Below are positions 1 through 64,000 of a stretch of 64,000 bases of DNA, piece after piece. This stretch comes from an uncultured Clostridia bacterium (GTDB lineage Bacteria; Bacillota; Clostridia; UBA1381). Every line of letters begins with the position of its first letter. Position 1 is the first letter of the stretch. The DNA is taken from contig CANRKO010000007.1 of NCBI GenBank assembly GCA_947631235.1, positions 46,414-110,413 of the forward strand, given 5' to 3'. The notes beneath the pieces were generated by a model that did not search any database, was not told the DNA's origin, and saw only the letters and a list, made by a program, of their open reading frames with translations. A program made the translations under genes and the position numbers.

Positions 1-524
1 CCGAGAAAAACGACATTGGGATTTTGATTTGTCTGTACACAGGCTTGCGTATCGGCGAGTTATGCGCGCTGAAATGGAGTGATATTGACTTTGCGGCGGG
101 ACAAATGCACATAAACGGAACGCAGTCGCGTATTAACGGAGAATTGAAAATAACACCGCCGAAAAGTAAAGCGTCCAAGCGGTCGTTTCCGATCCCCGAT
201 GTTCTTATGGAAAAGTTGAAAAAGCACGAAAATTACAGCGAGTTTGTTCTGTCAAATCACGGCGGAATGGTCGAGGTCAGAGCGTACCGCCGAAGATTTA
301 AGGAATTGCTTAAACTTGCGGGATTGCCCGACATAAAATTTCACGCGCTGCGCCATACGTTTTCAAGCCGAGCGTTGGAGGTTGGTATGGACTATAAAAC
401 GCTGAGCGAGATTTTAGGCCATGCTTCGGTTTCGATTACAATGGATTTATACGTCCATTCGCTTGACGAGCATAAAAAAGCGCAGATGAACAAGCTCAAC
501 AGCCTGTATTCGCCGTCGGAATAA
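1..524 (+). CDS. Tyrosine recombinase/phage-type integrase, 3' part only
   Basis: Catalytic C-terminal half of a tyrosine recombinase; the reading frame is open to the left edge (codons from base 3), so the gene starts outside the window. The visible catalytic-box residues are Arg in TGLRIGEL, the HALRH box, and LGHASVSITMDLYVHS, whose Tyr is the nucleophile that would form the 3'-phosphotyrosine link. The family excises and integrates phages, ICEs and genomic islands. Nothing else of an integrative element is visible to the left. The 3' end is intact, with a normal stop, and a hairpin terminator follows at 538. The family call is firm; which element it serves is unknown. Confidence 0.9.
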   Translation, partial: EKNDIGILICLYTGLRIGELCALKWSDIDFAAGQMHINGTQSRINGELKITPPKSKASKRSFPIPDVLMEKLKKHENYSEFVLSNHGGMVEVRAYRRRFKELLKLAGLPDIKFHALRHTFSSRALEVGMDYKTLSEILGHASVSITMDLYVHSLDEHKKAQMNKLNSLYSPSE

Positions 525-537
525 TCCGTCGGACTTG

Positions 538-575
538 GCGGAACATTCGGTAAATTCGGGTGTTCCGCTTGTTTT
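538..575 (+). terminator. Rho-independent terminator of the integrase
   Basis: Stem GCGGAACA / TGTTCCGC (538-545 with 561-568) followed by TTGTTTTG. A second hairpin, GAAAC-ttttt-GTTTC with GTCC/GGAC flanks, lies at about 577-600 and may add to it. Confidence 0.7.
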
Positions 576-685
576 GTCCCGAAACTTTTTGTTTCAGGAC
601 AATGGGCGGGTAGCTTAGTTATTATGCAGATTTTGGTTGTGTGTTATACGCGAATAACGGAGAATAAAAGAAAGGGGACTATCCT

Positions 686-3600
686 ATGAAAAAACGATTT
701 ATAAGTTTATTGTTGTCGCTGTCGATGTTGGTTTCTATTATTCCGACGGCATTTGCTGATGAAATCGAACCTGATAACTCTGTGCAAAACAACGAGAACC
801 GTGTTGAGGCAACGGAACCGGCACCAGTTGAAACGCTATCGCCGGACGAAGCGAATGAAGCGGCAGAGGCAACATCTGAACCGATTGAAACAGCTTCGCC
901 AAGCGTTGAAGCAGAAACACCGGAAGCAACGCCTGCGGAATCGATTACGGCTTCGGATGATGATAGTATTGGGGAGATAGACACATCTATTCAACTTATG
1001 GCAACAGGCACATACTATCCTGAGTATGGATTTTATTTTGATGAAAACAGTGGAACAATAACTGATGCTGATGAAGATATTTCAGGGTTTTTAAATATTC
1101 CTGAAACAACCAGTGGTAAGCCTGTTACTAAAATCAGTAACTATGCATTTCAAGATTGCAAATCACTTACTGGTCTAAATATTCCTAAGGCTGTTACCAA
1201 TATAGGCAATAGTGCATTTCAAAATTGCACAAATCTTTCTGAGGTTACACTGAATTATAATAATACCAGAGAATTTGAATGTTCAATAGGAAATTATGCT
1301 TTCAGTGGCTGTACCAGCCTAAAAAACCTTACAATTCCTGATAGTATAACATATTTAGGAGAACACTTTATAGAAAACACAGCAATAGAGAGCATAACCG
1401 TTCCTAAAAGTATAAAAAGTGTTGGAGCATATTATGGTGGTCCATTTGCAGAGTGTACTACGCTTTCGCATATAACGATAGAGAACGGTATAACTGCTCT
1501 ACCAAATAACCTTTTTGATGGTGCTACCTATATAACAAACATCACAATACCCGAATCAGTAACGAGTATAGGACATTCTGCTTTTTTGAATTGTACAAAT
1601 CTCAAAAAAATAGATATCCCCAAAGAGGTTAAAAGCATAGGCAATAGTGCATTTCAAAACTGTACAAATTTTTCAGAGGTTACACTGAATTATAATAATG
1701 CCAGAGAGTTTGAATGCTCGATAGGGAATTATGCTTTCAGTGGCTGTACCAGTTTAAAGAATCTTACTATTCCTGATAGTATAACATATTTAGGAGAACA
1801 CTTTATAGAAAATACAGCAATAGAGAGCATAACCGTTCCTAAAAGTATAAAAAGTGTTGGAGCATATTATGGTGGTCCATTTGCGGAGTGTACTACGCTT
1901 TCGCATATAACGATAGAGAATGGTATAACTGCTTTGCCAAATAACTTTTTTGATGGTGCTACTTATATAACAAACATCACAATACCCGAATCAGTAACGA
2001 GTATAGGACATTCTGCTTTTTTGAATTGTACAAATCTTAAAAAAATAGATATCCCCAAAGCGGTTAAAAGCATAGGCAATAGTGCATTTCAAAATTGCAC
2101 AAATCTTTCTGAGGTTACACTGAATTATAATAATGCCAGAGAATTTGAATGTTCAATAGGAAATTATGCTTTCAGTGGCTGTACCAGCCTAAAAAATCTT
2201 ATAATTCCTGATAGTATAACATATTTAGGAGAACACTTTATAGAAAATACAGCAATAGAAAGCATAACTGTTCCTAAAAGTATAAAAAGTGTTGGAGCAT
2301 ATTATGGCGGTCCATTTGCAGAGTGCACCGCACTTTCACATATAACGATAGAGAACGGTATGACTGCTCTACCAAATAACCTTTTTGATGGTGCTACTTA
2401 TATAACAAACATCACAATACCCGAATCAGTAACGAGTATAGGACATTCTGCTTTTTTGAATTGTACAAATCTTGAAAAAATAGATATCCCCAAAAATGTT
2501 TCTGTAATTAACACCAGTGCTTTTCAGGCTTGCTCAAATCTGTCACAAGTAACTCTACATTACAATAATGCACGTGAATTTGAACTTAAGATTTACGATT
2601 ATGCGTTTAATGGATGCTCAAAATTAACTGAATTGATTTTGCCTGAGAGCGTGACTTACTTAGGACATCATTTTACGGCTGGAACTGCAATTAGCAATAT
2701 TACAATACCGAAAAGCATAAAAAGTGTAGGCGAATATTATGGTGGACCTTTTTCCGGAAATATTAATTTGACGTATGTAACTTTAGAAGATGGTATGACA
2801 GCAATCCCTGCAAATCTGTTGAATTATTACCAAAATCCAAGTTACGTGGAAAATGTGACAATTCCAAGCAGCATAACCGACATAGGAGCGCGCGCTTTCG
2901 AGGATTGTGACGCAATAACCGCAGTAGATATTCCTAAAGGGGTTAAAAGTATAGGTCAGGGAGCATTTCAAAATTGTAATAACTTAACTAATGTTATTTT
3001 TCATGAGAATAATGAGGAAGGGTTTGAATTAAAAATATATGATACAGTATTTCAAGGCTGCTCAAAATTGTCCAAGTTGAATTTGCCGGACACAGTAACC
3101 TATTTAGGTCATCATATGATACAAGGTACATCTATAAGCAGCATAACTGTCCCCAAAAGCGTAACCGGCGTTGGGGCTAATTATGGCGGTCCTTTTGCGG
3201 GCGCAGTATATTTGGATGACATTATATTTGAAGACGGCACTACTGCAATATTTGATTATGAATGTGAGAGCAATTCGGATATGAGCTATATTTCAAGAAT
3301 AGAAATTCCGGCTACTGTTACCAAGATAGGAAGGGGTGCATTTAAAAACTGCACAAAGTTAAAATCTATTAATATTCCCGACAGCGTTCAAACGATCAGT
3401 GATGAGGCATTTTATAATTGTCCTCAACTGAATGTAAGCATAAGTGAATACGCTCCTGCTATTGCTGACTTGATAGATGATGATATAAGGTTCTTTCTTT
3501 CAAAAGAAATAACATCTTATAATCATTTTACATACAGTAATACAGATTATTACTCAAAAGCAAACGAAATGACTGGTTATGTACCGTTTGAATTGAAGTA

Positions 3601-6145
3601 TGAGCTTAAAGATAATGTTTCCGTCACCAATAAGAAGATAGTGGTCAGAATACCGAATCAGTCAACACTCGTTGAAAGCACATTAAAACTTGACGGAATA
3701 CTGCTTCAAAATTATACATATGAAAACAATCTGCTTACAATTCCGGTAGAAGCTAATAAAGCAGATATAACTTTCTGTGTAAAACCTACCGAATACACTA
3801 CATTACTGACATACGCAAAAATGGATTTTACTGAAAATAACGAAAATAAATCCGAAATAATAGGCGTTATAAACTGCTCGATACCTGATATTTCAATAAA
3901 AGCGGACAGTCTTACAAACAATGGCAGAGTAACCGTAGAAGGAATTGCGCCGCCGTCAAGCACGGTTGATTTCTATATAGGCGATGAAAAAGTCGGTACG
4001 ACAACAGCTATAAAATCAGGAAACTACAAGACTACCGTAGATATTCCTTCGCCGGAAAATTATAAGAAATATACAATAACGGCTCAAACTGAAAAGGACG
4101 GTGAACGTGTAGACGCTGAAGGCACGGTAGTATATCAAGAGGCGGCTCCCGCTTTGAAATCACTGGTAATGTATTACGGAGACCACACAAGCACGCATAA
4201 GTATGAGCTTACAAATAACAGCACTGCGAAGCCGACGATTGTATTTTATCCGTCAAGCGGATTCAAATTTGAAGTGGAATTTGAAAATGCGGAAAACATA
4301 GATAAGGTGAGGATCGTAAGCACGCGCAATAATCAGAGAAAATATATGCCGGCTTATTGGGACGAAACCGCTAAATGCTATGTAGCACAAGGACATTTCG
4401 AAGATACAAATCCCTCAAGCTATGTTCCGGGTGAGATAACGGTAGAGTATCTGCAAAAGAGCGAACCATATTTGTTCGGTGATGAAATTGATTTCACATC
4501 GGCTGAATACGCAAACACGCTGCCCGAAGCGTGGGAGGGCGCAAAGGTAACATTAACCGACGAAAATGGCGACGAAATGGCACAAATACAACTTACGGAG
4601 GTTTCTTTAGACAGTCTGAGCGGTGTTATTGATTTTTATAATACTCTCAAAGGAAAACTCGAATTTAACATTTTGTCAGAGGTTATTCCGGAGCATATAA
4701 ATAAACAAAACGCTTCAGAGTATGGATACGAACGAGTTGTTGACGAAGTCGGCGAAGAGCTGTATGTCAAAGTCGCGGAAGAAGCGGACAGTAAAATTCA
4801 AAGCGAAGTCATTGACTTTGCAAAGGGAAAAGTTTCAAGTTTCCTTATAGAAAATAAATATTATGGTGCAGATATGGCGCTTGATAATATAAGCTCTATT
4901 ACGTCTGTGTTGGGTGATGTTGATAAGATTGTGACATATAACAACAATCGGGTAGACATTAATAATGCGCGGCAGAATGTATTAAATTCATCGTGGAGTC
5001 CGGAAGAAAAGCAAGAAAGATTACATCGTCTTGATATTGCTGAAAAGTCAAACAATGCCGAACTTGCGGTTTTAGCGCTGTCAACAATATTAGCTGTGTC
5101 AGGGATCGGACTTCCGCCTGTGTGCGCTTTGGTTTTAACGGCGTTATCGTATCAAAATACGATGGAAATTGAATATGCTCTCGGCGATTGGGATAATTAT
5201 ATAGACTATATGAGCTCCGGAGTGGGATTTCTGTTTAACTGGTCTGTAGACCCAAGCGGATATGTTTATGAAGCGGTAACGAACAATAGAGTTGAGGGCG
5301 TAGCGGCAACGGCTTATTGGATAGCTCCGGATTATATTGACGAGAACGGTAAAGGAGATGAATCTAAAGCCGTGCTTTGGGACGCATCGGAATACGCCCA
5401 GATGAATCCGATACTTACAGACGGAATGGGCGCATACGCGTGGGACGTTCCCGAAGGATTATGGCAAGTCAAGTACGAAAAGGACGGATATGAAACGCAG
5501 TACAGCGATTGGCTGCCCGTTCCTCCGCCGCAGACAAATGTGAATATCGGATTAGTATCTAAAGCTGTTCCTAAAGTAGAGAGCGCTGTTTTGACTTCGA
5601 ATACTCTGGCAATTACATTTGATAAGTATATGAAGCCCGACACAGTTACCAATGTTAAAATAAGCGGATACACATATACAATGGACTACAGCAAAGATGA
5701 AACTGCTCCCGACGGAACGGTTTACGCAAGAACATACACCTTCAACTTGAACGAGCCTGTTTCTGAAGGGGAAAGTGTTCCGGTTTCAATAAGCAATGCC
5801 GAAAGCTACGCAGGCACGAAAATGGTCGCGTATAACGAGGACGTTGTTTGCTCCAATAGTGTAGAGAATGAATATTTAGCACGCGTTGAAAATGTATCTG
5901 AGGATAAATCAAATAAGACTGTATCGGCAGATATTATAAATATTTCAGATAAAATGCAGTCATTTGACGCTATATGCGCAATATATGACGCGAGTGGCAG
6001 ACTGACAGGGCTGAAAACAATGCCTATAGTCGGATTAGCCAAAGAGGAATCGTGGAGAGCTGTTTTCAAATTTGATACGGAATGGAGCAGCTATAAAATA
6101 TTTGTATGGGACAGCTTAAATGGCATGAAACCGCTGTCGGAATAA
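686..6145 (+). CDS. Secreted BspA-type leucine-rich-repeat surface protein
   Basis: 1819 residues. Seen: signal peptide (MKKRFISLLLSLSMLVSIIPTAFA), an acidic Pro/Glu/Thr-rich linker (about 25-110), then about 800 residues of LRR_5/BspA repeats (IPxSVTxIGxxAFxNCxxL). Three consecutive 145-residue blocks are almost identical and two more are diverged. A bacterial Ig-like segment follows (about 1070-1140, PDISIKADSLTNNG), then long unassigned regions, a carboxypeptidase-regulatory-like domain near 1530-1625 (VEGVAATAYW...DGYETQYSDW) and a C-terminal module, about 1762-1819, also present in other exported proteins here. Ribosome site AAAGGGG lies 8 nt before ATG. Known: BspA-like proteins are surface adhesins in gut bacteria and protists. 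No LPXTG, SLH or transmembrane anchor is visible, so the attachment mode is unknown. Confidence 0.85.
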   Translation: MKKRFISLLLSLSMLVSIIPTAFADEIEPDNSVQNNENRVEATEPAPVETLSPDEANEAAEATSEPIETASPSVEAETPEATPAESITASDDDSIGEIDTSIQLMATGTYYPEYGFYFDENSGTITDADEDISGFLNIPETTSGKPVTKISNYAFQDCKSLTGLNIPKAVTNIGNSAFQNCTNLSEVTLNYNNTREFECSIGNYAFSGCTSLKNLTIPDSITYLGEHFIENTAIESITVPKSIKSVGAYYGGPFAECTTLSHITIENGITALPNNLFDGATYITNITIPESVTSIGHSAFLNCTNLKKIDIPKEVKSIGNSAFQNCTNFSEVTLNYNNAREFECSIGNYAFSGCTSLKNLTIPDSITYLGEHFIENTAIESITVPKSIKSVGAYYGGPFAECTTLSHITIENGITALPNNFFDGATYITNITIPESVTSIGHSAFLNCTNLKKIDIPKAVKSIGNSAFQNCTNLSEVTLNYNNAREFECSIGNYAFSGCTSLKNLIIPDSITYLGEHFIENTAIESITVPKSIKSVGAYYGGPFAECTALSHITIENGMTALPNNLFDGATYITNITIPESVTSIGHSAFLNCTNLEKIDIPKNVSVINTSAFQACSNLSQVTLHYNNAREFELKIYDYAFNGCSKLTELILPESVTYLGHHFTAGTAISNITIPKSIKSVGEYYGGPFSGNINLTYVTLEDGMTAIPANLLNYYQNPSYVENVTIPSSITDIGARAFEDCDAITAVDIPKGVKSIGQGAFQNCNNLTNVIFHENNEEGFELKIYDTVFQGCSKLSKLNLPDTVTYLGHHMIQGTSISSITVPKSVTGVGANYGGPFAGAVYLDDIIFEDGTTAIFDYECESNSDMSYISRIEIPATVTKIGRGAFKNCTKLKSINIPDSVQTISDEAFYNCPQLNVSISEYAPAIADLIDDDIRFFLSKEITSYNHFTYSNTDYYSKANEMTGYVPFELKYELKDNVSVTNKKIVVRIPNQSTLVESTLKLDGILLQNYTYENNLLTIPVEANKADITFCVKPTEYTTLLTYAKMDFTENNENKSEIIGVINCSIPDISIKADSLTNNGRVTVEGIAPPSSTVDFYIGDEKVGTTTAIKSGNYKTTVDIPSPENYKKYTITAQTEKDGERVDAEGTVVYQEAAPALKSLVMYYGDHTSTHKYELTNNSTAKPTIVFYPSSGFKFEVEFENAENIDKVRIVSTRNNQRKYMPAYWDETAKCYVAQGHFEDTNPSSYVPGEITVEYLQKSEPYLFGDEIDFTSAEYANTLPEAWEGAKVTLTDENGDEMAQIQLTEVSLDSLSGVIDFYNTLKGKLEFNILSEVIPEHINKQNASEYGYERVVDEVGEELYVKVAEEADSKIQSEVIDFAKGKVSSFLIENKYYGADMALDNISSITSVLGDVDKIVTYNNNRVDINNARQNVLNSSWSPEEKQERLHRLDIAEKSNNAELAVLALSTILAVSGIGLPPVCALVLTALSYQNTMEIEYALGDWDNYIDYMSSGVGFLFNWSVDPSGYVYEAVTNNRVEGVAATAYWIAPDYIDENGKGDESKAVLWDASEYAQMNPILTDGMGAYAWDVPEGLWQVKYEKDGYETQYSDWLPVPPPQTNVNIGLVSKAVPKVESAVLTSNTLAITFDKYMKPDTVTNVKISGYTYTMDYSKDETAPDGTVYARTYTFNLNEPVSEGESVPVSISNAESYAGTKMVAYNEDVVCSNSVENEYLARVENVSEDKSNKTVSADIINISDKMQSFDAICAIYDASGRLTGLKTMPIVGLAKEESWRAVFKFDTEWSSYKIFVWDSLNGMKPLSE
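1206..2510 (+). repeat. Three near-identical 435-bp tandem repeats inside the LRR gene
   Basis: Units start at the GCAATAGTGCATTTC motif at 1206, 1641 and 2076, spaced exactly 435 bp (145 codons). Diverged units follow at 2511 (435 bp on) and 2955 (444 bp on). The first three differ at scattered, mostly synonymous positions. This is recent in-frame duplication and should allow length change by recombination. Confidence 0.95.
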
Positions 6146-6176
6146 AATTAAATCAGGTCACATTCATATAATTACA

Positions 6177-6208
6177 CAAGGCGGCAAAGCTATGGCGATG
6201 CCGCCTTG
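6177..6208 (+). terminator. Hairpin after the LRR gene
   Basis: CAAGGCGGCA / TGCCGCCTTG stem (6177-6186 with 6199-6208), loop AAGCTATGGCGA. It sits 31 bp past the stop. Only a weak T-run follows, so termination is likely but not certain. Confidence 0.6.
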
Positions 6209-6284
6209 TTGATTGGCGCCGAATAGGCATGACAAAAACCACCAGTTCAACTGGTGGTGGGTAAAAAAATACTTTAGTATAAGA

Positions 6285-6347
6285 AAACCTCCTGATATAA
6301 TAGGAATGAGATTTGGCGATCGCATAACTAAAAATATCAGGAGGTTT
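6285..6347 (+). promoter_or_regulatory. Leader hairpin sequestering the tnpA ribosome site
   Basis: Perfect 14-bp inverted repeat AAACCTCCTGATAT (6285-6298) / ATATCAGGAGGTTT (6334-6347). The right arm contains the AGGAGG that serves the ATG at 6353, so folding the leader hides the Shine-Dalgarno site. Translational repression by a 5' leader stem-loop is established for IS200 tnpA. Confidence 0.75.
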
Positions 6348-6352
6348 AAAAC

Positions 6353-6823
6353 ATGAGGAATGAAATAAAGTCGTTGGAGCATTCAAAATACAGATGTCAG
6401 TATCATATAGTATTTGCGCCAAAATATAGGAGGAAGGCAATCTATGGCAAGCTGAAGGCGGACATAGGAAAAATCATACGCAAGCTGTGTGAAGAAAGGA
6501 AGGTAGAACTCATAGAAGCGGAAGCATGTCCGGAACATATACATATGCTGGTAAGCATACCTCCATATATGAGTGTATCACAATTTGTAGGATATATCAA
6601 GAGCAAAAGTGAGCTGATGATATTTGACCGACATGCGAATCTGAAGTACAGATATGGACGGAGGAATTTTTGGGCGAGAGGATATTTTGTTGACACGGTA
6701 GGGAAGAACGAGAAATTAATCAGGGAATACATACGGAATCAGTTGGAGGAAGATTATGCCACGGATCAAATATCGATAGAGGAGTATATGGATCCGTTTA
6801 CTGGAAAGCCGAGGAAAGGCTAA
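6353..6823 (+). CDS. tnpA: IS200-family transposase TnpA (Y1 HUH)
   Basis: 156 residues, the normal length for the family. HUH metal-binding motif HIH at 62-64 (ACPEHIHML), and the likely catalytic Tyr at about 126 in REYIRNQ. It cuts single-stranded DNA at the element's hairpin ends through a 5'-phosphotyrosine link, moving the element as a single-stranded circle. The ORF looks intact. The start is set by AGGAGG 7 nt upstream, inside the leader hairpin. A GC-rich hairpin, CAGCCACC-gggg-GGTGGCTG (6829-6848), follows the stop and probably terminates transcription. Confidence 0.93.
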   Translation: MRNEIKSLEHSKYRCQYHIVFAPKYRRKAIYGKLKADIGKIIRKLCEERKVELIEAEACPEHIHMLVSIPPYMSVSQFVGYIKSKSELMIFDRHANLKYRYGRRNFWARGYFVDTVGKNEKLIREYIRNQLEEDYATDQISIEEYMDPFTGKPRKG

Positions 6824-6960
6824 AAAGACAGCCACCGGGGGGTGGCTGCCTGTGATAAAGATGCGATGACAAATCTTCAAAGCCGCCTTAGAGGTGGCTA
6901 GCAAGTGCTGCCCCTTATAGGGGCTGTGAAAACCACTAGTTTACTAGTGGTTTTTATTTT

Positions 6961-7794
6961 GCACAAAAAATTTATTTTTCAAAAAAACTTTAAACAAATC
7001 GGTTGTTATTTTCATATTTCTATCGTTTATGAAGTGAAGGGGCAAAAAGGGTTTGGGTTTCCCCAAGTAAATCAAATTTTTGTAAGTGTGTACACGCTTG
7101 CTGTGCTTGCTATTCTCTAAAATAGCAGGCATAAGCAAATTTTTGTAAGTGTGGCTACGCTTGCTGTGCTTGCTTCACTACAAAAATATGATGATTTCTC
7201 TATATAGGTAAAAAAATCTAAAAAAATTTTTAAAAAAGTCATTATTTTTCAATTTTTATTTGTTACTTATAATAGAAGGGAAAAAATACCAACTTCTTTA
7301 ACCATTGCTAATAAAGGGAGGATATCTATTAACAACGGGAAAAGTATAAATAATTTTTCTGAAAATGGTTGTTATTTTGCACTTTCAAACGTTCACAAAT
7401 TAGGGAGGTAAAAATCAAAGACCAACAGCGATATTATTCGATATGAGCGCGTTTAAAGAAAATACGCTTATATGCTCTAATGCCGCACTTGATTGACAAC
7501 TGAATATTCCATTCATCAAATACGTTCTTTCCGAACAAGAGCCGCTATTGCGGGCGCGCCACGACGCTGTATAGCCGAGCGATCAAGCCTTCAATGAAAT
7601 ACCGGATTTGCCGCCGGCACGGTCATGACTGCTCGGAAAGCATAATGATACTCCTGCCTTGAACTCGTCACTGAATTGGGCGGCCGGCGCGGATGCGGCG
7701 GAGGTGAAACTCCTGTGAGGTCGATTGGCTCTCGACCGTTTGATGAATTATTAATGGGGGTAGTAAAATTTTTCAAAGGAGGACAAGTGTATAC
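6961..7794. other. Gene-poor region between the IS200 element and tnpW
   Basis: No convincing full gene. Contents: two 39-bp direct repeats (7073-7174); an AT-rich stretch to about 7310; a Shine-Dalgarno GGGAGG at 7316-7321 followed 6 nt later by an ATT codon that opens a 27-codon frame (7328-7411, stop TAA); a second GGGAGG at 7403-7408 overlapping that stop; then a GC-richer stretch (7420-7740) interrupted by stops in every frame, with a GGTCGA/TCGACC hairpin at 7719-7737. This looks like decayed accessory DNA upstream of tnpW. Confidence 0.5.
7073..7174 (+). repeat. Pair of 39-bp direct repeats
   Basis: CAAATTTTTGTAAGTGTG...ACGCTTGCTGTGCTTGCT occurs at 7073-7111 and 7136-7174 with a difference only in three central bases (TAC versus GCT). 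Period 63 bp. Too few copies and too unequal in spacing for CRISPR. Function unknown. Confidence 0.8.
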
Positions 7795-7938
7795 ATGACA
7801 AAAAATAAAATTACTACCTTTGCCGAAACGACAAAATACGAAATCGACAAAATTACTTTTATCGTCCAGCCGGTGTTCAAGGAACAATCCGCCGAAACAC
7901 TCGGCTCGGTCTTGCTGCGGCTTATGACTGCGGAATAA
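7795..7938 (+). CDS. tnpW: TnpW-like transposon protein, 47 aa
   Basis: A small ORF beginning MTKNKITTFAETTKYEIDK. Ribosome site AAAGGAGG lies 12-19 nt upstream, rather distant. The pattern I-x-x-x-T-x-x-x-V...E-x-x-x-E-T...R matches, at the same spacing, the second TnpW at 53660 in this window. TnpW proteins are small transposon-encoded products found just upstream of large serine recombinases. Their role is not established. Stop TAA at 7936; the recombinase starts 90 bp later. Confidence 0.7.
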   Translation: MTKNKITTFAETTKYEIDKITFIVQPVFKEQSAETLGSVLLRLMTAE

Positions 7939-8028
7939 TTAAATTTTCAAAACAGGCTGACAAACGGAAAATATTGCGGTATAATAACTGTAATACTGTT
8001 TGTTGACTGTCAAGAGAAAGGAGTTATT

Positions 8029-9729
8029 ATGAGACAGTCAAATACGAAAAAAGAATTAACAGCGGCTCTGTATGTCAGGCTCAGCCGCGACGATAACTTG
8101 GAAGGCGACAGCTACAGTATCGTAAATCAGAAAAAACTGCTTACGAAAGTGGCAAAAGAGAAAGGATATACCAACCTTTTGACGTATTGCGATGACGGAA
8201 TTTCGGGCGTTACGATGGATCGCCCCGGCTATAAGCAGATGATAAGCGATATTAAAAGCAACAAAATTTCCGCTGTATTCGTAAAGGACTTATCGCGATT
8301 GGGGCGAAACTATATCGAGGTTGGCAGACTGACTGAGGAATTTTTCCCCGACTATGATATTCGTTTCGTTGCCGTTTCGGATAACATTGACACCCAAGAT
8401 GGCGAGAATGAGCTTGCGCCGATAAAGAATCTGTTCAATGAGTGGTATGCCCGCGACATTTCTAAGAAGCGGAGGATAAGCAATAAAATCAAGGGCAATT
8501 CCGGCGAGCCGATGGGTCAGCCGCCATATGGGTATATGAAAAATCCCGATAATCACAAGCGTTGGGTAATAGACGAGGAAGCGGCTTCGGTGGTGCGGAG
8601 GATATTTCAAATGGCGATTGACGGGTTTGGAACAGAGGAAATCGCGTCGGCTTTGGAGCGTGATAAAATACTAACGCCCACAAACTATTGGGCGAGCAAA
8701 GGCATTAACAGACCGGGGAAGAAAAATCCCGATAATCCGTATCAGTGGAATTGCTCGACCATAGTCCATATTCTCAGCCTGCAGGAATATTGCGGCGACA
8801 TACTCAATTTCAAGACATATTCAAAATCGTATAAAAACAAAAAGCGAATTGATAATGACAGGGAAAATTGGGTTGTGTTCAAAGACGTTCACGAGCCGAT
8901 AATCGAGCGTGCCGTGTGGGAAAAGATACAGGCAAAGCGAGGTAAGGCTCGCAAACGAAAGAAATTCGACGGTGAAAAGAATATGTTTTCCGGCTTGCTT
9001 GTATGCGCGGACTGCGGCAGCAATTTATGGTATCACTTCAACCAAAAAAATCCAAGTATTGAATATTTCAACTGCTCCGGCTACAACAAAGGCGGCAGAA
9101 AGATTTGCTCTTCAACACACTACATACGGCTCGATTTTCTCGAAAAGGTTGTGCTCGGAGAAATCAGACGGCTCACAAAACTGGCGACAAAATATGAGAG
9201 TGAGTTTCTGAAACTTGTTATCGGTCAATCCACAAAAGACGCAGAACACGAACGACAGGTTAAGCAAAAGGAGTTAAAAACGCTGCTCGCCAGAGATAAG
9301 GAGCTCGATGTGCTGTTTGAGAAAATCTACGAGGATAACGCTATGGGACGTCTTTCCGATGAACGCTTCGGCAAGCTGTCCGTGAAATACGACGCAGAGC
9401 AAAAAGAGTTGAATAAACAAATAAACGAGCTTCAAGCGGAATTGGACAGCGATAAAAACAAAAGTGTTTCCACGGACGAGTTTATGGCAATAGTCCGCAA
9501 ATACACGCGGGCGAGGAAATTAACGCCAAGAATGCTTAATGAGCTTATAGAGAAAATAGAGGTTTATCAGGCTGAAATAATCGACGGAAAGAAGGTACAG
9601 CGACTGAAAATATATTATAACTGTATCGGCTCAATAGAGATACCGGATTTGGACTTGATACCGGATAATGCGGTGACAGTAAATACGCGGCAGGGCGTGG
9701 ATATAAATTTCGCGGGCGCTGCCTTGTAA
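8029..9729 (+). CDS. Large serine recombinase (TnpX-like)
   Basis: 566 residues. N-terminal resolvase domain (about 10-155) with nucleophile Ser19 in LYVRLSRDD and the family's KDLSRLGRNY motif. Then a recombinase domain (about 165-280), a zinc-ribbon (CADCGSNLWYH...CSSTHY) and a coiled-coil/DUF4368-like C-terminus. These enzymes excise and insert transposons or phages by a concerted double-strand break at a dinucleotide core. The gene appears intact. ATG is preceded by AGAAAGGAG with 7 nt spacing. It is clearly diverged from the second recombinase at 53863, so the two elements were acquired separately. Confidence 0.95.
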   Translation: MRQSNTKKELTAALYVRLSRDDNLEGDSYSIVNQKKLLTKVAKEKGYTNLLTYCDDGISGVTMDRPGYKQMISDIKSNKISAVFVKDLSRLGRNYIEVGRLTEEFFPDYDIRFVAVSDNIDTQDGENELAPIKNLFNEWYARDISKKRRISNKIKGNSGEPMGQPPYGYMKNPDNHKRWVIDEEAASVVRRIFQMAIDGFGTEEIASALERDKILTPTNYWASKGINRPGKKNPDNPYQWNCSTIVHILSLQEYCGDILNFKTYSKSYKNKKRIDNDRENWVVFKDVHEPIIERAVWEKIQAKRGKARKRKKFDGEKNMFSGLLVCADCGSNLWYHFNQKNPSIEYFNCSGYNKGGRKICSSTHYIRLDFLEKVVLGEIRRLTKLATKYESEFLKLVIGQSTKDAEHERQVKQKELKTLLARDKELDVLFEKIYEDNAMGRLSDERFGKLSVKYDAEQKELNKQINELQAELDSDKNKSVSTDEFMAIVRKYTRARKLTPRMLNELIEKIEVYQAEIIDGKKVQRLKIYYNCIGSIEIPDLDLIPDNAVTVNTRQGVDINFAGAAL

Positions 9730-9742
9730 ACAAAAGAAAAAT

Positions 9743-9779
9743 GAGTGTTCTTACAGCTTTAAGTTCTGTAAGAACACTC
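9743..9779 (+). terminator. Terminator after the serine recombinase
   Basis: GAGTGTTCTTACAG / CTGTAAGAACACTC, a 14-bp perfect stem with a 9-nt loop, 13 bp past the stop. It lies between the recombinase and the oppositely oriented tRNA-Arg gene, so it may work in both directions. Confidence 0.8.
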
Positions 9780-9783
9780 GGTA

Positions 9784-9860
9784 TGGTACGCCCGAAGGGA
9801 CTCGAACCCCCGACCTTTCGGTTCGTAGCCGAACGCTCTATCCAGCTGAGCTACGAGCGC
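9784..9860 (-). tRNA. tRNA-Arg (anticodon ACG)
   Basis: Reading the minus strand from 9860: acceptor GCGCTCG pairing with CGGGCGT, a D arm GCTC/GAGC, anticodon stem TTCGG/CCGAA with loop CTACGAA (anticodon ACG), T arm with GGTTCGAGTCC, discriminator A and encoded CCA (9784-9786). It decodes CGU/CGC/CGA once A34 is deaminated. A consensus promoter lies upstream. Its 3' end faces the accessory region on the left. Confidence 0.95.
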
Positions 9861-9891
9861 ATATGATTTTCACCTGAAAATCACTTCAAAT

Positions 9892-9920
9892 ATATTACCA
9901 CACAGCACCTCGATTGTCAA
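9892..9920 (-). promoter_or_regulatory. Sigma-A promoter of tRNA-Arg
   Basis: Minus strand TTGACA (9915-9920), 17-nt spacer, TAATAT (9892-9897), about 32 nt before the tRNA 5' end. Confidence 0.8.
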
Positions 9921-9927
9921 GAGTTTT

Positions 9928-9956
9928 TTGACAAAAAGGCGGTACTGTGGTAAAAT
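9928..9956 (+). promoter_or_regulatory. Sigma-A promoter of ogt
   Basis: TTGACA (9928-9933), 17-nt spacer, TAAAAT (9951-9956). The start site would be near 9963, giving a very short leader. That favours the ATG at 9975 over the GTG at 9966. Confidence 0.8.
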
Positions 9957-9974
9957 TATCACGGGGTGAACGAT

Positions 9975-10430
9975 ATGAGATTTGTATGGTATTACGACTT
10001 CCCTATCGGCAAAATCGCGATAGCGAGCGAGGGCGGATACATAACCGACATAACCTTCGGCTACGCGGACGGCATCGAACATGAAACGGCTGAAACGGCT
10101 GCGTGCGCAAAGGAGCTTTGGGAATACTTCGACGGCGAGCGCAGGGAATTTGACATTAAAATAAAATACGACGGCACGCCGTTCACTCGCGCGGTACTCG
10201 AACAGACGATGAAAATACCCTACGGCGAAACGCGTTCCTACGGCGATGTTGCGCGTATGGTTAATAACCCGCGTGCGGCACGGGCGGTCGGCAACGCGAT
10301 ACACCGCAACCGTCTGCTCATCGTTATCCCCTGTCACAGAATTATACAGGGAGACGGCTCGCTCGGCGTCTACGCGGGGCGCGAGGATATTAAACGCCGA
10401 CTTTTAAGCCTTGAAAAACATAATATCTGA
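9975..10430 (+). CDS. ogt: Methylated-DNA--protein-cysteine methyltransferase
   Basis: 151 residues from ATG 9975 (SD GGGGTG 6 nt before). The ATase active-site motif IPCHRI is present (Cys120), as are the YGETRSYGDVA wing and the RAVGNAIHRN helix-turn-helix DNA-reading segment. It repairs O6-alkylguanine by irreversible transfer of the alkyl group to Cys120. The length matches the Ogt class without an Ada regulatory domain. Monocistronic: its own promoter is upstream and a palindromic repeat/terminator follows. Confidence 0.95.
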   Translation: MRFVWYYDFPIGKIAIASEGGYITDITFGYADGIEHETAETAACAKELWEYFDGERREFDIKIKYDGTPFTRAVLEQTMKIPYGETRSYGDVARMVNNPRAARAVGNAIHRNRLLIVIPCHRIIQGDGSLGVYAGREDIKRRLLSLEKHNI

Positions 10431-10440
10431 ACGTAAAAAT

Positions 10441-10498
10441 GGGGACACTAAAATTTTAGTGTCCCTGTATTTTAGTGTCCCTCAACTTTAGTGTCCCC
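10441..10498. repeat. GGGGACACTAAA palindrome array (terminator-like)
   Basis: One forward copy GGGGACACTAAA (10441-10452) faces three reverse copies TTTAGTGTCCC (10455-10465, 10471-10481, 10487-10497). The forward copy and first reverse copy form a perfect 24-bp palindrome. It lies between convergent ogt (+) and nitroreductase (-), as does a related palindrome at 27501, so a bidirectional terminator role is likely. Confidence 0.8.
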
Positions 10499-10500
10499 AA

Positions 10501-11022
10501 TCAGCACACTTCCACAATTTCATCTCTGTTTCTGTACTCGGTATGGCGCGGCGAAGGTTCACAGCCGTCGGCAATACCGCTAACCGGCAGCAGCGCGATA
10601 AGGTCGTACTTCGCAGCGCTCGGGAAAAGCTCCTTCACCTTATTTACGTCAAAATGCCCTATCCACGTCGAGCCGTAACCCAAATCATGTATCGCGAGCA
10701 TCATATGCGTCGCGACAATCGACGCGTCCACATCGGCAAAATTCTTACCGTCGTACTGTCTGACCCACGCCGCCGACGGGTCGGCTCCAATCATGAATAT
10801 TACCTTCGCGGGCGCGATAAACTGCATTTTTGTGCAGCTTAAAAGCTTCTCGCGCGCGTCCTCACTCTCGAAAACCCATATTTTGAACGGCTGATTGTTC
10901 ACCGCCGTCGGCGCACACACGCCCGCCTCTATAATTTTTTCCACATCGTCCTTCGGTATATCCGCGCCGTCAAACATGCGCACGGAATACCTGTCCTTTG
11001 CAAGCTGCAAAAAATCCTTCAT
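10501..11022 (-). CDS. Nitroreductase-family flavoprotein
   Basis: 173 residues. N-terminal RYSVRMFDG and EAGVCAPTAVNNQPFKIWVF are the typical FMN-binding/dimer signature of the nitroreductase fold. The C-terminal LIALLPVSGIADGCEPSPR is the usual end loop. The family uses FMN and NAD(P)H to reduce quinones, nitro compounds or enones; the substrate here is unknown. SD AAGGAGG is well placed. Thirteen bp downstream of the L,D-transpeptidase gene, so probably the last gene of the same operon. Confidence 0.88.
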   Translation of the reverse strand: MKDFLQLAKDRYSVRMFDGADIPKDDVEKIIEAGVCAPTAVNNQPFKIWVFESEDAREKLLSCTKMQFIAPAKVIFMIGADPSAAWVRQYDGKNFADVDASIVATHMMLAIHDLGYGSTWIGHFDVNKVKELFPSAAKYDLIALLPVSGIADGCEPSPRHTEYRNRDEIVEVC

Positions 11023-11035
11023 CCCGGTAACCTCC

Positions 11036-11653
11036 TTAATAAATCGTAATAATTGTGCCTTCCGTAACGGTTCGCAGCACTCTTACCATATCGTCCTCCG
11101 CTATGGCGATACATCCCGCCGTAGCCGTTTTACCGTCGGATATGCAGTGCAGGAACACCGCACTGCCGACATACGGTACGCGGCAAGCGTTATAGCCTAT
11201 ATCCAAAAGATAATTATAGGCGGGCGCGTACTCTATAAGATGCTCGTCGTGCGAAAAATCGGTATTTGCGGGCAGCTCCGACGCGTACGCGAGAGTATTG
11301 TAATCGGCGCGCTCACTGTCGCCGCGCCAATACATGTCAGACGTTATTTTCGTGTACGGCACGCGGCTTTCGGGGTCGTCCCTAATACCGTACGCGCCCC
11401 TTGTAACGTAAGTGCCGAGGGGTGTTTTCATATCCCCCTCGGCAGTCTTACCCGTTCCGTTTTTACCTATCACACCGCCGCACGAAAACAGCGTTTCGTA
11501 ACGCCCCTCACGCGCGCGGTACACCGTAAGGCGGCAGGTGTGACTTTCTGCGTCACACCGCACGCCTATTCTGTATTTTCCCTCGTATTCGGCGGGCAAT
11601 ACGCCGCCGAATAAAAGTCTTTCGTATAAATCCTGCTCCTCCGTGATGCTCAT
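11036..11653 (-). CDS. L,D-transpeptidase-like (YkuD-type) protein without signal peptide
   Basis: 205 residues. GGVIGKNGTGKTAEGDMKTP and SAVFLHC-x10-AGCI are the YkuD catalytic motifs, with His169 and nucleophile Cys181. YkuD enzymes make 3-3 crosslinks in peptidoglycan or attach proteins to it. Unusual: no signal peptide or transmembrane segment is visible from the only plausible start, although the substrate is extracellular. The start lies 6 bp after the stop of the 1636-residue surface protein gene, suggesting translational coupling. Its role could be linked to that protein, but this is inference. Confidence 0.8.
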   Translation of the reverse strand: MSITEEQDLYERLLFGGVLPAEYEGKYRIGVRCDAESHTCRLTVYRAREGRYETLFSCGGVIGKNGTGKTAEGDMKTPLGTYVTRGAYGIRDDPESRVPYTKITSDMYWRGDSERADYNTLAYASELPANTDFSHDEHLIEYAPAYNYLLDIGYNACRVPYVGSAVFLHCISDGKTATAGCIAIAEDDMVRVLRTVTEGTIITIY

Positions 11654-11659
11654 AATTAA

Positions 11660-14600
11660 TTACTCTTCAATCGCCTTCTCGAGCGCCTCGCACGTCTTTG
11701 TGTTCCACAAAAATGCCTTTATTTTTTCACCCTCTGGCAGTTCGGCTGTAAGATCGCTTTCACCGTTGACCTCCACAAGCTGCGTATCCATGTTTATTCC
11801 CACGAGCCGTCCGTTACTGTCGTACGACGCGGCTATAAGCGAAATCTCCATCGTGGTCGAGCCGCTGTTTGTAACCTTTGCCGCAGCCACGTTTTTGCCG
11901 TCCACTTCTTTCACCGTGAACTCTTCGGCGCTTAGCGCGGGTTTTGTCTTGAACGTAACCGGATCGCCGTTTGTCACCGTATCACCGGCTATACCGATTG
12001 CCTGGTACACGTATGTCGTGTCGGGCTTCAATCCGTCTACCGCAAGACTGTAATCATGCTCACCCTCCGCGCTGAACACGATCGGGTTCTTATCGCCGTA
12101 TCTTATCTTTTCCTCGCTGCCCTGTTCCCAAATCAGGAACATACCTACCGCGTTCGGGGTTATCGTCTTATTGCCGTAGGACGTTATTTTGATATGGCCG
12201 TTAAGCGTCGCTCCCGTGGACGTAACATTGTCCGCATCCTTTGTCGTATATACGTAATCGGGAGCCTGCTCGCTCGTAACCGTTATTGTCACGTAATTCG
12301 TCGTCGTAACCTTTGCCGTCTCCTGCGGGTCGGGGTGCGTGAACGTCGCCGTCACGGTGAGCGTCGCGTTGCCTGCCTCGGCAATGCCTTTAACCGTCGC
12401 CGACGAGCCGTCCTGCGTGGGGGTCACTTCAACCGCGCCGTCCGTCGGCTTCGACCATTCTGCGCCCTCCAGAACGTAGCTACTATCGGATATTTCAAGC
12501 AAAATTTCCTTCTCATCACCCTGCGCCATATAAACCTGAGTGGGATTTAATCTAAATCCTATCTGAGTCTTATACGGAATTTCAGCCACAGCCGACGAGC
12601 CTACTATATTGAGATACAGCACGCCGCTGCCGGTATTGAGCGCGTCGTCGTCGATATTGACCTTTGTCCAGTCGCTCATTTCTTCCGTTATCTCTATTAT
12701 ATCGCTTTCGGGGTCTGTCATCTGAGCGTCGCGGAAGAATTGAATTTTATCGCCAACCTTAAGGTTCGTTCCATCAACGTTCACACGCGCGTAATCGCCG
12801 ATATCGCCATAGCCTATCGGCAGGTTATAAATTTCCGCTTCCGCCTTACGCGTGTCGATATTAAACGTAATCTGCGCCGTACCTCTCACACTCTTGTAGT
12901 TCTCATCCGTCGGGTCAAATTCCCATTCGTAATCCTTGCCCGACTCAACGAGAACCGAACCCGGCTGAACGCCCTCCTGGACAAGCCACCTTGCCGCACC
13001 GGCGAGCGGCTCGCCGTTCACGTCCGTAAACGACGGAGTAAGCGTAGAATCATTGAGGTAAGCGCCCTTGTCAACATTGCCCGCTCTCACGCTGCCCTGA
13101 GGCTCAGCCTGAAGGATTGTCAGCGTTGTTCTTTCCTCGTTGTCCGCGTATTTTTCCGCACTTGCGCCGGACACCTTAGCCGTCGCGCGGACTTCATACG
13201 TACCCGCGTCCTTCGGCGCGGCGCGCAGCCAATCGACTGTTCCTGCTGTCTCGGAATGAAGCGCTATATCCGTTTTCGCGTACTCGATCGTGATCTCCGT
13301 ACCCTGCTCGGTCGATGCGGCGGTTACGGCGTGCGCGTTTCCGTCGTATATCACTTCTTTGTTCGTCTCGTCAAACTTAAGCGGCACGGGCTTCTTATCA
13401 CCCGCCGTTACTTCCGCACTGCCCGTCAGCGAGTTATATCTTTTTGCATCCTCGCCTGTCGGCTCAAATTTCCAATTGTAGCTGCGCTTGCCGCTTTGAA
13501 GCATTGTAGTATCGCCGTCTACCCAGCTCAGGGTACCCGTCACCTTCATGGACGGGTTATTCTCATTCACAAACGTACCCTCGAGTTCTACGGTTGACAG
13601 CTTGTTGTTTTCCAAGCCGTTCGGAGCGGACACGCTGCCCTCAACCTTCGGATTTGCCTTTACGACTTCAAGCGTGCCGAGCTCGTCGTCCGTTATCGAG
13701 TAGTTATAGCTTGAAGCCGGCGGCGTGGACGCTTTTACCGTGTATTTGCCTACGGGAGCGTCCTCCTTTGTGCCGTCAGCGCCGTTAATGTCAGTCGCCG
13801 TCAGATTTGCCTTTACGTCCGAAATCGAGTCCGTTTTCACAAGTCCGTGACCTTCGAGTTGTGCCGCCGCCTCTTGATAGCTTTCGACGGTGAACACGTG
13901 TGCCTTGCCGTACGGTTTTGTTATCGTCTTGTTTTCACCTGTCAGTTCAAGCTTGATCGGACGCTGAGACGAGATGTAAGCCGTTGTGTGATACGTTGAA
14001 AGACCTGCTCCGAGAGTGTAGTTTGATGCATTCTCGCCCTCGAGCGCGTCCTTGCAGTCAACGCTTATGGTTACGGTCTTCGGATAGTAAAAATCATAAC
14101 CTGCGTCGGCGAATGTCGCCTTCTTAATCGCCGATTCCTTGATTTTAACATCATCGGAAGCGGTTACCTTGTTTTTAAACTTAACATTTTCTGTGTTTAT
14201 CTCAGCGTTTGTTGTGCCGTCGTATGCCTTGTTCACAACGCTGCCCGAAAAGTTCGGCTGAAGCGTAAGCGGTGAGATTGTCAGAATAACATTCGCGATA
14301 CCCTCCGAATATCTTTCTCCTTCCGGGTATGTGGCATGAACCTTATATGTTCCGGCGTCCTTCGGAGCGGCGTCTGTGTAGCTGCTGAAATCTTCATCGT
14401 CCGCAAACGTCGTATCGTTCGGGGTTGTCTGTTTATATGTTATCTTCAAGTGATTTTCCGGTATTGCGTTGCCGAGTCTGTCCCATGTAAAATCCGAAGC
14501 CGTCAAGGGCTGCGCCGTTCCGTTATATGTCTTTTTGGCACGTGACGCAGCTTTCAGTCTTAGATTTGTCAGTTCTAACGCAGAAACCATTACTGATGCG

Positions 14601-16570
14601 TATTCCTCATCCGGCACTTCATAGTTTTCCTTGTCCTCCGGTGTAAATTGATACGCTTTTAAAACAGCGGTACCCGCATTATCCGCTGTTATGAGGTCAT
14701 TTTCGTCAACCCACTTCAGCGTGCCGTCAACCCAGTCATGCGAATATGTATTTACATACCTGCCCGACAGTTTTGACGCGGAAAGTGCTGTGCCGTTTTG
14801 CGATACCTTTATACCGGTCGCCGTAATGATGTTGTTTTTCTTGGGTGTGGTTTTTTTGACGGTTATGCCTGTGTCGGTGTCCGATTTAAGAGTAACCTTA
14901 TAATTGCTGTTGCTCGTTTCCGTGACTGCCGTGAAAGGATATTTTGTGCCGCCGTTGACGATTGCGTCCTTAGCCATACCGGCGCTTGTGACGTTGACGC
15001 CGAGCTGTGCGGCAGTCTTGTTTTCTTCGAGCAACGTGCTGCCTTCATCGTCATCGTACACTTTGCACGTAATGTCCGCGTCGGTCAGCTCCTGACCGTA
15101 AAATTTCTCGGTGCTCTGCGGCTCGACAAAGACTTCCTTTTGTGAAATGTCTATTTTGAGTTTGCAGATATTCCTAACCATGTTTCTGCTGTTGTAGCAG
15201 CGCGTCTGTATTTCTGCCGTATGAGTGCCTACCGCAAGCCCCTTTTTCGGGGAGATAACAAGCTCCGCGTAGTTTACCCAGTCCTCTTGGTATTGTGTTT
15301 TTGCGTTTTGTACGTCGGTGTCGGAGGGTATGTAGAACTGAGTTCCGCCGCCGTTAAGACCGCCGGCATCGTACGTCAGCTTCGCGTGCTCTTTATCGGC
15401 GTTCATGTTGTTCAGCTTTAGGCTGAAATTGTCGTTGTCCGACTTTATCTGAATATATTCGCGCACGTTACCCTTGTTTACAAGGCGAAGCGTAAGCGAT
15501 GCCGCCTCCTCCGTCGGATTATACTCGACTTTTAGGGGTGCTTCCGTGCTGCCCGCGAGCTCGTTAAATGACACGGGATCTGCTGAACCGGTCGGATCTA
15601 TCGTCGGGAACGCACTTTCGGCGTCGGCTTCGTTTTTCGTAATGTTGTACGCGTATGACGTCGGCTCCTTGAGTATGGCTTGGAGCGTTATCTCGTGGTC
15701 GTTCGGATCCTCATCGGCAAAGCCTTCTTTATTTTCATCGGGAAGATAGTCGCCTATCGGTGCGCTGAGGTTGTCGGGACCTTCCTTTTTGGTTACAACG
15801 CGCCAGCCCGAAACTACCTTTTTCGTTCCCTCAGCCTGCACGTCGGTGCTGTCAGCCTTCGGCGCGATAATTGCCGGCATGTCTCCGACCATCGCAAGCT
15901 CCTGTATCTGTTCTTTCGCATCTTCCTCCATGGGGCATTTCAGCTTATAACCGGCACCAATATCGTCTTGACTGAGCGTGTATGTAACGTGCACGAGCTT
16001 AACATTTTCCGTGTCTATCGGAACTTCGCGCATGCTTTCTGTTTCCTCAAAGGTTTCCGGCTTTTTAGTTAATTTGTAGAGGTTTATCGTATATTCGCCG
16101 ACCTGATACTTGACTTCATCGTCCTTGTGGAACAAGTTGTGAACATCATCGGGATCTCCTATCTGCCAGCCGTGGTAGCGGTGCTTATTACCGTCAATCT
16201 CGTCCCTGACAATTCCCGAAAGATCGTTTTCGTCGGGAACGATTTTCACAGCCTCATGCGTCTGTCCCTTCGGACCATGTTCGGGACGTGAAATTTCAAT
16301 CTGATAGTAGTTTTCGCCGATATGATACGTTCTTGTAGTTTTATCGTAGTCACTCGAGTGGTCTATTTGTGTGTTAAACTCCGCCCACAGCATGTTCCTC
16401 GGCAAAGCCTCCGTTTTTTCAAAAATGCTGTATGTCTGCGGGTGCGATCTGAATCTCGCTGAGATCAGTCTTACATCTTCTTCCGCGCCGGCGGTAATAA
16501 GGCTTGTCGGCAATATCGATATGATCATCGCCAGCGCGGCGATTAGTGCCGTAAATTTTTTTGCTTTCAT
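11660..16570 (-). CDS. Very large secreted surface protein with Ig-like/MBG-YDG repeats
   Basis: 1636 residues. Signal peptide about 1-29 (AALAMIISILPTSLITAGA). The middle has several repeats of the type NKAYDGTTNAEINTENVKF, TYNGTAQPLTASDF and VIYDGNAHAVTAAS with DAGTYKV(H/R)ATY endings; these belong to the MBG/YDG family of stalk domains. Near 1440-1500 there is a Big_2-like domain (ISDSSYVLEGAEWSKP...ATVKGIAEAGNATLTVTAT), then a fibronectin-like domain (STGATLNGHIKITSYG...TYVYQAIGIAG). The last 59 residues (1578-1636) are a module shared with other exported proteins here. No SLH, LPXTG or transmembrane anchor. Probably an adhesin or stalk protein; the ligand is unknown. Confidence 0.82.
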   Translation of the reverse strand: MKAKKFTALIAALAMIISILPTSLITAGAEEDVRLISARFRSHPQTYSIFEKTEALPRNMLWAEFNTQIDHSSDYDKTTRTYHIGENYYQIEISRPEHGPKGQTHEAVKIVPDENDLSGIVRDEIDGNKHRYHGWQIGDPDDVHNLFHKDDEVKYQVGEYTINLYKLTKKPETFEETESMREVPIDTENVKLVHVTYTLSQDDIGAGYKLKCPMEEDAKEQIQELAMVGDMPAIIAPKADSTDVQAEGTKKVVSGWRVVTKKEGPDNLSAPIGDYLPDENKEGFADEDPNDHEITLQAILKEPTSYAYNITKNEADAESAFPTIDPTGSADPVSFNELAGSTEAPLKVEYNPTEEAASLTLRLVNKGNVREYIQIKSDNDNFSLKLNNMNADKEHAKLTYDAGGLNGGGTQFYIPSDTDVQNAKTQYQEDWVNYAELVISPKKGLAVGTHTAEIQTRCYNSRNMVRNICKLKIDISQKEVFVEPQSTEKFYGQELTDADITCKVYDDDEGSTLLEENKTAAQLGVNVTSAGMAKDAIVNGGTKYPFTAVTETSNSNYKVTLKSDTDTGITVKKTTPKKNNIITATGIKVSQNGTALSASKLSGRYVNTYSHDWVDGTLKWVDENDLITADNAGTAVLKAYQFTPEDKENYEVPDEEYASVMVSALELTNLRLKAASRAKKTYNGTAQPLTASDFTWDRLGNAIPENHLKITYKQTTPNDTTFADDEDFSSYTDAAPKDAGTYKVHATYPEGERYSEGIANVILTISPLTLQPNFSGSVVNKAYDGTTNAEINTENVKFKNKVTASDDVKIKESAIKKATFADAGYDFYYPKTVTISVDCKDALEGENASNYTLGAGLSTYHTTAYISSQRPIKLELTGENKTITKPYGKAHVFTVESYQEAAAQLEGHGLVKTDSISDVKANLTATDINGADGTKEDAPVGKYTVKASTPPASSYNYSITDDELGTLEVVKANPKVEGSVSAPNGLENNKLSTVELEGTFVNENNPSMKVTGTLSWVDGDTTMLQSGKRSYNWKFEPTGEDAKRYNSLTGSAEVTAGDKKPVPLKFDETNKEVIYDGNAHAVTAASTEQGTEITIEYAKTDIALHSETAGTVDWLRAAPKDAGTYEVRATAKVSGASAEKYADNEERTTLTILQAEPQGSVRAGNVDKGAYLNDSTLTPSFTDVNGEPLAGAARWLVQEGVQPGSVLVESGKDYEWEFDPTDENYKSVRGTAQITFNIDTRKAEAEIYNLPIGYGDIGDYARVNVDGTNLKVGDKIQFFRDAQMTDPESDIIEITEEMSDWTKVNIDDDALNTGSGVLYLNIVGSSAVAEIPYKTQIGFRLNPTQVYMAQGDEKEILLEISDSSYVLEGAEWSKPTDGAVEVTPTQDGSSATVKGIAEAGNATLTVTATFTHPDPQETAKVTTTNYVTITVTSEQAPDYVYTTKDADNVTSTGATLNGHIKITSYGNKTITPNAVGMFLIWEQGSEEKIRYGDKNPIVFSAEGEHDYSLAVDGLKPDTTYVYQAIGIAGDTVTNGDPVTFKTKPALSAEEFTVKEVDGKNVAAAKVTNSGSTTMEISLIAASYDSNGRLVGINMDTQLVEVNGESDLTAELPEGEKIKAFLWNTKTCEALEKAIEE

Positions 16571-16591
16571 AAGTTGTTCCTCCTAATTCTG

Positions 16592-17713
16592 TCACTCAAA
16601 CATATCCGCGCATTTTGCGAGATTGTCGATTATCTTGATATGCTGCGGGCATACGCGCTCGCACTGTCCGCACTTTACGCAGTCGGACGCGCGTCTATGC
16701 TCGGGCGCGGCTTTTGCGTAATCCTTCGCCGCCTCGTCGTTCTGACCGCCGAGCCGCTTGTTTGCCGCCGCGAAAATATCGGGTATCTCTATTTTCTTCG
16801 GGCAGCCGCCGGTGCAGTACCGGCACGCCGTGCATGGGATAGCCGACAATTTGTCCAAAATCTTCTGCGCCTCGCGTATTATAGACTGTTCCTCATCGTT
16901 AAGCGGTTTAAAGTCCTTCATGTACGAAAGGTTGTCGCGCATCTGCTCCGTGTTCGACATTCCCGACAGCACCGTTAAAATACCGTCGAGCGACGCGACA
17001 AAACGTATCGCCCATGACGCGTACGACGCGTCGGGATTGTAGTCCTTAAACAGCTTTTTTATCTCCTCCGGCGGGTCGGCGAGAGTGCCGCCCTTTACGG
17101 GTTCCATTACGACTATCGAAACGCCGTGCGCGCGCGCCGTCTCGTAGTTCGCGCGGGACATTACCTTCGGATTTTCCCAGTCCGCGTAGTTAAGCTGGAG
17201 CTGTACAAAATCCACCTCGGGGTGCTCGTTCAGCACGCTGTCGAGTACCTCCGGCGAGTCGTGGAACGAAAATCCCACGTGCTTTATAAGTCCCTTTTCC
17301 TTTTGCTCCTTCACAAAATCCCAAATGCCGTAGCTGTCGAACGTGCCGCGGTTCTTCGCCGAAACGGCGTGGAGCAGGTAGTAGTCGAAATACCCCGCCC
17401 CCGTGCGTTCAAGACTTGTGAAAAACTGCTGTTTCGCGCTTTTTTCGTCGTGCGACATCATGTTGACGTTCAGCTTTGTCGCGAGCGTGTAAGAGTCACG
17501 CGGGTGTCTGTCAACAAGCGCGATTTTTGTGTCTGCCTCCGATGTTCCGTATACGTACGCGGTATCAAAATATGTAAATCCCGCGTCAAGGAACATATCC
17601 ACCATTTCCTTTGTTTGTTCAATGTCCGTTACGTCGTCCTTTTTGGGCAGGCGCATAAGTCCGAAACCGAGTTTCGGCGTGTCCTTTCCGAAATAATCCG
17701 ACAATGCTATCAT
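16592..17713 (-). CDS. Aldo/keto reductase with C-terminal 4Fe-4S domain
   Basis: 373 residues. Aldo/keto reductase TIM barrel (about 12-270) with LGFGLMRLP, DTAYVYG (catalytic Asp/Tyr) and YYLLHAV (His). Then a ferredoxin-like tail with two clusters of cysteines, CTACRYCTGGCPKKI and CVKCGQCERVCPQHI, enough for two Fe-S centres. Such fused enzymes are common in Clostridia; substrates are mostly unknown. The ribosome site AAAGGGG abuts ATG 17713, so a TTG at 17704 with 9-nt spacing is an alternative start. It lies between the sensor kinase and the surface protein genes with gaps of 28 and 21 bp. Confidence 0.9.
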   Translation of the reverse strand: MIALSDYFGKDTPKLGFGLMRLPKKDDVTDIEQTKEMVDMFLDAGFTYFDTAYVYGTSEADTKIALVDRHPRDSYTLATKLNVNMMSHDEKSAKQQFFTSLERTGAGYFDYYLLHAVSAKNRGTFDSYGIWDFVKEQKEKGLIKHVGFSFHDSPEVLDSVLNEHPEVDFVQLQLNYADWENPKVMSRANYETARAHGVSIVVMEPVKGGTLADPPEEIKKLFKDYNPDASYASWAIRFVASLDGILTVLSGMSNTEQMRDNLSYMKDFKPLNDEEQSIIREAQKILDKLSAIPCTACRYCTGGCPKKIEIPDIFAAANKRLGGQNDEAAKDYAKAAPEHRRASDCVKCGQCERVCPQHIKIIDNLAKCADMFE

Positions 17714-17741
17714 CCCCTTTGCAATATTACGGTCGACCGCC

Positions 17742-20291
17742 TTACTTTAATATCTGTCTGAGCGTTTCCGTCAGTTTTCCTATGTTAATCGGCTTTGCTA
17801 TATGCTCGTTCATACCGTTTTTGAACGCCTCCTCGCGGTCGTCGTCGAACGCGTTCGCCGTCATGGCGACAATCGGTATGTCCGCAAGCTCCTTGTTTTC
17901 GAGCGCACGTATTGCACGCGCCGCCTCGTAGCCGTTCATTATCGGCATCTGTATATCCATAAGCACCGCGTCGTAGTAGCCCGCCTCGGAATTTTTAACC
18001 ATATCCACAGCCTTGCTGCCGTCAACGGCGGTCTCGACCGTGAAACCGGTCTCCGCAAGTATTTCCTCGGCTATCTCGCGGTTTAACGCGTTGTCCTCAA
18101 CGAGCAGCAGACGCTTGCCTTTAAGATCCTCCAGCGTCGGTATGACCGGCTCACTTTCCGCGCCGGTCTCGCTCTTGCCGAGCGCCGATATAAGCGTGTC
18201 GCGCAGCTCCGACATGAACAGCGGTTTGTTGCACATAGCCGTAACGTTCACGTCTCCCATTTCGTCCTTCACGACATTGAGGTCGTAGGCGGTAAGAATT
18301 ATAATCGGCACGGTGTCGCCGACTATCGCGCGTATTTGTCTCGCGACTTCAAGCCCGCCCAGATCGGGCAAAGCCCAGTCTATTATGTACACGTAAAACT
18401 CGTCGCCCATTTCGACAGCCTGCTTTGCGCGCAGCACAGCCTCCTTGCCGCGCAGCGTCCACTCCGAGCGCATACCGATGCGCATGAGCATTTTCGCAAC
18501 GCTGTCGCAGGTTGTAAAGCTGTCGTCAACAACGAGAGCGCGCAGTCCTTCAAGTTCGTGTATGCGTCCGAATTTCTTCGGCTCGCTCACGAGACGGAGT
18601 TTCAGATTTATAATAAACTCCGTACCCTTTCCGCACTCGCTCTGAACCTCTATCGTACCGCCCATCGCGTCGACTATGCTCTTCGCTATCGGCATACCGA
18701 GACCCGTGCCCTGTATACCGCTGACGGTCGAATTTCTCTCGCGCTCAAACGGCTCGAACACATGCTTTAAAAATTCCTCGCTCATGCCTATGCCGGTGTC
18801 CTTTATATGTATCTCGTACGACGCGTAGCCGGCGGGCGCATCGGGTTTTTGAGCAATCGTGAGCGATACCGTTCCGCCCGCAGGCGTGAATTTTATCGCG
18901 TTGCTCAAAAGATTTAAAAGCATCTGATTTACGTGCAGCTTGTCGCAGTAAACCTCCTCGTCCGTCACGTCGAGCGTGTCCATATAGAAGTTAAGCTGCT
19001 TGGACTGCATCTGCGTCTGCATGATGTTGCGCATATCCTTGAATATGTCGGACAGGTTGCACTCCGTTTCCTCGATGTTCAGCTTTCCGCTTTCGATACG
19101 GCTCATGTCGAGAATGTCGTTTATGAGGCTCAAAAGGTGGTTGCCCGACGAGAGTATTTTTGCGAGGTACTCCTGTATGCGCTCCTTGTTGTCGATATTC
19201 GCCTCCGCAAGCGTCGCGAAACCTATTATCGCGTTCATCGGCGTTCGTATGTCGTGCGACATATTGGACAGGAACATCGTTTTCGCGCGTTCCGCGACCT
19301 CCGCCTTCTGCAGCTTCTCCTCCAGCACAGCCTGTTCGACCGCCTGCTCTGTAATGCGCTTGTTGCTGCGGCGCATGAATATGTAGTAAACGGCTATCGC
19401 CACAGCCATAAGCACCGCGAATATAAGGAAAATACGGCTCACCGCATGCAGATTTTTCATCGCCTCGTTTTCCGGCACGATTACCGCGAGCGACCAGTTG
19501 TTTATGTTCGCGGGCGAATAGTACATGTAGTACCACTGACTGCTGTTCATGGGCATAAACGCCATGTGTCCGCTTTTGCCTTCGGAAATATTTTTAACGC
19601 TCGTTTCCCAGCTGTCGCCCTCTTTTGTGCCGCGTACCTTGAAATCATTTATATTGCCGAACTCGCCCTGCCACGTGTCCATGATAAGATCACCGTTGTC
19701 GTTGTCTATTATAAGCACCTTCGCGCTCGCGTTATATATATTGTCTATGTTGAGGTCGTTCGGCAGTTCGGACAGGATTGTCGTTCCGTATATGAGCGCA
19801 ATCGTTTCACCGTTCTTTACGACAGGCACGAAATGTCGCAGCACGAGCGTGTTTCCGTCAACAAGGCTCGTCATTCTGTTCGACACGTGCGAGCCGAGCG
19901 CAGCCTCCGTTTCAAAAGATATGCTGCCCATCGTGTCAATCACCGCGCCGCTTGGGTCGTGAACGGTGTCGTCAGGCATAAGCACGCGTGTTTTAATCGT
20001 CTCCATAAGAGGCGATATTGCGTTTATTATTCTGTTTATGTTCTCCGCGCTTGTGTCGTTCGCCGAGGCTATAAGGTCGGCTGTCGCCTCCAGAATAAGC
20101 TTGTCGCGGCTCAGTTTTTGATTTATTTCGGTTACGGCTGTGTTCACGCCCTCCTCCATACGCTGTATGCTGCGGCTTTTCATAACGCGGCTCATCTGCA
20201 CGTATGTACCGACGCAAAGCAGGGTGATTACTATGATAACCACCACGGTAGCCGTCATGCTCGTTCCCTTCAGCTTGGGTTTTTTTGACAT
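17742..20291 (-). CDS. Hybrid sensor histidine kinase with two receiver domains
   Basis: 849 residues from ATG 20291, chosen because GGGGG lies 6 nt upstream. Order: TM1 (about 13-32), extracellular dCACHE-like sensor (about 33-283), TM2 (about 285-306), HisKA with phospho-His346 in NMSHDIRTP, HATPase_c (about 450-565; N-box NAIKF, G boxes DTGIGM and GTGLGM), REC1 (about 583-705, phospho-Asp638 in IIDWALPDLGG), REC2 (about 727-849, Asp779 in LMDIQMPIMNG). This is a multistep phosphorelay kinase; the HPt partner is the gene immediately upstream. No DNA-binding output domain is encoded nearby. The ligand is unknown. Confidence 0.93.
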   Translation of the reverse strand: MSKKPKLKGTSMTATVVVIIVITLLCVGTYVQMSRVMKSRSIQRMEEGVNTAVTEINQKLSRDKLILEATADLIASANDTSAENINRIINAISPLMETIKTRVLMPDDTVHDPSGAVIDTMGSISFETEAALGSHVSNRMTSLVDGNTLVLRHFVPVVKNGETIALIYGTTILSELPNDLNIDNIYNASAKVLIIDNDNGDLIMDTWQGEFGNINDFKVRGTKEGDSWETSVKNISEGKSGHMAFMPMNSSQWYYMYYSPANINNWSLAVIVPENEAMKNLHAVSRIFLIFAVLMAVAIAVYYIFMRRSNKRITEQAVEQAVLEEKLQKAEVAERAKTMFLSNMSHDIRTPMNAIIGFATLAEANIDNKERIQEYLAKILSSGNHLLSLINDILDMSRIESGKLNIEETECNLSDIFKDMRNIMQTQMQSKQLNFYMDTLDVTDEEVYCDKLHVNQMLLNLLSNAIKFTPAGGTVSLTIAQKPDAPAGYASYEIHIKDTGIGMSEEFLKHVFEPFERERNSTVSGIQGTGLGMPIAKSIVDAMGGTIEVQSECGKGTEFIINLKLRLVSEPKKFGRIHELEGLRALVVDDSFTTCDSVAKMLMRIGMRSEWTLRGKEAVLRAKQAVEMGDEFYVYIIDWALPDLGGLEVARQIRAIVGDTVPIIILTAYDLNVVKDEMGDVNVTAMCNKPLFMSELRDTLISALGKSETGAESEPVIPTLEDLKGKRLLLVEDNALNREIAEEILAETGFTVETAVDGSKAVDMVKNSEAGYYDAVLMDIQMPIMNGYEAARAIRALENKELADIPIVAMTANAFDDDREEAFKNGMNEHIAKPINIGKLTETLRQILK

Positions 20292-20308
20292 AATATACCC
20301 CCGTTCAA

Positions 20309-20665
20309 TCAATTCTCTCCGTTTACGGCTTTCATTACCCTGCCGTACGCAGCGTCTATTTCATTCATAAGCGCCTTTGCGCCCTCTGTGTTGCCGGCGC
20401 GGAGTTCCTTGACCTGACGGTCAAACAGCATGAAAAGTTCCGTCATGGAAAGATTGCCGCACACTCCTTTTAATGTGTGCGACGCCGTAAGCATCGTTTC
20501 CGCGTCGCCCTCGCTTACCGCCGCCTTTAATTTTTCGTAATTCTCATCGTCCGCAAACTTCTTCAAAAAACGTTCAAAAAGTCCTTCGTTTCCCATAAAA
20601 CGCTCCAGCGCGTCATTTACCTCTATTCCTCCATCCGTAAGCTGCTTTAATCTCAAATTGTCCAT
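20309..20665 (-). CDS. HPt histidine phosphotransfer protein
   Basis: 118 residues from ATG 20665 (SD GGAGGG, 6 nt spacing), preferred over the longer frame opening at 20731. HPt motif ASHTLKGVCGN gives phospho-His63; four-helix bundle pattern. It should receive phosphate from a receiver domain of the hybrid kinase encoded 17 bp downstream. First gene of the probable six-gene minus-strand operon. Confidence 0.88.
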   Translation of the reverse strand: MDNLRLKQLTDGGIEVNDALERFMGNEGLFERFLKKFADDENYEKLKAAVSEGDAETMLTASHTLKGVCGNLSMTELFMLFDRQVKELRAGNTEGAKALMNEIDAAYGRVMKAVNGEN

Positions 20666-20747
20666 AAAACCCTCCGTTTTGATGTATTCGGCTGCGCCGC
20701 GCGTCGGTTCGGACAACCGAATTGCGGTCACAGTTCTCCATGTTAAA

Positions 20748-20776
20748 ATTATATCACATTATGCTGAATAAGGCAA
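20748..20776 (-). promoter_or_regulatory. Sigma-A promoter of the HPt-kinase operon
   Basis: Minus strand TTGCCT (20771-20776), 17-nt spacer, TATAAT (20748-20753), about 80 nt upstream of the HPt start codon. Confidence 0.75.
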
Positions 20777-20828
20777 TATAAAAAAAGTATATTATTTTTG
20801 TATTATTTTGCACTCTTATACAAAAATC

Positions 20829-20854
20829 CCGCAGACCTTATTTGAGGTATGCGG
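20829..20854 (-). terminator. Terminator overlapping the pfkB stop codon
   Basis: Minus strand CCGCATACCT-caaata-AGGTCTGCGG followed by GATTTTTG. The TAA stop lies in the hairpin loop, so the stem includes the last codons of the gene. Confidence 0.75.
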
Positions 20855-21761
20855 AATTTGTATATTCGCTGTAAATTTTATCCGTCGCGGCGCGTGTCGG
20901 CAGGTCTTCGGAAAACGCGCAGGCGCTCCCCGCGCATATCCCCCGTTCGAGCGCGTACGCGTAATTACCGCGTTCGAGGTACGCCGCGATAAAGCCCGCC
21001 GTCATACTGTCGCCCGCTCCGACGGGGTTTATAACCGTACCTTCGGGCGCGGAGCGTTCGTATATTTTTCCGTTTTCACACGCGAGAACAGCGCCGTCCG
21101 AGCCGAGCGAAACAAGCACGTTCCGCGCTCCCATATCACGCATTTTCAGGGCATATTGCGCGGCATCCGACCGTGTTTTAACTTCCGCGCCGAATATCGC
21201 GCCTATCTCCTGCCTATTCGGTTTTACGAGAAACGGTCGGTGCGGCAGCACGTTTAACAGCAGTTCACCCTCCGCGTCGGCGACGACGTTTACTCCCTTT
21301 CGCGCCGCGATTTCAGCCATATCGCCGTATATCGTAAGCGGCACGGACGCGGGTACGCTCCCCGCGAGTACAAGCATATCGCCCTCGCCGAGTTTATCGA
21401 GCCTTTTTATAAGTTCCCCCACCGCCTCGGGCGGCACGTCCGCGCCCGAACCGTTTATCTCCGTTTCAACGTCAGACCTTATTTTTACGTTTATGCGCGT
21501 CATACCGCTTTTAAGCCGTATAAAATCCGTCTTAATTCCCGCGGCTTTGACAAGCCTTTCGACCTCTGCGCCCGTAAACCCCGCGACAAAGCCTGCCGCC
21601 TCGGTGTCCGCGCCAAGCTCCGCAAGTACTCTCGAAACGTTTATACCCTTGCCGCCCGCGAAAACCTTTTCGCTTTCGGCGCGGTTCACTTCGCCCGCGC
21701 GGCAGTTTTTTACGCTCATAACGCAGTCGAGAGCGCAGTTAAACGTAACGGTATATATCAT
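20838..21761 (-). CDS. PfkB-family hexose-phosphate kinase (1-phosphofructokinase/tagatose-6-P kinase type)
   Basis: 307 residues. TVTFNCALD at the N-terminus, GGKGINVSRVLAELG (PfkB signature 1) and NPVGAGDSMTAGF (signature 2, with the catalytic Asp) place it in the FruK/LacC subfamily. It would phosphorylate fructose-1-phosphate or tagatose-6-phosphate with ATP. No PTS or DeoR regulator gene is adjacent, so the substrate is open. Its own promoter lies upstream; SD GGCGGTGAG. Confidence 0.9.
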   Translation of the reverse strand: MIYTVTFNCALDCVMSVKNCRAGEVNRAESEKVFAGGKGINVSRVLAELGADTEAAGFVAGFTGAEVERLVKAAGIKTDFIRLKSGMTRINVKIRSDVETEINGSGADVPPEAVGELIKRLDKLGEGDMLVLAGSVPASVPLTIYGDMAEIAARKGVNVVADAEGELLLNVLPHRPFLVKPNRQEIGAIFGAEVKTRSDAAQYALKMRDMGARNVLVSLGSDGAVLACENGKIYERSAPEGTVINPVGAGDSMTAGFIAAYLERGNYAYALERGICAGSACAFSEDLPTRAATDKIYSEYTNSAYLK

Positions 21762-21790
21762 ATGCTCACCGCCTTTATATGTATGACTAT

Positions 21791-21819
21791 ATTATACCGT
21801 CTGCGCGGCGCAAAGTCAA
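21791..21819 (-). promoter_or_regulatory. Sigma-A promoter of the pfkB-type gene
   Basis: Minus strand TTGACT (21814-21819), 17-nt spacer, TATAAT (21791-21796), 30 bp upstream of the start codon. Confidence 0.85.
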
Positions 21820-21854
21820 TCCGCGTATTTTTTGCGCGGTTTTGGAGTTTTTGC

Positions 21855-21883
21855 TTGATAATTCGTGAAAAATATAGTAAAAT
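21855..21883 (+). promoter_or_regulatory. Candidate promoter of the glycosyltransferase-fumarase operon
   Basis: TTGATA (21855-21860), 17-nt spacer, TAAAAT (21878-21883), about 48 nt before the ATG at 21932. Confidence 0.65.
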
Positions 21884-21931
21884 AATAAATTGGAATATAT
21901 TGTACAGAATTAAATCGAAAGGAACACCGTA

Positions 21932-24900
21932 ATGACAGCTATAATTTTGATTGTTTTATTCACGCTTTTCGCGATGTACTCCGTGTGGACGTACGTGCTT
22001 GCGCCCGCAGTGAAGAAAGGACAAAAGACCGACAGCAAAGCCGTATATATAATCGTCGCGGCAGCGGCGGCGTTTCTGCTCCGAATTATAATAGCCGCGC
22101 TTTACCGCGGTCACGAGCAGGACATGAACTGCTTTGACGCGTGGTCATACGACGTGTTTAACGGCGGCATAAACGCCTTTTACGCGTCCGAGGGATTTCA
22201 CGACTACCCGCCGGGATATATGTACGTGCTGTACGCGATAGGCTTTATACGCAGTATTATACCGCTTTCGGACGGCGCGCTGTACGCGCTTATCAAGCTG
22301 CCCGCGATTGTATGCGACATACTTATCGGATATATCGTGTACAAAATCGCCGCGAAAAAGTACTCGTCGGCTGTATCGACGGTATTCGCCGCGCTGTGGC
22401 TGTTTAACCCCGTCTCAATATTAAACAGCGCCTTCTGGGGACAGGTTGACAGCGTGTACACGCTGTTCGCCGTGCTTATGCTGTACTTCCTTACCGAGAA
22501 AAAGCTGTACGTTTCATATTTTATGTTCGCCGTATGTCTGTTCATCAAGCCGCAGGCGCTTATTCTCGCGCCCGTGCTTATAGGCGGATTTATCGAAAAC
22601 GTCATACTGGACGATTTCAGCGCGAAAAAACTCATGACGCATATCGGCGCGGGGCTTTGCGCTATAGCGGCAATCTTTTTGCTCGCGCTGCCGTTCGGTA
22701 TAGGAAACGTCGTTGACCAGTATATAAAAACAATCGGCTCATACCCCTACCACACCGTAAACGCGTTTAACTTCTGGGGCGCGATAGGCAAAAACTGGAT
22801 GCCCCTCACGACGCTTTCGGAGATTTTGAGAAACGTGTTTATAGCGGGTATTTCGCTGTACATCGTGTATATTGTACTCAAATCAAAGAGGGAGTCGAAG
22901 TATTATTTCGCGGGAGCGATGATTACGTTCCTCGTTTATATGTTCTCGACGAGAATGCACGAGCGTTACGCGTTCCCCGCCGTCGTGCTGCTGATTATTG
23001 CGTTCATAAGCATGACCGACATAAAAACGTGCGGCATTTTGTCGCTTATCACCGCGTCGCTGTTCTTTAACACGGCGTGGGTACTGTTCGTGTACCAGAC
23101 CGACATGAACAAATACGCGTTCTCGCCCGTTGTGGCTGTGGCGTCAATAATAAACCTCGCGCTGACAGCCGCGCTCTTTTACTACGTACACAGGCACTAC
23201 CTCGCGGGCGGCGAGAAAAAACCGAAGAAAATTTCAGCTTTGCAGCCGCTTTGGGAAAGGGAAACGCCGTGCATAAGACGCGCCGACATTATCGCGATGG
23301 CTGTTATCACGGTCGTTTACTCGTGCGTCGCGTTCTACGACCTCGGCGACATGCACGCCGCCGAAACGGAGTATCTTATTCCGCAAAGCGGCGTTACGAT
23401 CGACCTCGGTGCGGATTACGACGTAAGCGAGATACAGTACTTTTTGGGTTCAAAGGAACTTAGCGACTCAGAGAGTCTCCTTGTGACGGGACGAAATTCG
23501 GCGCTGTCACAGACGTATTCCGAAACGCTGACGGAGGGCGACGTATTTAAATGGGAAAGCAAGAACGTCAACGCCTCGGTGCGCTATATAGACATTCGCT
23601 CGCACCTCGCCTCGGACGAAAACTGGGTGTCGATAAAGGAAATCGGTGTGCGCGGCGCGGACGGCAATCTCATAACGCCCGTCTCGTTTACCGTTGGCGG
23701 CGCGAAAGCGCTTTTTGACGAGCAAAACGAAGTGCCGTTACTGTCCGACTTCCACAACAGCACATACTTTGACGAAATATACCACGCCCGCACGGCTTAC
23801 GAGTTTATTCACCACCTAAAGCCTTACGAAACAACTCACACGCCGCTGGGCAAAATATTCATTTCGCTCGGTATACGTATCTTCGGCATGAATCCGTTCG
23901 GCTGGCGGTTCGCTGGAACATTCTTCGGCGTGATGATGGTACCGCTTATATACCTGTTCGCGCTCAAATTCCTTAAAAAATCGTGGTCTGCCGCGCTTAC
24001 GTGCGTGCTGTTCACATTCGACTTTATGCACTTCGCGCAGACAAGAATAGCCACAATCGACGTGTATGTCACATTCTTTATAATGCTGATGTTCTTCCTC
24101 ATGTACCTGTACTGCAAGACGAACTTCTACGATAAGAAGGACTTTAAAAAAGGTCTTGTGTACCTCGCGCTGTGCGGTACCGCGACGGGACTGGGCATCG
24201 CGAGCAAGGTCACGGCTGTGTATGCCGCGCTCGGACTTTTCGTTATAATGGTAATCATGCTTTTCGTTCATATAAACGAGTATAACAAAGCTACTCACAA
24301 AGGCAAAAAGAAACCCGACATGACGAACGGCATAAGCAATACTCTTATACGCGATAACTTCAAAAAGCACGTCGTAATCACAATAGTATGGTGCGCTGTT
24401 TTCTTCGTGGCAGTACCAATCATAATACTCATTCTCGCGTATATACCGTTTATTAACGCCTCGACGGGCGGACACGGCGCGTCTTTCGCGGACAGCATGA
24501 AAATTATACAGGACAACATCGACTACATGAAATGGTACCACGGCGAATACATGCTGACGCAAAAAGAACACGGTTATTCCTCGGACTGGTACGAGTGGAT
24601 TTTAATGAGCCGTCCGCTGCTGTTCAATGACTACGTAATAGCCGACGGTGTGAAGGAAGGACTGAGCACATTCGGCAACCCGTTTGTATGGTGGGCGGGC
24701 GTTCCGGCATTTATATACCTCGTGTACCGTGCGATAAGGAACAAGGACAAAAGCGCGGTATTCCTTATAATAGCGTATCTCTCGGAGCTTTTGCCGTGGA
24801 CGTTCGTGGACAGAATGACGTTCATCTACCATTATTTCCCGAGCGTGCCGTTTGTTGTGCTTATGGTCGGCTACTCGATTATGTGCATTTACGAAAACGC

Positions 24901-25057
24901 GCGAAACAAAAAGCTGACTGCGGGTATGATAGCAAGCTACGCGGTGATTGTCGTCGGGTTGTTCGTGATGTTCTATCCCGTGCTTTCCGGCATGCCGTGC
25001 AGCACGGATTACGTAAACAATTACCTCAAATGGTTCCCGCGGTGGTATTTTATGTAA
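21932..25057 (+). CDS. Double GT-C glycosyltransferase (mannosyltransferase-like + PMT-like fusion)
   Basis: 1041 residues, about twice one GT-C enzyme. N-terminal half (about 1-430): many membrane spans; HEQDMNCFDAWSYD carries the early acidic motif of GT-C enzymes, and NPVSILNSAFWGQVDS the extracellular loop. A soluble segment (about 470-610) resembles a discoidin/F5-8-like beta fold. C-terminal half (about 610-1041): protein O-mannosyltransferase type, with STYFDEIYHARTAYEFI, ETTHTPLGKIFISLGI and TRIATIDVYVTFF. Such enzymes use polyprenyl-phosphate sugars outside the membrane to glycosylate proteins or envelope glycans. First gene of a tight plus-strand operon. The acceptor is unknown; exported proteins in this window are candidates. 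Confidence 0.85.
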   Translation: MTAIILIVLFTLFAMYSVWTYVLAPAVKKGQKTDSKAVYIIVAAAAAFLLRIIIAALYRGHEQDMNCFDAWSYDVFNGGINAFYASEGFHDYPPGYMYVLYAIGFIRSIIPLSDGALYALIKLPAIVCDILIGYIVYKIAAKKYSSAVSTVFAALWLFNPVSILNSAFWGQVDSVYTLFAVLMLYFLTEKKLYVSYFMFAVCLFIKPQALILAPVLIGGFIENVILDDFSAKKLMTHIGAGLCAIAAIFLLALPFGIGNVVDQYIKTIGSYPYHTVNAFNFWGAIGKNWMPLTTLSEILRNVFIAGISLYIVYIVLKSKRESKYYFAGAMITFLVYMFSTRMHERYAFPAVVLLIIAFISMTDIKTCGILSLITASLFFNTAWVLFVYQTDMNKYAFSPVVAVASIINLALTAALFYYVHRHYLAGGEKKPKKISALQPLWERETPCIRRADIIAMAVITVVYSCVAFYDLGDMHAAETEYLIPQSGVTIDLGADYDVSEIQYFLGSKELSDSESLLVTGRNSALSQTYSETLTEGDVFKWESKNVNASVRYIDIRSHLASDENWVSIKEIGVRGADGNLITPVSFTVGGAKALFDEQNEVPLLSDFHNSTYFDEIYHARTAYEFIHHLKPYETTHTPLGKIFISLGIRIFGMNPFGWRFAGTFFGVMMVPLIYLFALKFLKKSWSAALTCVLFTFDFMHFAQTRIATIDVYVTFFIMLMFFLMYLYCKTNFYDKKDFKKGLVYLALCGTATGLGIASKVTAVYAALGLFVIMVIMLFVHINEYNKATHKGKKKPDMTNGISNTLIRDNFKKHVVITIVWCAVFFVAVPIIILILAYIPFINASTGGHGASFADSMKIIQDNIDYMKWYHGEYMLTQKEHGYSSDWYEWILMSRPLLFNDYVIADGVKEGLSTFGNPFVWWAGVPAFIYLVYRAIRNKDKSAVFLIIAYLSELLPWTFVDRMTFIYHYFPSVPFVVLMVGYSIMCIYENARNKKLTAGMIASYAVIVVGLFVMFYPVLSGMPCSTDYVNNYLKWFPRWYFM

Positions 25058-25073
25058 AAACGGAGGGTTAAAA

Positions 25074-25916
25074 ATGAGAATTGTAAAATCGGACGATATA
25101 ACGATGGCTGTGCGTGATATGTGCATACGCGCAAACTGCCACATTAACGGCGATATAAAAACCGCGCTCGAAAAAAGCGCGGAAACGGAAAAATCGGAGG
25201 TCGCGAGAGGCGTGCTTAAAAACCTTCTCAAAAACGCGGAAATAGCGCATAAAAAGGAAGTGCCTATTTGTCAGGACACGGGTATGGCTGTGTTCTTTAT
25301 CGAGATAGGCGGCGACGTACACGTCGAGGGCGCGGCGATAACGGACGCGGTAAACGAGGGCGTGAGACGCGGTTACACCGAGGGTTATCTGCGCAAATCC
25401 GTTGTCGCAGACCCGCTGCGGCGCGTCAACACGAACGACAATACGCCCGCCGTCATTTACTGCGATTTCGTTAAAGGCGACAAAATCAAGATAACGCTCG
25501 CGCCAAAGGGTTTCGGCAGCGAGAACAAGAGCGCGATTAAGATGTTAAATCCGTCCGACGGCGTTGATGGCGTCATTGACTTCGTGACGGAGACGGTAAG
25601 GAAAGCGGGCGCGAATCCGTGTCCGCCGATGGTCGTCGGCGTGGGTATAGGCGGTACGCTCGACAAGGCGGCGCAGCTTTCCAAAAAGGCGCTCACGCGC
25701 GACATAGATGTGCCGAACGGCGACGAGTACTACGCGGAACTTGAAAAACTGCTGCTTGAGCGCGTGAACAAACTCGGCATAGGTCCGCAGGGTATGGGCG
25801 GCACGACGACCGCGCTCGCGGTGAACATAGAAACATTCCCCACTCACATAGCGGGGCTGCCCGTTGCGGTAAACATAAGCTGCCACGCGACGCGCCACGC
25901 GACGGAGATTATTTAA
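25074..25916 (+). CDS. Class I (Fe-S) fumarase/tartrate dehydratase alpha subunit
   Basis: 280 residues. [13 protein letters not shown] (Cys66), [16 protein letters not shown] (Cys183) and ISCHATRHA (Cys270) are the three Cys ligands of the 4Fe-4S dehydratase cluster. The length is normal for an alpha subunit of the two-subunit bacterial fumarase (fumarate + water to malate). The beta subunit, nearly always the next gene, is missing: a TtcA-like gene follows 5 bp later. It may lie elsewhere. SD GGAGGG; gap to the preceding gene 16 bp. Confidence 0.9.
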
Positions 25917-25921
25917 GTGAT

Positions 25922-26779
25922 ATGGAAAATAAGGTATTGAGCGCGGAGGAACGGCGTAAAAAAGCCGAGCGCAGCATTATAAAAACGTACAGGAAAAATA
26001 TATGGCGCAAGTTTATACGCGGCATAAACGAGTACAAAATGATAAACGAGGGCGACAGGATAGCCGTGTGCATTTCCGGCGGCAAGGACTCAATGCTTAT
26101 GGCGAAGTGTATGCAGGAAATCCACCGTCACGGCGTTGTTGACTTCGGTCTCGAATACATCGTCATGGATCCCGGCTACAACAGCGAGAACCGCAGAAAA
26201 ATCGAGGACAACGCCCGTCTTTTGGGCGTGCCGATACACATATTCGAGACGCGTATTTTCGACTCGGTCGTGAACGTGGACGACCACCCGTGCTACCTTT
26301 GCGCGCGTATGCGGCGCGGCTACCTCTACAAAGAGGCGCAAAAACTCGGCTGCAACAAAATCGCGCTCGGTCATCATTTCGACGACGTGATTGAGACGAT
26401 ACTCATGGGTATGCTCTACGGCGCGCAAATCCAGACGATGATGCCGAAGCTCCACAGCACTAACCACCCCGGTATGGAGCTTATACGCCCGATGTACATG
26501 GTAAGGGAAAAGGATATTAAGGCGTGGGCGCGGTACAACGAACTTGATTTTATACGGTGCGCGTGCCGTTTCACCGAGCGCGTCGCAACGGAGGAGATGG
26601 AGACGGGTTCAAAGCGGCAGGAGATGAAAAGGCTTATCGAGCAGTTCCGCCGCACAAGCCCGTACATCGAGAAAAATATTTTTAACAGCGTCAAAAACGT
26701 CAATCTCACAACGATTATCGGCTACCACGACAACGAACGTGAGTACAATTTTATGGACGACTACGACGAAAAGAAATAA
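25922..26779 (+). CDS. TtcA-like PP-loop tRNA thiolation protein
   Basis: 285 residues. PP-loop motif SGGKDSMLMA binds ATP for adenylation of the target base. CYLCARMRRGYL provides the CxxC pair and ALGHHFDDVIET the metal/nucleotide site; a third Cys pair, CACRF, is near residue 215. This matches the TtcA/TilS family of tRNA thiolases, which use an Fe-S cluster. It overlaps no neighbour and is 5 bp after the fumarase alpha gene. The exact tRNA position modified cannot be set from sequence alone. Confidence 0.87.
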   Translation: MENKVLSAEERRKKAERSIIKTYRKNIWRKFIRGINEYKMINEGDRIAVCISGGKDSMLMAKCMQEIHRHGVVDFGLEYIVMDPGYNSENRRKIEDNARLLGVPIHIFETRIFDSVVNVDDHPCYLCARMRRGYLYKEAQKLGCNKIALGHHFDDVIETILMGMLYGAQIQTMMPKLHSTNHPGMELIRPMYMVREKDIKAWARYNELDFIRCACRFTERVATEEMETGSKRQEMKRLIEQFRRTSPYIEKNIFNSVKNVNLTTIIGYHDNEREYNFMDDYDEKK

Positions 26780-26792
26780 GGAGCGTGCGGAT

Positions 26793-27500
26793 ATGGTTGA
26801 TTGGCTTTCGAGAACCGAACTTCTGCTCGGCGCGGACGGCATGGAAAAACTCAAAAACGCGCACGTCGCGGTGTTCGGCGTGGGCGGAGTGGGCGGTTAT
26901 GCGGTCGAGGCTCTCGTGCGCAGCGGCGTCGGCAAGATAGATATTTTCGACGGCGACACGGTTGCCGTCACGAATTTAAACCGTCAGATTATCGCAACGC
27001 GCGACACGGTAGGCAGATACAAGGTCGATGTGATGAAGGAGCGCGCGCTGTCGATAAACCCCGACATTAAAGTAAACGCGCACAAGTGCTATTACATGCC
27101 CGACAACGCGGATGATTACGATTTTTCGGCGTACTCGTACATTGTGGACGCGATCGACACCGTTACGGGCAAAATAGAGATCATAATGCGTGCGGCAGGC
27201 GCGGGCGTACCCGTGATAAGCTGCATGGGCGCGGGCAACAAGCTTATCGCCGCGATGTTTGAGGTCGCGGACATATACGAAACGTCGGTCTGTCCGCTTG
27301 CGAGGGTGATGCGGCGCGAACTTAAACAGCGCGGCATTAAAAAATTAAAGGTCGTTTACTCGAAGGAAGAGCCGATAAAGCCTTTGCCCTCCGATGAGCA
27401 GACCGGAAAACGCGCCGTTCCCGGGAGCGCGGCGTTCGTACCCGCCGTCGCCGGACTCATCGCGGCGGGCGAGGTCGTAAAGGATTTAATAAAAATATAA
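26793..27500 (+). CDS. tcdA: ThiF/TcdA-type E1-like enzyme (t6A dehydratase family)
   Basis: 235 residues from ATG 26793 (AAGGAG 26778-26783). The ORF is open further upstream, but that part overlaps the preceding gene. Rossmann motif VFGVGGVGGYAVEALVRSG and NLNRQ adenylation motif; DAIDTVTGKI and ISCMGAGNK follow. TcdA uses ATP to cyclise t6A to ct6A in tRNAs. Next to a tRNA thiolase gene, a tRNA-modification role fits. Last gene of the operon; a strong palindrome follows immediately. Confidence 0.88.
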   Translation: MVDWLSRTELLLGADGMEKLKNAHVAVFGVGGVGGYAVEALVRSGVGKIDIFDGDTVAVTNLNRQIIATRDTVGRYKVDVMKERALSINPDIKVNAHKCYYMPDNADDYDFSAYSYIVDAIDTVTGKIEIIMRAAGAGVPVISCMGAGNKLIAAMFEVADIYETSVCPLARVMRRELKQRGIKKLKVVYSKEEPIKPLPSDEQTGKRAVPGSAAFVPAVAGLIAAGEVVKDLIKI

Positions 27501-27528
27501 CGGGGACACTAAAACTTTAGTGTCCCCG
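27501..27528. terminator. GGGGACACTAAA palindrome between convergent genes
   Basis: CGGGGACACTAAA-ac-TTTAGTGTCCCCG, a 13-bp perfect stem and 2-nt loop, starting one base after the tcdA-like stop and ending 4 bp before the divIVA stop. Same sequence family as 10441-10498. Probable bidirectional terminator. Confidence 0.8.
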
Positions 27529-27532
27529 CGCG

Positions 27533-27973
27533 TTACTCCACACCGTCCACCATTTTTATCACATTTTCGCACAAAAGCTTTACACGCGAGCGGTAACGGT
27601 CTATTTCTTCCTTTATGGCGAGCATTTCGCTGCGGCGTTTCATATGTTCATCGTCAATTTGACGCGCAAGGTACGACGCGTCGAGTTTCGCCTTGCTGAT
27701 TATCGCGTCAGCCTCGGTCTGTGCGTTCTTTCTCGCCTCTTCGGCCGACTTCTGCGCGAGGTCAAGCGAACGGCTCATCGCCGCCTCCATCTGCTTATAC
27801 CTATCGACCGTCTCCGTCAGCAGTCCTATTTTATTTTTAAGCGTCTGATTTTCCTTGCACAAAAACTCGTAATCCTGAATTACCACGTCCAAAAAATCGT
27901 CAACCGCGTCGCAGTCGTAACCCTTGAACTTCTTGTCAAATTCCTTGTTCTGAATATCAATGGGTCTTAGCAT
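27533..27973 (-). CDS. divIVA: DivIVA-domain cell division protein
   Basis: 146 residues from ATG 27973 (AAGGAGA upstream); a longer frame opens at 27994. The N-terminal LRPIDIQNKEFDKKFKGYDCDAVDDFLD is the membrane-curvature-binding DivIVA head; then continuous coiled coil (about 30-145). DivIVA localises to septa and poles and positions division or sporulation factors. Last gene of the cluster yggS-sepF-ylmH-divIVA, the conserved Firmicute order. Confidence 0.95.
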   Translation of the reverse strand: MLRPIDIQNKEFDKKFKGYDCDAVDDFLDVVIQDYEFLCKENQTLKNKIGLLTETVDRYKQMEAAMSRSLDLAQKSAEEARKNAQTEADAIISKAKLDASYLARQIDDEHMKRRSEMLAIKEEIDRYRSRVKLLCENVIKMVDGVE

Positions 27974-27990
27974 AGCTTTCTCTCCTTGCG

Positions 27991-28740
27991 TCATATATAT
28001 TTTAAGACTGTTATGTGCAGTCTGCCCTTCATGGTCGCACCGTCCGCGCTTTGAAACACAAATCTTCCTTTACCCCTGACGGATACGAGGTCGCCTTCTT
28101 TAAGCGACACGCTGCCGCCAACCGTTTCGAGATGGTTGACCTTTACCGCCCCGTCCTTTACAAGTCTTTCGCTCTGTGCGCGGGATATGCCGTACACCGC
28201 CGCGATTACCGCGTCGAGCCTCTCGGACGCGGCGACACATTGCTTTTTCTCGGTTTTCGGCTCGGGCGGAACAAAATCCGCAGCCGCTATTACGCGTCCT
28301 TTTACGCCCGCGTTCGCTATCTTGTTTATATTATTCAAAATATACTCCGTTATGCCGCTTTCGGCTATCACATACGCGCCGGTTTCATCGGTCAGTATAT
28401 CGCCGATCTTGCTCCTGTCAATACCGAGCGACATCAGGACACCGAGGTAATCGCGGTGAGTGAGAGCGCGGAATTTCGGAACGTCGAAACGGATGACCGC
28501 TATCGGGAACGCGCCGCGGTTCTTTTCCTCCCACTCGGGAAATACGCCGAGCATTTTACGCTCCGCACCGTCGTATCCTCCGAACAGCATCGCGTTTTCC
28601 GACCGCGATATATGAAAATTCTTTTCAATAACAGCCGCGCCGCCGCCGTCAAGGAACGAGGAAAACACAGCAGTTCCCCGCCGCAGGCACATATCGAACA
28701 AATCATCGACGCGCGCCTGTATCAGCTTTTTGTCCATCAT
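27991..28740 (-). CDS. ylmH: YlmH-type S4-domain RNA-binding protein
   Basis: 249 residues. The C-terminal S4 domain (about 170-240: RLDAVIAAVYGISRAQSERLVKDGAVKVNH in two parts) binds structured RNA. The N-terminal part matches YlmH (FLDGGGAAVIEKNF, RALTHRDYLGVLMSLGIDR, GDI). YlmH is linked to the division cluster and to ribosome rescue in Bacillus. 17 bp upstream of divIVA. Confidence 0.93.
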   Translation of the reverse strand: MMDKKLIQARVDDLFDMCLRRGTAVFSSFLDGGGAAVIEKNFHISRSENAMLFGGYDGAERKMLGVFPEWEEKNRGAFPIAVIRFDVPKFRALTHRDYLGVLMSLGIDRSKIGDILTDETGAYVIAESGITEYILNNINKIANAGVKGRVIAAADFVPPEPKTEKKQCVAASERLDAVIAAVYGISRAQSERLVKDGAVKVNHLETVGGSVSLKEGDLVSVRGKGRFVFQSADGATMKGRLHITVLKYI

Positions 28741-28756
28741 TTACCTCAATTACAGA

Positions 28757-28793
28757 AAACGGGCGGTAAATCGTTTCGGTTATACCGCCCGTT
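28757..28793 (-). terminator. Hairpin after sepF
   Basis: Minus strand ACGGGCGGTATA / TACCGCCCGT with TTTTC after it, in the 59-bp gap between sepF and ylmH. It probably attenuates rather than ends the operon transcript. Confidence 0.6.
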
Positions 28794-28799
28794 TGTTAT

Positions 28800-29261
28800 T
28801 TACATACTCCAGTCAAAGGTGCTGCTCTTTGTGCGCTCGTTCAGGTTGTCGCCGGTGATGTCGATGTTTCTGGGAGCCGCGACAAATATATCTCTCGACG
28901 CGCGGCGAACGTTGCCGTTTAAGCCGTATGCCGTGCCGGAAATGAAGTCAACAACGCGTCTCGCGTCGTCGTTTCCAAGCTGACCGATGTTGAATATGAC
29001 AAGTCTGCCGCTCTTGATCTCGTCCGCGATTGTCGTCGACTCGTCAAACTGCGACGGAGTCATTATTCTGACTCTCGAAGACGAGCCCGGATTGAGCGTT
29101 ACGACCTTCGCCGCGCTCTTTCTCGCTATGCGCGGAGAGCGTCTCGGTTCATCGTCGTCCTCTTCGTCGATCTCGTTTTCCTCGTCGTAATACTCGTCGT
29201 CATAATAATCGTCGTCGGTCTCGATTCCTATAAAGTTCTTTATTGAATTTATAAAGCTCAT
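28800..29261 (-). CDS. sepF: SepF cell division protein
   Basis: 153 residues. N-terminal amphipathic membrane anchor (MSFINSIKNFIGI), a very acidic linker (residues about 16-45, mostly D/E/Y), then the SepF core (VRIMTPSQFDESTTIADEI...GRLVIFNIGQL...RRVVDFISGTAYG...IFVAAP). SepF tethers FtsZ to the membrane and forms rings at the septum. Standard position between yggS and ylmH; SD AAAGGGA. Confidence 0.95.
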   Translation of the reverse strand: MSFINSIKNFIGIETDDDYYDDEYYDEENEIDEEDDDEPRRSPRIARKSAAKVVTLNPGSSSRVRIMTPSQFDESTTIADEIKSGRLVIFNIGQLGNDDARRVVDFISGTAYGLNGNVRRASRDIFVAAPRNIDITGDNLNERTKSSTFDWSM

Positions 29262-29282
29262 TATACCGTATCCCTTTCTGCA

Positions 29283-29978
29283 TTATTTGTGAGTATAATC
29301 TCTTTCGCCGAAAATGGCGCTGCCGACGCGTACGATATTGGCTCCGCATTCGATAGCCGTCTCGTAATCGCCGCTCATGCCCATCGACAAATACTTCATA
29401 TTAACATTATCGTATTTTTTCGCTTGTATGTCAATAAAAAGTTGTCGCATGTTGTCAAAATGTAAAGTGTTTGTAACAGAATTATCGGTTTTGGGCGCGA
29501 TTGTCATAAGTCCCATGACCTTGACGCGCTTTAGTGTCCCCGCGTGGAGCAGCAGTTCCTCTACCTCGTCCGCGCTCACGCCCGACTTTGTTTCCTCGCC
29601 CGAGATGTTCACCTGTATGAGTATGTCCATATTGACGTCGTGCTTTTCCGCCTGACGCTCTATCTCGTCCATGAGTTTTACCGAGTCGACCGAGTGTATG
29701 AGACACACCTTGTCTATCACGTACTTTACCTTATTCGTCTGCAGATGTCCGATGAGATGCCACTTTACGGGCAGAACGTCCGCGTACTTATCGCGCACCT
29801 CCTGCGGCTTGTTCTCGCCTATGTCGGTCACGCCGAGCCGTATCGCCTCGTTCATCATATCCGCGGGATGCGTCTTTGTAACCGCAACGAGCAGTATGTC
29901 GTCTCTTTTTCTGCCGCTCCTTTCCGCCGCAGCCGTTATGCGTCTCTCGACTTCTTCTAAGTTTTCCCTGATATTCAT
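29283..29978 (-). CDS. yggS: YggS/PLP homeostasis protein
   Basis: 231 residues. PLP-binding Lys in LLVAVTKTHPADM, GENKPQEVRDKY, WHLIGHLQTNKVKY and the C-terminal SMGMSGDYETAIECGANIVRVGSAIFG are diagnostic. It binds pyridoxal phosphate without known enzymatic turnover and buffers PLP. First of the classic division-cluster genes here; gap to sepF 21 bp. A 16-bp match to the intergenic GGGGACACTAAAG repeat lies in its coding sequence at 29529-29544. Confidence 0.95.
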   Translation of the reverse strand: MNIRENLEEVERRITAAAERSGRKRDDILLVAVTKTHPADMMNEAIRLGVTDIGENKPQEVRDKYADVLPVKWHLIGHLQTNKVKYVIDKVCLIHSVDSVKLMDEIERQAEKHDVNMDILIQVNISGEETKSGVSADEVEELLLHAGTLKRVKVMGLMTIAPKTDNSVTNTLHFDNMRQLFIDIQAKKYDNVNMKYLSMGMSGDYETAIECGANIVRVGSAIFGERDYTHK

Positions 29979-30003
29979 AATTTACTCCCTCTTTCCGCAG
30001 GTT

Positions 30004-31182
30004 TTACCGTTCACCGACAACGATTTTATCCATATCCGACAGCTTGTACTGACTGTCCTCGGACGAGCGCACTATCGCGTAGCCGCCGTCGGCGTATGTG
30101 TAAACGAGGTCAAAATAGCAGTCACGCTCGACATTGTTCTTTATGCCTATGACCTTCTGCTTGCCGTTTTCCTCGGTACGTATCGCCTGCACGGGTACCT
30201 TGTAGCCGGTGTAGCTTGCGAAAATCAAATCAACGTCCGCTATGCGGTATGAAAACGCGTTTTCAAGGTATTCGGGACACTGGACGACTATAAGCGTTCT
30301 GCCGCCCTGGTCGTCGCTTACGGAATTTATAATACCCGACCTTGTTTCACCTGCCATATTGTTAAAACGCAGTTTAACGCTGTCTCCGACCGCGCAGCCT
30401 TCCGTTTGGTCGGTGGGTACAGCCATCATCACATAGAACATATGGTTGTTTACCACCTTGCACACCGGGTCGCCGACGTCCACCCTCGACGATATTTTCT
30501 GCGTTTCGGCGTTTTCGGGCAGTGTGTCGAGATAATCCACGGTGTAATTCGCCATATCCGAAAGCCTTAAAAGATCCTCGAAACCGTCGGTGTAAAGCGT
30601 GAGTACGCCCGACATCTGCGACGTGATCTGCTCTTTTGAAACGCCTATGCCGCCGAGTATTTCATCGCGCTCGGCAAGCAGTTCCTCCCTTTCGCCGTCC
30701 GACGCGAGACGGTTACTTGCCCGCAGGCTGTTTATGTCGCGTTTAAAATCCGAAATTTTGAGAATATTGTTATCAGCCGACGCCTCTATTATATCGTTCT
30801 CACGGCGGTAAATATTGTTCTCGACGTCGGAGGAGTCAAGCTCCGTATCCGTGCCGACGCTGTCGGAAACATTCTTTAGCCTGTCGTCAATGGACGTAAG
30901 GTCGCGGAGTCGGTCGTCGGACACGTCGCCGAAAAACAGTTCGCCTATCACGCCGTCCTTCGCGACGCGGCTCCCCTCGCGCACGGAATGATAGAACGTT
31001 CCCGCGCTGCGCGAAATCATGAGCCATTCGTCAAGCACTATGTAACCCCTGCAGGAAACGGCTGTTTCATGCGTCGTATATTCGGTTTTCTGTGTGTTTA
31101 CCGGCGTAAGCGCGTATTTTATGCCGTAGCCCGCTATCGCGGCAACGGCTATGCACAGTACCGCCGCAAAAAACTTCTTCAT
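30004..31182 (-). CDS. HlyD-like membrane-anchored protein
   Basis: 392 residues from ATG 31182 (SD AAGGGG); a longer frame opens at 31209. One N-terminal membrane span (FFAAVLCIAVAAIAGYGIKYAL), then a biotinyl-lipoyl/HlyD-like beta segment (SRSAGTFYHSVREGSRVAKDGVIGELF), a helical hairpin (about 95-185) and a second beta part (VDVGDPVCKVVNNHMFYVMMAV). It resembles periplasmic adaptor proteins but has no transporter beside it. Position before yggS-sepF-ylmH-divIVA suggests a cell-envelope or division role; function unknown. Confidence 0.75.
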   Translation of the reverse strand: MKKFFAAVLCIAVAAIAGYGIKYALTPVNTQKTEYTTHETAVSCRGYIVLDEWLMISRSAGTFYHSVREGSRVAKDGVIGELFFGDVSDDRLRDLTSIDDRLKNVSDSVGTDTELDSSDVENNIYRRENDIIEASADNNILKISDFKRDINSLRASNRLASDGEREELLAERDEILGGIGVSKEQITSQMSGVLTLYTDGFEDLLRLSDMANYTVDYLDTLPENAETQKISSRVDVGDPVCKVVNNHMFYVMMAVPTDQTEGCAVGDSVKLRFNNMAGETRSGIINSVSDDQGGRTLIVVQCPEYLENAFSYRIADVDLIFASYTGYKVPVQAIRTEENGKQKVIGIKNNVERDCYFDLVYTYADGGYAIVRSSEDSQYKLSDMDKIVVGER

Positions 31183-31224
31183 ACTTTTTCCCCTTAATTT
31201 ATACATCATGCGCGTTACGTGTAT

Positions 31225-31253
31225 ATTATACCTTTTTTTTCGAGTAAATACAA
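31225..31253 (-). promoter_or_regulatory. Sigma-A promoter of the division cluster
   Basis: Minus strand TTGTAT (31248-31253), 17-nt spacer, TATAAT (31225-31230), 43 bp before the HlyD-like start codon. Confidence 0.7.
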
Positions 31254-31347
31254 GAGTATGGGGATAATTTTTTGTAAGCAGCCGTATATTACTGCAATGT
31301 CATGGAAATAATATGAAACAGATAATACGATACGGGGAGTGTTCGCT

Positions 31348-31623
31348 ATGAAGGAATTAACAAAGAAGGTCGTTATACTCAACAATTTTTCGTCGCCGTA
31401 TATAAGTCAGGCGATCATCGTCCTGCGCGACTATAATCCGATGCTGGAGGGAAAGGTTATCGCCGACGCGGAAAAAATTGTCGCGAAATATATAGAACGC
31501 GCGAAAAAAGACGGACAGCCCCCATCGTCTGTCCGCCGCAAAAATAAGCTTGTCGGATTTTTATTCGCTTTTTTGTGCGCCGCCGCGTTCGGAACGGCGA
31601 TTTATTTCCGCGTTATCATTTAA
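31348..31623 (+). CDS. Small membrane-anchored protein, unknown function
   Basis: 91 residues from ATG 31348 (GGGGAG 8 nt before); a GTG at 31339 is in frame but too close to that site. A basic cytoplasmic part (KELTKKVVILNNFSSPYISQAIIVLRD) and one C-terminal span (LVGFLFAFLCAAAFGTAIYF). I do not recognise a family. Its last 8 bp overlap the convergent zinc-ribbon gene. The HlyD-cluster promoter lies back to back with it. Confidence 0.65.
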   Translation: MKELTKKVVILNNFSSPYISQAIIVLRDYNPMLEGKVIADAEKIVAKYIERAKKDGQPPSSVRRKNKLVGFLFAFLCAAAFGTAIYFRVII

Positions 31624-32401
31624 ACCGCGAATCTATGGTCTCGATGTACTTTTTATACGCCGGAGCAGAGCCGGACGACTCGGAATACTCGAAGTCGTAA
31701 TAGACCGCGAGATTGTTGCGCAAAACGCATTTTCTGTGGTACACCGTTCCGTTTACTTCAGCCGTGACAGTGTATGAATTTTCACTGTCGTTGCTCTTCA
31801 TCTCCGTGGGGCTTGTCGCGCCTATCTGCCGCAGATAGTCCTTCGCAAGCTCGGTAAGGGAATTTTCCATAACGTCCTGTGCTATAACCATCTTCGCGCC
31901 GCCCAAGGGGTCGGTAAGGTTCATTTTAACGTTTCCCGATGCGCTGCCCGAATGGAACGCCGCGGGGTACGGACATCTCACATTTCCGACCGTTATTTCC
32001 GCGTACTCGCCTTCCGAAACGACCGCCTCCGTCGGCGAGGGCGTTGCCGTCGTCTCCGGCACAGCCGTGCCTGTACGCGCCGCATTGTCACTTCCACTCT
32101 TTCCCGCAAAGAAGAAATATCCTACCAATACGCTCGCGAGCGTGATGAGCAAAAGTACGAATATGTATATCACGGCGCGTCTGCCCCTGCTTTTACGCCG
32201 CTTTTCACGCACCGTCCGCTGCCTTTCCTCTTTTTCGGCAAGGCGTTTTTTTCTGTTCAGACGCTCCTCCTGAAGTTCCCTTATCTCTCTATGACGCGCA
32301 GCCTGACCGTTCTCCTGCACCTTGCGAACCGACTGTCCGCAGCGGTCGCAGAAACGCATACCGTCTTTAAGCTGTCTGCCGCAATTTTTGCAATACTGCA
32401 T
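31616..32401 (-). CDS. Zinc-ribbon membrane protein
   Basis: 261 residues. N-terminal zinc ribbon CKNCGRQLKDGMRFCDRCG, a long Arg/Glu/Lys-rich helix (about 30-75), one membrane span (VIYIFVLLLITLASVLVGYFFFA), a Thr/Pro linker, then an extracellular domain of about 140 residues (ITVGNVRCPYPAAFHSG...YYDFEYSESSGSAPAYKKYI). The architecture, cytosolic zinc ribbon plus external domain, is common in Clostridia but not functionally defined. SD CGGAGG. Confidence 0.75.
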   Translation of the reverse strand: MQYCKNCGRQLKDGMRFCDRCGQSVRKVQENGQAARHREIRELQEERLNRKKRLAEKEERQRTVREKRRKSRGRRAVIYIFVLLLITLASVLVGYFFFAGKSGSDNAARTGTAVPETTATPSPTEAVVSEGEYAEITVGNVRCPYPAAFHSGSASGNVKMNLTDPLGGAKMVIAQDVMENSLTELAKDYLRQIGATSPTEMKSNDSENSYTVTAEVNGTVYHRKCVLRNNLAVYYDFEYSESSGSAPAYKKYIETIDSRFK

Positions 32402-32540
32402 CTATATATCCTCCGAATGTTTTTTCCTATATCTATTACAGTATACAACATATTGTGGTTAAATGCAAGAGTTTTACCGTATTTTGTTACATATTGATTA
32501 CGGATTGTTACCGATTTGCACCTTAATTGTTAAATTTTTG

Positions 32541-34283
32541 TTACAAAGACGCGTACATACTGTACATGTCGGCGTACAGTCCGCCCTTTTCTATAAGCTC
32601 CTTGTGCGTGCCGCGTTCCTCTATTCCGTTTTCGGTCAGCACAAGTATCGTCTTTGCGTTGCGTATCGTGGTAAGGCGGTGCGCTATTGTAAGCACCGTT
32701 CTGCCCTTCGCAAGTTCTTCAAGCGACTCCTGCACAAGCTTTTCGTTCTCGTTGTCGAGCGCGGACGTAGCCTCGTCGAGCAGAAGTATCGGCGGGTTTT
32801 TCAAAAATACACGCGCTATGCTTATTCGCTGTTTCTGACCGCCCGACAGCTTTACTCCCCTCTCGCCGACGTATGTATCGTAGCCGTGCGGCAGCGCCGC
32901 TATAAACTCATGCGCTCCCGCTCTCTTTGCCGCCGCCTCGACGTCCTCGTAGCTTGCGCCGGGCAAGCCGTAGGAAATATTCTCGTACACCGTACCCGAG
33001 AACAAATACACGTCCTGCTGCACAACGCCTATCGCGTTTCTTAATGAGTGGAGCGTAACGTCGCGCACATCGTAACCGTCTATTAATATTCTGCCTCTCG
33101 TCACGTCGTAAAAGCGCGGTATGAGGTTACATAGCGTCGTCTTGCCGCCGCCCGACGGCCCGACGAGTGCCACGCTGTCACCCTTTTTAATGTCGAGATT
33201 TATGTTGTGCAGCACGTTCCCCTCCGAGTCGCCGTAACGGAACGACACGTTGTCGAACACGATATTGCCCTGCACATTTTTAAGTTCGACCGCGTCGTCC
33301 TTTTCCTTTATATCCTCCGGCGCGTCCATTATTTCGAGGAAACGCTCAATACCCGTCATACCTCTCTGGAACTGCTCTGTAAACTGTATGATAGTCCGAA
33401 GCGACGCGAGCAGCGTGCTGACGTACAGAAGGTACGCCGTGAGGTCGGCGGGTTCAATTATACTTTTCATTATAAATATCGCGCCCGTCACAAGCACCGT
33501 GAGGTACATAAGTCCCTCGAACGCGCGGTTCGACGTCTGAAATCCAGCCATGTAAAAGTAACCCGTCTTTTTCGTGTCGAGAAATGTCTCGTTGCCCTTT
33601 TCAAACTTTTCAGCCTCAATGTCCTCGTTTGCGAACGACTTTACGACGCGCATACCCAAAAGCGTGTCCTCGACCTGCGAGTTTATCTCGCCTATCTGGT
33701 ACCGCTGCGCCTTGAACGCGCGGCGCATACGCGTATTAAAGAACTTTACGAATACGAATATCAACGGCAGCGCGGCGAACATTATGAGCGTCAGCGTCAC
33801 GTTCACGCCGCACAAAATTATAAACGACACGATTATTTTAAGTCCCGCTATGAAAAATTCCTCGGGGCAATGGTGCGCGAACTCGGTGATGTCGAAAAGG
33901 TCGCTCGTGATACGAGCCATGATTTGTCCGACCTTATGCTCCGCATAGTACGCGTGCGACAGCTTTTCGAGGTGCGCGAACAGGTCGCGGCGCATATCCG
34001 TCTCGATCTTCGCGCCCATTATGTGACCGGTATCGGCCATGTAGAAATTCGCCGCGGAGTCTATTACGCGAAGTGCCAAGTAGAAAACGCCTATCCTTAC
34101 CACAAATCCTATCGTGAGCGACGCGGGATCGCTTATGCCCAGACTCGTAATCTCGCGCACGAGCATCGGGAAAATAAGCTCGCACACGGTCGTGAGCGAC
34201 GCGCACAAGAGATCCATAACCAAAATCCACTTATATTTTTTAAAATACGGCACAAACCGTCCTATGAGATAGCTTAACCTCAT
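32541..34283 (-). CDS. ABC exporter, fused permease-ATPase
   Basis: 580 residues from ATG 34283 (GGAGG 8 nt upstream); the frame opens earlier at 34361 but without a ribosome site. Type I exporter membrane domain with six spans (about 20-310), then the nucleotide-binding domain: Walker A GPSGGGKTTL, Q-loop VVQQDVYLFSGT, signature LSGGQKQR, Walker B ILLLDEATSALD, H-loop AHRL. A half-transporter that would act as a homodimer since no partner gene is adjacent. Substrate (lipid, peptide or drug) unknown. Confidence 0.93.
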   Translation of the reverse strand: MRLSYLIGRFVPYFKKYKWILVMDLLCASLTTVCELIFPMLVREITSLGISDPASLTIGFVVRIGVFYLALRVIDSAANFYMADTGHIMGAKIETDMRRDLFAHLEKLSHAYYAEHKVGQIMARITSDLFDITEFAHHCPEEFFIAGLKIIVSFIILCGVNVTLTLIMFAALPLIFVFVKFFNTRMRRAFKAQRYQIGEINSQVEDTLLGMRVVKSFANEDIEAEKFEKGNETFLDTKKTGYFYMAGFQTSNRAFEGLMYLTVLVTGAIFIMKSIIEPADLTAYLLYVSTLLASLRTIIQFTEQFQRGMTGIERFLEIMDAPEDIKEKDDAVELKNVQGNIVFDNVSFRYGDSEGNVLHNINLDIKKGDSVALVGPSGGGKTTLCNLIPRFYDVTRGRILIDGYDVRDVTLHSLRNAIGVVQQDVYLFSGTVYENISYGLPGASYEDVEAAAKRAGAHEFIAALPHGYDTYVGERGVKLSGGQKQRISIARVFLKNPPILLLDEATSALDNENEKLVQESLEELAKGRTVLTIAHRLTTIRNAKTILVLTENGIEERGTHKELIEKGGLYADMYSMYASL

Positions 34284-34311
34284 CCTAACCACCTCCGCAA
34301 ACTTCCGATAT

Positions 34312-34340
34312 ATTTTACTCCACCTCGGATATAATGTCAA
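34312..34340 (-). promoter_or_regulatory. Sigma-A promoter of the ABC exporter
   Basis: Minus strand TTGACA (34335-34340), 17-nt spacer, TAAAAT (34312-34317), 29 bp before the start codon. Confidence 0.82.
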
Positions 34341-34350
34341 GACCCGCGCA

Positions 34351-34377
34351 CAAAAAAACAACGGCTCAAAGCCGTTG
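34351..34377 (-). terminator. Terminator after the RsiV-like lipoprotein gene
   Basis: CAACGGCT-ttg-AGCCGTTG on the minus strand followed by TTTTTTTG. Confidence 0.85.
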
Positions 34378-34393
34378 CGCTGTGTTTTTATTT

Positions 34394-35089
34394 CTATATA
34401 AGTCTCGCGTATTCCTCTTTCATGTAACCCTTAAGTTCTTCAAGCGGCAGGTGAAATTCGACAAACCCCCGCGCGTAATAGCTCAAATCGTACGGCTGGT
34501 AGAATATCACGAGACTGCCGTCCTCTATGTAAAAATCGGTTTGGTTGCTGTCCTTTATCTCTGGCTTTTCCCACAGGTCGGCGTACTCGTCCTTGTTTTC
34601 CTCGACCTGCTCGGTTATGAGACGGTTCAACGTGTTCACATATCCGCTGTCCGCGAAAAGGTCGGCAAGCTTAATCTCCTTCGACGCGGAAACGTCTATA
34701 TTTCGCGGCAGCCACGCCGTCTCACCGTGCGCACCGCCCATGTACACGTACCGTTCTTCTACAAGGCTCAGAAAGTCGTTTTTGTTGTACTTTACGTCCC
34801 ACGAGGTCTGAAACACGCACTTGTTCCCCATTTTCAACTCGTCTGCGATTTCTGCCGCAGCAGTGTCGAACGCTACAAGCTCGCTGTCTATGCTTTCCTC
34901 GACGTCCTCGTTAAACTCATCCTCAAACTCCGTGTCCGCAAGCCCCGACAGCTCTATTATCTCCGCCTTCACGCTCGAATAGTCCGTCTCGTACTCCTTC
35001 GTGACAATATCCGTCCCAATGCCGCCCCCGACGGCGCAGGAGGAAAGGCACATCACGCTCAAAGCCGCCGCGATAACCCTCTTTATCAT
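34394..35089 (-). CDS. Lipoprotein with RsiV-like (DUF3298) domain
   Basis: 231 residues. Signal peptide with lipobox LSSC (Cys about 18), so likely anchored to the outer face of the membrane. DUF4163/DUF3298 pattern: YVYMGGAHGETAWLPRNID...KLADLF...LVIFYQPYDLSYYARGFVEFHLPLEEL. This fold occurs in the anti-sigma factor RsiV and in PdaC, where it can bind lysozyme or peptidoglycan. No sigma gene is adjacent. It lies 22 bp after spoIVA, so could be co-expressed in sporulation. Confidence 0.82.
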   Translation of the reverse strand: MIKRVIAAALSVMCLSSCAVGGGIGTDIVTKEYETDYSSVKAEIIELSGLADTEFEDEFNEDVEESIDSELVAFDTAAAEIADELKMGNKCVFQTSWDVKYNKNDFLSLVEERYVYMGGAHGETAWLPRNIDVSASKEIKLADLFADSGYVNTLNRLITEQVEENKDEYADLWEKPEIKDSNQTDFYIEDGSLVIFYQPYDLSYYARGFVEFHLPLEELKGYMKEEYARLI

Positions 35090-35111
35090 CCGCCCTCCAC
35101 CAATCCTTTCA

Positions 35112-36590
35112 TTACAGAATTATGCAAATCAGCCCGTTTGAGCCGTCGTTAATAATTCTCTGCAGCGTCTCGCGCAGTTTCATTCTCGCGCTGTCCGGCA
35201 TACGCGACAGCTTGTTGTGCAGACCCTCGTTCACAAGCTCGTAAAGCGACTTGCCGAATATGTTCGACTGCCATATCTTCGCGGGGTCGGTTTCAAATTC
35301 GGAAAGAAGGTAATGCACAAGTTCCTCCGACTGCTTTTCCGTGCCGACTATCGGACTTACCTCCGTCTCGATGTCCGCCCTCATCATATGAATACTCGGT
35401 GCGCTCGCCTTAAGACGCACACCGTACCTGCCGCCCTGCTTAACGATTTTCGGCTCGTCGAGCGTCATTTCGTCGGTTGACGGCGACACGATACCGTAGC
35501 CCTTTTCCACAACGTCGTTAAGCGCCGACGCGACCTTGTCGTACTCCGACTTCATATCGGCAAGTTCCTTCATCAGCGACATAAGCTTTTTCTCGTTGTC
35601 GATATTAAAGCCCGACATTTCACCGAGCACCTTAAAATAAAGCGGCTGCGGCAGCTCCATCGACAGCTTAACCATACCGTCTCCCAGATCCATACCGTCT
35701 ATGTACGCCCTCTGCACGTACTCGTTCGCGTCGAGACCGTCCGAGAGCGAGCGCACGTCGCGTATACGGTTCACGTTCTCCATATTGTTCATAACCGCGT
35801 CGTAAAGGTTCTTTTTGAGCCAATGCTCGCCGTCGAGACCCTCTATCCAGTCGGGTATGCTTATGTCGATTTCCTTAAGCGGGAACTCGAACAGCACCGT
35901 TTCTATTATGTCGTGTATGTCGGCGGGCTGCAGCTCCTCGCAGTTTACGGCAAGCACCGGCACGCCGTATTTTGCGGTAAGCTCGTCTTTGAGACGCTGC
36001 GTGTCCTTCGCAAGCGGGTTCACACTGTTGAGCATCACGATAAACGGCTTGTTTATCGCTTTAAGCTCGTTTATGACGCGTTCCTCCGCCTCGACGTAAT
36101 CCTCGCGGTCGATTTCGGTTATCGAGCCGTCGGTCGTCACGACAAGACCTATCGTGCTGTGCTCGGTTATAACCTTGCGCGTACCGATTTCGGCAGCGTC
36201 GCCGAACGGTATCGGCTCGTCGAACCACGGCGTGGTAACCATGCGCGGCTCGTCGTCCTCGATGTAACCGAGCGAGCTGTCAACTATATACCCCACGCAG
36301 TCGATCATTCTCACCTTTAAATGCGCGTTGTCGCCGAGCGCGATTTCAACAGCCTCGTTCGGTATGAATTTCGGCTCGGTCGTCATTATTGTTCTTCCCG
36401 ACGCGGACTGCGGCAGCTCATCTCTCGCTCTCTCCGCCTGGTACGTGTTTTCAATGTTCGGGATTACAAGCATATCCATGAACTTCTTTATAAATGTGGA
36501 TTTTCCTGTTCTTACCGGTCCTACCACGCCTATGTATACATCGCCCTGACTTCTCTCGGCAATGTCGTTGTAAATGTTATAGTCCTCCAC
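35112..36590 (-). CDS. spoIVA: Stage IV sporulation protein A (SpoIVA)
   Basis: 492 residues from a GTG start at 36590, chosen because AAAGGAGG lies 9 nt upstream and the protein then begins like Bacillus SpoIVA (EDYNIYNDIAERSQGDVYIGVVG). Walker A GPVRTGKSTF; ATPase switch region DCVGYIVDSSLGY. Known: SpoIVA polymerises with ATP hydrolysis on the forespore to form the basement layer of the spore coat. Its presence shows the organism can make, or descends from makers of, endospores. The upstream frame extension to 36755 has no ribosome site and runs into a repeat. Confidence 0.95.
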   Translation of the reverse strand: MEDYNIYNDIAERSQGDVYIGVVGPVRTGKSTFIKKFMDMLVIPNIENTYQAERARDELPQSASGRTIMTTEPKFIPNEAVEIALGDNAHLKVRMIDCVGYIVDSSLGYIEDDEPRMVTTPWFDEPIPFGDAAEIGTRKVITEHSTIGLVVTTDGSITEIDREDYVEAEERVINELKAINKPFIVMLNSVNPLAKDTQRLKDELTAKYGVPVLAVNCEELQPADIHDIIETVLFEFPLKEIDISIPDWIEGLDGEHWLKKNLYDAVMNNMENVNRIRDVRSLSDGLDANEYVQRAYIDGMDLGDGMVKLSMELPQPLYFKVLGEMSGFNIDNEKKLMSLMKELADMKSEYDKVASALNDVVEKGYGIVSPSTDEMTLDEPKIVKQGGRYGVRLKASAPSIHMMRADIETEVSPIVGTEKQSEELVHYLLSEFETDPAKIWQSNIFGKSLYELVNEGLHNKLSRMPDSARMKLRETLQRIINDGSNGLICIIL

Positions 36591-36624
36591 TTTGATTTTC
36601 CTCCTTTTGTCCAAATATACTCTA

Positions 36625-36652
36625 TATATATGCACATCGGGAGTGATTATGC
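36625..36652 (-). promoter_or_regulatory. Candidate sigma-E promoter of spoIVA
   Basis: Minus strand GCATAAT (36646-36652), 13 nt, CATATATA (36625-36632), 35 bp before the GTG. It resembles the mother-cell sigma-E consensus. Known: spoIVA is a sigma-E gene in Bacillus. Match is partial. Confidence 0.45.
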
Positions 36653-36671
36653 TTTGATACGTGAAAAACAA

Positions 36672-36720
36672 GTAGGGCGGTATTGTTGGCGGGCGGCCGA
36701 TGACCGCCCCTACGTAAGCG
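36672..36720. repeat. GTAGGGGCG-type palindromic repeat
   Basis: Contains GGGCGGCCGATGACCGCCCC with the flanking CTAC and a shorter GTAGGGCGG at its left. Same family as repeats at 38342, 41293 and 43988-44100. The rest of 36591-36776 holds no gene. Confidence 0.75.
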
Positions 36721-36776
36721 GGACATCGTGGTGAACAAGCGTCTGCAGCACACAATCAAAAAATTTTAAATTGCTA

Positions 36777-36805
36777 TTGACATTTTGTGTAAAATGTGCT
36801 ATAAT
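36777..36805 (+). promoter_or_regulatory. Perfect sigma-A promoter upstream of the AIPR-like gene
   Basis: TTGACA (36777-36782), 17-nt spacer, TATAAT (36800-36805): both boxes match consensus exactly. Start site expected near 36812. Confidence 0.9.
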
Positions 36806-36811
36806 ATACAT

Positions 36812-36946
36812 GTAGTTTGCAGATGATTTTATCTGTTTAAACTCCAGTATCTCTATACAGATTTGGGTTATTCATAGAATAGATATGTTGTTGTTAGTAT
36901 TTCTGTGCATACTTGAATTTGTATGGTACAGAAATTTTTTATTTTT
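36812..36946 (+). ncRNA. Structured leader RNA ending in a terminator-like hairpin
   Basis: About 135 nt between the promoter and the AIPR-like gene. ATCTGT (36831-36836) can pair either with CAGAT at 36820-36824 or with ACAGAT at 36857-36862; the two are mutually exclusive. GTAT-ctct-ATAC lies at 36847-36858. The distal part forms TTTCTGT.CATAC-ttgaattt-GTATG..ACAGAAA (36900-36934) followed by TTTTTTATTTTT. The gene's ribosome site comes directly after the T-run. It could be a free small RNA, an attenuator or a riboswitch; the family is not recognised. Confidence 0.55.
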
Positions 36947-36963
36947 AAAGGAGAGATTTGGCT

Positions 36964-38169
36964 ATGACGGAAATTAAGCTGATCGCAAAATCATTTAAGA
37001 AAATGGAGGCTCCCACAAACTCATCGAAAGGACATACAAAGTATGTCTGCTATGTTAAGGCAAACTCATTCCCGCCGGGAATTGAAAACTGGTTTGCCAC
37101 AAATCCACGCGAGCAGAAAATGTCAACGAACGTTGCCCGCAAGATTATTGAAAGTTTAAGGGATAATTCTGATTTTCACGAGTTAAACAGAGGTATTCTT
37201 ATTTCAGCTCACGACGTAAAATATGACACGTCCACAAAAGAATTACGAATTATTTTTGAAGACCCCGGAATTCACGGCAATATTGACGGCGGGCATACTT
37301 TAAGGGCAATCTTGGATGAGACCGCTAAACATACGATTAATGACGATCGGTATGTATTTGTGGAAATATTCACGGGTATAACATCTCCAGTGGAGTTGGC
37401 GGCTGCAAGAAATACATCTGTTCAGGTCGATTTAAAATCAATAGCGGAACTTGAAAAAAGCTTTGATGAAATAAAGTCGGCTCTTGCAGGTTTGCCGTTC
37501 GCAAATCGCGTACAGTATAGAATGAATGAGCATTACAACGAACCCGATATCAATCCTATTGATATCCGCGAAATTATCGCAATACTGGCCATGTTCAGTC
37601 AAGCGATGTACCCCTATAAAAATCCAAGCGGAACATTAAATGAACTTCAGCCCATTCAATGTTATTCCGGCAAGGAAGCAACCTTGAGAAAATATCTCTG
37701 CCTGGACAGCAAAAACAAAGCGCAGCAAAAGATTAATCGGGATACGATGATACAATATATGAGACCGATCATAAAAAGTATTTTTGACCTATGGGAAAAG
37801 GTTGAATTGGAATTCGCCGATGTGGCGAACAAAGCCAACAAACGGTATAGATCTCGGAAATATTCCCGATATAACGAAGGAAAAATAGTAGGAAAAAGCT
37901 TATTTGGTGAGAAAGATATGAAATATATTATTCCTAAGGGATTAATGTATCCGTTGATAGGATCATTTCGCGCGTTAGTTGAGGTGGATAGTACCACAAA
38001 TCTATACCGCTGGAAAAAAAATCCTATGGATGTATGGAAAGCTATAGGATCTAAGTTAGTCTTTATTATTTTGGAAGAAAAAACGGAAAATCCGGAGATT
38101 TTAGCGAAAAATACTAATTTGTGGAGCAATCTCTTTAAGGAAGTATACATATATGCGTATATGACTTGA
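36964..38169 (+). CDS. AIPR-like protein, putative abortive phage infection
   Basis: 401 residues from ATG 36964 (AAAGGAG, 9-nt spacing). The sequence HGNIDGGHTLRAI at about 94-106 corresponds to the central GG/QT-type motif of AIPR-domain proteins (also reminiscent of the DGQHR fold of DndB). FHELNRGILI just before it and LAAARNTSVQVDLKS after it fit that family. Known: AIPR-family proteins were named from abortive infection phage resistance. It stands alone between spoIVA and a small coiled-coil gene, with its own strong promoter, leader and terminator, and has a lower-GC flank than neighbours. Activity unknown; family call moderate. Confidence 0.65.
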   Translation: MTEIKLIAKSFKKMEAPTNSSKGHTKYVCYVKANSFPPGIENWFATNPREQKMSTNVARKIIESLRDNSDFHELNRGILISAHDVKYDTSTKELRIIFEDPGIHGNIDGGHTLRAILDETAKHTINDDRYVFVEIFTGITSPVELAAARNTSVQVDLKSIAELEKSFDEIKSALAGLPFANRVQYRMNEHYNEPDINPIDIREIIAILAMFSQAMYPYKNPSGTLNELQPIQCYSGKEATLRKYLCLDSKNKAQQKINRDTMIQYMRPIIKSIFDLWEKVELEFADVANKANKRYRSRKYSRYNEGKIVGKSLFGEKDMKYIIPKGLMYPLIGSFRALVEVDSTTNLYRWKKNPMDVWKAIGSKLVFIILEEKTENPEILAKNTNLWSNLFKEVYIYAYMT

Positions 38170-38259
38170 TTAACCTTTGAGTTATAATAAATTGCAAGTT
38201 GAACAGCAATACAGATAATTTAAAGCAAATACACTCGCAGAAATTTATTATTGACTCAT

Positions 38260-38290
38260 CAGCGGCGGAAAATTCCGCCGCTGTTTTTTT
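38260..38290 (+). terminator. Terminator downstream of the AIPR-like gene
   Basis: CAGCGGCGGAA-aa-TTCCGCCGCTG followed by TTTTTTT. Confidence 0.92.
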
Positions 38291-38341
38291 ATAACGGAAC
38301 TGCAGGTCTTATGCGGATCCCGATTATTGACGGTATCGGAA

Positions 38342-38405
38342 ATGGGCGACCAAGGGTCGCCCCTACGCAAAAAACATGCGCCGTAGGGGCGAACCGTGTT
38401 CGCCC
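38342..38405. repeat. Two GTAGGGGCG-type palindromes in tandem
   Basis: GGGCGACCAAGGGTCGCCCC-TAC (from 38344) and GTAGGGGCGAACCGTGTTCGCCCC (from 38382). Their outer ends face each other around a 20-bp spacer. Confidence 0.8.
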
Positions 38406-38420
38406 CCCCGCGCAAAAGAA

Positions 38421-38445
38421 CTCCCGAGGTATCAACCTTCGGGAG
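38421..38445 (-). terminator. Terminator overlapping the stop of the 45-aa gene
   Basis: Minus strand CTCCCGAAGGT-tgat-ACCTCGGGAG then TTCTTTT; the TGA stop lies at the loop. Confidence 0.7.
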
Positions 38446-38569
38446 CATCCTTTTTATCATCGGCATTTATGTACATTTCCTCGGTCTGCTTTTGAACCTC
38501 TTTGAGTTCCTCAATAACATCCGTAATCTTGTTAAACAGCGCCTTGTACATTTCCTCGTAATCGTTCAT
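38432..38569 (-). CDS. 45-aa acidic coiled-coil protein
   Basis: Starts MNDYEEMYKALFNKITDVIE and continues as an amphipathic helix (ELKEVQKQTEEMY) with an Asp/Lys tail. SD GGGGAGG lies about 8 nt before ATG 38569, and a terminator overlaps the stop, so this short frame looks like a real gene. I do not recognise the family; a small cytosolic helical protein is all that can be said. Confidence 0.65.
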   Translation of the reverse strand: MNDYEEMYKALFNKITDVIEELKEVQKQTEEMYINADDKKDAPEG

Positions 38570-38653
38570 ATCCTACACCTCCCCTGCTCGGCGCAAATAA
38601 AAAATGCGCAGCCTGTATTTCAAAGCCGCGCAATAAAACGAGGCTTTAAATGC

Positions 38654-38816
38654 TGCGAAACATTTCAATTTAAGTTAATATTTTTTTTCATTTATATCAA
38701 CTGTGGTATTGAACAAAGCCTGCGTTTTTAGCAGTCTAAACCACAATTATTGTATAAATGAGAAAAAAATATTAAAAAAACACAATACAAAAAATATTAA
38801 ATTGAAATGTTTCGCA
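38654..38816. repeat. 163-bp AT-rich element with 20-bp perfect inverted ends
   Basis: TGCGAAACATTTCAATTTAA (38654-38673) is exactly mirrored at 38797-38816. A second nested pair, TTAATATTTTTTTTCATTTATA (near 38676) and its near complement (near 38754-38776), lies inside. No coding capacity. Could be a miniature transposable element or a very long structured RNA. Confidence 0.8.
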
Positions 38817-38910
38817 AGGTTAGTATATCATTTTTTCATGGAAATGTAAATAGAATTTTTTAAAAAAATGGAAATTTTTGGAAATTTTTATGATTTGCGG
38901 GCGCACGTCG

Positions 38911-39030
38911 TTAGCCTCCCTTGTCAAAGGGAGGGGGACCGCCGCAGGCGGTGGAGGGATTCTTTATGAAAATCCAAAAGGAATCCCCCAGTCAGCTCCG
39001 CTGACAGCCCCCTTTGACAAGGGGGCCTCA
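38911..39030. repeat. MITE-like palindromic element, about 120 bp
   Basis: Left end GCCTCCCTTGTCAAAGGGAGG, right end CCCCCTTTGACAAGGGGGC; between them a CCGCCGCAGGCGG hairpin and GGATTC/GAATCC halves. Same layout as 43872-43985. No gene lies from 38570 to 39044; the rest of that gap is AT-rich spacer and the 163-bp element. Confidence 0.75.
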
Positions 39031-39044
39031 TGCGATATTCGCAC

Positions 39045-39698
39045 CTACCTTGTAAGCACGCCCTCAACCGGTTCTTTCAGCCGTTTTGTGAAAAACTTCA
39101 CGACCACGCCGGTGAACAGCGCGGAAATGACCGTTCCCTCGCGTGCGCCGACAATCTTGAAATCAAAAAATATGAGCGACAATATAATCGAACTCACGAC
39201 GCAGAAAACGTCGAACGCGATTTTCACGTTTCCGAATTCCTTATGCGCCGTGTCGGCGACCGCCTTTACAAACGCCTCGCCCGAGTTCATTATCACGTTC
39301 GCGATTACCGCGAGCGCGATACCCAAGCCCAGTATCACAACGCCGATTATTACCATGGCGAGTCTTACCGCGTAAACATCGGCGGGAATATGCGACACGC
39401 ACCACAGCCCGAAGTCGGTAAACCATCCGAACAGGAACGACAGCGGCACCTGCAAAAGCTGTATCGGCTGAAATTTCCTTCCGAGTATCGCGATTTGTCC
39501 GACGATAAGCACGCAGTTCCATATTATGAGCCACGTTCCCATCGTGAAAAACGTGAATTTGTAGCTCATCACGTTCGCGACCGACGATATCGGCGACACG
39601 CCGAGTTCGCCGCGCTTTGTGAACGCCACGCCGAGCGCCGACAGAAACAATCCTATTATAAACAGCGCGTAACGCTTTGCCGTCTCCTTTTTTGTCAC
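39045..39698 (-). CDS. YczE/YitT-like integral membrane protein
   Basis: 217 residues from a GTG at 39698, favoured by GGGAGGT 7 nt upstream; the frame opens earlier at 39755. About five membrane spans; FLSALGVAFTKRGELGVSPISSVANVMS is typical of the YczE/DUF6198 family, as are FTFFTMGTWLIIWN and LGLGIALAVIANVIMNSGEAFVKAVAD. No transport substrate is known for the family. Monocistronic. Confidence 0.82.
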   Translation of the reverse strand: MTKKETAKRYALFIIGLFLSALGVAFTKRGELGVSPISSVANVMSYKFTFFTMGTWLIIWNCVLIVGQIAILGRKFQPIQLLQVPLSFLFGWFTDFGLWCVSHIPADVYAVRLAMVIIGVVILGLGIALAVIANVIMNSGEAFVKAVADTAHKEFGNVKIAFDVFCVVSSIILSLIFFDFKIVGAREGTVISALFTGVVVKFFTKRLKEPVEGVLTR

Positions 39699-39820
39699 CG
39701 CGCACACCTCCCAACCGCGTACAATTTTATCACAGCGGCGCAGATTAGTCAACAAAATAATATTTGCGTGGACAACCGCGCCGCGTTATGGTAGAATAAA
39801 AATATACGGAGGGGATAATC

Positions 39821-41287
39821 ATGGAAAAATATCTTGAAAAAATAAACCGCGTAATCGCAAACGGACGGTACAAGGACACGTGGGAGTCGCTTTCGCAGTA
39901 CCGCCCGCCGAAGTGGTACGAGGACGCGAAATTCGGCATATTCATTCACTGGGGCGTGTACTCAGTGCCGGCGTTCGGAAGCGAATGGTACTCGCGCAAC
40001 ATGTACATACGGGGGAGCAAGGAGTACGAGCATCATATAAAAACGTACGGCGCGCACAGGGATTTCGGCTACAAGGATTTTATACCGATGTTCAAGGCGG
40101 AAAAATTCGACCCGTCGGAGTGGGTCGGTTTGTTCAAAAACGCGGGCGCACAGTACGTCGTGCCTGTGGCGGAGCATCACGACGGTTTCCAGATGTACGA
40201 GAGCGAATTGTCCGACTGGAACGCGGCGAAAATGGGGCCGTGCCGCGACGTTCTCGGCGAGCTTACGAGCGAATGTGAAAAGGCCGGGCTTGTAAACGGC
40301 GCGTCGAGCCACCGCGTGGAACATTGGTTTTTTATGGGTCACGGCAAGGAATTTGAGTCGGACATAAAAGAGCCGTTAAAGCGCGGCGACTTCTACTGGC
40401 CCGCGATGCAGGAAGCCGACCACCACGACCTGTTCTCCTCTCCTGCCCCGACCGAGGAATTTTTAAACGACTGGCTATGCCGCTGCTGTGAGATAGTGGA
40501 CAAGTACCGCCCGAAAATCGTGTATTTCGACTGGTGGATCCAGCACAGCGCGGTCAAGCCGTACCTCAAAAAATTTGCCGCGTATTACTACAACCGCGCC
40601 GACGAGTGGGGTACGGGCGCGGTGATAACGTACAAACACGACGCGTTTATGTTCGGCGCGGCGGTTCCCGACGTGGAGCGCGGTCAGTTCGCGGACGCGA
40701 AACCTTACGTTTGGCAGACCGACACGGCTGTCGCGAAAAATTCGTGGTGCTACACCGAGGGGAATAATTACAAGAGTGCGGCGCAGATCGTGCGCGACCT
40801 CGTTGACATAGTGAGTAAAAACGGGCGTATGCTCCTGAACATCGGCCCTCGCGCCGACGGCACAATTCCCGACGAGGATAAGAATATTTTGCTTGAAATA
40901 GGAAAGTGGCTGAAGGTAAACGGCGAGGCGATTTACGGTTCGCGCCTGTGGCGCAAAAGCGCTGAAGGCCCTACCTTAATAGAGGAAGGTCAGTTCGCAG
41001 ACAGCGAGGCGAAGGCGTACACGTCCGAGGATATTCGATTTACCGTAAACGGCAGCTATCTTTACGCGGTATGCCTTAATATGCGGGGTAAAAACAGCAT
41101 TTGCATAAAGTCGCTCGCCGAGGCTGACGCGTCGAGAAAACCGAATTTTCACGGTATCGTAAAATCGGTCGAGGTTCTCGGCTGCGACACGCCGCCCGAA
41201 TGGACGCGTAACGAAAACGGGCTGACGGTTACGACTAAAACAATCGACACCGACATGCCCGTGACATTTAAGATTTTGCTGGATTGA
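39821..41287 (+). CDS. Alpha-L-fucosidase (GH29), cytoplasmic
   Basis: 488 residues. GH29 motifs: YEDAKFGIFIHWGVYSVPA, VVPVAEHHDGFQMYES (substrate-binding His pair), IVYFDWWI with the likely nucleophile Asp237, and MLLNIGPRADGTIP. It would release L-fucose from fucosylated glycans with retention. No signal peptide, so it acts on imported oligosaccharides. The acid/base residue is variable in GH29 and I did not fix it. SD GGAGGGG. No transporter or fucose pathway gene adjoins it. Confidence 0.92.
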   Translation: MEKYLEKINRVIANGRYKDTWESLSQYRPPKWYEDAKFGIFIHWGVYSVPAFGSEWYSRNMYIRGSKEYEHHIKTYGAHRDFGYKDFIPMFKAEKFDPSEWVGLFKNAGAQYVVPVAEHHDGFQMYESELSDWNAAKMGPCRDVLGELTSECEKAGLVNGASSHRVEHWFFMGHGKEFESDIKEPLKRGDFYWPAMQEADHHDLFSSPAPTEEFLNDWLCRCCEIVDKYRPKIVYFDWWIQHSAVKPYLKKFAAYYYNRADEWGTGAVITYKHDAFMFGAAVPDVERGQFADAKPYVWQTDTAVAKNSWCYTEGNNYKSAAQIVRDLVDIVSKNGRMLLNIGPRADGTIPDEDKNILLEIGKWLKVNGEAIYGSRLWRKSAEGPTLIEEGQFADSEAKAYTSEDIRFTVNGSYLYAVCLNMRGKNSICIKSLAEADASRKPNFHGIVKSVEVLGCDTPPEWTRNENGLTVTTKTIDTDMPVTFKILLD

Positions 41288-41292
41288 AAATT

Positions 41293-41470
41293 GTAGGGGC
41301 GGCGATTCGCCGCCCGCAAGACCCCCTCTTCGAGGGGGTCGAAATCTTTGATTTCGGGGGGTGTAATTTTTGTCGTTCAATAACACCCTCCTAAACTTGC
41401 AGGCAAGTTTAGACCCCCTCAAAGAGTGGGTCATACCGCGAAGTACCCTCAAAGAGAGGGTCTTTATTTT
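41293..41470. repeat. Cluster of palindromic intergenic repeats
   Basis: GTAGGGGCGGCGATTCGCCG (41295 on), then CCCCCTCTTCGAGGGGG, ATCTTTGATTTCGGGGGG, CCTAAACTTGCAGGCAAGTTTAG and CCCTCAAAGAGAGGG units packed into 180 bp between two convergent genes. Confidence 0.75.
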
Positions 41471-41474
41471 TTTG

Positions 41475-43772
41475 TCACTCACTCAATTTATACAGCATAG
41501 CTACAGTTTCGGCGCGGGTCATATTACTTAGCGGCAAAATCGAGCCGTCCTCATAACCGTTCACAACGCCGAGCGTGTACAGTTTCTTTACTCCTTCCGC
41601 AGCCCAGTCGGGTATATCCGCGCTGTCGGTAAAGCTTACGTTATCGAGGTACGGCGTGTCGTCGGGCAGTACTCTGCCGAGAATTGTCATAGCCTCGGCG
41701 CGTATTATATTGTCATACGGCGCAAACTCCGTGCCGCCGTCGCCCGTTTTACCGAGGATATAGCCTTCGGCGTACGCGGCTTTTACGGCGCTTTGCGCCC
41801 AAAGCGGTATATCCGCGCTGTCCGTAAAGTCAAGGCTGTCGTCCGCGTAACTGTCAAGGTCGAGACCCATATACCGCACTATCATTGCCGCAAACTCTGT
41901 GCGCGTGATGTTGTTGTCGGGCTTAAATACCGTTACGCCGTCCTCTTCCATACCGTTTATAATTCCCGTTTCAGCCATTTCGTCTATAATCGCTCTCGCC
42001 CAGTGCGTTTCCGTGTCGGCAAACGCGCTCACGTTATCCGAAATATGCACGGGGATTTTCTTTTCCGTACCGCCGACGCTCACGATTATATTACCCTCCG
42101 CGTCGTTCGTGTCCGCGAGCGTGAATATTCCGTCGTCGGTTATCGTGCCTATATCGCCCTCGACCTCCCACGTGTAGAGGTTGTTGTTCGAGTGGAGTTC
42201 GATACCGTTCACGTATGACGCGGCAGACAACGCAAGCTGCATTTCGTCCGACGGCAAAGCGTTGATTTCATCTATTTCATGCCAGTCCGCCTCGTTGTAT
42301 ATCTTTATCTCCTCCGGCGTTTCGTAAGTGGTGTACACAACGCTCGCAACATCGCCGTCCTCGCCGCTCATCACAATATTGACAATGCCGCTGCCGCTAA
42401 AAATTATATAACCGTCGTCGTCAATATAGCTGCCGGTGTCGGTTTCGGCACGGAAATCTATATTGTACGGCTCGGACATCTTGTAATTGCCCGTGTCGTA
42501 CATACTCTCTATCTCAATCTTACTGCTCATGCCCGAAAGATAATTCGTATTTCCCGCGTCACGCAGGTTTACTATCCAGGGGATATTCGTGTTTTCACGG
42601 TTATCCTTTAAAAACAGGTAATTCGCGACGCTCCTGAGATAGCCGTCGGACGGTGAGTTTACGACCTTGCTCGCGTCCTCGCCGGGGAAAAGCGCCGATA
42701 TGACGGTCGAGCCGCCGCCGTCAAGATTTATCGCGTCAACGCAGCCGAGTTCTTTCATGCGTGCGGCGAGCGTTGTAAGCTGCGCACCGTAGCTGTGACC
42801 GGGCTGTCTGCCGTCGAGCGTGTAGAATATTATGTTGCCGTTTTCTTTTATTCCGACGGCTGTGCGCGGCGCGGCTCCCGCCTCAAATCCACTCTGCACC
42901 TCGCCGTCCTTGATAAGTCTGCCGCCGACCGAGCTTATGGCGTTCGCAGCCTCCTGCCACAGTCCGTTGTCGCCGAGCGACTCGTTCGATATTATAAGTT
43001 CCTCTCCGACATGGCAGCGGCTGAGGAAATCGTAACAATCCGCATCGCCGCTTGTGTCCATCACGAGCGCCATCTTACCGTCGGGAATTTCAATCGCGCC
43101 GTTATAGATAAAAACATCGTCAACCGTTACGACCATACTCTCGTCCACGCGCAACGCGCCCGACGTCGGCGTGCATATAACGAATATGCACTCGGACGAT
43201 GTTCTCGACGAGCCGCCGAATTTGTCCGTGAGCAGGTAAATCGGGTCAAAACCGGGCTGACACCACTTGTTTATATACTGTATCTCAACCTTTTCGCCGT
43301 CCATACGCGACACGGACGTAGCTATGTCGAGCCAGCCGATAAAGCCCGTGCCGTCGGCGCGGAAGCCGACCGCGTCCTGACCGCCCAGCTCCTTTGAAAC
43401 GATCTCGCCGTCTATTATCGTGTAGCCCATCGGTATGCCGGTTTTAAACGAAAAATAATCGCCGTTTATACCCGCGAGCGGACGCAGACCGTTATCCTCC
43501 ATGTACTGCTCCGCCTGCTTTATCGTGCGCGTTCCCCATATGGTGTAGCCGTTTACCACAACGGGTACGGCTTCACTGTTCGGCGTGTATTCAACGAAAT
43601 ATTCATTCTGCTCGCCGACACTGTCCGAATAAAATCGGGTATTGTAAAAATATGTATCGGCTCCCATGTACGTTGTCCAGCCGCCGCTTGGCGTACCGAG
43701 CACCTCCGCGCCCGCCGTAAGCTGAGCCGCGGCGGCAACAGCCGATATTATTGATATTGCAGTCTTTTTCAA
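41475..43772 (-). CDS. S-layer-anchored phosphodiester glycosidase-like protein
   Basis: 765 residues from a TTG at 43772 (AAGGAGG 7 nt upstream); a longer frame opens at 43793. Signal peptide (AISIISAVAAAAQLTAGAEV). Then a NAGPA/phosphodiester glycosidase domain (about 60-400) with GINGDYFSFKTG, RTAVGIKENG, YTLDGRQPGHSYGA and AINLDGGGSTV. A beta-rich linker follows. Three SLH repeats at the C-terminus (about 580-765: ADTETHWARAIIDEMAETGI, FTDSADIPLWAQSAVKAAYA, FTDSADIPDWAAEGVKKLY) bind pyruvylated wall polymer. Likely removes phospho-linked sugars from envelope or host glycans. Confidence 0.9.
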   Translation of the reverse strand: MKKTAISIISAVAAAAQLTAGAEVLGTPSGGWTTYMGADTYFYNTRFYSDSVGEQNEYFVEYTPNSEAVPVVVNGYTIWGTRTIKQAEQYMEDNGLRPLAGINGDYFSFKTGIPMGYTIIDGEIVSKELGGQDAVGFRADGTGFIGWLDIATSVSRMDGEKVEIQYINKWCQPGFDPIYLLTDKFGGSSRTSSECIFVICTPTSGALRVDESMVVTVDDVFIYNGAIEIPDGKMALVMDTSGDADCYDFLSRCHVGEELIISNESLGDNGLWQEAANAISSVGGRLIKDGEVQSGFEAGAAPRTAVGIKENGNIIFYTLDGRQPGHSYGAQLTTLAARMKELGCVDAINLDGGGSTVISALFPGEDASKVVNSPSDGYLRSVANYLFLKDNRENTNIPWIVNLRDAGNTNYLSGMSSKIEIESMYDTGNYKMSEPYNIDFRAETDTGSYIDDDGYIIFSGSGIVNIVMSGEDGDVASVVYTTYETPEEIKIYNEADWHEIDEINALPSDEMQLALSAASYVNGIELHSNNNLYTWEVEGDIGTITDDGIFTLADTNDAEGNIIVSVGGTEKKIPVHISDNVSAFADTETHWARAIIDEMAETGIINGMEEDGVTVFKPDNNITRTEFAAMIVRYMGLDLDSYADDSLDFTDSADIPLWAQSAVKAAYAEGYILGKTGDGGTEFAPYDNIIRAEAMTILGRVLPDDTPYLDNVSFTDSADIPDWAAEGVKKLYTLGVVNGYEDGSILPLSNMTRAETVAMLYKLSE

Positions 43773-43871
43773 TGTTTTCCCTCCTTGATACACAGCATTT
43801 ACAGTATAACATACTTTCCGCGTTATGTAAACTAAAATGTGCGGAAATTTTATGAAAATGTGATGCTATGT

Positions 43872-43985
43872 AAGGCTCCCCTAATAGGGGAGCTGTCGCC
43901 GAAGGCGACTGAGGGGTTTAATTGTGATAACAAAACCCTTCCGTCATTGCTGCGCAATGCCACCTCCCCTAGTAGGGGAGGCTCA
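43872..43985. repeat. MITE-like palindromic element, about 115 bp
   Basis: GGCTCCCCTAATAGGGGAGC at the left, CTCCCCTAGTAGGGGAGGC at the right, with GTCGCCGAAGGCGAC and a GCAATG/GCTGCGC hairpin inside. Same layout as 38911-39030. Confidence 0.78.
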
Positions 43986-43987
43986 CG

Positions 43988-44100
43988 GGCGGCTAATAGC
44001 CGCCCCTACACCCGTAATTTTGAAATTGTCGTAGGGGCGGTCATCGGCCGCCCGTTTCCTAATTGTGTTCATGGCGGGCGACCGCAAGGGTCGCCCCTAC
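43988..44100. repeat. Three GTAGGGGCG-type palindromes in series
   Basis: GGGCGGCTAATAGCCGCCCC-TAC, GTAGGGGCGGTCATCGGCCG and GGGCGACCGCAAGGGTCGCC-CCTAC. The last one supplies the TAG stop of the neighbouring gene (44097-44099). Together with 43872-43985 this fills the gene-free gap 43773-44096. Confidence 0.82.
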
Positions 44101-44858
44101 CTTCTCATCATAGCCGCGACGCACAAAATAAACCCTACTGTGCCGATGCCGCACGCGAGCAGCAAAAGCGGTAGCAGCACGCCCTCGGGCTTATCGGGCG
44201 ATGCGTCCTGCACTGCGTCTCCCGTGTCGGGCGACGGCACGTATGACATAAGCGTTTCCCTGTCGGGCGGGTCTTGTCCCATACCGAGACGCAGCAGCGT
44301 ATACGTATTATCCTCGCGTTCGAGCAGCACAGCGTAGCTTTTTTCGGCTGTGTGCGTATTGCCCTCGGTGTAAACGTCGCTGAAATTTACCAAAAAAACA
44401 CCGCCGCCGAGATGCTCCGTGCCGTCTATGCCGGTTATCTCGGTCGCAAAATACGTGCTGTAGCCGCCGGTGTAAAGGTAATATCCGTTGTTAAAGCAGA
44501 ACCCGCGCTCCGTGAGGTCGCCTATCGGCGGCTTTTCGGGCGTTATGCCGAGTACGTTCTCCATCAAAAAATCCATATACTCGCCGCTTACGAGCGAAAT
44601 TTTGTTGTAGCCGAGCGTACTGCTCTCGCCCTCCTTCGGGTCAATATCGGTAAGCACGCGGAAATTTTCGTGCGTGTACAGCGCGCAGCGAAAAATTTTA
44701 TCGTAATCGTAATTCTTTATGTCAAACTCCGCAATGTCGGCGCATGACGCGACGGTCGCTCTAACGGCTGTCATGTCACGCGGCTCGGCGTTATCCGCGT
44801 ACACCGCAGGTGCGGCAAGCGCGAGGTAAAGCGCGGCGATAATTATTTTTTTCATCAC
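44097..44858 (-). CDS. Exported single-span membrane protein, unknown
   Basis: 253 residues. Signal peptide (IIIAALYLALAAPAVYA), an extracellular domain of about 190 residues (NYDYDKIFRCALYTHENFRV, NNGYYLYTGGYSTYFATEI, YAVLLEREDNTYTLLRLGMGQ), a Pro/Asp linker and a C-terminal span (LLPLLLLACGIGTVGFILCVAAMM) with MRR after it. Not a family I recognise. The stop TAG comes from the end of a palindromic repeat, so the original C-terminus may have been different. Confidence 0.7.
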   Translation of the reverse strand: MMKKIIIAALYLALAAPAVYADNAEPRDMTAVRATVASCADIAEFDIKNYDYDKIFRCALYTHENFRVLTDIDPKEGESSTLGYNKISLVSGEYMDFLMENVLGITPEKPPIGDLTERGFCFNNGYYLYTGGYSTYFATEITGIDGTEHLGGGVFLVNFSDVYTEGNTHTAEKSYAVLLEREDNTYTLLRLGMGQDPPDRETLMSYVPSPDTGDAVQDASPDKPEGVLLPLLLLACGIGTVGFILCVAAMMRR

Positions 44859-45023
44859 ATTTCCTCCGTCGGTTTTATATTATATATTTCCCGAAAAACA
44901 CAAAGGATTGTCTGTAAAATAATCGCTTATGAAACTATTTTTACAATAAGATAAAATTTTTGTAAAAATTATTAACGTTTGCCGGAAAGTGTGATAGAAT
45001 ATAACGCGAATTTAAGGAGATGA

Positions 45024-45563
45024 ATGACAATGAATAAGGATTTACGGGAAATACTCATAACCGAGGATAAAATCCGCGAGACCGTCGGCGCGCTCGCGAA
45101 ACGCATAAACGCCGATTACGCGGGCAAGCAGCTCATACTTATGATTATTTTGAAGGGCAGCGCGGTGTTTTCGACCGACCTTATGCGTATGCTCGACATG
45201 GATATTATGATTGATTTTATGCAGGTGTCAAGCTACGGCGCGGGGTCGGTGTCGGGCGAGCTTGTCATAAAAAAGGACTGCGAAAACGACGTAAACGGCA
45301 AGAATGTGCTGATTGTCGAGGACATAATCGACAGCGGCAACACGCTTGCCTCGCTGCGCTCGCTTTTGGAGGAAAGAGGCGCGAACGTTGAAATCTGCGC
45401 GTTTTTGTCAAAGCCCGACAGGCGCGAAACGGAGGTAAGCGCGAAGTACATAGGTATGGAAATACCCGACGAGTTCGTCGTCGGCTACGGTCTCGACTAC
45501 GCCGAGATGTACCGGAACCTCCCGTATGTGGGAATTTTAAAGAGGGAGGTTTATGAAAAGTAA
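45024..45563 (+). CDS. hpt: Hypoxanthine phosphoribosyltransferase
   Basis: 179 residues. PRPP-binding motif VLIVEDIIDSGNTLASL with the catalytic Asp pair; GSAVFSTDLMRML and MQVSSYGAG are the other HPRT loops. It makes IMP (and GMP) from hypoxanthine (guanine) and PRPP in purine salvage. AAGGAG precedes ATG 45024 by 4-5 nt and ATG 45030 by about 10, so either start is possible. A weak promoter (TTTGCC-N16-TATAAC) lies about 40 bp upstream. The AEC gene follows after 3 bp. Confidence 0.93.
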   Translation: MTMNKDLREILITEDKIRETVGALAKRINADYAGKQLILMIILKGSAVFSTDLMRMLDMDIMIDFMQVSSYGAGSVSGELVIKKDCENDVNGKNVLIVEDIIDSGNTLASLRSLLEERGANVEICAFLSKPDRRETEVSAKYIGMEIPDEFVVGYGLDYAEMYRNLPYVGILKREVYEK

Positions 45564-45566
45564 GTC

Positions 45567-46520
45567 ATGGCAGGATTTGAAACTATACTTTTAAGCATCG
45601 CAAAGCTTGCAGTCGCGATGCTTATCGGTTTTATATGCGTTTAAACAAAATACATAACGAAGGAGCAGAACGACGGCATGTCGCGGATAGTCGTGCGCGT
45701 GACGCTGCCGCTGCTCATAATATCGTCGCTCACGAGCATGGACTTCGACTACAAAACGCTCATAACGTCGGCGAAGGTACTCATTGCCGCGCTTTGTACC
45801 GAAACGCTTTTGTACGCGGTCGGCACGGGCATGATGAAGGCGAGCCGTCTCGAAAAGCCGAAGGCGGTAATGCTGCGCTGCATGATGTGTTTCGGAAACG
45901 TCGTGTTTATGGCGTTCCCGCTGATACAGGCTCTCTACGGCACAGAAGGGCTTTTGTACGCCGCTGTGTACGAGATTGCGAACGACGGTTTTTTGTGGAC
46001 GCTCGGCGTGTACGGCATACGCTCCGCCGACGCGGACGGCAAACAGAAAATAAGCGCGAACCTCAAACGTCTCGCAAACCCCGGTACAATCGCGTTTGTG
46101 ATTGCGTTTATAATGATGGCGTTCCGGATAAAAATCCCCGGCATCGTCGGCGAGGTCGTAAGCGGCATAGGCTCAACGACGACGTACCTCTCGATGTTCT
46201 TTATCGGCGGCACGCTCGCGATGGTGGATTTCCGCCGCATATACAGGCGCGTGTGGCTATACGTGCTTGTCGCGGTAAAGATGATACTGATACCGATAGG
46301 ACTTATATTCATATTAAAACAGCTGCGCTTTGACGACATACCCGCCGCCGTTGTGGCGCTGCAGGCGGCGATGCCCACCTCGACGGTACTCGCCGTACTC
46401 GCGAATGAAAATAAGGGCGACGTGATATACTGCGCCGAGGGAGTGTTTGTAAGCCACCTTTTGGGGCTTTTGACGCTGCCGCTCGTGTACCGCCTTATAG
46501 CCTTGATTCAGGGAATGTAA
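45567..46520 (+). pseudogene. AEC-family transporter interrupted by an in-frame stop
   Basis: The frame from ATG 45567 reads a normal first AEC span (ETILLSIAKLAVAMLIGFICV), then TAA at 45642-45644, then continues in the same frame TKYITKEQNDGMSRIVVRV through the rest of the transporter to 46520. Reading through would give about 317 residues with ten spans, the normal AEC size (carboxylate or auxin-like efflux). Only a single sense codon is lost, so the mutation is recent, or a sequencing/assembly error. AAGGAG at 45659 could restart translation at ATG 45678, giving a 280-residue protein lacking the first span. Confidence 0.75.
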
Positions 46521-46537
46521 TTATATCAAAAAAATTG

Positions 46538-46566
46538 TTGACGTCACATTAAAAGTAGTATATAAT
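46538..46566 (+). promoter_or_regulatory. Sigma-A promoter of the transglutaminase gene
   Basis: TTGACG (46538-46543), 17-nt spacer, TATAAT (46561-46566), 70 bp before the ATG. Confidence 0.88.
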
Positions 46567-46635
46567 AGTTAGCGTGTATGCCATGCGGTCATATGCGAAT
46601 TCAATCGGCATTACATGGAAACAGGAGGAATTTAT

Positions 46636-48723
46636 ATGAAAAAATTTTTATGCGCGCTTATTGCGACCTCAATGCTTGTGGCACAATGCGCGGCATACGC
46701 CGAAACGGACACGGCAGTAAATGACATTTCGGCGGATAATGATATAGAACTTACATCCACCCCCGTGGATGAATTTACGGGACTTACGAAAGAGCAAATA
46801 TCGGCTGTCGAGAACGTTGTTATTTCCGCCGTTGAAGAAAGAAAGACTGATTTGGATTTGGCAGAACTGGAAATATCCATCACTGCCGAAAATTCCACCA
46901 CTATGGTGCAGAATGTCATAAATATATGCAAAAATCTGCTTGCCGATACACCGGAATATTTCTATGTCACCGGAGCGAATGAAGATATAGGGTATACCTT
47001 CACGCATAGTGATGAAAAGAGTATTTTGACGGGTATTCAAAATATATTGGTCTACGAGGATAATATAGAGGAACGCGCGTGGCTGATCGACAACGAAGTA
47101 GAAAGAATAAAGAAGCTGATGGCGGCGGACGGGATCGCGTCGGAAGGTGAAGGCGAACAGCATGAATTTGACGTTGCGCTCTGGCTGCACGATTATCTTG
47201 TAAATTCAATCAAATACGATGAACGCACATATTCCGATGACGCAAACGAGAGAAACAAAGTAAAGCGCACGATTGATGCGGCGCTTATAGACCGTTTGAC
47301 CGTCTGCGAGGGTTACGCCAAAGCATACAAGTATCTTTTGGAGTCCTTTGGTATGGAGTGTGTAAACGTATATGATAACTCCGAGGAGCATGAATGGTCG
47401 GCTGTTAAAATAGGAGATAAGTGGTATTATGTTGACGTTACACAGGACGACGTTGATGAAAACCGTAATCTCGGCTACGTTTCACACGAATTTTTCCTTG
47501 TAAACAAAGCTGAAATTTTAGCGGGAGGAACTCATTCCGAAAATGCGTTCATAACCGAAAGAGACGACGTTGTAATCGGAGACGAATTCGCGGGTAAGGA
47601 ATGGCATGACATAAAGACGGCGGTTGCGTTTAACGGGGATAACAGATACTACGGCGGCTGGGGAAATCAAACGAGCGTTATTTTCAAATGCGGCGCAAAT
47701 CTTGAGGACGCGGAAGTGTTCAAAGAGATAGAGGACGGAAAATGGTACGTGGATAAAGACAAAATCTTTTATGCCAACGCTTACTACGGCGGCATAGGCA
47801 TATTTAACAACGAGCTTTACTTCAACACGCCCGACAGCATCAACAAAATCTCGTTAAACTCCGAAAACGAAACGTACGAGACAGAAACCGTGTACACGTA
47901 TACGCCCGAGGAAAACGAAAACGTAAATTGTCTGTTCGGCATATTTACGGACGGGTCGGTTCTGAGGTTTGAGTCGGCGGATTTTGTTCTCCACACAGAT
48001 CCCGAAACCGGTACGCCGTCGTACGTGTCGTTTGAAAATTTTAAGGATGGTTTTACTTCACTGGCAAAGCATACCGTTACTTTCGTCGATCCCGACCTTC
48101 CCGACGGCGCGAATGTTGTTGCGACGGCGCAGGCTGACAGCGGATTTGGCGTGAATATACCCGAATACAACAAGTACGGATATGTTGTGACCGGTTGGAA
48201 CAGAGACGCGAAATCAGCCTTGAAATGGGATTTTGAGAATGACGTTGTAACGGATGATATAACTCTTTACGCCGAAACGAAAAAGACGAACTGGCAAATG
48301 CAGCCGATGCTCAGAGCGTCCGAAGATTGTCTTATAGGAACGCTTAAAACGTCTTTATCCGACTTTGACGATACATACCGCGATGCACCCGCGTATATGC
48401 TGGCGGTGTATGACAATAATGTGCTTGTCGCGCTGAGAAAGAGCGATAGCGGCGAGTTTACACTTACGGCTGATGATAACATTCCTTATACGGAAACAAC
48501 AGCGGTTCAGGTGTACGCATGGAGCAGCGAGTACGAGCCGTATCTGGACAGCGCAGCGGTAACAGTGCAAAAACGTCCGTCCGGCGAAGGTGAAGAAACC
48601 GAAGGCGACGGCGAGGAAACCGGTGACGGCAATGAAGGCGAAGGCGATACCGGAAACGAAGGCGGCACAGGCGGCAGCGAGACCGGCGGTGAAAACACCG
48701 ACTCAGGTGAAACAAACGAATAA
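46636..48723 (+). CDS. Secreted transglutaminase-like protein
   Basis: 695 residues from ATG 46636 (SD GGAGGA); the frame opens at 46615. Signal peptide (FLCALIATSMLVAQCAAYA). Transglutaminase/protease core about 180-300 with the triad Cys224 (TVCEGYAKAYKYL), His252 (EEHEWSAV) and Asp267 (YYVDVTQDD). An InlB/Listeria-Bacteroides repeat (HTVTFVDPDLPDG...GYVVTGWNRD) near 480-550, then a module shared with other exported proteins (about 586-642: AYMLAVYDNNVLVALRKSD...VQVYAWSSE) and an acidic Gly/Glu/Thr tail of about 45 residues. Likely crosslinks or cleaves surface proteins. Tail anchoring not evident. Confidence 0.85.
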   Translation: MKKFLCALIATSMLVAQCAAYAETDTAVNDISADNDIELTSTPVDEFTGLTKEQISAVENVVISAVEERKTDLDLAELEISITAENSTTMVQNVINICKNLLADTPEYFYVTGANEDIGYTFTHSDEKSILTGIQNILVYEDNIEERAWLIDNEVERIKKLMAADGIASEGEGEQHEFDVALWLHDYLVNSIKYDERTYSDDANERNKVKRTIDAALIDRLTVCEGYAKAYKYLLESFGMECVNVYDNSEEHEWSAVKIGDKWYYVDVTQDDVDENRNLGYVSHEFFLVNKAEILAGGTHSENAFITERDDVVIGDEFAGKEWHDIKTAVAFNGDNRYYGGWGNQTSVIFKCGANLEDAEVFKEIEDGKWYVDKDKIFYANAYYGGIGIFNNELYFNTPDSINKISLNSENETYETETVYTYTPEENENVNCLFGIFTDGSVLRFESADFVLHTDPETGTPSYVSFENFKDGFTSLAKHTVTFVDPDLPDGANVVATAQADSGFGVNIPEYNKYGYVVTGWNRDAKSALKWDFENDVVTDDITLYAETKKTNWQMQPMLRASEDCLIGTLKTSLSDFDDTYRDAPAYMLAVYDNNVLVALRKSDSGEFTLTADDNIPYTETTAVQVYAWSSEYEPYLDSAAVTVQKRPSGEGEETEGDGEETGDGNEGEGDTGNEGGTGGSETGGENTDSGETNE

Positions 48724-48787
48724 TCAAAAACAAAAAAACAGGCGTTTTACGGTGGCGTGAGATAAAACAGTAATTTTATTGTCATAA

Positions 48788-48812
48788 ACGGAGCAGTTTC
48801 TGCTCCGTTTTA
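48788..48812. terminator. Terminator between transglutaminase and barstar genes
   Basis: ACGGAGCAG-ttt-CTGCTCCGT followed by TTTAT; AT-rich on both sides, so probably used from both strands. Confidence 0.85.
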
Positions 48813-48816
48813 TACT

Positions 48817-49104
48817 TTAATCATCATAAATGACATTTAACTCCATGCCTATTTTCTTGTACCATTCAACCGCATCGGTCAGCAATTCTATCAATATATC
48901 TTTTTGTTTTTTTAAATCTTTGGGCAGGCAATTTATGCCTTCAATATAAATAGTCGCGGGAATTTCAATATCCCATGTAATACAATCCCAAATAGCGTCC
49001 ATATTCCTTCCGCAATATTCAGGAAAACGAAGACCGTCTTTTAATTCTTGATATAATGAATACAAGGTTTTTACATTTCTTAAATTTACCGTATAATTCG
49101 TCAT
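48817..49104 (-). CDS. Barstar-like ribonuclease inhibitor (immunity)
   Basis: 95 residues. LYSLYQELKDGLRFPEYCGRNMDAIWDCITW matches the barstar helices that plug the barnase active site (the conserved Asp/Trp/Asp and Tyr-x-Gly-x-N-x-DA motif). It lies 9 bp after the barnase-like gene, same strand, so is its cognate immunity protein by position. AT-rich codon use unlike the core genes. Confidence 0.92.
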   Translation of the reverse strand: MTNYTVNLRNVKTLYSLYQELKDGLRFPEYCGRNMDAIWDCITWDIEIPATIYIEGINCLPKDLKKQKDILIELLTDAVEWYKKIGMELNVIYDD

Positions 49105-49113
49105 AGTTCCCTC

Positions 49114-49701
49114 CTATTTTATTTCGTAAAATGTTTCATAGTGATCGTAAGTCACAAACAATAATCCATCGTTTGAATACAGTATTCTGTGAGTATTCCT
49201 ATAGCCGCCCGTATAGTTTATATCAGCTTCATACCACACTCGCCCCGCAGCTTCCGGCAGATTTTTATTTCTGTTCTTATAAATATCACCTCCGATAGTG
49301 ACGTTTAAAATTACATCTCTTAAATTCCCCTTATATCGTTTCCATCCTTTCAGTCTGGCTTCCGATTTTGTTATGTAATTTTCAGGCAAGCTGCTATATT
49401 GGGCAAGATAATAATCCGCACCGTTTAAACCGTCTATTGTGGCGGTACCCGCCTTTATACATAATAACACAATCAGTGTACAATTGCAATTGGGATGTAC
49501 TTCTCCCGGCATAGGATACGGCGGATTATTTTTGTGGAATATTCGTCCGCTCATTTCGGCGCAATACGCACATGTGAACGGTCCGAAATTAGTCTGCCAT
49601 CTCGTCCATTGATAGCTTTCCGACACAACAGGTGAAAACCCGTCTATACCCAACATTTTTAAGGTTATAATTGTCATTTTAAGCGTTGAGTCTAATTCCA
49701 T
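49114..49701 (-). CDS. Barnase-like RNase toxin with MuF-like zinc-binding N-terminus
   Basis: 195 residues. C-terminal 95 residues align with barnase (LPENYITKSEARLKGW, GNLRDV, IGGDIYKNRNKNLPEAAGR, YEADINYTGGYRNTHRILYS, DHYETF). All catalytic residues are present: Glu158, Arg168, Arg172 and His187 (barnase E73, R83, R87, H102). N-terminal part has CAYC...HPNCNC (Cys44, Cys47, His69, Cys72, Cys74), like the MuF/SPP1 gp7 phage-head zinc motif. No signal peptide. Known: MuF-type domains carry polymorphic toxins. The toxin-immunity order (toxin first) suits regulation by the pair. Confidence 0.88.
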   Translation of the reverse strand: MELDSTLKMTIITLKMLGIDGFSPVVSESYQWTRWQTNFGPFTCAYCAEMSGRIFHKNNPPYPMPGEVHPNCNCTLIVLLCIKAGTATIDGLNGADYYLAQYSSLPENYITKSEARLKGWKRYKGNLRDVILNVTIGGDIYKNRNKNLPEAAGRVWYEADINYTGGYRNTHRILYSNDGLLFVTYDHYETFYEIK

Positions 49702-50030
49702 ATCAAATTCCTTTCTTTAGTAATATTACAAACAACTATCTTTTTTAGATATTATGCCATAAAATCAATGATCTGTCAAGAATAAAATATCTTATAAGGA
49801 CACACAATATTTTTTGCAATCTTTTAGCTTTTAGCAAGCATAACACAGTGGTACACGTTATACTGTAAAGGGTGAATGAAATAAATCAACCACATTTACC
49901 TAATACAGTATATGGCTGCGGCTCATTTGCGGTAATTTGAACGGTAGTTATATACAACGAAAGGTGGTGCGAATTAAAAGTTCATAAATATCCATATATA
50001 TGACTACAAATTACCACAAAGAGAGGAGAA
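49702..50030. other. AT-rich non-coding gap at the left of the mobile element
   Basis: No gene, no clear terminator. A CTAATACAGTATATGG stretch with weak symmetry and the AAAGGTGGTG sequence at 49962 can be seen. The left end of the serine-recombinase element is probably here. Confidence 0.4.
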
Positions 50031-50036
50031 ATGCAA

Positions 50037-50408
50037 ATGAAAATTGAGTATTTAAGAAGCGGTGATTACTATATCCCCGCGCTGACCGTACCCGACGAGC
50101 ATTACAGTATCGGCAAATACGGTATGCTTCGCCGAGAATATCTGCGGAAACATCATCAAGGACTATACACCGTTATGCTGCTGAACGGCACGTTGTTAAA
50201 GCATCTCGCTGAAATTGATAAAACCTGTCACGAGATGTTGGACAGGCTTATCCCTCAAATGGCGGAGCGTGAGGGTGTGACCGAAGCATTAAAAGCTGCC
50301 GACCAAATTGAATGGGTACGGCGAATGAACTCAATAAAATCAAGAGTTGAGGAAATTTTATACCACGATTATGTTTACGGGGAGGAATACGAAAATGAAG
50401 AAATTTAG
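50037..50408 (+). CDS. tnpV: TnpV transposon-encoded protein
   Basis: 123 residues from ATG 50037 (GAGGAG 8 nt upstream; the ATG at 50031 is too close). IPALTVPDEHYSIGKYGMLRREYLRKHHQGLY and EREGVTEALKAADQIEWVRRMNSI are the TnpV signatures. Small accessory protein of Tn4451/Tn4453; role unknown. Its last 14 bp overlap the next gene. Confidence 0.92.
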   Translation: MKIEYLRSGDYYIPALTVPDEHYSIGKYGMLRREYLRKHHQGLYTVMLLNGTLLKHLAEIDKTCHEMLDRLIPQMAEREGVTEALKAADQIEWVRRMNSIKSRVEEILYHDYVYGEEYENEEI

Positions 50409-50961
50409 AGTTTTAGTAATTACAGTGATTTTATCGATGTCTGCGATAACGGCAGCCGCCGCAGAAATACCGATTGAGTCAGCGCTTTACGGAACGCCCG
50501 ATGAAGTTTACACAATGATGGAGTCGCTCATCGGCGGCGTATTGGACGAGGTTCAGAACGGCTTGGGTTATCAACCCGCTTGGGCAAAAGCGCACAGGAT
50601 TGTCTATGACGCGGTATTGGCGCACCAGACGAACGGACATGGTTATGCGGAGCTTGCGGGAATTGCACGGAACGCGATTTACAGATACCGCGATATGTAC
50701 CTTCGCCCCGATTACTATGCGCAGCTTAACGAAAAATTAGCGGTCTTGCTTGCGGATTTAATTGCAGACGTTAGGAACGGAAAAGATTACTACATAGCTT
50801 ACGAAGAAGCTCAAACGCTTATATATAAATCCGCAAATCCAAGCTATGATCCCGCCGTTGACAGAGTTGGAGATTTCTGTTATTGGAATATTCCCGCCGT
50901 TGACGGCGCAGAGTTCGCAGTAGCAAGAAGGCTGTTGCTTGAAGCGAAAAGCGGAAACTGA
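50395..50961 (+). CDS. Small exported protein, unknown function
   Basis: 188 residues from ATG 50395 (GGGGAGGAATACGAAA). Signal peptide MKKFRVLVITVILSMSAITAAAA. The rest is helical (ESLIGGVLDEVQNGLGYQPAW, AKAHRIVYDAVLAHQTNGHGY, LAVLLADLIADVRNGKDYYI) with no cysteine-rich or lipobox motif. Seen next to TnpV; I do not recognise a family. Confidence 0.7.
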   Translation: MKKFRVLVITVILSMSAITAAAAEIPIESALYGTPDEVYTMMESLIGGVLDEVQNGLGYQPAWAKAHRIVYDAVLAHQTNGHGYAELAGIARNAIYRYRDMYLRPDYYAQLNEKLAVLLADLIADVRNGKDYYIAYEEAQTLIYKSANPSYDPAVDRVGDFCYWNIPAVDGAEFAVARRLLLEAKSGN

Positions 50962-51002
50962 AAGATTAAAAATGTAATTTAATTCTGTTTTGGGATTGAG
51001 TT

Positions 51003-51036
51003 AAAGGAGCGCGGTCGTTACGGCTGCGCCCCTTTT
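51003..51036. terminator. Hairpin between convergent genes
   Basis: AAAGGAGCGC / GCGCCCCTTTT with a 13-nt loop, immediately after the exported-protein gene and inside the end of the SLOG gene. Confidence 0.5.
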
Positions 51037-51488
51037 GTATCATACAAGTTTATGACATGTTTTTTCTTTTTAACCGCCAATTCATAAAACTTCGCCGCAC
51101 CGCCGTAAGAACGACTTATGTACGTGATAACATAATCGGAATTATCAATAAGCCACCTATTGCGCCGGTCTATTGCAAATTTAGGCGGAACATTCTCCAA
51201 GCCGTCGGGATATATTGTGTCCGAATAATCTTTTCCGTCCGCCCCTGTCGGCATATATGCGAGGACAACAGCATAATTTATATGCGGATATTTTACTTTA
51301 AGTTTTTTAAGTGTATTTCGCACCATACTATCAAAGCCGCCTTGATTTCCGACATAAAAAGAGTCAACAGATTTATTTTCAATCAAATCGGTTATTGTCC
51401 GTTCCAGCTTATCCGATATTTCGCTCGGAGTATCGCGGTGTCCGAAAAAACAGCAGGTATTTTTATTCATAAAACGTTCTTTCCCCAT
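51018..51488 (-). CDS. SLOG-fold protein (DUF1273-like)
   Basis: 156 residues. CCFFGHRDTPSEI at the N-terminus, DSFYVGNQGGFDSMV (nucleotide-binding Gly loop), VLAYMPTG, DRRNRWLIDNSDYVITYI and GGAAKFYELAVKKKKHVINLYD fit the SLOG/YspA superfamily of nucleotide-sugar or NAD-derived second-messenger sensors. SLOG proteins are frequent in defence and mobile loci. No partner effector is adjacent. Start could also be the ATG at 51470. Confidence 0.82.
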   Translation of the reverse strand: MGKERFMNKNTCCFFGHRDTPSEISDKLERTITDLIENKSVDSFYVGNQGGFDSMVRNTLKKLKVKYPHINYAVVLAYMPTGADGKDYSDTIYPDGLENVPPKFAIDRRNRWLIDNSDYVITYISRSYGGAAKFYELAVKKKKHVINLYDTKGAQP

Positions 51489-51614
51489 ACATAATAAATC
51501 TATAATTGCACTATTGTAATTGCTATATCATTACTAAATTGTACATTACAAATCTGTGCTTGTCAATATATAATTACAACAATGATTACAAGATTAGAAT
51601 GGTGGTGTGAATAT

Positions 51615-51791
51615 ATGGGAAAATTTGTTATACAAAAAGATACCGAGAAAATCTCATCAATCAACAGAACAATCCGTATGAAACCGGAGCATTTTGAAAA
51701 GATTATGGAAATAAGCGAAAAGAACGATATATCTTTTAACAAAGTCGTTAATCAATGTATCGAGTACGCTTTAGAAAATCTTGAGGAATAA
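51615..51791 (+). CDS. Small ribbon-helix-helix-type protein
   Basis: 58 residues from ATG 51615 (GGTGGTG before it); the frame opens at 51582. INRTIRMKPEHFEKIMEISEKNDISFNKVVNQCIEYAL looks like a CopG/Arc fold: a beta strand, then two helices, then SFNKVVNQ. Probably a DNA-binding regulator of the element. No toxin gene adjoins it directly. Confidence 0.72.
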   Translation: MGKFVIQKDTEKISSINRTIRMKPEHFEKIMEISEKNDISFNKVVNQCIEYALENLEE

Positions 51792-51830
51792 AAATCAAGC
51801 GTTCAATTTTTATGTTGAACGCTTGATTTT
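51791..51830. terminator. Bidirectional terminator
   Basis: AAAATCAAGCGTTCAA / TTGAACGCTTGATTTT, a 16-bp stem with 8-nt loop, A-rich and T-rich on the two sides, between convergent genes. Confidence 0.9.
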
Positions 51831-52739
51831 CTATTTACCGTTTTCTTTCTTTTTTGCCCTGCTTTTATACACATTATACCTGTTCTTGCATTGCGGACTG
51901 CAAAATATTGCTTTCGGGCGGCTTGCCTTGAACACCTTTGAGCAATGCCTGCAAATTTTCAGCGGATTGTCACCGTTTGTAAGCATAAAGCTGAACATCA
52001 TTTGTATCGCAAGCGAGAGCGAATGAAAGTCCCATACTATTGTCGGTGTGCCGCGCAATTCTATATGATACGTCGGCGCTATGCCGTCGAAGCACAACAT
52101 AGCCTCTTGATAAATCGGTTTTGTTTCCTTGTCCAAATCCTTATCATAATACAACACCGTTGTAAAGAACATAAATGCCCAATCCTTGAACTGTCTGAGA
52201 AGCCAATCATAACGCTCGGCATATTCGTACTGGAACGCCATATTTAACGCCATCGGTCTGTCAGCCATTGTCATTGCAACAGCCATCATATCTTTATTTC
52301 CGGTTATCGTCCAGTTATAGCCGCCGTTTGGCGTTCGTATAACGGGCGGCTGCTTAAACGGAAAGAATACTTTAAGATAATCGTCCGTTGTCATTGTTTC
52401 TTCTTTTATAAATTTATTTTTCATAAGATATACGCTGTTAAAATCCATAAACCTCGGCGTTGTGGGCAGTGCGGTGATAAATCCGAGCAATCCGTAATTA
52501 TGAACAAAGTCAAAAACCGTTTGCCGTTTTGCATCGTCCGTCACATTTGCGTTCATGCACGTCCAGCCGACATTCAGCGCGTCTACTACCATCTGTTCCG
52601 CATTTTCAAGCGGGTTAAACAGCTTGACCTCTGCCGACGGTGAGGGCATAATATATAATTCTCCGTTATCGTCCTCGGCAAAAATATATTCACTGAATTT
52701 CACCCATTCGGAGCTTGAATGTTCAAAAATATTATTCAT
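51831..52739 (-). CDS. DUF6076-type protein with C-terminal zinc finger
   Basis: 302 residues from ATG 52739 (GAGGTG, 8-nt spacing). Two-thirds has no motif I recognise (LFNPLENAEQMVVDALNVGW, NYGLLGFITALPTTPRFMD). The end, CRHCSKVFKASRPKAIFCSPQC then KNRYNVYKSRAKKK, is a short treble-clef-like zinc finger seen in many transposon-borne proteins. Likely nucleic-acid binding. Convergent with the ribbon-helix-helix gene. Confidence 0.72.
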   Translation of the reverse strand: MNNIFEHSSSEWVKFSEYIFAEDDNGELYIMPSPSAEVKLFNPLENAEQMVVDALNVGWTCMNANVTDDAKRQTVFDFVHNYGLLGFITALPTTPRFMDFNSVYLMKNKFIKEETMTTDDYLKVFFPFKQPPVIRTPNGGYNWTITGNKDMMAVAMTMADRPMALNMAFQYEYAERYDWLLRQFKDWAFMFFTTVLYYDKDLDKETKPIYQEAMLCFDGIAPTYHIELRGTPTIVWDFHSLSLAIQMMFSFMLTNGDNPLKICRHCSKVFKASRPKAIFCSPQCKNRYNVYKSRAKKKENGK

Positions 52740-52791
52740 AACAAAACACCTCATTTTGTAATCTGTTATATATATTTATATATTACCACTA

Positions 52792-53481
52792 TTATTCGTC
52801 ATTGTCAATCTCTTTTCGATAATTTTCTGTAAATCTTCTCTCCCACGACGTCATACTGTGCTGTTTATCCGATGTCAGATACTCATATACCTTTTTCCGT
52901 ATCTTTTTCAGTATTGTGGCTTTAACCTTACGGATATTTCTCTCTGTTTGACCTCTTATGCAAGCGATTTGGGCGGTTGTATAACCTTTCATTGTGTAGT
53001 ATAGAATTTCCTTGTGTTCGTCCGATAATTCCGAGAGGATTTCATACATATACGGTTCGGTCGCAAGCTCCTGTATTTCAAGCGGACAGTCATATATCGC
53101 TTCGGTAAAGTCGCCGTCCCTGACCTGCCGCCATATTGACTTGCCGAGCGTTTTCGGAAAGTAAGCTCCGCTTTTATCGGCGTTATAGTCAAGAGGCACG
53201 TTATCGCCTCGGCAGACTTCATGATACCGCTCCTTTCGCTCACGATTTTGGTCACGCTTGTCCCATAATTCAACGACCTTTTCAAAATCCTCTTTTGTTC
53301 GTGCGGCTTCCTCCAGACGTTCTAACGCCGCCGCTTTTATATCGCGTACCAATTGTTTTTTCTGCGGCACATCGGTAACGTCGTCTTCGATTTTCTCAAC
53401 CTCTGATATAGCGGCGTTTTCTTCCGCTATCGCCAGTTCAAGCTCCGCCTGTTCCCTCTTGTCAATATTGTTTTCAAACAC
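52792..53481 (-). CDS. Sigma-70-like factor (region 4) of the mobile element
   Basis: 229 residues from GTG 53481 (GGAGG). Long N-terminal coiled helix (about 1-75), a middle DKSGAYFPKTLGKSIWRQVRDGDF segment, then a region-4-like helix-turn-helix, LSDEHKEILYYTMKGYTTAQIACIRGQTERNIRKVKATILKKI, near 140-200. Region 2 is not obvious. It faces away from tnpW and the recombinase, so could control the element. Alternative: a phage-type sigma-like regulator. Confidence 0.68.
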   Translation of the reverse strand: MFENNIDKREQAELELAIAEENAAISEVEKIEDDVTDVPQKKQLVRDIKAAALERLEEAARTKEDFEKVVELWDKRDQNRERKERYHEVCRGDNVPLDYNADKSGAYFPKTLGKSIWRQVRDGDFTEAIYDCPLEIQELATEPYMYEILSELSDEHKEILYYTMKGYTTAQIACIRGQTERNIRKVKATILKKIRKKVYEYLTSDKQHSMTSWERRFTENYRKEIDNDE

Positions 53482-53659
53482 CGCCGTCTCACCTCCGAAA
53501 AATATTTTTATTTTCTAAAAAAGTTTCAAAAACAGTTCCGTTTTACCCATTGTTTTTCTCCTATTTGTGGAGGGAGTAATATATTATACAGGTAAATATA
53601 TTACACATCTCATTATACACTATCGACATACTTATGTCAAGAGAGAGGAGAGATATATT

Positions 53660-53851
53660 TTGAAAGACACCAATTATTATTTTATGACAAGACGTATCGG
53701 CTCGACATTGTACAGAGTAAAGATATATCTTGCCGAAAAGGGAACGGAAACAATGAGCGACAAAATTTTTCGGGTAATTTCAAATCATCCGTTGGCAAAC
53801 GACAAAAGATGTGGTATAATGGATTTACCGCAAATGAGCCGTTCAGCCTGA
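53660..53851 (+). CDS. tnpW: TnpW-like transposon protein, 63 aa
   Basis: Starts at TTG 53660 (GAGAGGAGAG 8 nt before) with MTRRIGSTLYRVKIYLAEKG and ETMSDKIFRVI following a short N-terminus; ATG 53681 is an alternative start. Same pattern as the TnpW at 7795. Its TGA stop (53849-53851) directly abuts the ribosome site of the recombinase, so the two genes are likely translated in coupled fashion. Confidence 0.85.
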   Translation: MKDTNYYFMTRRIGSTLYRVKIYLAEKGTETMSDKIFRVISNHPLANDKRCGIMDLPQMSRSA

Positions 53852-53862
53852 AAGGAGTCATT

Positions 53863-55671
53863 ATGATGAATAACAGGCAGACGGAAGAAAGGATAACAGC
53901 TTTATATGAGCGTCTGTCAAGAGACGACGGCGTTTTGGAAGAAAGCAACAGTATCACAAACCAGAAGGCATTACTCGAAAAGTACGCAAGCGAAAACGGT
54001 TTTTCCAATATCGCCCACTATACCGACGACGGATATTCCGGCGGTAATTTTGAAAGACCGAGCTGGAAGCGGCTAATTTCCGATATTGAGGACGGTAAGG
54101 TCGGAACGGTTATCGCTAAGGATATGAGCCGAATAGGACGTGAATATTTGCAGACGGGTTTTTATACGGAAATTCTGTTCAGACAAAACAATGTGCGTTT
54201 TATCGCAATATCCAACGGCGTTGACAGTAATATCGCGGGAAGCAGTGAATTTGCGCCGTTTCTGAATATTATGAACGAGTGGTATATTCGGGATTGCAGC
54301 CGCAAAACAATGCTTTCATATCAAGCAAGAAGCGATGCCGGACAACCGATAACCTGCAATGTTCCTTACGGATACAAGAAAGATCCCGAAGACAAGCATC
54401 ACTGGATTGTTGATGAAGAAGCGGCGGCGATTGTGCGCAGAATGTTTAATATGACTGTCGAAGGTAAAAGTCCGGGACAAATAGCGAGAATATTTCTAAA
54501 AGAAAAAATTGAGCGTCCGTCAGTTTACTCTGCACGCACAAGGAAAGGCGAAGAGTACATATCCGGTGAAAGTGAACCGTATGCTTGGCAGACAAGCACA
54601 ATTATACGGATTTTATCAAAACCGGAATATATCGGTCATACGGTAAACTTTAGAACGCGCAAAAAACATTACAAGGATAAACATCCTTCCCCGATTCCAT
54701 ATGAAGATTGGGTAATTATCGAAAATACACACGAGCCTATTATAGACAAAGAAACCTTTGATCTTGTTCAGAAGCTGCGTGAAACAACGCGGCGTGCTCC
54801 GCACGACAACGGCGAAGCAAACCCTCTGACGGGACTTGTCTATTGTGCCGACTGCGGAGCGAAAATGTATAATCACCGAGCGAGGACGGGACACTGGAAG
54901 GGCGAGCGCAAGGTAGATCCCGAAACGGGACTGTTCCCGCACGACCATTACGACTGCTCGACTTACTATCTAACAAAATGTAAGGGAAACGTCAAATGCT
55001 CCGGACATTATATAAACACTATTGCGCTCCGTGAGTTGATTTTGGAAACAATAAAACTAACGAGCCAATACGCGATAGCGAACAAAGACGAGTTTATACA
55101 AAAAGTCCGCGAGGCTTCAGAGATAAAACAGTCGGAGGATTTAAAGGCTTACGATAAGCAATTAAAGCGTGACAAGAAACGCTGCTCGGAACTGGACGGA
55201 ATAATCAAAAAACTTTATGAGTCCTATGCAACAGGAAAAATCCCCGAAAAGCGCTTTGATATATTATCCGCCGAGTATGAAAAGGAACAGGCAGAACTTG
55301 AAAAGACCATAGTCGAAGCGCAGATACAGATTGATAGGTTTAAAGCGGACACATACAACGCTGACGCATTCTTGGAGCTTGCGGAGCGATACACGAAATT
55401 CGAGATGCTGACAACGCCGATGATAAATGAATTTATTGATAAAATCGTTGTTCATGCACCCGACAAATCAACAGGCGAGCGAATACAGGACGTTGATATT
55501 TATCTTAAATTTGTCGGCAAACTTGATATTCCAATTCCCGAACCCACTCCCGAAGAATTAGCGGAACAGGAAAAAGTGCGGCTACAAAGGCAGAAACAGC
55601 GCGAAGCTAATCAACGGTTCAGAGAGAAACAAAAACGCCTTGAGCTTGAGGCGATACAACAAGCAACTTAA
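53863..55671 (+). CDS. Large serine recombinase (TnpX-like)
   Basis: 602 residues from ATG 53863 (AAAGGAG). Catalytic Ser19 in ALYERLSRDDG, IAKDMSRIGREYLQTG, then recombinase domain (KSPGQIARIFLKEKIE...WQTSTIIRILSKPEYIGH), zinc ribbon CADCGAKMYNHRA with CSTYYLTKCKGNVKCSGHYI, coiled coil (KAYDKQLKRDKKRCSEL...) and a Gln/Lys/Glu-rich tail. It moves the surrounding element. The gene appears intact. Confidence 0.95.
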   Translation: MMNNRQTEERITALYERLSRDDGVLEESNSITNQKALLEKYASENGFSNIAHYTDDGYSGGNFERPSWKRLISDIEDGKVGTVIAKDMSRIGREYLQTGFYTEILFRQNNVRFIAISNGVDSNIAGSSEFAPFLNIMNEWYIRDCSRKTMLSYQARSDAGQPITCNVPYGYKKDPEDKHHWIVDEEAAAIVRRMFNMTVEGKSPGQIARIFLKEKIERPSVYSARTRKGEEYISGESEPYAWQTSTIIRILSKPEYIGHTVNFRTRKKHYKDKHPSPIPYEDWVIIENTHEPIIDKETFDLVQKLRETTRRAPHDNGEANPLTGLVYCADCGAKMYNHRARTGHWKGERKVDPETGLFPHDHYDCSTYYLTKCKGNVKCSGHYINTIALRELILETIKLTSQYAIANKDEFIQKVREASEIKQSEDLKAYDKQLKRDKKRCSELDGIIKKLYESYATGKIPEKRFDILSAEYEKEQAELEKTIVEAQIQIDRFKADTYNADAFLELAERYTKFEMLTTPMINEFIDKIVVHAPDKSTGERIQDVDIYLKFVGKLDIPIPEPTPEELAEQEKVRLQRQKQREANQRFREKQKRLELEAIQQAT

Positions 55672-55679
55672 AGAGCGGA

Positions 55680-55711
55680 GCGGCTTATGAGTAATTGTAA
55701 GCCGCTTTATT
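55680..55711 (+). terminator. Terminator after the second recombinase
   Basis: GCGGCTTA / TAAGCCGC (55680-55687 with 55698-55705), followed by TTTATTT. Confidence 0.8.
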
Positions 55712-55751
55712 TACATCATATGGTAGAATAATCGTATTAGGAGTGAAGATT

Positions 55752-56954
55752 ATGGATGATTTCAAATGGATACGTTCAGATATGGATTTATTTTATATAG
55801 ATAAAGATAGTAAGAATACTATTACTATATCTAATAGTGGTCAGCTAGATAGAGATTTCTATTTGTATGCAAAGAACTTTTTTTATGCAGCTGAATATGT
55901 AATTCATTATTTATTAGAAGATGCTGCTGAACAGCAAGATATAGCCAAATTAGATTTATGGTATTTTGCAATAATTTATTTGTATAGACAGAGCCTTGAA
56001 TTGCTGTTAAAAGCAATTATTTTTCAATATACAACCGACAATATAGAAAGAAAGTCTATTGTTGGCAAAATAAGGCATGATTTAAAACAAGCTCTTGATA
56101 AAATATTTGAATTAAAACCGTCTATAGTATGTGATAACCATAATATACAGTGGCTTATAAAATATTTGTCTGATATTTCACGCATTGACAGAGAATCAGA
56201 TATGTTTAGATATCCTTTTGGAAATAATCTAAAAAGCTTATTTGAGAATCAGACGCATATTTCCTTATTTGCTACTCACGATAATATGAATAAAGCCTAT
56301 AATATTATCAAAGCAATTTACAATTCTGGAGATTATTCAAATCAAATATATAAAGCGCACTCTCCTCAATTGATAATTGAGGGAGGTCCATATTATCAAC
56401 AAAGTGTAGTGGGCTATAGTTATGCACATCATTCTTTTTATCCGTATTATTCATCATATGAACAAGTAGGAAATTTTTTAAAAGATATTATTATCACACA
56501 TAATAAGCCAAATCTATTTATGCCTATGTGTTATTCATATAGAAATGCAATTGAACTTGGATTGAAACGGATAATTGTTGAAGATAGTCATATAGAGCGC
56601 ACAAAAGCATTAAAGATAATGCAGAAAAAAAAGCATAGTATCCTTGGACTTTGGAATAGCATTTCTGAAGAAATTAAAGAATATTCAAATGCTCCAGATG
56701 ATGATACGACTATAGATGATGCACAGAAGTACATACAAGTTTTTCATAATTTTGATGTGCACTCAGATTTGTTTAGATATCCGTGTGATAAATATCTGAA
56801 TACTTATTTTATTGATAATACAAAGGTTGATATTAACAATATATCAAACTGCTTTGAAGAATTATGTAATTTTTTAGATGCTGTTGATAGTATGTTCATT
56901 GAGATTAAAGATTACGAGTCAGAAATGATTTCATATTATTCGGATTATTATTAA
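55752..56954 (+). CDS. HEPN-like protein with internal duplication (cargo)
   Basis: 400 residues from ATG 55752 (AGGAG 9 nt upstream). Two copies of one ~100-residue pattern: IIYLYRQSLELLLKAII, then RHDL, then SDMFRYP (about 77-167); CYSYRNAIELGLKRIIV, then KKHSIL, then SDLFRYP (about 260-356). Spacing between these landmarks is 26-27 and 43-46 residues in both copies. The ELxLK-HDL-RYP pattern is that of HEPN-like helical proteins. Strongly AT-rich, with many rare codons, unlike the flanking relaxase and recombinase. HEPN proteins are often RNases in defence; function here is inference. Confidence 0.68.
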   Translation: MDDFKWIRSDMDLFYIDKDSKNTITISNSGQLDRDFYLYAKNFFYAAEYVIHYLLEDAAEQQDIAKLDLWYFAIIYLYRQSLELLLKAIIFQYTTDNIERKSIVGKIRHDLKQALDKIFELKPSIVCDNHNIQWLIKYLSDISRIDRESDMFRYPFGNNLKSLFENQTHISLFATHDNMNKAYNIIKAIYNSGDYSNQIYKAHSPQLIIEGGPYYQQSVVGYSYAHHSFYPYYSSYEQVGNFLKDIIITHNKPNLFMPMCYSYRNAIELGLKRIIVEDSHIERTKALKIMQKKKHSILGLWNSISEEIKEYSNAPDDDTTIDDAQKYIQVFHNFDVHSDLFRYPCDKYLNTYFIDNTKVDINNISNCFEELCNFLDAVDSMFIEIKDYESEMISYYSDYY

Positions 56955-56982
56955 TGGTCTTAAAATTTAAGATAAGTGGCTA

Positions 56983-57026
56983 AAGTAACTGTTTATAGCA
57001 ATAAATATAAAAACAGTTACTTTTTT
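56983..57026 (+). terminator. Terminator after the HEPN-like gene
   Basis: AAGTAACTGTTT ... AAACAGTTACTT then TTTTTG. Confidence 0.85.
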
Positions 57027-57043
57027 GTTAGGAGGATTTTATT

Positions 57044-57244
57044 ATGACAGCGAATGAGAAAAAGCTAATACAGGCAAGGCACAGGCTCGAAGAAGTCGAA
57101 GCGCGAGATAGAGTTAAGGAGCGTAAAGCTCGGACAAGGCGGCTAATTCAAGAGGGCGCTGTCTTGGAAAAGGTTTTACCGAGTATCACAGTGATTGAGA
57201 TTGACAATTTAGAGAATTACTTACGAAGTAATTTACGGCAGTAA
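57044..57244 (+). CDS. DUF3847-type small protein
   Basis: 66 residues, an Arg/Lys/Glu-rich coiled helix (EKKLIQARHRLEEVEARDRVK, KARTRRLIQEGAVLEKVLP). Ribosome site AGGAGG, 7 nt spacing. DUF3847 genes sit next to MobA/MobL relaxases on clostridial mobile elements and may assist relaxosome assembly, but this is not proven. Confidence 0.85.
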   Translation: MTANEKKLIQARHRLEEVEARDRVKERKARTRRLIQEGAVLEKVLPSITVIEIDNLENYLRSNLRQ

Positions 57245-57630
57245 TGTCAATGGGGCGTTCCGAGCAATCGGAACGCTCTTATTTTTATCCCCGAAGGGCG
57301 CACTTACTCACCACTTGCCGTAGGCAAGCGGTGGTACTGCTCGCCGTTGGCGGCAGTCATGCGCTCCTGCGGAGGGCGGCAGATAATCAGAAACGTGATT
57401 ATCTGCTATGGCGGCAACCTTGCTTTTCACAAGAATTGAAACAACAGACTTGTTTCAATTTGGTATAAGGAGTTTCCTTATACTTGCCGCCTTTGCGAAA
57501 AACTGTGGAGCAGTCTTTCGCAAGATGGACGCTTGTTTACGCAACAATCGCCCATTTTCTTTTTTCATAAAAAGAAACAAAAACGTGGGGTGTCATCTTG
57601 CTACCCCATTCGGAAGGGACGGTGAAGAAT
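57245..57630 (+). other. Highly structured region before the relaxase; candidate oriT
   Basis: Six hairpins in a row: GCGTTCCGA-TCGGAACGC with a T-run (57255-57286, a terminator); CTTGCC-gta-GGCAAG in CCA/TGG (57311-57334); CAGATAATCA-TGATTATCTG (57380-57405); AATTGAAACA-TGTTTCAATT (57434-57460); TATAAGGA-TCCTTATA (57464-57482); TTGCGAAA-TTTCGCAA with nested ACTG/CAGT (57493-57523). Short ORFs here are not convincing. MobQ-type oriT sites have such inverted repeats beside the relaxase gene. Confidence 0.6.
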
Positions 57631-59331
57631 ATGGCAATTTATCATTTTGAAGCTAAGGTTATCACGCGCGGAACAGGGCGCTCCGTTGTCGCCGCGTCCG
57701 CGTATGCGTCGTGCAGTCAGATCTACAACGATTATGACGGTGTTCAACACGACTATACCCGTAAGCAGGGCTGCGTTTACAGCGAAATATTTTTGCCGAC
57801 GAACGCTCCGACGGAATGGCAAGACCGTGCCGAATTATGGAACGCAGTCGAAGCCGCCGAAAAATCCAAAGACAGCAGACTGGCGCGTGAGCTGATTGTC
57901 GCGTTGCCTATTGAAGTCGGTCTTGACGGATGGAAATCTATATTGAAGAACTTTGTTCAAGAGCAATGCGTTGATAAAGGAATGTGCGCCGACGTAAGTA
58001 TTCATAATACCGACGGACATAATCCTCACGCTCATATTCTCTTGACCGTTCGCCCGCTTGATGAAAAAGGCAAGTGGCAGGCTAAGACGCAGAAAGAATA
58101 TCTTTGCAAGCGCGGTGATGAAGAACGCGGATTTACCGCAACCGAATTTAAGACGGCGCAAGCCGACGGCTGGGAGAAGCAGTATCAATATTTTGTCGGT
58201 AAGAAGAAAGTTTATATGACACCTTCTGAAGCTGAACGGAGTGGGTATGAGCGAGCGTCTAAAAATCCGAAAAGCACGCGTTTTGGCAGACAAAACCCGA
58301 TATGTGCCGAGTGGAACAGTGAGGAACAGATTTTGAGTTTCCGTAAAGCGTGGGAGGAAGCGGTCAACAAATCTTTGGAGCAGAAAAATATTGACGCCCG
58401 CATTGACTGCCGCAGTTTCGCGGACAGAGGTATAGACGAACAACCGACAATCCACGAGGGTGTGACCGCACGTATTATTGAACAGCGTGGCGGTGTTTCC
58501 GACCGCTGCGAATTAAATAGGCAAATCCGAAAGGATAATGTATTACTGCGACAGTTAAAATCGTTAGTCAAGTCGCTTACGGAAGCGGCAAAAGAGGTTG
58601 TTTCCGTAATAGCCGAAAATTTAGAAAAGTGCCGTGAAAAGTCAATTTTCTCACTATATGAACTCAAACATAACGAAAAATTGTCAGCCGATATTCAGCA
58701 CAGCAACACAGTAACAGACTTATTACTGTCGAGGTTCAATAGTGTCAAGAAACAAATTTCACAGAAAAGCTCTAAGGCAAAAAAGCTGCGAGCGGAAAAA
58801 GACGGTCTGAACGTCGTAAATGTATTCAAGCGCAAACAATTATCCGAACAGATTGAAACCCTGCAAGAGGAAGTCGATGAATTGAAAACGGAAAAAGCGG
58901 TACTTCTTTCAGATATGAAATGTGAAACCGAGGAAGATGTGTCAAACATCAAGAAACAGTGCGAACAAAACGACGTATATCTTAAAAATATATCTGCGCG
59001 CAATGCACAGCTCGCCGAGCAAATTAAGACGGATATATTTGATTTCAAAGCGACTATTGCCGATATTTCGCCCGAAGATATACCTGTCATTCAAGAGGAA
59101 CGAAGCAATTTCCGTGATACGATGAAATCGCTATGGACGAAAATCCAACAGCAGTACGGCTATCGCAGTAATTACGATTTACTGAAAGCCGCTAAAGATG
59201 AAATTGATATGGGATTGGGCGAATATCAGCCACATATCAGGAAATCCATCCGCAAGGATTTGGAGCAAAAACGCCGCCAAGCCGACGAACAGCAACGTCA
59301 CCGCAAGCGGCGTGATGAGTGGGAACGGTAG
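57631..59331 (+). CDS. MobA/MobL (MobQ) relaxase
   Basis: 566 residues from ATG 57631 (preceded by GGTGAAG). Relaxase domain about 1-200: MAIYHFEAKVITRGTGRSVV with Tyr4, the likely nucleophile; HNTDGHNPHAHILLTVRPL is the HUH-type metal motif; EWQDRAELWNAVEAAEKSKDS is motif of the MobL family. Then long coiled coils (about 300-480). It nicks oriT and pilots single-stranded DNA into a recipient using a helper transfer system. No coupling or type IV secretion genes are present, so the element can be mobilised but not self-transmitted. Confidence 0.92.
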   Translation: MAIYHFEAKVITRGTGRSVVAASAYASCSQIYNDYDGVQHDYTRKQGCVYSEIFLPTNAPTEWQDRAELWNAVEAAEKSKDSRLARELIVALPIEVGLDGWKSILKNFVQEQCVDKGMCADVSIHNTDGHNPHAHILLTVRPLDEKGKWQAKTQKEYLCKRGDEERGFTATEFKTAQADGWEKQYQYFVGKKKVYMTPSEAERSGYERASKNPKSTRFGRQNPICAEWNSEEQILSFRKAWEEAVNKSLEQKNIDARIDCRSFADRGIDEQPTIHEGVTARIIEQRGGVSDRCELNRQIRKDNVLLRQLKSLVKSLTEAAKEVVSVIAENLEKCREKSIFSLYELKHNEKLSADIQHSNTVTDLLLSRFNSVKKQISQKSSKAKKLRAEKDGLNVVNVFKRKQLSEQIETLQEEVDELKTEKAVLLSDMKCETEEDVSNIKKQCEQNDVYLKNISARNAQLAEQIKTDIFDFKATIADISPEDIPVIQEERSNFRDTMKSLWTKIQQQYGYRSNYDLLKAAKDEIDMGLGEYQPHIRKSIRKDLEQKRRQADEQQRHRKRRDEWER

Positions 59332-59432
59332 GAAATATTTATTACCCTAAAGAAAAAGCAACAGCGATCAACCCCAATATAGGTTTTACTGCAGCCGGTG
59401 GTGATTTGCTTCCTGAGGAAAAGAGAATTTAA
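59319..59432 (+). pseudogene. Short remnant ORF after the relaxase
   Basis: A 37-codon frame (GTG start overlapping the relaxase end) reading NIYYPKEKATAINPNIGFTA then AGGDLLPEEKRI and TAA. No ribosome site. It looks like the C-terminal scrap of a larger protein rather than a gene. Confidence 0.3.
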
Positions 59433-59455
59433 TTGAACAGCCTTTTCAAATTAAA

Positions 59456-59485
59456 GAAAGGCACAGTCTGGTGACTGTGCCTTTC
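59456..59485. terminator. Bidirectional terminator
   Basis: GAAAGGCACAGTC-tggt-GACTGTGCCTTTC, a 13-bp perfect stem, A-rich on one side and T-rich on the other, between the relaxase region (+) and the 1383-residue surface gene (-). Confidence 0.85.
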
Positions 59486-59521
59486 GATATATGAATGTGA
59501 CTTATTTAGCTTTAATGTAGC

Positions 59522-62500
59522 TTAATATGTATCTTTTAAAGCAATCAGATACGGATAACCGTCATTTATATTTGCATCAACAGCCCAATCTGAGGTTGAA
59601 AATCCCGGCAGATTCGACAATGATTTCATCTGTTCGGCTGTCCTCTGCAATACGGATGTTATTGTCGGAATGGTATGTTTATACTCATTACTATAATTAT
59701 TATACAGTGTTGATTGCGTAGCATAACAATATTTTATAGTTGGGTTCTCCTCCGGCACATTATCATATATCTTAAGGCATTCATTGCTACCAACTATTCC
59801 GCCGACACGATCAGAGCTGGACACATCCCCGATATTATAACAATAGCTTACTGTTGCGTCAGCGTAGTTATGTCCAACTACGCCGCCAACCACATCAGAG
59901 CCGGATACATCCCCGATATTATAACAATAACTTACTGTTCCGCCGGAGGTGTTTCCAACCACGCCGCCGGTGGCAAAACCGGAATTACTTACAGAGCCTG
60001 TGTTATAACAGTAGCTTATCGCTCCAGAAAGGACATTACATCCGACCACGCCGCCGTTATCGCTACCGGAACCATTTACAAAACCTGTGTTAAAACAATA
60101 GCTTACTGTTCCACCACAGTTATATCCAACTACGCCGCCTGCATAGGCATAAAGTTTGGAACGACCATTTACAGAACCTGTGTTATAGCAATGGCTCACT
60201 GTTCCGTAATCGTTATATCCAACTACACCGCCATTAATATTGTCACTGCTAATATAGCTCTCGGATACACCAACATTTTTTAAGGTTGCATAACTGCCTA
60301 TATATCCAAACAGACCGCAATAATGTTGATATGTTACTAGATAAAGACCAAATACTTCATGGTTATTTCCGTTAAAGGTTCCGTTAAAAGGAAAATCATC
60401 ATCATTTCCAATAGGAACCCAAGAATTTGTAGGCGCGTTTGTGTCGGACCAATTTTGCCAATCGCTTGTATTGTTAAGGTAAATATCCTCGGCAAGCTCA
60501 ACCGTATAGCCTTTGAATGTTATATCTGTTGGAAAGTTCGTTCCATCTGTTATAGTGCCGTTTACCACATTCGAAATCCATACAAGCTCGGAGCCACTCG
60601 TTATTGTGTAAGTTTTTGTTGATGCGTCGTACTCGGGTTCAGTTGCTGTTCCGTCCCAAACAGCAATAGCCGGAGCGAAAGCAAAGCTTTCATATTCTTC
60701 TTCCGTAATATATTTAATTTCTCCGCTGTTAAAGGTCAGATATTTTTCTCCGCCGACCGGATCAATCGTATATAAATCGCCCGTGAGCGTCATTTTGCCG
60801 ACCACATTGGAGTTCAGCGGTGATAACGTGATATTTTTGCAAAGCACGGCGTTTCCTTTAGATGAAGTCAGGTTAATATTCTGATTTAATTTTACATTAA
60901 CGTTGCTCCCGCCGAGAATCAATGCGAAGCTCCTTGCGTTTGCACTAACACGGTTCAGCGTTACATCCTCCGAAGAAATCTCCATCGGAATATTTGTACA
61001 ATCTACAAATTTAATGCCGTTTATCACCGTAGTTTTAGCATCGGATTTAACGCTGATACCTTTATATTCCTTATCCTTTCCCTGCAGCTCAAATGATTCA
61101 ATTTCTCCTACATTGAAAGCTGTATTTGTTATTTCACTGTCCGGGACGGAGGAAATATCCAGCACAATGTTATTTGCGCCCGACGAAGCAGCCGCCGTTG
61201 CAACATCTACATTAGAAGCCTCTGCCTTTATTGAAGGCGCACTTTCAAAGGCGTTGTCACCGAGATATGTAATATCCTCAGGCAATGTGAATTCCATCAA
61301 CGATGTGCATCCGTTAAACGCATTATTACCTATCTTTGTAACGCCCGGACTGATTACATATTGTAATGATGAGCATCCTTCAAAGGTCGAGTCCGGTATC
61401 TCTGTTATAAAATCACCAAGTCTTACAGCGACAATATCCGTGTTGTCTTTGAATAAACCGGGCGCGATACCCTTAACCTTGACGGAGCGGGATGTTCCGT
61501 CTCCGTTATCAACGGAAATGTAAGACGGGATAATAACAATACCGTCGGGATTTTCCTCGTCAGGGAAATAATTTTCAATTATACCGGTGTCCGGGTCAAG
61601 TTGAAGCCCCTCGGTCTTTGCAATACGGCTGTTTACATATTCGTTTACAAAATACGGAATTTCAAACGGTATAATGCTTGTTTCATAGTCGTTAAATGTT
61701 CCGTCAAACGAATAATCAAGGTATTCGCTTGTCTCATCGTCAAGTACATTATAGGTATACACGAAATATGCCTTATTTGCCACATCGTATCCTACAACCG
61801 CAAACACATGTACCGTTCCTGCCATTACCATACGGTAATCTCCGTGAGTCTGTCCCGTACTGGAGAACGATTCCGTTGTAGAAGAAACGTGCGAAGTGTA
61901 ATATGTAACGGTTGAGCTATATTCGTCGCTCTTTGTATCGGTAGTTGCCAAAGCCTGCGAGCTGCTGTTACTGCCGCCCTCAGCATATGAGGAACCATAT
62001 CCGTATTGTTTGCTTATAATTTTTGAAACGGCATTAGATACAGAACTGCTCTGACTTGTTGAATTACTCTGACTGTATCCCATAGATGAATTCCATGTCT
62101 TTGAATTTGTCGTCGTATTTGACTTTTGCTTGGCTATATCCGCAGAAATGGAAGCTGCGTCTGTTCCGGTATTTGTGTGTTTTATATTATTCCCATAACC
62201 GGCTCCGGCGCCTATTTCAAATCCTGTTTTTCCACCAACCTCAGCAATGCCTTCCAAAGCCACCTTGCCGGACACCTCTGAAGAATATTTGGCATCAACC
62301 GACAATTCAAAATTTTGACCTGTTTCTACTGTTGAACTATCGGAATGAGAGTTATTTCCTGACAATTTGTACGAGCCGCTGAGTGTATCCGTAGAACCGT
62401 TTGAACCGCCGTTGCTGTTAGTGAGATTATAGGAGCCGCTTTCGCTTTTTGCAAGAGTTTCTGCTTCTTCACGCGTCTGTCCGGTTTGATCAAGATAACT

Positions 62501-63655
62501 CTCACTTACCTCTGTAGAGCTGCTCCAATTATTTGAAAGTGTCCACGAGGAGGAATTTGTTGTAGCATTAGAAATGGTTTGCGCTATCGTCTTTGCTTGT
62601 GTATCGCTAATTGTGTCACTATCGGTTTTGGAAACAGTAGTAATTATACCGTTTGCACATTGCAGCCTAAGTGTTGTAAATAAAGGCACATTTGTAATTT
62701 CACCTATTTCGTATGTAAATAGTATTAATCCGCTTTCCGAATCCTCGCAAATAATCGGGTCTGCAAGCTGTTTTACCGCTTCCGCCTTATTTCTGTTACT
62801 TGCCCAGTTTGCATAAAGCGTCATATTGCCGGATGTGCCTACGGGAATAGAATCCCATATCTTTCCGTCTTTGTCAGACCAACCGACAAATGTATATTTA
62901 TCAAGCGCGGGCTTCGGCAGTACGCTACCGGTTCCGGTTGTATAGCTTATAGGTGACTGCGGAATCATATCACTGGCGAACTGTACGGTAAAGTTTACTA
63001 TTTCCCAATGAGCATAAAGTGTCTTATTCCCGTTTGTACCCGGTGTAATTTCCGTTACTCTTTCACCGCCGCTTTGAGATGTGTACCAGCCGAGAAAGTT
63101 GTATCCGTCTACTATTAAATCCTGCAGCACCAAACCATCTTGCGCAAAGTAATAAGAAGGATTTGGGTTTTCAATGCTGATTGACTGCAAGTAATTATCG
63201 TTGTTTGCAATATAATAATTTATCGAATATTGGTCCTTTAATTTTATTTCCTGCGCCTCGCAATTCGGAAGTTGATTTTCGTTCCACCACATTACTTTTG
63301 CATAAGCCGCGTTTTCATCAGCATTGACTTTTATGTTGCCGGTGTTAGGTGAGTACATCTTAAGCGAATTTAATTTCCCGTTGCCGGTATAAAAGGCGAC
63401 ATAGATTTTGCCGTCGTTAAATTGATTTGCCGTAAGAGTAGCACTGTTTCCACCAATTTGGACAACAACGCTATTGCCCGCATTTTCCGTTAATCCTATA
63501 TCTGTTTTTGTAGAATCCATGGGCGCTGCGGACGTAGTTTCGACTATTACCTGTGCTTCATCGGCAGTATATTCTTCCGCCAATACAGAAGTGCCTACAG
63601 CCAAATATACCATTGCCAAAATAAGCATAACAGATAAAAACTTCTTTTTCTTCAT
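59522..63655 (-). CDS. Very large secreted surface protein with InlB, LRR and GLUG repeats
   Basis: 1377 residues from ATG 63655 (GAGAGGAAGG before it); the frame opens at 63673. Signal peptide (FLSVMLILAMVYLAVGTSVLA). Order: shared module near 70-140 (YVAFYTGNGKLNSLKMYS...AKVMWWNEN); two Listeria-Bacteroides/InlB repeats (about 150-290); a 350-residue Ser/Thr/Asn-rich region (SSSWTLSNNWSSSTEVS, SQSNSTSQSSSVSNAVS) unlike any domain I know; a BspA LRR block (about 740-800); a beta-helix-like stretch; then GLUG-type repeats (about 1150-1300: GGVVGYNDYGTVSHCYNTGS and variants, six or so). No anchor motif is visible. Probable adhesin, possibly phase-variable. Confidence 0.82.
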   Translation of the reverse strand: MKKKKFLSVMLILAMVYLAVGTSVLAEEYTADEAQVIVETTSAAPMDSTKTDIGLTENAGNSVVVQIGGNSATLTANQFNDGKIYVAFYTGNGKLNSLKMYSPNTGNIKVNADENAAYAKVMWWNENQLPNCEAQEIKLKDQYSINYYIANNDNYLQSISIENPNPSYYFAQDGLVLQDLIVDGYNFLGWYTSQSGGERVTEITPGTNGNKTLYAHWEIVNFTVQFASDMIPQSPISYTTGTGSVLPKPALDKYTFVGWSDKDGKIWDSIPVGTSGNMTLYANWASNRNKAEAVKQLADPIICEDSESGLILFTYEIGEITNVPLFTTLRLQCANGIITTVSKTDSDTISDTQAKTIAQTISNATTNSSSWTLSNNWSSSTEVSESYLDQTGQTREEAETLAKSESGSYNLTNSNGGSNGSTDTLSGSYKLSGNNSHSDSSTVETGQNFELSVDAKYSSEVSGKVALEGIAEVGGKTGFEIGAGAGYGNNIKHTNTGTDAASISADIAKQKSNTTTNSKTWNSSMGYSQSNSTSQSSSVSNAVSKIISKQYGYGSSYAEGGSNSSSQALATTDTKSDEYSSTVTYYTSHVSSTTESFSSTGQTHGDYRMVMAGTVHVFAVVGYDVANKAYFVYTYNVLDDETSEYLDYSFDGTFNDYETSIIPFEIPYFVNEYVNSRIAKTEGLQLDPDTGIIENYFPDEENPDGIVIIPSYISVDNGDGTSRSVKVKGIAPGLFKDNTDIVAVRLGDFITEIPDSTFEGCSSLQYVISPGVTKIGNNAFNGCTSLMEFTLPEDITYLGDNAFESAPSIKAEASNVDVATAAASSGANNIVLDISSVPDSEITNTAFNVGEIESFELQGKDKEYKGISVKSDAKTTVINGIKFVDCTNIPMEISSEDVTLNRVSANARSFALILGGSNVNVKLNQNINLTSSKGNAVLCKNITLSPLNSNVVGKMTLTGDLYTIDPVGGEKYLTFNSGEIKYITEEEYESFAFAPAIAVWDGTATEPEYDASTKTYTITSGSELVWISNVVNGTITDGTNFPTDITFKGYTVELAEDIYLNNTSDWQNWSDTNAPTNSWVPIGNDDDFPFNGTFNGNNHEVFGLYLVTYQHYCGLFGYIGSYATLKNVGVSESYISSDNINGGVVGYNDYGTVSHCYNTGSVNGRSKLYAYAGGVVGYNCGGTVSYCFNTGFVNGSGSDNGGVVGCNVLSGAISYCYNTGSVSNSGFATGGVVGNTSGGTVSYCYNIGDVSGSDVVGGVVGHNYADATVSYCYNIGDVSSSDRVGGIVGSNECLKIYDNVPEENPTIKYCYATQSTLYNNYSNEYKHTIPTITSVLQRTAEQMKSLSNLPGFSTSDWAVDANINDGYPYLIALKDTY

Positions 63656-63694
63656 TAGTATCCTTCCTCTCAAAGTTTTTTACAATGATTAATT

Positions 63695-63949
63695 TGCAAC
63701 ATAATACCGATTATGTGGTATTAACATGCATCAAGGTGGATTTCTTGAAAATAAAAGTGATACGCCAATAGACCAATGAGCGACATAGGTATAACATTGG
63801 TCTGATAATTATGTGCTTTTTGTACTTTTTTGTATTTTTGTGCTTTTTTCTCTGAAAATCATTGACCATCTCTAATGATTATGATATAATTTATATGTAT
63901 TTTTTGAAATATAACAGCGCATCTACCACATAATCGGTATTATGTGGTA
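63695..63949. promoter_or_regulatory. Inverted 26-bp sites around a promoter; candidate invertible switch
   Basis: Right copy TACCACATAAT-cggt-ATTATGTGGTA (63924-63949) is an 11-bp-arm palindrome with an asymmetric 4-bp core. Left copy TGCAACATAAT-accg-ATTATGTGGTA (63695-63720) is its reverse complement with 24 of 26 bases identical. Cores CGGT and ACCG show opposite orientation. Alternatively two operator sites for one dimeric regulator. Confidence 0.6.
63862..63890 (+). promoter_or_regulatory. Sigma-A promoter pointing away from the surface gene
   Basis: TTGACC (63862-63867), 17-nt spacer, TATAAT (63885-63890). It reads to the right, out of the window, through the right-hand palindrome. 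The surface gene, on the minus strand, has no comparable promoter in its first 200 bp. Confidence 0.75.
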
Positions 63950-64000
63950 AAGCAATGCAACAATCTCATTCGTTCAATCTGACGACGATGTACTTCGCCT

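Follow-up and report, generated by a model that had tools for sequence, protein, structure and literature searches.

We found that the end of the window (the whole 64,000-nucleotide stretch of DNA analysed here, from an uncultured Clostridia bacterium) carries what is, as judged from sequence, very probably a promoter inverton, that is, a phase-variation switch, with its own recombinase and in the OFF orientation as assembled. We put the probability of this reading at about 0.9. Both sites and the segment between them lie within the last 310 bases of the window (Table 1). An invertible promoter before the gene of a surface protein had been proposed in the first-pass annotation, and the proposal is now supported by an abutting recombinase gene, by 105 relatives with matched inverted site cores, by segments that are inverted between relatives, and by a promoter-like sequence that faces in the OFF direction.

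In the proposed mechanism, the tyrosine recombinase would act on both sites, exchanging strands within a 6-bp core (T-ACCG-A here) and inverting the 203-bp segment between sites 1 and 2. In the ON orientation the promoter would drive the surface-protein gene, with transcription starting about 90 nt before the ATG of that gene; in the OFF orientation it would not drive the gene and would read antisense into the recombinase gene.

Table 1. Features of the predicted switch and its target gene, in window coordinates.
Feature	Position	Strand	Details
Predicted target gene, 1377 aa	59522-63655	-	ATG at 63655; signal-peptide-like start (by eye); List_Bact_rpt (Flg_new), LRR_5 and GLUG matches
Ribosome-binding-site-like AGAGGAAGG before the ATG	63662-63670	-	direct reading
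Recombination site 1 (target-gene side)	63695-63720	+	TGCAACATAAT-ACCG-ATTATGTGGTA; homology with site 2 reaches 63688; direct reading
Predicted invertible segment, 203 bp	63721-63923		homologous to, and in the same orientation as, the segment of L053
Promoter-like TTGACC-17-TATAAT, facing the recombinase (OFF)	63862-63890	+	after inversion the -10 would lie at 63754-63759, minus strand
Recombination site 2 (recombinase side), inverted copy of site 1	63924-63949	-	perfect 11-bp arms; homology reaches 63956; contig C5 starts at 63924
Tyrosine recombinase gene, 3' end	63940-64000	-	stop codon 63940-63942 inside site 2; last 19 codons 63943-63999; rest at C5:20-865, minus

Sites, promoter-like sequence and predicted target gene

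Direct reading confirmed the initial observation of two inverted 26-bp sites, identical at 24 of 26 positions and spaced 203 bp apart. The 22 nt around the core are identical between the two, and their arms are 88% complementary over 33 nt. Within the last 400 bp, the highest inverted-repeat score was 22, compared to a maximum of 14 in 1000 first-order Markov shuffles. The pattern ACATAATNNNNATTATGT had two exact matches in the window, namely sites 1 and 2, and two further places matched with 2 mismatches (0.38 expected at up to 2 mismatches). The mirrored 11-bp arms that had been ascribed to each site are perfect in site 2, whereas site 1, read directly, matches at only 9 of 11 positions.

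These inverted repeats flank an intergenic segment, and the promoter-like sequence within it would point toward the gene in just one of the two orientations, which is, at the level of sequence, the arrangement of a promoter inverton. TTGACC-17-TATAAT agrees with the consensus at 11 of 12 positions, has a TG before the -10 and reads rightward, while the best promoter-like match toward the surface gene reaches only 9 of 12. This agrees with the earlier description of a near-consensus promoter facing away from a gene that now has no good promoter of its own, and mirroring the segment places the -10 where the first-pass annotation had expected it after inversion. Scoring with hand-set sigma-A weights (threshold 12) gave 14.8 toward the recombinase and 7.5 toward the gene, and the module was classed as OFF. 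Between 63500 and 64000 there were 3 promoter-like matches against a shuffle mean of 2.8; since the number is not raised, the case rests on the quality of TTGACC-17-TATAAT. No intrinsic terminator was found at the window's own sites in 63500-64000. Of the known structured RNAs (Rfam, gathering thresholds), a tRNA and a pemK element were the sole matches in the window, each distant from the switch; the pemK match lies at 7642-7718 and scores 58.9 bits, the gathering score being 34.8.

A surface role is predicted for the 1377-aa protein from the List_Bact_rpt, LRR_5 and GLUG domains given in Table 1. Further to the left, the gene of a YpsA/SLOG protein (51018-51488) has just to its right genes that encode a large serine recombinase at 53809-55671, a protein with a HEPN domain at 55743-56954 and, at 57598-59331, a MobA/MobL relaxase, and the stretch 53809-59331 is probably an integrated mobilizable element whose end adjoins the gene predicted to be controlled by the switch.

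An abutting tyrosine recombinase gene and a contig break at the site

According to the first-pass annotation, no recombinase gene lay beside the switch, and an invertase gene was to be looked for just beyond base 64000. We found that a tyrosine recombinase gene does in fact reach into the window, its 3' end occupying the last bases. The window corresponds to C7:46414-110413, and contig C7 ends at the same base as the window itself, and the last 77 bases recur exactly at contig C5, where positions 17-865 (minus strand) encode a 282-aa tyrosine recombinase. Its assignment follows from a Phage_integrase match (PF00589, E 4.6e-27, profile above cut-off) together with a conserved R-K-H-R-H-Y set: R137, K161, H224, R227, H250 and Y259, which we take to be the catalytic residues, with Y259 as the nucleophile, are invariant across 9 aligned family members. 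The profile also matches XerA/XerC-like and XerD structures. Identity as XerA, XerD or XerC was rejected, with scores below the NCBIfam equivalog cut-offs (133.6 vs 220, 124.5 vs 329.6 and 108.6 vs 335.15, respectively), as was a FimB/FimE-type DNA invertase (PRK09870; 37.8 against an NCBIfam subfamily cut-off of 221). One weak terminator-like match (L012:227-239) falls inside the recombinase gene, on its antisense strand; the scan that gave it yielded 2 matches versus 1.1 in shuffled sequence.

The start of C5 coincides exactly with the inner edge of identity between sites 1 and 2. Seven pairs among the 32 contig ends of this genome, C7-C5 included, share an overlap of exactly 77 bp, and exact overlaps of this length are the mark of an assembly graph with k = 77. 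A branch of the graph would be expected at the site edge if the reads carried both orientations, and from the position of the break we infer that both were present in the sequenced population. Strain variation could also have caused the break, and its location would then be a coincidence. Across the family, contigs ended 0-4 bp past the 18-bp site in 7 of 139 loci against an expectation of 0.22, a rough upper bound for which all contigs were set at the shortest size (3,123 bp) and taken as independent. Such breaks suggest that assemblies may betray active switches even without reads.

These observations also bear on the idea that the switch family is real but that this particular copy is frozen, locked OFF. 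The assembly holds the OFF orientation only, two arm matches have been lost in site 1, and OFF dominates the family by 76 to 19, all of which a frozen copy would accommodate; we nevertheless consider it very unlikely, given that the recombinase frame is intact with its conserved residues kept, that no difference separates the sites in the 22 nt around the core, and that the contig breaks at the exact site edge.

Besides this recombinase, the same genome encodes two closely related paralogues, with 63% and 60% identity to it, and three more distant paralogues (27-29%). Beside the paralogue on contig C2 the layout of the window module is repeated, with two sites and a gene for a GLUG protein. 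The contig of the C1 paralogue starts at a site, for whose partner no exact match was found in this assembly. It had been considered at the outset that the palindromes might recur genome-wide without inversion, but the close matches in the genome proved to be these two recombinase-linked modules, on C1 and C2.

Paired sites with matched cores across the family

Relatives were sought in 100 related genomes, in GTDB species genomes (at least 589 confirmed, of which the best 80 were used) and in IMG/VR (16 used). This gave 153 loci, 57 of the matches from the related-genome search, those of the source genome included, and 96 from GTDB and IMG/VR; removal of 14 duplicates (identical 300-bp gene piece) left 139 distinct loci, with near-identical copies still among them. 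Sites were searched for by their arms only (ACATAA-N6-TTATGT), with the core left free, and the resulting set supersedes a choice of loci by inverted-repeat score, since that score includes the core.

A site was present at -30 to +130 of the recombinase stop codon in 121 of the 136 loci with a stop codon, compared to 1 of 136 and 2 of 106 in control windows of equal width inside the gene and at +1200 to +1360. In 105 of the 121 loci a partner site lay within 560 bp, and the 6-bp cores of these pairs were identical in inverted orientation in every case and in direct orientation in none (in 2000 shuffles of partners, 2.25 pairs matched on average and at most 9). Near-palindromic sites around a promoter-like sequence could also be read as transcription-factor operators on a segment that stays uninverted. 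We regard that as highly improbable: 68 distinct cores occur among the 105 loci, yet all 105 pairs match, always inverted; the sites are placed where a tyrosine recombinase gene ends; and segments are inverted between relatives, as described below.

Most of the 16 partnerless sites lie close to the end of a contig, within 160 bp in 12 loci (the site on C5, whose partner is on C7, among them) and at 321 bp in one; L092, L180 and L185 have a site and more than 2 kb of sequence, with the partner absent. As to the 15 of 136 loci without a site, L230, L233 and L236 end at the stop codon, L183, L234 and L235 have inverted repeats with diverged arms, and in nine no site was found, the match stopping before query residue 265 in four of these (L082, L097, L103 and L104). 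A third site upstream of the recombinase was matched only loosely, within about 300 bp in 9 of 136 loci and at inconsistent positions. In L072 the recombinase stop is followed by two tandem sites, right after which the contig ends. Both halves of a CAACT...AGTTG dyad precede the recombinase in 11 of 137 loci versus none in one shuffle each; the dyad spans the recombinase promoter region in L069, L099, L146 and others, and is possibly an operator.

Record titles of the loci in related genomes point to animal guts, those of ruminants and rabbits among them, and in a genome of the same genus (G004) one contig matches a goat-gut record across the segment and its flanks; the source is therefore likely to be a gut Clostridia bacterium. 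Cultured commensals are among the carriers of the module, for instance Blautia sp. MSJ-9 (L222) and Oscillibacter sp. 1-3 (L205). Family members also occur on viral contigs (IMG/VR), and in one genome (G029) the segments of three modules, L089, L091 and L093, measure 131 bp and lie beside frames some of which encode DUF2800 proteins. Prophages may thus be among the carriers of the switch.

Promoter direction and inversion between relatives

Promoter-like sequences scoring at least 12 were found in 84 of the 105 segments, compared to 2.3% of Markov shuffles, and the median distance from the -10 to the site that it faces was 43 bp. The direction was OFF (toward the recombinase) in 76, ON (toward the next gene) in 19 and unclear in 10; the window module is outside these 105, being split over two contigs. 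Loci selected by an inverted-repeat score, which includes the core, gave 28 OFF, 10 ON and 3 unclear of 41, and 78, 20 and 10 of 108, counts that those of the arms-only set supersede. Among the unclear cases, L066, L068 and L145 have segments of 353-387 bp between the arms with strong promoter-like sequences pointing outward both ways, and a flip there would swap promoters and not turn the target off.

A comparison of relatives for both orientations had been recommended in the initial reading, and it found them. Among the segments of 115 loci, a set that counts in duplicates as well as the window, 41 pairs were alike; the segment was inverted relative to the recombinase in 7 of these and collinear in 34, of which 8 were the same or identical DNA fetched twice. 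In L069/L075 the inverted segment is 79% identical over 233 bp and both flanks are collinear, the target-side flank having been compared over only about 40 bp, limited by the contig end. Similarly, L224/L237 have an inverted segment (70.5% over 241 bp) between two collinear flanks. The segments of the window and of its nearest relative, L053, lie in the same orientation.

The excess of OFF may reflect a cost of expression, or antisense transcription that stabilises OFF via the recombinase. If the latter, a stronger excess would be expected where no T-rich stretch follows the site. Such a stretch follows the site on the recombinase side in 50 of 105 loci and on the target side in 8 of 105, and the OFF/ON counts were 41/14 with it and 35/5 without it (p = 0.19). 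That the inversion is real and yet serves mainly to control the recombinase, either through antisense transcription or because transcripts end at the site, and not the surface gene, is hardly credible: the promoter-like sequence does face the recombinase 3' end in 76 of 105 segments and T-rich stretches do favour that side, but signal-peptide-like starts are enriched among the targets (57 of 99 first downstream frames vs 34 of 189 control frames, by our own heuristic), a T-rich stretch would terminate antisense transcripts, the OFF bias does not differ significantly with its presence, and the window's own site has no terminator-like match in the stretch scanned.

Apparent portability and range of predicted target genes

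Because some copies have only the recombinase and the switch in common, with different targets, the unit appears to move as a cassette. L184 and L189, from the same genome, are homologous over a stretch that begins 56 bp ahead of the recombinase start and ends 32 bp beyond site B; for L064 and L156 the corresponding limits are 38 bp ahead and 7 bp beyond; elsewhere between the loci of each pair no homology was found except for the sites themselves. In L057 and L058 (same genome), the common recombinase-plus-switch unit extends from 40 bp before to 5 bp past (93%), and the target genes have a later 316-bp stretch in common as well (87%). The window and L053 are 74-75% identical in recombinase and segment and have no target flank in common. 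A more far-reaching, and in our view doubtful, idea is that of a self-biasing portable cassette of about 1.2 kb (recombinase, site, promoter, site) that is set before new genes and in which OFF antisense transcription stabilises OFF, which would explain the ratio of 76:19. In genome G037, the three modules L057, L058 and L060 have one identical site core, and their sites might recombine between modules, exchanging target genes.

A Pfam scan of the targets covered the window protein and 75 of the 99 frames, cut to 460 aa. Among the 25 commonest of 76 families, matches were found to LRR_5 (8), GLUG (7), Flg_new (4), GGDEF (4), SPFH (3), response regulator (3), helicase-type domains (3), DUF2800 (2) and others. 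The three helicase-type matches are to ResIII/DEAD/helicase models. In L061, L079 and L106 the module precedes a helicase-like protein with an ATP-binding-type TGTGKS motif, which is possibly a phase-variable defence or DNA-processing gene.

The rule that emerges, a site at the recombinase stop codon with a matched inverted partner about 130-500 bp further on, makes the predicted switch, its ON/OFF state and its target readable from the assembled genomes of uncultured gut Clostridia. The genes predicted to be phase-variable in this way include surface proteins and also GGDEF proteins, response regulators, helicases and prophage-type genes.

Relation to known systems

Switches of this kind, promoter invertons with tyrosine recombinases, have been described before. 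The one in the window is probably akin to a group of Clostridia invertons published in 2025, inverton group 139, in which inverted repeats have a tyrosine-type recombinase (invertase group 35) within 5 kb of nearly all members (PMC11892184). The two have in common their occurrence in Clostridia, the inverted repeats and a nearby tyrosine-type recombinase, and we liken them by the arm and gap lengths of one example, that of Clostridium sp. D5, which by its coordinates has 26-bp arms and a 205-bp gap, compared to 26 and 203 in the window (PMC11892184). The orientation ratio of the D5 example changed between passages (PMC11892184). A stop codon within the site, core matching and apparent cassette portability characterise the window family, and the available part of that paper makes no mention of them for group 139 (PMC11892184). 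We do not claim that stop-codon coupling and portability are unpublished, the literature covered being open-licence PMC papers.

The ipuS element of uropathogenic E. coli (ipuS/ipuA-ipuB) resembles the window module as a promoter-bearing invertible element near tyrosine recombinase genes that drives a surface adhesin (PMC6083910). It differs in belonging to another bacterial phylum and in being acted on by four shared recombinases (PMC6083910). In addition, and again set against the ipuS system, the window recombinase falls far under the cut-offs of FimB/FimE-type models.

The RecV switches of Clostridioides difficile are like the window module in their occurrence in Clostridia, their tyrosine recombinase family, their short inverted repeats and their link to surface phase variation (PMC5903667, PMC7446863). 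A 2018 paper emphasised that the gene of a recombinase may lie at a distance from its site, and that several unrelated repeats are acted on by RecV (PMC5903667). Unlike in the RecV system, each module of the window type has its own recombinase, whose gene abuts the site.
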